A DNA stretch of 21,241 nt from a virus. Made by a program: the position numbers and the translations under genes. Positions 1 to 21,241 of the stretch are shown here, in pieces. Location of the stretch: IMG/VR virus record IMGVR_UViG_3300042337_000084, positions 1-21,241 of that record; one strand, 5' to 3'. The notes beneath the pieces were generated by a model. It saw nothing but the letters and a program-made list of their open reading frames with translations, did no database searches and was not told the DNA's origin. How positions within the stretch are numbered: the first letter of the stretch is position 1; each line of letters opens with the position of its first letter.

Positions 1-375
1 CCCTCTAAGTCCTCCGATGCTAACAGCGCCTTGATTTTCGCTAGAGCGTCCATCAGCCCCGGTAACTCTGACCGAGACAACGTAAATATCATCCACCCGT
101 TCTTTATTCGTAATTTGAGTTGAGAGTCGATGGAGGTTACAGAGTTGTTGCGTGGCTCCCGCGTTGGCATATAGCACCTGCTTTCCTGATAGGTTCAGCA
201 GGTCAAACGGTTTGGCGCTAGGGTCTAGGCCAATCTGCTTGCAGCGATAGTTGTAATACTGCACCTTCTGAACTTGGTTTAGCCCCGACAAGTCCCCTTT
301 GGTTACGATAGATTCGATAATCGCTGGATCAATAACAGCGACTTCACCCTTTGGCATACTGATTACGTTACTCAT
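1..375 (-). CDS. Probable phage single-strand annealing/recombination protein, C-terminus cut by window edge
   Basis: The first 125 codons of a leftward gene are visible, from ATG at 375-373 with GAGGGG placed just upstream; the rest lies beyond base 1. Residues 27-78 contain the block GDLSGLNQVQKVQYYNYRCK, then IGLDP, a KPFD turn and LSGKQVLYANAGATQQL. From memory this layout (GDLS, Y-Y-x(2)-C, GL-P, PF, LYA--GAT-QL) recurs in a family of phage proteins found beside exonucleases. It starts 10 bases after the YqaJ-type exonuclease gene, the usual arrangement of an exonuclease/annealing-protein pair (lambda Exo/Bet, RecE/RecT). The annealing role is therefore inferred mainly from context. The protein is not an obvious Bet or RecT by sequence. 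The alternative is a conserved phage protein of unknown function. Confidence 0.55.
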   Translation of the reverse strand, partial: MSNVISMPKGEVAVIDPAIIESIVTKGDLSGLNQVQKVQYYNYRCKQIGLDPSAKPFDLLNLSGKQVLYANAGATQQLCNLHRLSTQITNKERVDDIYVVSVRVTGADGRSSENQGAVSIGGLRG

Positions 376-385
376 ATTTAGCCCC

Positions 386-1288
386 TCATTTGATTAAGAA
401 CCGGCGTGATCCGGGTTGTTCTACTACGAACTTCTCATAAGTCTCTGGCAATGCCTTCTTCAACAACTCAGCATTGAACTTCTTACTAGACTTACTGGTT
501 TTCCAAGTGGCTAGGATCGAGCCATCAAAGGCTTTCAATGTAGCCTTGGACAGCATGGCTGCTTGAATCATTTCCTTCAAGCCTTCCTCGGCCTCTTCGT
601 ACTCTTTCATCTTGGCCTTGATCTGCCCTAACTGCTGGCAGGCTAACTCAAGCGCAGCATTGGCTACCATGTCCTGACCATCATCCACCTTGTAGATGTC
701 CTTGGTAACGTCAGCCATCGTCTGCGGGTTCCAGTTTTTAGTCTGCACCTGCGCCCAGAACTCAGCCATAGCCCGGATGTGAGCCTCTGCCTCTAGTTGT
801 GTGAAGTTTTGCGGGAAGTGGCATAACTCTTGACCGCCAAACAGAACCACCAAGACTATGTTCTGCACCCCCTCATGCACAATCTGCTCGTGCATACACT
901 GAGCGCGATACTTCTCAGAAACCATCTCAGTGCCATCATCGCCATACTTCTTGCGCTGGTGTACGCCGAGGTTCTTGACCTCGTAGAGCGTCTTGCCATC
1001 GGATGAGATGTAGTCAAAGTGGGATGCCAGCCAGTTGTGCTTTGGGTGTCTGAGCGCATAGTCTGCGTCTTTGAACTCCCAACCCCATCGGCCTGCTGCG
1101 ATCCGCATGATTGGTTCTTGCAGGTGCAAGCCCATCTGTACTGGTTCTACGTCTGATAGATCAGGCTTTTCCCGCTGCCCAATCTTGGTAAGGTAAACCT
1201 CTCCACCCTTACCTTCTGCAATCATGCCTGCATCTGATGACCAGATAGCCTGATCGCGTACTGCCAAGTCTGCTTCGCTTAGTGCCAT
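386..1288 (-). CDS. YqaJ-type viral recombinase / lambda-Exo-like exonuclease
   Basis: This 300-residue protein looks like a PD-(D/E)XK nuclease of the YqaJ/lambda exonuclease group, which resects double-stranded DNA ends 5' to 3' so that an annealing protein can pair the exposed strand. A conserved-type Glu is at about residue 58 (GLHLQEP). The core is D92 in ASHFDY followed by E103-x-K105 in LYEVKN, then Q130 in KYRAQ and a strand-rich stretch (VQNIVLVVLFGG, 141-152). The C-terminal 100 residues are Lys/Glu-rich helix. The length fits the family. The start has a strong GAGGGGG site and shares a 14-base leader with the gene at 3609. The annealing-protein candidate follows directly, so the two probably act together in replication or recombination. 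Confidence 0.82.
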   Translation of the reverse strand: MALSEADLAVRDQAIWSSDAGMIAEGKGGEVYLTKIGQREKPDLSDVEPVQMGLHLQEPIMRIAAGRWGWEFKDADYALRHPKHNWLASHFDYISSDGKTLYEVKNLGVHQRKKYGDDGTEMVSEKYRAQCMHEQIVHEGVQNIVLVVLFGGQELCHFPQNFTQLEAEAHIRAMAEFWAQVQTKNWNPQTMADVTKDIYKVDDGQDMVANAALELACQQLGQIKAKMKEYEEAEEGLKEMIQAAMLSKATLKAFDGSILATWKTSKSSKKFNAELLKKALPETYEKFVVEQPGSRRFLIK

Positions 1289-1314
1289 ATCAGCCCCCTC
1301 ATAAATTAGCGAAA

Positions 1315-2034
1315 TTAAATACTACCAAGGAAATATCGTTTATGCAAGATAGGTCTATTAAGTTTAAGCCAATCTTCTGCTTCCATTGTGTTTTTGCTGT
1401 CAGAGCCAAAGCCACGCCCGATTGTGCTACTACCCACGTGGTGAACGTAGGCACGGGATAAGAAGTGTTTGAACCCGTTGTCTGCCATGTCAGCGCAGGC
1501 CACGTTGTCTGAGTAGAAGTTGATCGGCGGGAATCCGGGCCAGCCTTCCTTGTCCACACTAGCAAACAATGGAGCAGTCCATTCCACTTGTGCAATGGTT
1601 TCCTCGCTTGCCCACTTCATGCCTGCCCACTGGTCGGTTTCTTGCTTAAACCTAATGTTCTGAGGCATGGTAGCCATGTTGCTACGGGCAGATACAAAGC
1701 CCACCTTATGCCCCTGTTGCTTCAGGATAACCCTGTCATGAGTCAGTAGCCAGTAGGTATTGGGGTCAAGAACTACGTCATCGTTAGCCATGATGACTGT
1801 CTCATGCCCATCCAGAAAGACTTGGGTTATGGCGTGGTTAAAGGAATCTCCGAAATTGTCCTTATCGTTTTCCCCTATCCACTTCACAAAGTCCCAACAC
1901 TGGATCGTATTCCAATCGCCGTAGACGTAAACCTGTGTTTCCCGTGGAACGTACTGCTCAATACTTGCCAACAGTACATTGATGCTTTTACTGCCCTTTG
2001 TCGCTATGACTATCGGTGTCACGTTCTTCTCCAT
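1315..2034 (-). CDS. Glycosyltransferase, GT-A / family-2-like
   Basis: The protein has 239 residues from ATG 2034-2032 (AGGA lies 6-9 bases upstream); a start 12 codons earlier is possible but less convincing. The N-terminus TPIVIATKGSKSINVLLASI is the first strand and helix typical of GT-A transferases. VIMANDDVVLDP (80-91) supplies the acidic DxD-like motif for metal and nucleotide-sugar binding. The C-terminal half has YSDNVACADMADNGF and a late His pair (YVHHVGSS, 196-203), as in phage family-2 enzymes. It probably transfers a sugar from a nucleotide donor. The acceptor (host surface glycan, virion protein or DNA) cannot be read from sequence. It lies downstream of an RmlB-type dehydratase in the same leftward transcript, so the dehydratase may make its donor. 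Its first 47 bases overlap the end of a small membrane-protein gene. Confidence 0.75.
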   Translation of the reverse strand: MEKNVTPIVIATKGSKSINVLLASIEQYVPRETQVYVYGDWNTIQCWDFVKWIGENDKDNFGDSFNHAITQVFLDGHETVIMANDDVVLDPNTYWLLTHDRVILKQQGHKVGFVSARSNMATMPQNIRFKQETDQWAGMKWASEETIAQVEWTAPLFASVDKEGWPGFPPINFYSDNVACADMADNGFKHFLSRAYVHHVGSSTIGRGFGSDSKNTMEAEDWLKLNRPILHKRYFLGSI

Positions 2035-2101
2035 ATCCAATCCTAATTCCCAAATAGATGACCAGCACAATAAAACCTATGCCAATCAATGCCTCATACA
2101 C
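1988..2101 (-). CDS. Small single-span membrane protein (37 aa, GTG start)
   Basis: A short frame starts at GTG 2101-2099, two bases after the stop of the upstream gene, with GAGGTG positioned as ribosome site. It encodes a Met-Tyr-Glu start, one hydrophobic helix (ALIGIGFIVLVIYLGIRIGY) and a charged tail (EERDTDSHSDKGQ). The end overlaps the glycosyltransferase start by 47 bases in another frame. Hydrophobicity pattern, spacing and ribosome site argue that it is real; the long overlap and GTG start argue caution. The predicted topology is one inner-membrane span with a hydrophilic C-terminus. Function is unknown. Holin, antiholin or membrane tether for the sugar enzymes would all fit. Confidence 0.5.
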   Translation of the reverse strand: MYEALIGIGFIVLVIYLGIRIGYGEERDTDSHSDKGQ

Positions 2102-2103
2102 GT

Positions 2104-2301
2104 TTACACCTCGTCTATCGTGACCTTCACACGCACTGGTATAGCCTTGAGTTTAACCCAGTAGGGGTTGTCTTCAAGCCATGCAGCGGCGTGGTTACGG
2201 GTACGAAATAGCAGGGTCTTGAGTGGCTGTGTAGGGTCAGACAAGTCTTGTACAAAGCCACGCTGGTACTGCAAAGCCCAACATAGTTTCTTCATAGCCA
2301 T
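2104..2301 (-). CDS. Small conserved-type phage protein of unknown function (65 aa)
   Basis: Leftward ATG 2301-2299 is preceded by GGGAG seven bases upstream and overlaps the last 10 bases of the dehydratase gene. An alternative start at 2295 gives an ATGA overlap. The protein begins MAMKKLCWALQYQRGFVQDL and contains LLFRTRNHAAAWL and KAIPVRVKVTIDE. Small phage proteins with a W-x-LQY opening, an LFRTR motif and a closing V-V-V-I strand are common, but I know of no function for them. It is Arg/Lys-rich, with no membrane segment or cysteine pair. It sits inside the sugar-gene cluster and is probably translationally coupled to the dehydratase. Confidence 0.7.
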   Translation of the reverse strand: MAMKKLCWALQYQRGFVQDLSDPTQPLKTLLFRTRNHAAAWLEDNPYWVKLKAIPVRVKVTIDEV

Positions 2302-3296
2302 TTTTTATTCTCCCTAAACCAGCCGCAAACGCGCCAAAGTGTATCGGTCACGCTCTTTGGCTTCCAGCCAAGACTCTCCATCAATGAGCCATCCAAGGCA
2401 TATCTCAGGTCGTGTCCGGGCCTGCTGGAGTGAAAGTCCACCATTTCGTAGGACAGTTTCTTATGCAGAATCATGGATATGGCTTCAGCCATCATCAGGT
2501 TATCCCATTCCTCGCTGCCAACGATGTTGAACTTCGGGCATTTGGCACCACCGTAATCGTTCTCAATTTCAGGATTATTGGTGAGCAAAAATAGCAATGC
2601 GTCTGCTACTTCTCTTGCATGGATGTAGTGCCTAGAACCTGCCTTGCTCTTATCCGCATTGGAGTGGATAGTGATTGTCTCGCCTGCCAATGCCTTACGG
2701 ATACACATTGGGATGAACTTCTCTGGCGATTGACGCTCACCAAATACGTTCATGGTGTGTGTAATGTATATCGGTAGACCGTATGTATTCTGATAGGCCA
2801 CGGCAAACTCTTCACCACCTGCCTTGCTTGCGGAGTAAGGATTGGTGCAGTTGTAGCGGTCACGCTCCTTGTACTTGATCCCTTCCGGTGCTGGCCCAAA
2901 CACCTCATCGGTGCTGAAGTAGATAAAGCGCTTTAGGTCTTGGGTACGGGCAAAGTCTAGGATATTCACCGTTCCTATGACGTTATCCATCGCAAACTCA
3001 AGCGGATGGTCAATAGATCGGTCTACATGGCTTCCAGCCGCTAGGTGCAAGATGATGTCTACCTTCCCAATATGGGCGGCTACGTGTGGATTTATAGCCG
3101 CTTTGAGGTCGTGGTGAACCACCTTGACGCGCCCTGTCGCTTGAGGCATTTGCTTTAGCGCATCGCTTAAACGGTTCAGATTGCCTGAGTAATCCAGCCG
3201 ATCAAGGCTTATGACCTGCCAATCTGTGCGCTCTAGCAAGTAAGCAATAACGTGATGCCCAATAAATCCGGCACCACCAGTGACTAAAACTCTCAT
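2292..3296 (-). CDS. dTDP-glucose 4,6-dehydratase-type (RmlB-like) SDR enzyme
   Basis: This 334-residue enzyme of the extended short-chain dehydrogenase family has all RmlB-type marks. The NAD-binding GGAGFIG is at residues 7-13. HLAAGSHVDRSI is at 84-95. STDEVFG (128-134) carries the Asp-Glu pair that catalyses dehydration. Y154-SAS-K158 is the YxxxK pair and SRPGHDLRYALD (291-302) is the substrate-side motif. The reaction would be NDP-glucose to NDP-4-keto-6-deoxyglucose, the entry to rhamnose and other deoxysugars. The nucleotide specificity is inferred. The ATG at 3296-3294 was chosen because GGAGGGG lies just upstream and the Rossmann fold starts there; an in-frame extension to 3401 is less likely because another gene occupies that stretch. 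The ATG overlaps the stop of a small membrane-protein gene. No other RmlA/C/D gene is visible, so host enzymes would have to supply or finish the pathway. Confidence 0.88.
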   Translation of the reverse strand: MRVLVTGGAGFIGHHVIAYLLERTDWQVISLDRLDYSGNLNRLSDALKQMPQATGRVKVVHHDLKAAINPHVAAHIGKVDIILHLAAGSHVDRSIDHPLEFAMDNVIGTVNILDFARTQDLKRFIYFSTDEVFGPAPEGIKYKERDRYNCTNPYSASKAGGEEFAVAYQNTYGLPIYITHTMNVFGERQSPEKFIPMCIRKALAGETITIHSNADKSKAGSRHYIHAREVADALLFLLTNNPEIENDYGGAKCPKFNIVGSEEWDNLMMAEAISMILHKKLSYEMVDFHSSRPGHDLRYALDGSLMESLGWKPKSVTDTLWRVCGWFRENKKWL

Positions 3297-3421
3297 TTCT
3301 CGCCCCTCCAGATCAAGATAGCCACGATGATAAAGAATATCATCACAGCCCACGCTATGCCCTGAGCCGCGTCTGCTGCCTGTTGGGTTCTCAGCCACCA
3401 ATCATAGTTAGAGGGGTTCAT
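3293..3421 (-). CDS. Small single-span membrane protein (42 aa)
   Basis: A 42-codon frame starts at ATG 3421-3419, forming an ATGA overlap with the stop of the 63-residue gene, and ends at TGA 3295-3293, forming an ATGA overlap with the dehydratase start. Coupling at both ends is strong evidence that it is translated. The protein has a polar N-terminus (MNPSNYDWWLRTQQAADAAQ), one hydrophobic helix (GIAWAVMIFFIIVAILIW) and an RGEK end, which suggests an N-out/C-in single span. Function is unknown. A regulator or anchor of envelope or sugar enzymes, or a small lysis protein, would be compatible with its size. Confidence 0.68.
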   Translation of the reverse strand: MNPSNYDWWLRTQQAADAAQGIAWAVMIFFIIVAILIWRGEK

Positions 3422-3609
3422 TTAGCCACCTCATCGACTATGCGCTGGATCATTGAGCAATGGTGCCGTATCTCTGTGGCTACCCCATCGATGTCTTGCC
3501 AGTTTGGTTTGTAGGCATTGCGGCTAAGTCTATTTAACTCAGTCATTAACCTATTCATCTGCACTACATGACTGCCAAGGTCAAACAACATTGGATCAGT
3601 ATTTCTCAT
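3418..3609 (-). CDS. Hypothetical protein, 63 aa, helical
   Basis: Start ATG 3609-3607 has AGGGGG upstream in the same 14-base leader that precedes the exonuclease gene. The sequence starts MRNTDPMLFDLGSHVVQMNR and is mostly amphipathic helix, with two histidines and one cysteine near the C-terminal third (EIRHHCSMIQRIVDEVAK). There is no membrane segment and no recognisable catalytic motif. It overlaps the next gene by ATGA. I do not recognise the family. A small DNA- or protein-binding regulator is possible but not shown. Confidence 0.65.
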   Translation of the reverse strand: MRNTDPMLFDLGSHVVQMNRLMTELNRLSRNAYKPNWQDIDGVATEIRHHCSMIQRIVDEVAK

Positions 3610-3626
3610 ATCAGCCCCCTGATTGA

Positions 3627-3812
3627 TTAGTCTAGTCTTGCTTCTTGGTCTAACTGCAATCTCCGTTCCTTGGCCTTGGTAAGTAGGTCTGCTACCTCGT
3701 TAGCCTCTTGTCTGATTCGATGCAATCTCTCAGCCAATTGACGCTCTACCACTAGGCTTTGCAGTGCTACATTCATCGCTTCTTGAATCGTATATTCACG
3801 CTGTACATTCAT
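3627..3812 (-). CDS. Hypothetical coiled-coil protein, 61 aa
   Basis: I chose ATG 3812-3810 because GGAGG lies six bases upstream; a 20-codon N-terminal extension has no ribosome site and would run over the noncoding leader. The protein MNVQREYTIQEAMNVALQSL continues as a highly charged helix (ERQLAERLHRIRQEANEVAD, then AKERRLQLDQEARLD) that reads as a coiled coil over about residues 20-60. It is preceded by the CTAATCAA leader motif. Function unknown. Confidence 0.65.
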   Translation of the reverse strand: MNVQREYTIQEAMNVALQSLVVERQLAERLHRIRQEANEVADLLTKAKERRLQLDQEARLD

Positions 3813-3874
3813 GGTTAACCTCCGTTGATTAGGTATGTGTAAACGTCTACACGATATGAACCGTATACCCATGT

Positions 3875-4264
3875 TTATGCACTGTCAAGAACTTTGTTGT
3901 ATTTTTTTTGATTCTCTTTCTCTGATACAACACGCAGGTTAGAGGGAACGTGTAGCCCAGACACGGTAGCGCCACGTAGGGGGTAGATATGATCGACAAC
4001 ATATCTTGACCCTGTGGCCTGCGTTAAATGTACAGCCTGTAGGTAAATGGCCTTGATCTCTTGCCAATCTCCATCGGTTAGCCAATGGGGTACGCAACGG
4101 TTTGGAACCGAAACTGACCTGCCGTTTGGATGAGTCTTTTTACGCGCTGCGGTCTTGGCTTTGTGGCAGGTTTTACAGATTGAATACAGGCCATCTACGG
4201 TTGTATATCGCTGGTAAAACTCTGTTACGTACTTAATTTCTTGGCACGACTTGCACATTTTCAT
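3875..4264 (-). CDS. HNH endonuclease with N-terminal Cys4 zinc motif
   Basis: The 129-residue protein starts at ATG 4264-4262, with AAGGAG five bases upstream; a longer frame to 4291 lacks such a site. Residues 4-33 hold two CxxC pairs (MCKSC and ICKTC), a small zinc-binding element. The HNH fold is at 85-125: VVDHIYPLRG gives D91-H92, PSNLRVVSEKEN gives the central Asn, and the KKYN end matches phage HNH enzymes. It should nick or cut DNA with one metal ion. It is a single free-standing gene, so it could be a homing endonuclease, a packaging or replication nickase, or a host-DNA nuclease. It is not next to the terminase genes; it lies beside the origin-like repeats, whose DnaA box ends 15 bases before its start codon. 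Confidence 0.83.
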   Translation of the reverse strand: MKMCKSCQEIKYVTEFYQRYTTVDGLYSICKTCHKAKTAARKKTHPNGRSVSVPNRCVPHWLTDGDWQEIKAIYLQAVHLTQATGSRYVVDHIYPLRGATVSGLHVPSNLRVVSEKENQKKYNKVLDSA

Positions 4265-4278
4265 GGCTGCTCCTTGGT

Positions 4279-4451
4279 TGTGGATAACCAAAGGATAACA
4301 TAAGGATAACTAACTTTGGGATATATCCTATATACGTCTTATTACGGGCGTATACTATAGGACATATATTATAAATATAGAACGTATACTATACGCCCTT
4401 ACCTAGATTACAAAACATATAGCCTATAGGTTTGGATTGGGGTGTGGATAA
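4279..4451. other. Candidate replication origin: DnaA boxes, GGATAAC iterons, AT-rich inverted repeat
   Basis: Two perfect DnaA-box sequences (TTATCCACA read on the minus strand) lie at 4279-4287 and 4443-4451 in the same orientation. GGATAAC occurs at 4282-4288, 4293-4299 and 4304-4310, exactly 11 bases apart, and again inside the second box. Between the boxes is an AT-rich segment. It contains a 10-bp palindrome (4319-4328), an 11-bp direct repeat CGTATACTATA at 4349-4359 and 4383-4393, and outer GGGCG/CGCCC arms (4346 and 4398) that close a 53-bp imperfect inverted repeat. The stretch has no gene. Boxes, helically phased repeats and an unwinding-prone core are the standard parts of an origin. 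Part of it may also be the promoter region for the leftward HNH-to-recombination genes. Confidence 0.5.
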
Positions 4452-4739
4452 CTTGGGCCTCGCAGTCGGCCTACCCAACGGATCAGCAGGCGGAGTATGT
4501 GAACGTGTGAAATCCTAAATCTTAAATTTAGGACAATCGCAAAGTGCAATGCCCTAAAAACCAAATCCTGATTTTTTTTGCCATAGAAAATGCAATCTCA
4601 TTTTTGGAAAACAGGGAATAGATTCAAGAAATGACATTGCGTGCAGAGCATATGCACAGGCACTATATCGGGGACGGGCCATATAAGGCCATAGTAAGGC
4701 CGCTAGACGCTAGTCTATGCCTTACCATTAGCCGGTATG
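4452..4739. other. Noncoding stretch with several stem-loops
   Basis: I see no gene with a ribosome site here. Inverted repeats are TCCTAAAT/ATTTAGGA (4513-4520 with 4526-4533, loop 5), GTGCA/TGCAC (4641-4645 with 4653-4657) and a longer two-part stem. The latter pairs GTAAGGC 4694-4700 with GCCTTAC 4719-4725 and, inside it, TAGAC with GTCTA around a GCTA loop. Read on the plus strand, the last two lie just before the terminator at 4741-4763. This could be the body of a small RNA or part of the origin region. No clear promoter is visible. Confidence 0.35.
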
Positions 4740-4740
4740 A

Positions 4741-4763
4741 AAAAGGCCCGTAGAGGGCCTTTT
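4741..4763 (-). terminator. Rho-independent terminator, probably bidirectional
   Basis: A perfect 9-bp stem AAAAGGCCC/GGGCCTTTT with a 5-base loop lies six bases beyond the stop of the 59-residue leftward gene. On the minus strand the stem is followed by a U-rich run of five T. On the plus strand it ends in TTTTATT. It closes the short leftward operon (56-aa gene, ardC, 59-aa gene) and insulates the origin-like region from it. Confidence 0.82.
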
Positions 4764-4769
4764 ATTGGG

Positions 4770-4949
4770 TTATAGAATAGCCGGATCGTGAATCACTGGA
4801 TCGCCATTCATCTTAGCGGCAAGAATAACGGTTACTTCGTAAGACTTTTTTGCTTTGAATTGTTTCGCCGCTATCAATTGCGCGTCATAGGATCGCAGCG
4901 CTTCAACGGTTATTTCTTTCCCCTTGTAGAATGCAATATAGGTAAACAT
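4770..4949 (-). CDS. Small phage protein of unknown function (59 aa)
   Basis: I chose ATG 4949-4947, with AGAGAGG eight bases upstream; an 11-codon extension has no such site. The protein MFTYIAFYKGKEITVEALRS continues with AAKQFKAKKSYEVTVILA and ends in a short acidic/polar tail. The pattern (YKG-KEI-V.., then Q..AA..FKAKKSY.V.V.LA) recurs in small phage proteins I have seen, without a known role. It is predicted as a compact alpha/beta domain with no membrane segment. It is the last gene before the terminator and follows ardC by 85 bases containing stem-loops. Confidence 0.75.
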   Translation of the reverse strand: MFTYIAFYKGKEITVEALRSYDAQLIAAKQFKAKKSYEVTVILAAKMNGDPVIHDPAIL

Positions 4950-4972
4950 AGTGAAAACCTCTCTTAGGAAAT

Positions 4973-5023
4973 GCCGGGACAATTCCCGGCCCGTTATCCC
5001 CTACCACGTAGGGCAAGGGATAA
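4973..5023 (-). other. Two stem-loops between ardC and the next gene
   Basis: GCCGGGA 4973-4979 pairs perfectly with TCCCGGC 4984-4990 around a four-base loop. The next element can fold two ways: CCCTAC 4999-5004 with GTAGGG 5008-5013 around three bases, or TTATCCC 4994-5000 with GGGATAA 5017-5023. Neither hairpin is followed by a T-run on the minus strand, so they look more like RNA-stability, processing or attenuation elements in the leftward message than full terminators. They sit just upstream of the ribosome site of the 59-residue gene. Confidence 0.45.
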
Positions 5024-5034
5024 AAGGCCGGAAA

Positions 5035-5922
5035 CTAGGCCGCTAACGGCATTTCTTCGCTAGATTCTTGCTTTGCTTTGCCGCCATTTATTAGCCAATC
5101 CATACCGGCCTGCGCTTTACCTGCCGCGCTAATAATGAATTTTTTGTCATTCTTGAGCGCTTTGAGCCATGATTCAATATAGGCCGCATGGCGTAAATCC
5201 CCGTCTAGGCCGCAATGAGCGCAAAGCATGGCCGCGCCAAGTTCCGCGATTAGTTCCTCATAGGCGTAGGCATGATCGCCAAAGCGCTTACCCTTTTCAC
5301 GATTCAAGCGTGATTCATGGCCTGTAGCATGAATCGCCTCATGTAATAGGGTAGCGTAGTAGTTTTCCCGGCTAGAAAACTGGGCCTTTTCCGGCATATG
5401 GATCGAATCATTAGACGGGCGGAAAAACGCCTCATTTCCGCCATGATGCAGGCCGCCGGATAGTTTCAAAGTATCGGTTAGCGCTTGTGCCTTGTCGCAT
5501 GGCTCCCATGATTCGGGCGCTATCTCTTCGCGTACTGGTAGGGAAACGTCTTCGCATTGATCTAGATTGAACACGTAGTAGTGTTTAAGCATAGGCACGT
5601 GCGTTATTTGATCGGGGTTAGTCTTATCTTTTACAGCCAAGGGTTTCCAGAAAACAATGGGAGTACCCTTTTCGCCTGTTTTGATATTGCCGCCCAGTGC
5701 TTGTGCTTGTTTGAACGTAACCCATGCATTGCTGGTAAAGGTAGAACCCATAAGGGTCAAGAATGTCCAGTTAGCGCCACGATAGACTGTACCGCTAGCA
5801 GGGTTCCATGGTTGGCCGTTGTGCTTGCCATTTCTAACGTTTTTCCATGGTTTAACCCATGGGGCAGTGCCGTTTTCTAATTCAGTAATGATCCGATCAG
5901 TAATTACTTGTGCAATGTCCAT
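5035..5922 (-). CDS. ardC: ArdC-type antirestriction protein (ssDNA-binding domain plus zincin metallopeptidase)
   Basis: The 295-residue protein has the two ArdC parts. Residues 1-125 match the N-terminal ssDNA-binding domain: ITDRIITELENGTAPWVKPW, then a GTVYRGANW block, and TGEKGTPIVFWK followed by YYVFNLDQC. The C-terminal half is a zincin peptidase with H194-E195-AI-H198 in LLHEAIHATGHESRLNRE and a later acidic helix (YAYEELIAELGAAMLC) supplying the third zinc ligand. ArdC proteins in plasmids protect incoming DNA from restriction. ATG 5922-5920 was chosen because AAGGGG precedes it; an in-frame extension to 6018 overlaps the upstream small gene. It starts one base after that gene's stop. 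Early leftward position fits a protein needed just after DNA entry. Confidence 0.88.
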   Translation of the reverse strand: MDIAQVITDRIITELENGTAPWVKPWKNVRNGKHNGQPWNPASGTVYRGANWTFLTLMGSTFTSNAWVTFKQAQALGGNIKTGEKGTPIVFWKPLAVKDKTNPDQITHVPMLKHYYVFNLDQCEDVSLPVREEIAPESWEPCDKAQALTDTLKLSGGLHHGGNEAFFRPSNDSIHMPEKAQFSSRENYYATLLHEAIHATGHESRLNREKGKRFGDHAYAYEELIAELGAAMLCAHCGLDGDLRHAAYIESWLKALKNDKKFIISAAGKAQAGMDWLINGGKAKQESSEEMPLAA

Positions 5923-5923
5923 G

Positions 5924-6094
5924 TTATTTGACCCCTTTAGCAAAAAAGATTGATCGAATGGCGGCATAGCGTGAAGCGCCCATGTCGCGCAGTTTCCAAT
6001 AGGCATAGCGCGTGCCATATAGCGCGATAGTGGATCTAAGCGTTAGCGGATTGCTCTCATAATTTAATGCGTGGTTTACAAGCGTTTTGTGCAT
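5924..6094 (-). CDS. Small basic protein, 56 aa, co-transcribed with ardC
   Basis: A frame from ATG 6094-6092 (AGGGG seven bases upstream, CTAATCAA leader before it) to TAA 5926-5924 encodes MHKTLVNHALNYESNPLTLR and ends RSIFFAKGVK. It is rich in Arg, Tyr and Ala, with no cysteines and no membrane span. Its stop is separated by one base from the ardC start, and the ardC ribosome site lies inside its last codons, so the pair is translationally coupled. It is the first gene of the leftward arm, hence probably among the first expressed. I do not recognise the family. A DNA-binding or host-takeover role would suit the position but is not shown. Confidence 0.62.
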   Translation of the reverse strand: MHKTLVNHALNYESNPLTLRSTIALYGTRYAYWKLRDMGASRYAAIRSIFFAKGVK

Positions 6095-6210
6095 TTTGTT
6101 ACCCCTATATATTGATTAGGAAATGTAATTATATAACGGCATATATGCGTAGAACGTTTACGTTTCCTATATGTCATACATTGTATTTTCTAATCTATAT
6201 ATGTCTTATA

Positions 6211-6240
6211 ATAGGTGTAACCTATAGTCTATATATAGGT
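6211..6240. promoter_or_regulatory. Nested inverted repeats, operator-like
   Basis: ATAGGT 6211-6216 and ACCTAT 6220-6225 form a perfect 6-bp dyad around three bases. ACCTATA 6220-6226 also pairs with TATAGGT 6234-6240 around seven bases. The middle arm is thus shared, as in overlapping operators. The left arm touches the plus-strand TATAAT at 6207-6212. No repressor gene is recognised in the window. Confidence 0.35.
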
Positions 6241-6299
6241 ACTAACGGGGTTCTAGCGATATCTATGGGGATTGATCCTAATCGCGCTCCACGCGTTCA

Positions 6300-6406
6300 G
6301 GGAATTCCCATGCCATAGTGTGAACCGCTATGGGGTAACGCCTATGCAAGCGCTAGACGTAAACCTAAACGCATATGCGTCATGCATTGCATCGATTCGA
6401 TATCGA
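6300..6406. repeat. Cluster of perfect palindromes
   Basis: Within about 107 bases there are GGGAATTCCC (6300-6309), ACGCATATGCGT (6369-6380) and TCGATATCGA (6397-6406), all perfect. There are also CCATAG/CTATGG (6313-6318 with 6328-6333) and the hexamers AGCGCT and ATGCAT. This is dense for noncoding phage DNA and may mark protein-binding sites, but the elements are not copies of one another. Confidence 0.4.
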
Positions 6407-6500
6407 TTGATCCGCTTAAATTTGGCTTTCGATTGGGTTTCGCCCCTTGTGGATGCGCGACCCATAACGCCCCCCGCCCCAAGGAAAAATCAGGTTTTCC

Positions 6501-6522
6501 CTACACGCTATATTTCGTGTAG
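6501..6522 (+). promoter_or_regulatory. 7-bp inverted repeat ahead of the late operon
   Basis: CTACACG 6501-6507 and CGTGTAG 6516-6522 form a perfect dyad around eight AT-rich bases, ending 29 bases before the first rightward start codon. It could be an operator for the rightward promoter or a 5' hairpin of the message. A consensus ribosome site AAGGAGG follows at 6541-6547. Confidence 0.4.
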
Positions 6523-6551
6523 TATTTGCACATATCGTTTAAGGAGGACGT

Positions 6552-6773
6552 ATGCAACAGGTGTATGAAGTGAGTAAGGATGTGCCTATACCGCAGCCGA
6601 TTAAGAGGCATAACTACCCTTATGAGCAGTTGCAGGTGGGGGAGTCGTTCTGGGTTACTGGAATCAGTATGCAGTCCCTTTGCAACTCCAATAGGAGGCA
6701 GAGTAAGCGGTTGGAGAGGAAGTTTATCTGCCGTAAGGAGAATGACGGGGTTAGGGTCTGGAGGGTGTCATGA
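6552..6773 (+). CDS. Small phage protein of unknown function (73 aa), first gene of right arm
   Basis: ATG 6552 follows a consensus AAGGAGG at four bases. The protein has a VPIPQPIKRHNYPYEQLQVG opening, then ESFWV, a Ser/Asn/Gln segment and a basic C-terminal part (SKRLERKFICRKENDGVRVW). The layout 'IP-P..YP...L.VGESF.V...' with a basic, strand-forming C-terminus recurs in small phage proteins annotated only as domains of unknown function. Its stop overlaps the next start by ATGA. A nucleic-acid-binding role is possible from the basic end. Confidence 0.75.
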   Translation: MQQVYEVSKDVPIPQPIKRHNYPYEQLQVGESFWVTGISMQSLCNSNRRQSKRLERKFICRKENDGVRVWRVS

Positions 6774-6934
6774 GTTATGCAGATCAATTAGAACCTACTG
6801 CCAAACTAAGATGGGTTAAGAACGGTAAGGAGTACACGCTCCAGCAGTGGTGGAGTAATCAGGCCAATGTGAAGATGGGGCCAACCCATATGGTCAAGGG
6901 TGAGTGGCGGGATGTGCCAATGGAAGAGCAATAG
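6770..6934 (+). CDS. Hypothetical protein, 54 aa
   Basis: The ATG overlaps the previous stop (ATGA at 6770-6773) and AGGGTG lies just upstream. The protein MSYADQLEPTAKLRWVKNGK continues with EYTLQQWWSNQANVKMG and ends DVPMEEQ. It is rich in Trp and reads like a small strand-forming domain (LRWV-NG-EYTLQQWW), a pattern often seen in phage proteins that give a measured value or substitution in a sheet. There are no catalytic or membrane features. The following gene begins immediately after its stop. Confidence 0.62.
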   Translation: MSYADQLEPTAKLRWVKNGKEYTLQQWWSNQANVKMGPTHMVKGEWRDVPMEEQ

Positions 6935-7018
6935 ATGGCTGTGATGGTAGCGGTATTTGGGTTAGGTGCTTTTACTGGCTTTGTGTTTGGTTTGATATTT
7001 GCCGAGTTAGACAAATGA
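6935..7018 (+). CDS. Very small membrane protein (27 aa)
   Basis: ATG 6935 directly follows the stop of the previous gene, with GGAAGAG upstream. The frame encodes a single hydrophobic helix (AVMVAVFGLGAFTGFVFGLI) and an AELDK end, and its stop overlaps the next start by ATGA. Tight packing on both sides supports translation. At 27 residues it is only a membrane span with a charged end. Function is unknown. Confidence 0.5.
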   Translation: MAVMVAVFGLGAFTGFVFGLIFAELDK

Positions 7019-7242
7019 GTAAGTCTGTGCGGGGGATTGATGTAAAGAAGACTGCCGAGGCTTGGTTCAAGCAGGCGGTCAATATTGATAAGGATTACTT
7101 TTGGCGCTGCATGAAAAGCCATAAGGAAAACTCTAAACCTAATGGAGACTATCCTTACTGCGGTATACACGCTGAAACATATAAACTGATGGTTAATCAC
7201 CCTTGGGGTCAGGAGTATCTAAAAATTGTCAAACTTAAATAA
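7015..7242 (+). CDS. Hypothetical protein, 75 aa
   Basis: The ATG at 7015 overlaps the upstream TGA, a better choice than the longer frame beginning at 6904. The protein MSKSVRGIDVKKTAEAWFKQ continues with DKDYFWRCMKSHKENSK, YPYCGIHAETYKLMVNHPWG and ends KIVKLK. It is basic with scattered Trp, His and two Cys. I do not recognise it. It overlaps the start of the first methyltransferase by 17 bases. Confidence 0.65.
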   Translation: MSKSVRGIDVKKTAEAWFKQAVNIDKDYFWRCMKSHKENSKPNGDYPYCGIHAETYKLMVNHPWGQEYLKIVKLK

Positions 7243-7789
7243 GGTCTTGCCTCAGATTGCGCCCCACTGTACAGATATGTGGGAACACTTCACCACCCTT
7301 AGAGACTACGCACAAGAGTGTTCATCGGTAGTTGAGATGGGGGTAAGAGGCGGCTGCTCTGCCTACGCCTTGGCTGCTGGTTTGGAAGCCAGCCCCTACA
7401 AAGGCAAGTGGATGCTCTACTTGGATATTAACGCCTGCCAAAACCCTAAGTTAGAGGAACTCTGCAAACTCTCTGACATCAGCATCGAGTTTAAGCAGGC
7501 GGATTCCCGCCACATTGAGATACCTACCTGTGACCTACTTTTTATCGATACGCTCCATACCTATGGGCAGTTGAAGTTAGAACTATCGCTCCACCATGAG
7601 AAGGCTAAGAAGTACATCATCATGCACGACACCGATGCCCCTTGGGGGTTTAAGAACGAGGTTGATGATGGCTCACCTGACCGTGGGCTTTGGCCTGCCA
7701 TTGAGGAGTTTGAAAAGGAACACCCTGAGTGGCAGGTGCATGAGCGCTTTCGTAACTGCCACGGGCTAACCATACTGTTGAGAGCCTAA
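7226..7789 (+). CDS. Class I methyltransferase-like protein, CmcI / Methyltransf_24 type
   Basis: The 187-residue protein starts at TTG 7226 (AGGAG ten bases upstream). An ATG at codon 18 is possible, but the earlier residues look like domain sequence. Motif I is SSVVEMGVRGGCSAYALA (33-50), the SAM-binding loop. WMLYLDIN (62-69) is motif II. LLFIDTLHTYGQLKLEL (104-120) and YIIMHDTDAPW (130-140) match the metal-linked D...H/D residues of the family that includes CmcI and small-molecule or sugar O-methyltransferases. The substrate is unknown. A capping sugar methyl group on a surface or virion glycan would fit the sugar genes in the left arm, though the two sets are transcribed separately. It is followed by a second, unrelated methyltransferase with a one-base stop/start overlap. 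Confidence 0.72.
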   Translation: MSNLNKVLPQIAPHCTDMWEHFTTLRDYAQECSSVVEMGVRGGCSAYALAAGLEASPYKGKWMLYLDINACQNPKLEELCKLSDISIEFKQADSRHIEIPTCDLLFIDTLHTYGQLKLELSLHHEKAKKYIIMHDTDAPWGFKNEVDDGSPDRGLWPAIEEFEKEHPEWQVHERFRNCHGLTILLRA

Positions 7790-8343
7790 TGCACGAATCA
7801 GCCATTAAAAATGGCAAACGGTTTTTTGAAACCTATGCCAAGCATAAAGACGGTGGTGTGGTAGTTGACATTGGTAGCCAAGACGTAAACGGTAGTCTTA
7901 GGTCTTATACCCCTGAACGGTTTAAGTACGTTGGCGTAGATTTCAAAGAGGCAGCAAACGTGGATGTGGTGCTTAAAGAGCCATACGTCTTGCCATTTGA
8001 GTCTGAGTCTGTAGACATTGTGGTGTCTTCTTCATGCCTAGAACACTCTGAGTTCTTTTGGCTAACCTTTTTGGAAATAGTCAGGATTACTAAGCCTGAT
8101 GGCTTGATCTACATCAATGCACCCTCTGGTGGCCCTCACCACGCCTTTCCTGTTGACTGCTGGCGGTTTAGGCTAGACGCAAGCATGGCGCTTATGAACT
8201 GGGCTAACCACAATGGATATAACACTATCTTGCTAGAAGCCTTTGTTGATAGCGCTCCGATATGGCACGACATGGTAGCAATCTACATTAAAGACAAAAA
8301 CCTGTCCCACCTTTACCCAGATAGGATTGATCTTGAAGTTTGA
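7789..8343 (+). CDS. SAM-dependent methyltransferase, Methyltransf_11 type
   Basis: The protein has 184 residues. Motif I is GGVVVDIGSQDVNGSL (22-37), then YVGVDFKEAANVDVV with the acidic residue that contacts the ribose, LPFESESVDIVVSSSCLEHS (69-87) as motif IV with the usual D-I/V core, and LEIVRITKPDGLIYINAPSG (95-114) as the strand after it. This is the common small class I fold used on metabolites, sugars and lipids, and lacks the DPPY/NPPF motif of adenine-N6 DNA methylases or the PC motif of cytosine-C5 ones. The start overlaps the previous stop (TAATG). Substrate unknown. Confidence 0.75.
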   Translation: MHESAIKNGKRFFETYAKHKDGGVVVDIGSQDVNGSLRSYTPERFKYVGVDFKEAANVDVVLKEPYVLPFESESVDIVVSSSCLEHSEFFWLTFLEIVRITKPDGLIYINAPSGGPHHAFPVDCWRFRLDASMALMNWANHNGYNTILLEAFVDSAPIWHDMVAIYIKDKNLSHLYPDRIDLEV

Positions 8344-10093
8344 CACCAAGAAGTTTTACCAGTTTTGCCGCAACCTAAAGATTGAATCTAAAGAGCAAGG
8401 CATGATTACCTTGGGGGAAACCCTACTAGGTACTCAGACCTATGTGATTGATGAAGTAGCCAAAGGCTTAGAAGACGATATTCATTTCTTTATTGTGCTG
8501 AAAGGAAGGCAGTTAGGTATCACCACCATCAGCCTTGCTATGGACTTGTATTGGCACTTCCTAAACCCCGGTATGCAAGGCACTCTAACTACTGATACGG
8601 AGGAAAACCGTGAGCAGTTTAGAAGCACCCTACAGATGTACATGGACGGACTACCCAAAGAGTACAAGATACCCCTTATGTCCCACAACCGAAACCAGAT
8701 GGTTCTCAAAAACCGATCCAGAATGTTCTACCAAGTCGCTGGCACAAGGTCAAAGGGAACACTGGGACGCGGTAAAGGTATCACTTTCTTGCACGGCACT
8801 GAGACTTCTTCTTGGGGTGACGAAGAAGGACTCGCCTCTCTTCTTGCCTCCCTCGCAGAAACCAACCCCCTTAGATACTATATGTTCGAGTCCACCGCCC
8901 GTGGGTTCAATATGTTCCATGATATGTGGGTGACAGCCAAGAGAGCGCGTACACAAAGAGCCATATTCTGTGGCTGGTGGCGCAATCAACTCTATGCTGC
9001 TGACCCAAACTCTGATGTGTACCGCGTCTACTGGGATGGGAAGTTATCCGCAGAAGAAAAAGAATGGACGCGAGAAGTTAAAAAGGTCTACAACTACGAG
9101 ATCAATAGCCGCCAAATGGCTTGGTGGCGTTGGAAGTTACACGAAGGGCTAAAAGACGAAGGCTTGATGTACCAAGAGTTTCCTCCCACAGAGGACTACG
9201 CCTTTGTGATGACAGGCTCATCGTTCTTTTCTACCAGCAGATGTACTGATGCTATGAAAGTAGCCAAATCCATAGACGCTAACTATTACCGTTTCTCTAT
9301 GGGGGCAAACTTTCAGGATACTGAGTTACTACAGTCTACCGCACGGCTTGCAACGATGACAATTTGGGAAGAACCCATCGACTTAGCCTACTACGTGATT
9401 GGTGCTGACCCTGCCTACGGTTCATCCGATTGGGCAGACCGCTTTTGCATACAGGTTTACCGCTGTTATGCCGATGGGCTGGATCAGGTGGCTGAATTTT
9501 GCTCATCCGAACTCAATACCTACCAGTTTGCTTGGATTATTTGCTACTTGGCAGGCGCATATAAGAACTCAACCCTAAACCTTGAGGTCAACGGGCCGGG
9601 GCAGGCAGTCATTAACGAGATGCGTAACCTTAAACGGCAGGCAACCGCTATGGGAGGCTCTGATGCTGCCAGCCTATACAACGTACTAGCCAATATGCAG
9701 CACTACCTCTGGCGGCGTAATGACAACTTTGGCGGCGTATCCAACAGCATTGGGTGGGTTACCACTCATTCCAGCAAAGAACGGATGCTCAATTACTTCA
9801 AGGATTACTTTGAGCGTGGTATGTGTAACGTGTATGGCATAGATTTACTAGATGAGATGAAAGGTATAGTACGTGACCAAGGGACGATTGCAGCGTATGG
9901 AAGGGGAAAAGATGATCGCGTTATTGCTTCAGCGCTGGCCTGTGCAGCCTACGCAGAACAGGTACAGCCCAGACTCATTGCCCAAAGGCTTACCCGTGTC
10001 AAAAAGGAAGCCCAAGACACAGCCGCCACAAATCCTGAAGGAGAGCAAGTCAGGAAACAGGTCAATAACTACCTCAAGGCACTTGGCTTTTAG
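8333..10093 (+). CDS. terL: Terminase large subunit (packaging ATPase and nuclease)
   Basis: This is the DNA-packaging motor protein, about 586 residues. Counting from TTG 8333, the ATPase Walker A-like loop is KGRQLGITT (57-65), the Walker B-like acidic turn is ITFLHGTETSSW (150-161) and the coupling motif is FESTARGF (186-193). The RNase H-like nuclease has YVIGADPAYGSSDWADR (354-370), LNLEVNGPG (415-423) and a C-terminal KDDRVIASALACAAY, supplying the acidic metal ligands. No ATG lies near the domain start. TTG 8333 has AGGA six bases before it; TTG 8327 is too close to that site, and ATG 8402 would delete residues that look domain-like. It overlaps the methyltransferase by 11 bases. The usual small subunit is not recognised next to it. 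Confidence 0.93.
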   Translation: MKFDTKKFYQFCRNLKIESKEQGMITLGETLLGTQTYVIDEVAKGLEDDIHFFIVLKGRQLGITTISLAMDLYWHFLNPGMQGTLTTDTEENREQFRSTLQMYMDGLPKEYKIPLMSHNRNQMVLKNRSRMFYQVAGTRSKGTLGRGKGITFLHGTETSSWGDEEGLASLLASLAETNPLRYYMFESTARGFNMFHDMWVTAKRARTQRAIFCGWWRNQLYAADPNSDVYRVYWDGKLSAEEKEWTREVKKVYNYEINSRQMAWWRWKLHEGLKDEGLMYQEFPPTEDYAFVMTGSSFFSTSRCTDAMKVAKSIDANYYRFSMGANFQDTELLQSTARLATMTIWEEPIDLAYYVIGADPAYGSSDWADRFCIQVYRCYADGLDQVAEFCSSELNTYQFAWIICYLAGAYKNSTLNLEVNGPGQAVINEMRNLKRQATAMGGSDAASLYNVLANMQHYLWRRNDNFGGVSNSIGWVTTHSSKERMLNYFKDYFERGMCNVYGIDLLDEMKGIVRDQGTIAAYGRGKDDRVIASALACAAYAEQVQPRLIAQRLTRVKKEAQDTAATNPEGEQVRKQVNNYLKALGF

Positions 10094-10095
10094 GT

Positions 10096-10494
10096 ATGGA
10101 TACGGTTCTGACTAAACAAGACATCATCCGCAGGCTTGAGGCCATGCGCTCTAAACGTAAGCGCGGATTTACCATGCGTATGTTCGCTTCCTTTGCCGCC
10201 ATAGGCTATCGGCACATGGAATCCATAACCCGTGACGGATCAAGCACCTTTACTGAACTGACTCAGCGCAAACTAAGTAAGGCGCTCCTAGCCTTGGAAA
10301 AAGGCGAGGCTGGCCCAAGAATAGACATTCTGGGGCGCAAGTTTATTGACTACCACCCAAGGGCTAAACCAGTTTTGAAGCGCGGGATGGGGATAGAAAT
10401 GACCCCCTTGGGCATCAAAATGAAGGTAGGAATCACCAATAAATACGATTTTTCTAAACCGCGACTTGATGACGCATTGAAAAAAAGGGGCTAA
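10096..10494 (+). CDS. Hypothetical protein with HTH-like centre, 132 aa
   Basis: The basic protein opens MDTVLTKQDIIRRLEAMRSK. Its centre (FASFAAIGYRHMESITRDGS, then TELTQRKLSKALLALEKGEA, about residues 30-75) has the spacing of a Cro/CI-type helix-turn-helix. The C-terminal half is a mixed strand segment (RIDILGRKFIDYHP and GIKMKVG). Position between large terminase and portal is typical for packaging or head-joining factors. It may be a DNA-binding small-terminase analogue or a late regulator. The evidence is fold-like pattern plus place, not a family match. Confidence 0.68.
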   Translation: MDTVLTKQDIIRRLEAMRSKRKRGFTMRMFASFAAIGYRHMESITRDGSSTFTELTQRKLSKALLALEKGEAGPRIDILGRKFIDYHPRAKPVLKRGMGIEMTPLGIKMKVGITNKYDFSKPRLDDALKKRG

Positions 10495-10495
10495 T

Positions 10496-10909
10496 ATGGC
10501 AGTGATGAACGACTATAAGTGTCCGGCTCACGGGTACTTTGAATCGCGTGAAGCGGTATGTCCTCATGGATGTACCGATGTACAAGTGGTTTTCTTGCAG
10601 CCTGTAGGTATGACAAGTGATCGTACCAAGGGTAGCGATAAGACCCTGAAACAACTTGCACTGGACTTTAAGATGAGCGATGTGAAGTCTGTCAAACAAG
10701 GCGAAGCACAACCACCACGGTTTGCTAAACCAGATAATCCGTTTGCTCCGCGATGGGGTTCTCCGGGTGATCTTGGCGGCTTTAACTTGCGCTCTGTCGG
10801 AGGCGAAAACGTATCTGGCATTGGAGCAGTGAAAGAAGGATCAAGACTTACGGGGCCGCGTGTTGGCAGTTATGTTGCTGACCATCAAAACCTAAAGATT
10901 GACAAATGA
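10496..10909 (+). CDS. Cys-rich N-terminal phage protein, 137 aa
   Basis: The N-terminus DYKCPAHGYFESREAVCPHG has a C-x(2)-H...C-x(2)-H-G-C pattern that reads as a small zinc ribbon, followed by a strand (VQVVFLQPVGM). The rest is Gly/Pro/Lys-rich and probably flexible (PRFAKPDNPFAPRWGSPGDL). GGGG five bases before ATG 10496 is the ribosome site, one base after the previous stop. It overlaps the portal start by ATGA. Such proteins sit beside portals in several short-tailed phages. The role may be structural or in packaging; not known. Confidence 0.68.
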   Translation: MAVMNDYKCPAHGYFESREAVCPHGCTDVQVVFLQPVGMTSDRTKGSDKTLKQLALDFKMSDVKSVKQGEAQPPRFAKPDNPFAPRWGSPGDLGGFNLRSVGGENVSGIGAVKEGSRLTGPRVGSYVADHQNLKIDK

Positions 10910-12549
10910 GAATACCTACCGACCCATTAGAACGCGAGATGTTCTACATGGACATTATGCAAAAGTGCATGGTGTCTATGGAAAGCAGACGCACAGAATC
11001 AGAAGGCTTGCGATCCTACTACCTGTTTGGTGCAGGGCCAGAGGAAGCGCCAGCGCAATATAACAAAATCTTCCCGCACATAGATCAACTATCTGCGTTT
11101 ATGTATGCAGCAGATTCTACACGCTTTTCAATTAACATTGGGGCAAGCGAGTCTGAAGATTATCAGCGCATGGTTCCTGTTTTAACTAAGGCGCTCTACG
11201 ATTATTGGTTAAATAGCAACGCAGATCAAGTCTTTGGTCAAGCACTAAACTGGTCATTTTGCTACAACACCACCTTTGTGAAACCAGTTTGGCGCAATGG
11301 TATCCACCCGTACATGGTGGAACCCGCTGCCATTGGCGTGTTGCGTGAAGACGTTCCGTACACGGATCGTCAAGAAGCGATGATTCAGCGCTACTACATG
11401 ACCAAGAGCGAATTGTTCTCACGGCTGTGGTCGCATCCCAAGAGAGATGAATTGGTGCGCCGCATCACCTTCTCTCAGCAAGAAACGTCTGACAATGCTT
11501 CAGGTATGGATCGTGTGATTACGTCTGCAACCAATCCTACCATCTACGGAAACATTAACTTAAACCTCACTGGCGTAAACCGCTACGTGCCTATGATTGC
11601 CGAAGACACGGTGATGATGCACGAACTTTGGATTTACGATGATGAGATTGATGACTACCTATGCGTCACGATTGCTGACCCTAACGTAGTAATCTTTGAC
11701 CGTGCGTCCAAGATGATGTTCTTGGAAGGAGAAGTGCCTTTCGTTCAAATTTCTCCCAATCCGCAGTACGACTACTACTGGGGGCAATCAGAAGTGCAAC
11801 GCTTGATCTTCTTGCAAGACATGAGGAATAAGCGCACCACTCAGATCATGCAATTGCTAGACAAACAGGTAGACCCACCCACGGTATTGCAAGGTTTTGG
11901 TGGTCTATTGGATGAGAAAACCTTTGCATTGCGCCGTGCTGGTGGCCTATTGGCTAACGATATGCCCAACGGCAAGGTCGAACAGTTTGCTCCAGACATA
12001 CCAAATGACATATTTCGTGAGATTGCTGAGATTGATGCCATGTTTGCGGAGGCTTCAGGTATCGTTTCCGTTCTGCAAGGCCGGGGTGAAAGTGGTGTTC
12101 GTAGTGCTGGACACGCCTCCCAACTGGCTCGACTCGGCTCTTCACGCGCTAAAAAACGCGCTTTGGTCATTGAAAGCGCCTTGGAGAAACTGGCAACCCT
12201 CTATCTGAAGATGATGATGGTATATGACGATACCGTTTACGTTGATGAAAAGGGTAATAAGTTTATAGCCAAGCAGTTTACCGATGATTTCACAGTGAAA
12301 GTGGACGCGCACAGTAATAGTCCAATCTTCATGGAAGACCAGCGAGAGATGGCTTTCAGCCTGTATCAGGCCGGAACTATTAGCAAAGAGCGCTTGATCG
12401 AGATGATTGACCCGCCCATGAAGCAACAACTGCTTGAAGACTTGAAAAAACAGACTCAAACTGTACAAACGCCTCAAAGCCCTGAGATTCCTCAAGGCCA
12501 AGAGCCAATCGCACCTCAACCGGGAGAGATAGATGGCGGCCCTGCCTAA
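10906..12549 (+). CDS. Portal protein
   Basis: The 547-residue protein has portal size and layout. The N-terminal helix has EREMFYMDIMQKCMVSMESR, then KIFPHIDQLSAFMYAADSTR. A long helical clip/stem part includes VPFVQISPNPQYDYYWGQSE, LIFLQDMRNKRTTQIMQLLD and RRAGGLLANDMPNGKVEQFA. The crown helix has SAGHASQLARLGSSRAKKRA and the tail is Gln/Pro-rich and disordered. It forms the dodecameric ring at one capsid vertex, through which the terminase drives DNA and on which adaptor and tail hub assemble. It lies three genes after terL, as expected for a short-tailed phage. Confidence 0.86.
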   Translation: MRIPTDPLEREMFYMDIMQKCMVSMESRRTESEGLRSYYLFGAGPEEAPAQYNKIFPHIDQLSAFMYAADSTRFSINIGASESEDYQRMVPVLTKALYDYWLNSNADQVFGQALNWSFCYNTTFVKPVWRNGIHPYMVEPAAIGVLREDVPYTDRQEAMIQRYYMTKSELFSRLWSHPKRDELVRRITFSQQETSDNASGMDRVITSATNPTIYGNINLNLTGVNRYVPMIAEDTVMMHELWIYDDEIDDYLCVTIADPNVVIFDRASKMMFLEGEVPFVQISPNPQYDYYWGQSEVQRLIFLQDMRNKRTTQIMQLLDKQVDPPTVLQGFGGLLDEKTFALRRAGGLLANDMPNGKVEQFAPDIPNDIFREIAEIDAMFAEASGIVSVLQGRGESGVRSAGHASQLARLGSSRAKKRALVIESALEKLATLYLKMMMVYDDTVYVDEKGNKFIAKQFTDDFTVKVDAHSNSPIFMEDQREMAFSLYQAGTISKERLIEMIDPPMKQQLLEDLKKQTQTVQTPQSPEIPQGQEPIAPQPGEIDGGPA

Positions 12550-12712
12550 CCAACCAGAAGGAAACCTCCGCACCGGCGATCAGCCCCGTGCTACGGAAAC
12601 ATCCATCAAAGATACTGAACGAAGCATGGGAAGAATCTCTTATTCACGCCAAGCACAGCGTGGAGGGTTCCCCAAAACTTCATACGGGACACGTTACATG
12701 AGGAAATCATAA
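12533..12712 (+). CDS. Small basic protein, 59 aa
   Basis: ATG 12533 has GGGAGAG just upstream and lies in another frame over the last 17 bases of the portal gene. The protein MAALPNQPEGNLRTGDQPRA continues with SIKDTERSMGRISYSRQAQR and ends GTRYMRKS. It is Arg/Gln/Gly-rich and probably disordered. Coupling to the portal gene and full coverage of the gap support translation. It may be a virion-internal or head-assembly peptide. No family recognised. Confidence 0.6.
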   Translation: MAALPNQPEGNLRTGDQPRATETSIKDTERSMGRISYSRQAQRGGFPKTSYGTRYMRKS

Positions 12713-12802
12713 GTGGCGAAAATGCAGTCACGCCCTTTTTTTTGGTTGACACTATAGTTTGTCTCAATTGAAAATCCGCACATCATAGGAACAGGATTAC
12801 AT
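12713..12802 (+). promoter_or_regulatory. Short intergenic segment with T-run and TTGACA
   Basis: A run of eight T (12736-12743) follows a weak GGCG/CGCC pair (12715-12718 with 12731-12734), a poor terminator. It is followed at once by TTGACA (12746-12751), a perfect -35 hexamer. The matching -10 position holds only TTGAAA-like sequence. AGGA before ATG 12803 is a ribosome site. This may be a boundary where transcription is re-set for the capsid genes. Confidence 0.33.
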
Positions 12803-13222
12803 ATGGCTGTTTCAAGCAAAGAAATGATGGATATGCTCAAGTCTGAGCAACCACAACCGACACCTCCTCCCAACGAGCAGGCCAGCCAGACTGCGCCTAT
12901 GCCATCCCCAATGACCACGCCTGAGCCACAGTCGGGCAACATGGAGCAAGCACGTTTGAACGTGATGATGGCGCTCGATATGATCCAGAACGCCTTGCAG
13001 ACCTTTGGCCTTGAGTCCGAAGAGGGCATGGCACTTCAGGATGTTGTTGGAAAGATTACGGCAAAATTCGGAGAGCGTGAGTCTGATACCCGTCAACTCA
13101 TGCCAGCAGAGATCATGAATTTGATTCAAACCTTGCCGCAGGCGGGTGGTGCAACCCCTGAAGCAAGGGCAGTCGCAGCAGCACCAGCACCCGGAACTCA
13201 ACAACCTCCATTACCCATTTAA
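12803..13222 (+). CDS. Pro/Gln-rich protein with helical core, 139 aa
   Basis: The N-terminal 50 residues (SSKEMMDMLKSEQPQPTPPP onward) are low-complexity Pro/Gln/Thr. The middle is an acidic helical domain (EQARLNVMMALDMIQNALQT, then GMALQDVVGKITAKFGE and MPAEIMNLIQTL). The C-terminus is Ala/Pro/Gln again. This linker-helix-linker form is common in short phage head proteins upstream of scaffold and capsid. It may be a scaffold helper or internal protein. No specific family identified. Confidence 0.66.
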   Translation: MAVSSKEMMDMLKSEQPQPTPPPNEQASQTAPMPSPMTTPEPQSGNMEQARLNVMMALDMIQNALQTFGLESEEGMALQDVVGKITAKFGERESDTRQLMPAEIMNLIQTLPQAGGATPEARAVAAAPAPGTQQPPLPI

Positions 13223-13232
13223 GGAGAAGTAA

Positions 13233-13418
13233 ATGGAACTCTTCAAACCACGTGGCAATCTGGCTCCGCGCCGACCCACAGATAACACTCAGCAGAACGG
13301 TCAAATCGTCAACACTCCGCGCTTTGCAGAGTTTGGCGGCTTAACTGCTCCAAACAAAATTGGCCCCAAGAACAAAATGACTCTTGGTAAGCCGGGTGAC
13401 GGTAAAAAAGTCATCTAA
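13233..13418 (+). CDS. Small basic protein, 61 aa
   Basis: AAGGAGA six bases before ATG 13233 is a strong ribosome site. The protein MELFKPRGNLAPRRPTDNTQ continues with RFAEFGGLTAPNKIGPKNKM and ends GKKVI. It is Pro/Gly/Lys/Asn-rich, without cysteines or membrane span. It fills the gap between the helical protein and the scaffold candidate in the head operon. Unknown function. Confidence 0.66.
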   Translation: MELFKPRGNLAPRRPTDNTQQNGQIVNTPRFAEFGGLTAPNKIGPKNKMTLGKPGDGKKVI

Positions 13419-13440
13419 TTGACAGAAAGGGGCTAACAAA

Positions 13441-13971
13441 ATGTCATTAGAGAATTTATCCGTAGAAGCACAACAAGAGTTGGCAATGCTTGCAAAGACT
13501 TTGGCTGAAGACCCAAAGACGCGCAGATCATTTCTTCAACTTACTAAGCAAGTACGCCCGGATGTTCCAATCCCTGAGATTGAAATTGAAGAGCGTACTA
13601 ACTCAGTCCTTCAGCAAGCCGAAGACCGTGTTAAGTCTTTAGAAGACAAACTACGGGCTAAGGAAGCGCGGGAAGAGTTAACAAAACGCCGCGATACCCT
13701 AGTCAAGAAGGGTCTTGTCGAGTCCGAAGACGAAATCAAGGAAGTCGAGAAGATCATGGTTGAAAAAGGTATTGCAAATCACGAAACCGCTGCTGAATAC
13801 CATTCGTGGATGAAGCAAGCGGCAGCGCCTACACCATCGCAGTTTCCGCAGCCCGTAATGTCGAAGTTTAATACCAAGGATTTTATGAAGAATCCTGTTG
13901 GTGCGGCACGTGACGCGGCTCATGCAGCATTAAGCGAATTTAGGAAAAATCCGAAGCCTATTGGCTTTTGA
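13441..13971 (+). CDS. Probable scaffolding protein
   Basis: This 176-residue acidic protein lies directly before the major capsid gene, the usual scaffold place. Residues 40-110 are a coiled coil (EERTNSVLQQAEDRVKSLED, KLRAKEAREELTKRRDTLVK, DEIKEVEKIMVEKG). A short linker (AAPTPSQFPQPV) and a basic C-terminal helix end (KFNTKDFMKNPVGAARDAAH and KNPKPIGF) follow. Scaffolds typically bind the coat protein through a basic C-terminal helix, which fits. The ribosome site is AAGGGG before ATG 13441. No protease motif is seen. The call rests on position and architecture rather than sequence match. Confidence 0.68.
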   Translation: MSLENLSVEAQQELAMLAKTLAEDPKTRRSFLQLTKQVRPDVPIPEIEIEERTNSVLQQAEDRVKSLEDKLRAKEAREELTKRRDTLVKKGLVESEDEIKEVEKIMVEKGIANHETAAEYHSWMKQAAAPTPSQFPQPVMSKFNTKDFMKNPVGAARDAAHAALSEFRKNPKPIGF

Positions 13972-13996
13972 TTTTATTGGTTTAGGGGCTTTTTTC
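13954..13996 (+). terminator. Weak hairpin and T-rich run between scaffold and capsid genes
   Basis: AAGCC 13954-13958 pairs with GGCTT 13963-13967 around TATT, overlapping the scaffold stop and followed by TTTGATTTTATT. GGGGC and a run of six T come at 13986-13996. The stem is short, so at most a leaky terminator or a spacer that tunes scaffold-to-capsid expression. Confidence 0.25.
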
Positions 13997-14009
13997 TAGG
14001 AGATTAAAA

Positions 14010-15011
14010 ATGCCTATTGGCGGAGGAATTATACCGGCCTCTGGGAGTCAACAATACACGGAACTTACGTATGTAACGCGCCGTGCGTTTATTCCCAAGA
14101 TGGTCGTGCAGATTTACAACTCTACGCCCCTCATGGCTGCACTGATCGCCAATAGTCAAACCGCTTCCGGCGGTGTGTCATCGGTGACTGTGCCTGTCCA
14201 AGGGTCACAGTTTGTTAACGCTCAGTGGTCGGATTACTCCGGCTCCTTTGCACAGCCTAGCGTACAGCAGGGCGCTTACAACGCGGAATTCAACCTGAAA
14301 CTTCTAGTTTCTCCGGTTCCTTTCCTCGGCATGGAAGGCGCAGTGCAGCAAGATTACGCCATCATCCCGTTGATCGAAGCACGTATGAACGATGCGACCA
14401 ACGTAATGATGGACGCAATGGCTACCTCGCTCTACACAAATACGTCTGACACTCAGCAGTTTACGGGCTTGCCTATCGCTGTTGACTCATCGGGTACATA
14501 CGGCAATATCAGCCGTAGCCAGTATTCGTGGTGGGCTTCTAAGGAATACGCTGCTGGTTCGGTTAACCCGACCCGTCAGAACGTACTCCAGTACATCTCC
14601 GGTACCGTTAAGAACTGCGCTGAAGTACCTACTTTCGGCGTTTGCGGCTTTGGTACTTGGACGCTTCTGGCTCAAGACTACGTAGGCCAAGAACAGTACA
14701 TGATTACTCCGGGTTCCGGATTTGATGCTGATGCCAATGGCCCACAGGCTGCGTTCCGCGCCCTGATGGTTGCTGGCGTTCCTATCTATCCTGATCCGTA
14801 CTGCCCAGAAGGTACTCTGTACCTATTGAACACAAACTATCTGTCCATGTACATCCATGAGCAGGCTTCGTTTGCGTTCACTGGCTTTGAATCGACTCTG
14901 CCAAACTTCCAGATTGGTTACGTTGGCGCGGTTCTGATGATTGCCGAAATGGTAAGCACCAAGCCTAAGTCGATGACCAAAGTGACTGGCTACAACTCTT
15001 TGACACTGTAA
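14010..15011 (+). CDS. Major capsid protein
   Basis: The 333-residue protein follows the scaffold candidate and has the composition of an HK97-fold coat protein. It has an N-terminal arm with RRAFIPKMVVQIYNSTPLMA, an E-loop-like strand segment with SSVTVPVQGSQFVNAQWSDY, and a spine-helix part EARMNDATNVMMDAMATSLY. A P-domain/A-domain region includes FGVCGFGTWTLLAQDYVGQE, RALMVAGVPIYPDPYCPEGT and YLLNTNYLSMYIHEQAS. The ribosome site is AGGAG before ATG 14010. I place it among coat proteins of short-tailed environmental phages on general pattern only. No maturation protease gene precedes it. Confidence 0.82.
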   Translation: MPIGGGIIPASGSQQYTELTYVTRRAFIPKMVVQIYNSTPLMAALIANSQTASGGVSSVTVPVQGSQFVNAQWSDYSGSFAQPSVQQGAYNAEFNLKLLVSPVPFLGMEGAVQQDYAIIPLIEARMNDATNVMMDAMATSLYTNTSDTQQFTGLPIAVDSSGTYGNISRSQYSWWASKEYAAGSVNPTRQNVLQYISGTVKNCAEVPTFGVCGFGTWTLLAQDYVGQEQYMITPGSGFDADANGPQAAFRALMVAGVPIYPDPYCPEGTLYLLNTNYLSMYIHEQASFAFTGFESTLPNFQIGYVGAVLMIAEMVSTKPKSMTKVTGYNSLTL

Positions 15012-15025
15012 AGGAGAAATAGATC

Positions 15026-15364
15026 ATGTCACTCGCACTAAATAAAATCCTCTTAGCAAGCGCTAATGCAAACAGCACGGCTGCGTACTTTGTTGCAGGT
15101 TCTACTGGCCTGACTTCAGGTGCTTCTTCTGTGCTTGACGCTGGTTCTTATGTTTTCTATCCCGTAGCAAACGTTGCTGTTCAGGTGAATAACTCATCTG
15201 CCGGTACAGGTTTTGCTACCGTTTTAGCAAACAATACTGGTGGCTTTATGATTGCAGATGGCACCAACGTGCGGATTACCAACTTGGGCAACCAGTTGGC
15301 AACTTCTACGTATGTTGTTGTCGGCAGCGAACAAGCGGCTCCCGAAACCTTCGGTAACGTTTAA
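15026..15364 (+). CDS. Probable capsid decoration protein I (112 aa)
   Basis: AAAGGAG precedes ATG 15026. The protein is rich in Ala, Ser, Gly, Thr and Val with short strands (SLALNKILLASANANSTAAY, FYPVANVAVQVNNSSAGTGF, NVRITNLGNQLATSTYVVVG) and no charged core. This beta-rich, low-charge build, small size and place right after the coat gene match head-decoration or head-fibre-base proteins. It has no match I can name and could also be a minor tail-like protein. Confidence 0.58.
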   Translation: MSLALNKILLASANANSTAAYFVAGSTGLTSGASSVLDAGSYVFYPVANVAVQVNNSSAGTGFATVLANNTGGFMIADGTNVRITNLGNQLATSTYVVVGSEQAAPETFGNV

Positions 15365-15373
15365 GGAGGCATC

Positions 15374-15775
15374 ATGGACGCAAATGCCGTAGGCCGTGAA
15401 TATCCAGATGGTTTTGGATATAAGCGCCTTGGTTTCTTGCAAGGCCAATCAATTGGCACTGCTGGAGACACTGTAATTTCCGTTCAGGAAGGCAATAAGT
15501 ACATTGTGCGTCAAGTTACTTTGAGCAATTTTAGCGCTGCTGCTACTGGTGCTGACGTTGGGGTTCATACCTCAACGGCGGCAACTGGTACCGATGTTGC
15601 TGATACTCAAACATTAACTGGCGCGTCCAGCACGGCATCGTATGTAAATCTTACGTTGTCTTCTGCTGCAAACGCCAATGTGTTTACTGCACCTGCCTTG
15701 TATTTCAACGTAAACGTTGCGGCTACAGGTATTACCTGTGACGTAGCGATCTATGGAGATATTGTCACGTTATGA
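15374..15775 (+). CDS. Probable capsid decoration protein II (133 aa)
   Basis: AAGGAGG precedes ATG 15374. After an N-terminal segment (GREYPDGFGYKRLGFLQGQS) the rest is beta-rich: GDTVISVQEGNKYIVRQVTL, SNFSAAATGADVGVHTS, TASYVNLTLSSAANANVFTA, YFNVNVAATGITCDVAIYGD. The jelly-roll-like pattern, Ala/Thr/Asn richness and position two genes after the coat gene suggest a second outer-capsid or vertex protein. It is not an evident copy of decoration candidate I. Its stop overlaps the next ATG. Confidence 0.6.
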   Translation: MDANAVGREYPDGFGYKRLGFLQGQSIGTAGDTVISVQEGNKYIVRQVTLSNFSAAATGADVGVHTSTAATGTDVADTQTLTGASSTASYVNLTLSSAANANVFTAPALYFNVNVAATGITCDVAIYGDIVTL

Positions 15776-16125
15776 GCAATAGTGTGTTTGTCACCAATAG
15801 AGGCGTTCCGTTTGTTGGTCGCTATGAAAACGTGGAATACACGTTTGAAAACGGCAAAGAAGTGGAACTGTCACTAGATGCTGCCAAACACATTCTTGGT
15901 TACGGCGATGATAATAAAGAGCCATATTTTGTAAGGCTTGGTTGGATGAAGATGAATACTGATCTGCCCCGCGCTGTAGAGCGTATGCAGACCGTTTCAT
16001 TTTCATCTGAGCCTGCAAAAAAAGTCCACTTGTCAGCCCCGGTGGTGGAACGAGTAGCCGCACCAATGCCCAAAGTCCAAAAGGCTGAGAGCAGAGGTGT
16101 GGCAAAAGTCCAGCAGTTACAGTAA
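15772..16125 (+). CDS. Head-associated protein of unknown function (117 aa)
   Basis: ATGA overlap couples it to the upstream gene. The N-terminal two thirds form a compact domain (FVTNRGVPFVGRYENVEYTF, VELSLDAAKHILGYGDDNKE, PYFVRLGWMK), and the C-terminal 40 residues are Ala/Val/Lys-rich and probably disordered. Small proteins with an 'F.GR.....Y.F..G....L....A..I.G' pattern occur beside coat genes in other phages, but I cannot give a role. Head completion is plausible from position. Confidence 0.62.
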   Translation: MSNSVFVTNRGVPFVGRYENVEYTFENGKEVELSLDAAKHILGYGDDNKEPYFVRLGWMKMNTDLPRAVERMQTVSFSSEPAKKVHLSAPVVERVAAPMPKVQKAESRGVAKVQQLQ

Positions 16126-16134
16126 TGGTAAAAG

Positions 16135-16773
16135 ATGCCTACTCTAAACGAATACATCACCGAAACGCGGCGATTGCTGCATGACGTTAATGGTAATTTC
16201 TGGACTGACCAAGAACTAACAGATTACATTAACGATGCTAGAGGCCACACGGTACAAGATTCCGGGTGCCGCCGAATCCTGCAAACTTACACGCTGACTG
16301 TAGGCGATGAGACTATCGACTACTCTGACCTGACGCAGGGCAACAATACAATTGATATTCTTAATATCAACCTTTATTGGGGTGATAGTCGCTGGCCTAT
16401 GTACTACATGGCTTGGACGGATTTCAATGCTCAATTGCGTTTCTGGCAAAACTACAACGGAAGGCCAATTGGCTTTTCGATATATGGGGCTAAAACTATC
16501 TACATAGGGCCAAAACCGGATCAAGCCTATGAAATCGAATTGGATACTGTCGTTCTTCCATCGGCTCTTGTCACTGGGTCGCAGCCCGACACAGACATCC
16601 CAAGTCCGTACTACGAAGCAGTCGCGTACTACGCAGCAAGCAAAGCCAAGTATCAAGAACAAAGTTACGGCGAATCGGAAATCTTCAAGCAAGAATACAC
16701 GAAGCAAATCCTCGGTGCGTTGAATAGCACCTTTACCCGCCGCCTACCGTCTGTTTATCAGTCGGGGTACTAA
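16135..16773 (+). CDS. Head-tail adaptor-like protein (212 aa)
   Basis: The opening LNEYITETRRLLHDVNGNFW, then TDQELTDYINDARGHTVQDS, matches the N-terminal helix-turn of podovirus adaptor proteins that bind below the portal. The middle is strand-rich (TLTVGDETIDYSDL, then FSIYGAKTIYIGPKPDQAYE) and the C-terminal helices contain PYYEAVAYYAASKAKYQEQS and KQEYTKQILGALNST. Position between the capsid group and the gp10-like hub agrees with a P22 gp4/T7 gp11-type role. The start has no strong ribosome site; translation may depend on the gene ahead. Confidence 0.68.
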   Translation: MPTLNEYITETRRLLHDVNGNFWTDQELTDYINDARGHTVQDSGCRRILQTYTLTVGDETIDYSDLTQGNNTIDILNINLYWGDSRWPMYYMAWTDFNAQLRFWQNYNGRPIGFSIYGAKTIYIGPKPDQAYEIELDTVVLPSALVTGSQPDTDIPSPYYEAVAYYAASKAKYQEQSYGESEIFKQEYTKQILGALNSTFTRRLPSVYQSGY

Positions 16774-18516
16774 ATGGCTGCGGTAGAGCAAAAAAAGTCT
16801 TATTTCGTAAGCAAGGACTTTAAGGGCGTAAACGTCAAGAATAACCGCACCGCTATCGGTGAGGGTGAGTTTGCTTGGCTAGAAAACACCCAACCAATCG
16901 GCTACGGCAATATTAAGATTGTAAACGCTCCAAATACGCTGGCTAATATTGCTTTTGCTAACACGGTCAGTTACATGGCCTCGGCAAATATCAATAATAC
17001 CGAATTTATGTTTGCGTTTCAGGAAGATGGACGCGCTCAATACGTCAACGTTGAGACTAATACGCTTGCCAATCTTGCCCCTGCAAACACCTTTTCCAAT
17101 GCCAATATGCAAATTGTGCAGTGGAAAAATGACCGAATCCTAATTATTGATCCAGCCAAAGGCTATAAAACTTGGGACGGAACAAATTTAGTTAGTATTG
17201 GTTCAATTGGTACGGTTACTGTAAACAATGGTGGTAGCAATTACTCAGCCCCAACGGTTACTTTTGGAACGCCCGGAGAAACGGGTGGGGTAACGGCTAC
17301 CGGAGAGGTGGTGTTAGTCGGAAATGCAGTTTCTCAAATCGTCATTACAGAAGCGGGTAGTGGGTACACATCTGCACCTACAGTCACGATCACCGATCCT
17401 ACTGGCTCAAACGCTAATGTCACTTGCACTCTTTTTAGTCAAAATGGCACTGGTATTGCCACTTTCAGTGGTCGTACTTGGATTGCTGATGGTCGCACGG
17501 TTTACTACAGTGCTGCTGACACTTACAATGACTTTATATCGGTATCTAGCGGATTCATTACGCTAACCGATTCAACGCTAAGAACAGACATAGCGGCAAT
17601 TATTGCTGCTAACAACTTTTTGTACATTTTTGGGGAAGACTCAATAAACGTCTTTTCCGATGTGCGGGTCAATAGCACCACTGGCGAGACAATCTTTACC
17701 AATACCAACGTCAGCGCTTCCATTGGTTCTGGCTTCAAATACGCCATTTTCCCGTATTTTCGATCCATGCTGTTTATGAACCGCTATGGTATCTACGCTC
17801 TGGTCGGCGCTACAACGTCAAAGATCAGCGATGACATTGACGGGATATTTCCAGACGTAGACTTTACCAAGCCGATCACTGCCGGACAGGTGTTGCTTAA
17901 CAACATTTTGTGCGCTGCGTGGACGTTTACTTACAATGAACCTACAAATGGAACCACCACGCCGCGTGAGATTCAAGCCGTGTTCTTTGACCGTAAGTGG
18001 TTCTTTACTAGCCAAGGCGATACGGTTACCCGCACGGCTTCGGCAGTCATATCAGGCAACATCATCATGTATGGCACTACGGGCCAGAACTTGATTAAGT
18101 TTTACCAAAACTCAACCAGCGGTATTAGTTGGGAAGTGGTTTCAGCCTTGTGGCCTATGGGCGATCCAATCAGGGACAAACAGGCTTTGAAAGTCGGTAT
18201 TGAGGCTACCCTTGGCACTGGTTTTGCAGACTTCACAGCCTTTATTGATTCTGAAAACCAACAGTCACCAGCCATAACATTTGCTAACTCTATTGATTGG
18301 ATCAATAACTCTAGCCAAGTGGTTCAGTGGACTAATTCTAGTGGCACCCCAATTGGTTGGACTTCTTCTACCGTTACTGGTGGAACAGACTATTATTTGT
18401 ACAAATCTGACGCTAAGATGTATGGCAAATACCTTGGCATTACACTAACTGGTGCAACGACTCCGTTCACCATTAACGGCTTCCAGATGGAGCATGAATT
18501 GAGAGCGAGGTTCTAA
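16774..18516 (+). CDS. P22 gp10-like tail hub / DNA-stabilising protein with inserted beta repeats (580 aa)
   Basis: The N-terminus has KDFKGVNVKNNRTAIGEGEF, then AWLENTQPIGYGNIKIV. The body is beta-rich: QIVQWKNDRILIIDPAKGYK, GIATFSGRTWIADGRTVYYS, FISVSSGFITLTD, IIAANNFLYIFGEDSINVF, and SMLFMNRYGIYALVGATT, ending in a C-terminal lobe with QALKVGIEATLGTG. This resembles the P22 gp10 family that closes the portal channel and carries the tail needle and fibres. Residues about 143-220 interrupt the body with two copies of a G-x-x-Y-x-x-P-T-V-T-x unit (GGSNYSAPTVTFG and GSGYTSAPTVTIT), a module common in phage and adhesin proteins. It directly follows the adaptor stop. Confidence 0.7.
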   Translation: MAAVEQKKSYFVSKDFKGVNVKNNRTAIGEGEFAWLENTQPIGYGNIKIVNAPNTLANIAFANTVSYMASANINNTEFMFAFQEDGRAQYVNVETNTLANLAPANTFSNANMQIVQWKNDRILIIDPAKGYKTWDGTNLVSIGSIGTVTVNNGGSNYSAPTVTFGTPGETGGVTATGEVVLVGNAVSQIVITEAGSGYTSAPTVTITDPTGSNANVTCTLFSQNGTGIATFSGRTWIADGRTVYYSAADTYNDFISVSSGFITLTDSTLRTDIAAIIAANNFLYIFGEDSINVFSDVRVNSTTGETIFTNTNVSASIGSGFKYAIFPYFRSMLFMNRYGIYALVGATTSKISDDIDGIFPDVDFTKPITAGQVLLNNILCAAWTFTYNEPTNGTTTPREIQAVFFDRKWFFTSQGDTVTRTASAVISGNIIMYGTTGQNLIKFYQNSTSGISWEVVSALWPMGDPIRDKQALKVGIEATLGTGFADFTAFIDSENQQSPAITFANSIDWINNSSQVVQWTNSSGTPIGWTSSTVTGGTDYYLYKSDAKMYGKYLGITLTGATTPFTINGFQMEHELRARF

Positions 18517-19437
18517 ATGGCACTTCCGGTAACTATTCCTAATACGTTTGCTAGCGCTACTACGTCTATACCGCTATCGCAGTTAGACACTAACTTCTCT
18601 ACACTTGCTAATGCTATAAACGGCATTAACAGTGGCGCAGAAACGCTTGTCAACTTAAAGGCAAGCAACGTCACAATTACTGGCGGAGTTATCAGCAACG
18701 TAACGCTGGATAACGTCAATGTTGACGTAGAAACTTTAAGTAACGTCACCCTTGTTAATGTAACGGTTACAAGTGGAACGTTTACTGGAATCACAGCAGC
18801 CAATATCGCTGGCGCAAACATTAGTTCTGGCAATGCAACATTTACCAATGTCACGGCTACTCAGGCTAATCTGACTACGGCTAACGTCACTAACCTGCAA
18901 TCAGGTAACGTAGTCATTACTGGCGGCACATTGACCGGAATTACGGCTGCAAACATTGCTGGCGCTAACATTTCTAGCGGAAACGTAACCGTAAGCATTG
19001 TTTCTTTGGCTAACGGCAATGCGGCTGCTCCTTCTTTGCGCTTTACAGATGACACGGATACTGGAATTTACAACTCAGGTGCCAATGCCATATCGTTTAC
19101 AGAGGGCGGATCAGGCTACCGTATTGGATTTAGAAATATACCGCCAGTAGGCACCAAGACAGGTTCTTACACGCTTGCTGTTGGTGATGTTGGTGAGTAC
19201 GTACAAATTGGTAGCGGAGGTTCTATTACGATTCCTGACGGTACTTTTGCCGAGGGCGATGCAATCTCGCTATTTAACAACACTAATGCTGCCGTAACGG
19301 TCAATTGTGCGATCAGCACGGCTTATATTGCCGGTACTGACACCGATAAAGCCAACGTATCTTTGGCTACCCGTGGTGTGGCTACGATCTTGTTTGCAAA
19401 CGCTAACGTCTGCGTAATCACAGGAAATGTGAGTTAA
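18517..19437 (+). CDS. Tail fibre protein with 50-residue repeat (306 aa)
   Basis: The N-terminus LPVTIPNTFASATTSIPLSQ with LDTNFSTLANAIN is the attachment segment widely seen at the start of phage fibres. Residues 50-165 are Asn/Val/Thr-rich short strands, with GITAANIAGANISSGN at 91-106 repeated at 141-156. Residues 170-205 hold the fibre motif SLRFTDDTDTGIYNSGANAI with GYRIGF. Residues 210-306 look like a beta-sandwich tip (TGSYTLAVGDVGEYVQIGSG, AISLFNNTNAAVTVNCAIS). It is probably a trimeric receptor-binding or branching fibre. It follows the hub gene with no gap, so it likely binds the hub. Confidence 0.8.
   Translation: MALPVTIPNTFASATTSIPLSQLDTNFSTLANAINGINSGAETLVNLKASNVTITGGVISNVTLDNVNVDVETLSNVTLVNVTVTSGTFTGITAANIAGANISSGNATFTNVTATQANLTTANVTNLQSGNVVITGGTLTGITAANIAGANISSGNVTVSIVSLANGNAAAPSLRFTDDTDTGIYNSGANAISFTEGGSGYRIGFRNIPPVGTKTGSYTLAVGDVGEYVQIGSGGSITIPDGTFAEGDAISLFNNTNAAVTVNCAISTAYIAGTDTDKANVSLATRGVATILFANANVCVITGNVS
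18787..18984 (+). repeat. 150-bp-period repeat inside the fibre gene
   Basis: The same 16-residue block is encoded at 18787-18834 and 18937-18984, exactly 150 bases apart. DNA copies differ mostly in codon third positions, so the duplication is old or has been kept by protein-level selection. Confidence 0.8.
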
Positions 19438-19440
19438 GAC

Positions 19441-21241
19441 ATGACCGGAATCTTTCAGATTCTTCTTGCTGGGCAGGGTGCACCGACTATCCTTGCTGAC
19501 TACCTTGTTGTAGCGGGTGGTGGTGGGGCATCTAGTTATGGTGCTGGCGGTGCTGGAGGTTATCGCACAAGTGCAGGGACTAGCGGCGGTGGTGCGTCTG
19601 CTGAATCATCTTTAAGTCTTGCGGTTGGAACTTCTTACATTGTAACGGTTGGCGCTGGAGGAAGTGGCGGTTCAAATGCAAATGGCAGTCAAGGTTCAAA
19701 TTCTGTATTTAGCACAATTACTTCTACTGGCGGTGGTTTGGGAGGTCAGCAAGCCGGTGGAGGTGCAGGTGGCTCTGGAGGTGGTGGGGGCTATGGAGCC
19801 ACAGGAAATCCAAGCGCAGGAGGTTCTGGAACCACTAATCAAGGATATGCAGGTGGTAGTGGTTTAACAGACGATGCAACATATTCTGCTGGTGGTGGAG
19901 GCGGCGGTGCTGGTGCTGCTGGAACTAATGCTGCGTTTCAAGTGGGTGGCAACGGTGGAAACGGTGTTGCTTCATCAATCACAGGCTCATCGGTAACAAG
20001 AGCAGGTGGCGGCGCAGGTCGAACCAACGTAGGTACTTCTGGTACTGCTGGCTCTGGAGGTGGTGGAACTGCATCAACTTCAGGGGCGGGTGGAAGTGGA
20101 ACTGTAAATACTGGAGGGGGTGGAGGTTCTGGCTCCGGCATCGCCGGCGGCGGCGGCGCTGGCGGCTCTGGTGTCGTTATCATCAAAATCCCATCTACGC
20201 ACTATGCCTCATTCTCATCTGGTGTAACTTCAACTTTATCTACTGCGGTTGCTGGATACAACGTATACACAGTAACGGCTACATCTACTACTAGCGAGAC
20301 TGTTACTTTCCTTGCTGGCGCACCTGTTAGCGACTTGCTAGTGGTGGCTGGTGGTGGAGGCGGTGGGCATACTAGGGGTGGTGGTGGCGGTGCTGGTGGT
20401 TATCGATCAAGCACAACCCAAGGAATCGTTTTTGGTCAGACCTACACAGTTACAGTAGGCGCTGGCGGCAATGGTTCTTCAAGTGCTACATTGCGTGGTT
20501 CTAACGGTTCTGATTCTGTATTTTCTAGCAATACTTCTGCCGGAGGTGGTGGAGGTGGGTCTGGAACTGGTCAATTTGCGGGTTCAGATGGTGGATCAGG
20601 TGGCGGTGCTGGAAATCAAAACAATACAAATGTTAGTGGAGGCACAGGAAACACGCCAAGCACTAGCCCATCTCAAGGAAGTAATGGTGGTGCATCCAAT
20701 GCTTCTGGTCAAGGAGAGATTGCAGGTGGCGGAGGTGGCGGCGCAAGCGCAGTAGGAGCAACGTCATCGTCGAGTGATAACGGTGTTGCTGGAGGTGCTG
20801 GAACATCCTCATCAATCACAGGCTCAAGCGTTCCCCGTGGTGGTGGAGGTGGTTCGGGCGTTGGAAATAATGATTCTGCTACTGGCGGGACGGGCGGTGT
20901 AGGCGGAGGCGGTAATGGTGGGCAAAGAACCACCGATAATGCAACCGCTGGAACCGTCAATACTGGCGGTGGTGGTGGAGGCGGGGGTGATAATCAACCC
21001 GGAAAAGCAGGCGGCTCTGGCATTGTCGTTATCAAAGTACCTGACAACGTAACTGCGACATTCTCTGGTGGCGTAACTTCATCTCTGTCTACTTCTGGTG
21101 GATTCAACATCTACTCTGTGACTGCGACTAGCACGACAAGTGAGACTGTGACGTTTAATCCTAAGATTGTTGTTGACTACCTTGTAATTGCAGGTGGTGG
21201 TAGTGGAGGCGCTCAAGCGGGTGGCGGTGGTGGCGCTGGTG
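19441..21241 (+). CDS. Very glycine-rich tail adhesin, C-terminus beyond window
   Basis: An uninterrupted frame of 600 codons starts at ATG 19441 (GTGAG-type weak ribosome site) and runs off the right edge. After a short lead (MTGIFQILLAGQGAPTILAD) the protein consists of tandem domains, each opening with an LVVAGGGG strand, then SYIVTVGAGG- and SVFS-type strands, long Gly runs, an SITGSSV-R-GGG motif and a GSGVVIIKIP strand. A Thr/Ser-rich linker ends in TSETVTF. Unit one begins near 19504, unit two at 20338 and unit three at 21181. Glycine-rich domains of this type occur in phage and bacterial surface proteins; phage S16 gp38 shows that poly-Gly II helices can build receptor-binding tips. 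By position it is a second host-contact protein. Confidence 0.78.
   Translation, partial: MTGIFQILLAGQGAPTILADYLVVAGGGGASSYGAGGAGGYRTSAGTSGGGASAESSLSLAVGTSYIVTVGAGGSGGSNANGSQGSNSVFSTITSTGGGLGGQQAGGGAGGSGGGGGYGATGNPSAGGSGTTNQGYAGGSGLTDDATYSAGGGGGGAGAAGTNAAFQVGGNGGNGVASSITGSSVTRAGGGAGRTNVGTSGTAGSGGGGTASTSGAGGSGTVNTGGGGGSGSGIAGGGGAGGSGVVIIKIPSTHYASFSSGVTSTLSTAVAGYNVYTVTATSTTSETVTFLAGAPVSDLLVVAGGGGGGHTRGGGGGAGGYRSSTTQGIVFGQTYTVTVGAGGNGSSSATLRGSNGSDSVFSSNTSAGGGGGGSGTGQFAGSDGGSGGGAGNQNNTNVSGGTGNTPSTSPSQGSNGGASNASGQGEIAGGGGGGASAVGATSSSSDNGVAGGAGTSSSITGSSVPRGGGGGSGVGNNDSATGGTGGVGGGGNGGQRTTDNATAGTVNTGGGGGGGGDNQPGKAGGSGIVVIKVPDNVTATFSGGVTSSLSTSGGFNIYSVTATSTTSETVTFNPKIVVDYLVIAGGGSGGAQAGGGGGAG
19504..21241 (+). 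repeat. Tandem ~280-residue domains in the adhesin
   Basis: LVVAGGG openings lie at 19504, 20338 and 21181, periods of 834 and 843 bases (278 and 281 codons). The ends of units one and two also correspond: GSGVVIIKIP with SETVTF, and GSGIVVIKVP with SETVTF. Unit three is cut by the window edge. Confidence 0.8.

Follow-up and report, generated by a model that had tools for sequence, protein, structure and literature searches.

A block of ~170 bp in the window analyzed here, a stretch of 21,241 nucleotides of DNA from an uncultured virus of bacteria, carries DnaA boxes next to an AT-rich core and is probably the replication origin of this phage, employing the host initiator DnaA; judged from the sequence, this is the best explanation of the block. 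The reading rests on the conservation of the boxes and of their 11- or 12-bp phasing, in a phage family without a recognizable initiator, helicase, or polymerase. Many environmental phages lack recognizable replication genes; for this family, the conserved DnaA-box module offers a concrete candidate origin. What is new is the combination of DnaA boxes and an AT-rich region, with no recognized initiator, in a phage family without recognizable replisome genes, and we found no paper describing this element.

Architecture of the block

The window matches parts of a 41,734-nt contig (G001) exactly. The ends of this contig are identical to each other (positions 1-3634 and 38101-41734; 3,634 nt), and the window spans the join. 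The identical ends reflect either an assembly overlap or circular permutation, and since the first 3,634 nt repeat the last, the unique genome measures 38,100 nt. The features of the block are compiled in Table 1.

Table 1. Features of the candidate origin block and the neighboring gene, in window positions
Feature	Coordinates	Strand	Remarks
Endonuclease VII/HNH-like gene	3875..4264	-	PHROG endonuclease VII, 5e-19; starts just past the array; neighbor, outside the module
Proximal DnaA box TTATCCACA (third unit of the 11-bp series)	4279..4287	-	Exact match; invariant among the four closest elements
Second degenerate box TTATCC (TTATCCTTT)	4293..4298	-	Full TTATCCACA in L217
First degenerate box TTATCC (TTATCCTTA)	4304..4309	-	Full TTATCCACA in L217
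AT-rich core with TATAG motifs, candidate unwinding region	4316..4432	-	68% AT
Imperfect inverted repeat	4343..4401	not applicable	28-nt arms, 3-nt center, two CGTATAGTATACG-type palindromes
Distal DnaA box TTATCCACA	4443..4451	-	Exact match; invariant among the four closest elements

A preliminary description of this DNA had reported two same-orientation TTATCCACA boxes around an AT-rich core and three GGATAAC copies at an exact 11-base spacing, and both observations proved exact in position and spacing. The copies lie at 4282, 4293, and 4304, and a fourth, at 4446, falls within the distal box. The copy at 4282 falls within the proximal box, so that the GGATAAC series and the pair of boxes do not count as separate observations. 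Of the three 11-bp repeats, one alone is a complete DnaA box; the likeliest reading of the two inner TTATCC units is that of degenerate boxes, given that both are complete in the relative L217. On the minus strand, the distal box (4451-4443) is followed by a short C-rich spacer, the core, and the series TTATCC-N5-TTATCC-N5-TTATCCACA (4309-4279), right after which come the ribosome-binding site and ATG of the endonuclease VII/HNH-like open reading frame.

The boxes exceed what chance would give, and the core is unusually AT-rich. (i) No TTATCCACA site other than these two occurs in the 38.1-kb genome. (ii) In 300 genomes of equal size simulated with a Markov model, there was neither a TTATCC triple at 11 bp nor a pair of boxes on one strand within 200 bp of each other. 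(iii) The AT content of the core (68%) exceeds the genome-wide 52%, and just 0.4% of windows of that size reach it. Two further features were absent from the preliminary description, namely, the inverted repeat, the arms of which (4343-4370 and 4374-4401) are 79% complementary, and two copies of CGTATACTATA.

Conservation in related phages

The same block is found upstream of the HNH gene in all three other contigs with conserved core sequence, two of which overlap without any sequence difference. In an alignment of the window with L003, L226, and L217, 30 of 30 box positions were invariant versus 100 of 171 elsewhere (Fisher p=5e-7). Within the inverted repeat, a paired change between the window and L217 preserves the palindrome, and the single-strand fold of the repeat gave z values of about -1.9 to -2.4 in four relatives.

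A terminase profile recruited 80 relatives. Among the loci with enough upstream DNA, 13, including some near-duplicates, contained clusters of TTATCCACA on the strand that does not encode the terminase, and g11 is an additional module-bearing case. Wherever the locus includes the exonuclease gene, the cluster sits upstream of this gene or its operon. The cores of the 13 loci have diverged strongly from one another, and the module is retained even where there is no HNH gene. Almost all short box spacings in the relatives (22/24) were 11 or 12 bp; the remaining two were 20 and 22. The array of L238 reads TTATCCACA, TTATACACA, TTATACACA, TTATTCACA, and its variant boxes TTATACACA and TTATTCACA fit the DnaA box consensus TTATNCACA, in which the fifth base is degenerate.

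The HNH gene behaves differently. It clustered in 2 of 11 genomes versus 7 of 11 for the module, and an HNH homologue was undetectable in most module-bearing relatives. Since modules exist without it, we discarded the HNH gene as an origin component, and the earlier suggestion that its product nicks or processes the block found no support.

The search for the same block in relatives, proposed in the preliminary description, thus had a divided outcome: boxes and 11/12-bp phasing are kept in the nearer clade but are absent in more distant relatives, namely, g10 (L230), g13 (L279), MW202753, and MW202825. The DnaA boxes are therefore not essential across the whole family. As a helicase is also absent from these four, the family must have another way to start replication; use of a helicase in place of the boxes was ruled out, DnaB_C being absent from 15/15 family records.

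The position of the module also bears on an alternative in which the array is a DnaA-responsive control of the leftward early operon (exonuclease and annealing protein) that activates or represses transcription without initiation. The module does lie upstream of that operon, several relatives have a TTGACA-type promoter past the boxes, and DnaA influences transcription at the lambda origin (PMC3985674). However, the gap between the last box and the promoter varies from about 12 to 78 nt, versus a constant internal spacing of 11-12 bp; no sigma-70-like promoter was found in the window, where the HNH start lies directly past the boxes; and a control role by itself leaves the AT-rich core and the distal box unexplained. 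We thus consider such a role unlikely, and less likely than an origin.

Gene content and the predicted mode of initiation

The leftward early genes encode a RecE/YqaJ-type exonuclease, a RecT-like annealing protein, an SSB-like protein, a RusA-like resolvase, a winged-helix protein, and ArdC. Only the exonuclease and the annealing protein are common to all 11 near-complete genomes. DnaB_C and DNA_pol_A were found in none of 15 family records, some of which are fragments (positive controls were included), and the annotated early-module proteins scanned gave no match to an initiator or Rep-like protein. The annealing protein (273 aa; L205:7226-8047, minus strand) is only partly contained in the window, where it occupies positions 1-375 and continues beyond the left end. 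It has itself no Pfam or NCBIfam match and no significant PHROG match, and its RecT-like assignment is based on a homologue in MW202753 at 27% identity and on the match to PHROG RecT, at 5e-24, of a single member among the nine in an alignment.

Several other features of the window and its relatives were recorded. The segments 2292-3401 (minus strand) and 7226-8343 (plus strand) hold a GDP-mannose dehydratase/epimerase-like gene and two methyltransferase-like genes, an unusual cargo at 38 kb. An inverted repeat with 23-nt arms (4983-5034) lies between ArdC and a small open reading frame (4770-4949); the surrounding stretch (4954-5045) is conserved in L003 and L004, and the repeat is possibly a terminator or regulatory hairpin. 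As to the host, the genome bins in which terminase relatives occurred were mixed: two were betaproteobacterial, and there was one each from Balneolaceae, Alphaproteobacteria, and Patescibacteria.

Multiple boxes beyond chance, an adjoining AT-rich region, and a layout conserved in the nearer clade are properties expected of DnaA-dependent origins, and these three are present here. The following steps may be proposed for the block as an origin. (i) Host DnaA would bind the distal box and the phased array, in which a single strong box is accompanied by two weak ones. (ii) Bound DnaA would melt the AT-rich core lying between them. (iii) The host DnaB helicase and replisome would be loaded. (iv) The phage exonuclease, RecT-like annealing protein, and SSB might then turn early copies into concatemers for packaging. 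Plasmid and chromosomal origins that depend on DnaA serve as the model for melting and helicase loading (PMC4980987). More tentatively, members of this clade, without helicase, polymerase, and initiator genes, could start from a miniature oriC with host DnaA alone and then switch to their own RecT-like recombination module; if so, a double-stranded DNA phage would replicate as an oriC-like replicon.

Two further analyses bear on this proposal. A basal unwinding system consists of a box, a spacer of at most 16 bp, and at least three DnaA-trios (PMC8287927). Within 16 bp of either window box, the best run of consecutive DnaA-trios was 1, and the box-spacer-trio reading of the window was therefore rejected; runs of 4-5 were seen in L261, L262, and L243 only, and in the shuffled core the probability of a run of three or more is 0.42. 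Cumulative GC skew, suggested earlier as a check, has a turning point ~0.35 kb from the block in g1 (a local minimum) and g3 (the detrended minimum), but the detrended minimum of g1 lies elsewhere; as the curve tracks gene orientation and is almost flat at the block, GC skew was dropped as independent evidence. Of the two modes of initiation that the preliminary description had offered, the one through host DnaA therefore draws on the conserved boxes and phasing and the lack of replisome genes and is weakened by the confounded skew and the box-less relatives, whereas initiation through a binder of the phage's own is unsupported, given that no candidate initiator gene was found.

The layout of the block resembles those of the P1 and RK2 plasmid origins. 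Iteron plasmid origins (P1 oriR, RK2 oriV, F, and pSC101) likewise have DnaA boxes by an AT-rich unwinding region with repeats, and in plasmid P1, DnaA-box arrays flank the origin on both sides, giving the same box-AT-box layout (PMC4980987). Unlike these plasmids, the phage has no recognized Rep initiator gene, and clear 17-bp repeats occur in some relatives only and not in the window (iterons of ~17-22 bp were tested). Bacterial oriC shares the TTATCCACA boxes adjoining an AT-rich region and the mixture of strong and weak boxes; the phage block is far smaller, resides on a phage, and lacks the DnaA-trio unit. Phage lambda encodes its own initiator O and helicase loader P, whereas neither function was recognized in this phage. 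The likeness to lambda lies in its origin region near pO, which likewise belongs to a phage and contains boxes for host DnaA (PMC3985674).

In a further alternative, the CTATAG repeats and palindromes rather than the boxes are the main sites, as iterons or operators for a putative phage protein, with DnaA only a helper, as in iteron plasmids. CTATAG clusters co-locate with DnaA boxes in relatives, ~17-bp repeats with a CTATAG core occur in L270, L276, and the box-less L230/g10, the palindrome is altered by paired substitution between the window and L217, and the early module encodes a small winged-helix protein (HTH_39). We nevertheless regard this alternative as very unlikely: the HTH_39 protein clustered in just 6 of 11 genomes, the scan of early-module proteins revealed nothing Rep-like, and the repeats also occur upstream of ArdC, fitting operators. 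The CTATAG repeats may form an element of their own, regulatory or iteron-like. The second CTATAG cluster, upstream of ArdC and without DnaA boxes, was seen at L230:6601-6900 (g10 6780 onward, with a period of ~17 bp), L231:2373, L236:5130, and L238:5307, and is probably a shared operator or iteron.

DnaA-box arrays across viral contigs

Same-strand TTATCC triples were found in viral contigs at 42 loci with a period of 10 bp, at least 119 with 11 bp, at least 120 with 12 bp, and 15 with 13 bp. For three perfect TTATCCACA boxes, the corresponding numbers were 0, at least 89, at least 40, and 3. Perfect triples are strongly concentrated at periods of 11 and 12 bp, apparently a widespread phage feature, and this phasing preference suggests that phage use of host DnaA, in replication or otherwise, may be common. 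DnaB_C was present in 10 of 23 array-bearing contigs versus 3 of 23 contigs of a rough comparison set, so the notion that array-bearing phages generally lack a helicase was rejected.

Because arrays occur in helicase-bearing phages and in terminal repeats, phage DnaA arrays are not always origins, which keeps alive the alternative that the boxes titrate host DnaA, stopping host re-initiation or freeing replisomes, with phage replication starting otherwise, for example by recombination. The frequency of arrays among viral contigs, including those of phages with their own helicase, and their location in terminal repeats (T5-like) or near the genome end (T7-like) are in its favor. Two strong boxes per genome are, however, few for titration, which moreover needs neither an AT-rich core nor a fixed layout of distal box and array, and that layout recurs; we therefore judge titration quite unlikely for the present block. 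Its likeness to the T5-like and T7-like arrays consists of tandem TTATCCACA-type boxes with ~11-bp spacing in noncoding DNA; it differs in that the examined T5-like and T7-like arrays are situated inside or close to terminal repeats, and these phages have their own replisome. Such arrays were located at MN095770.1 6414-6444, MK685668.1 103-136, and MZ326859.2 553-587, and include those of the T5-like phage Slocum (inside the terminal repeat) and the T7-like phage A7 (near the genome end).
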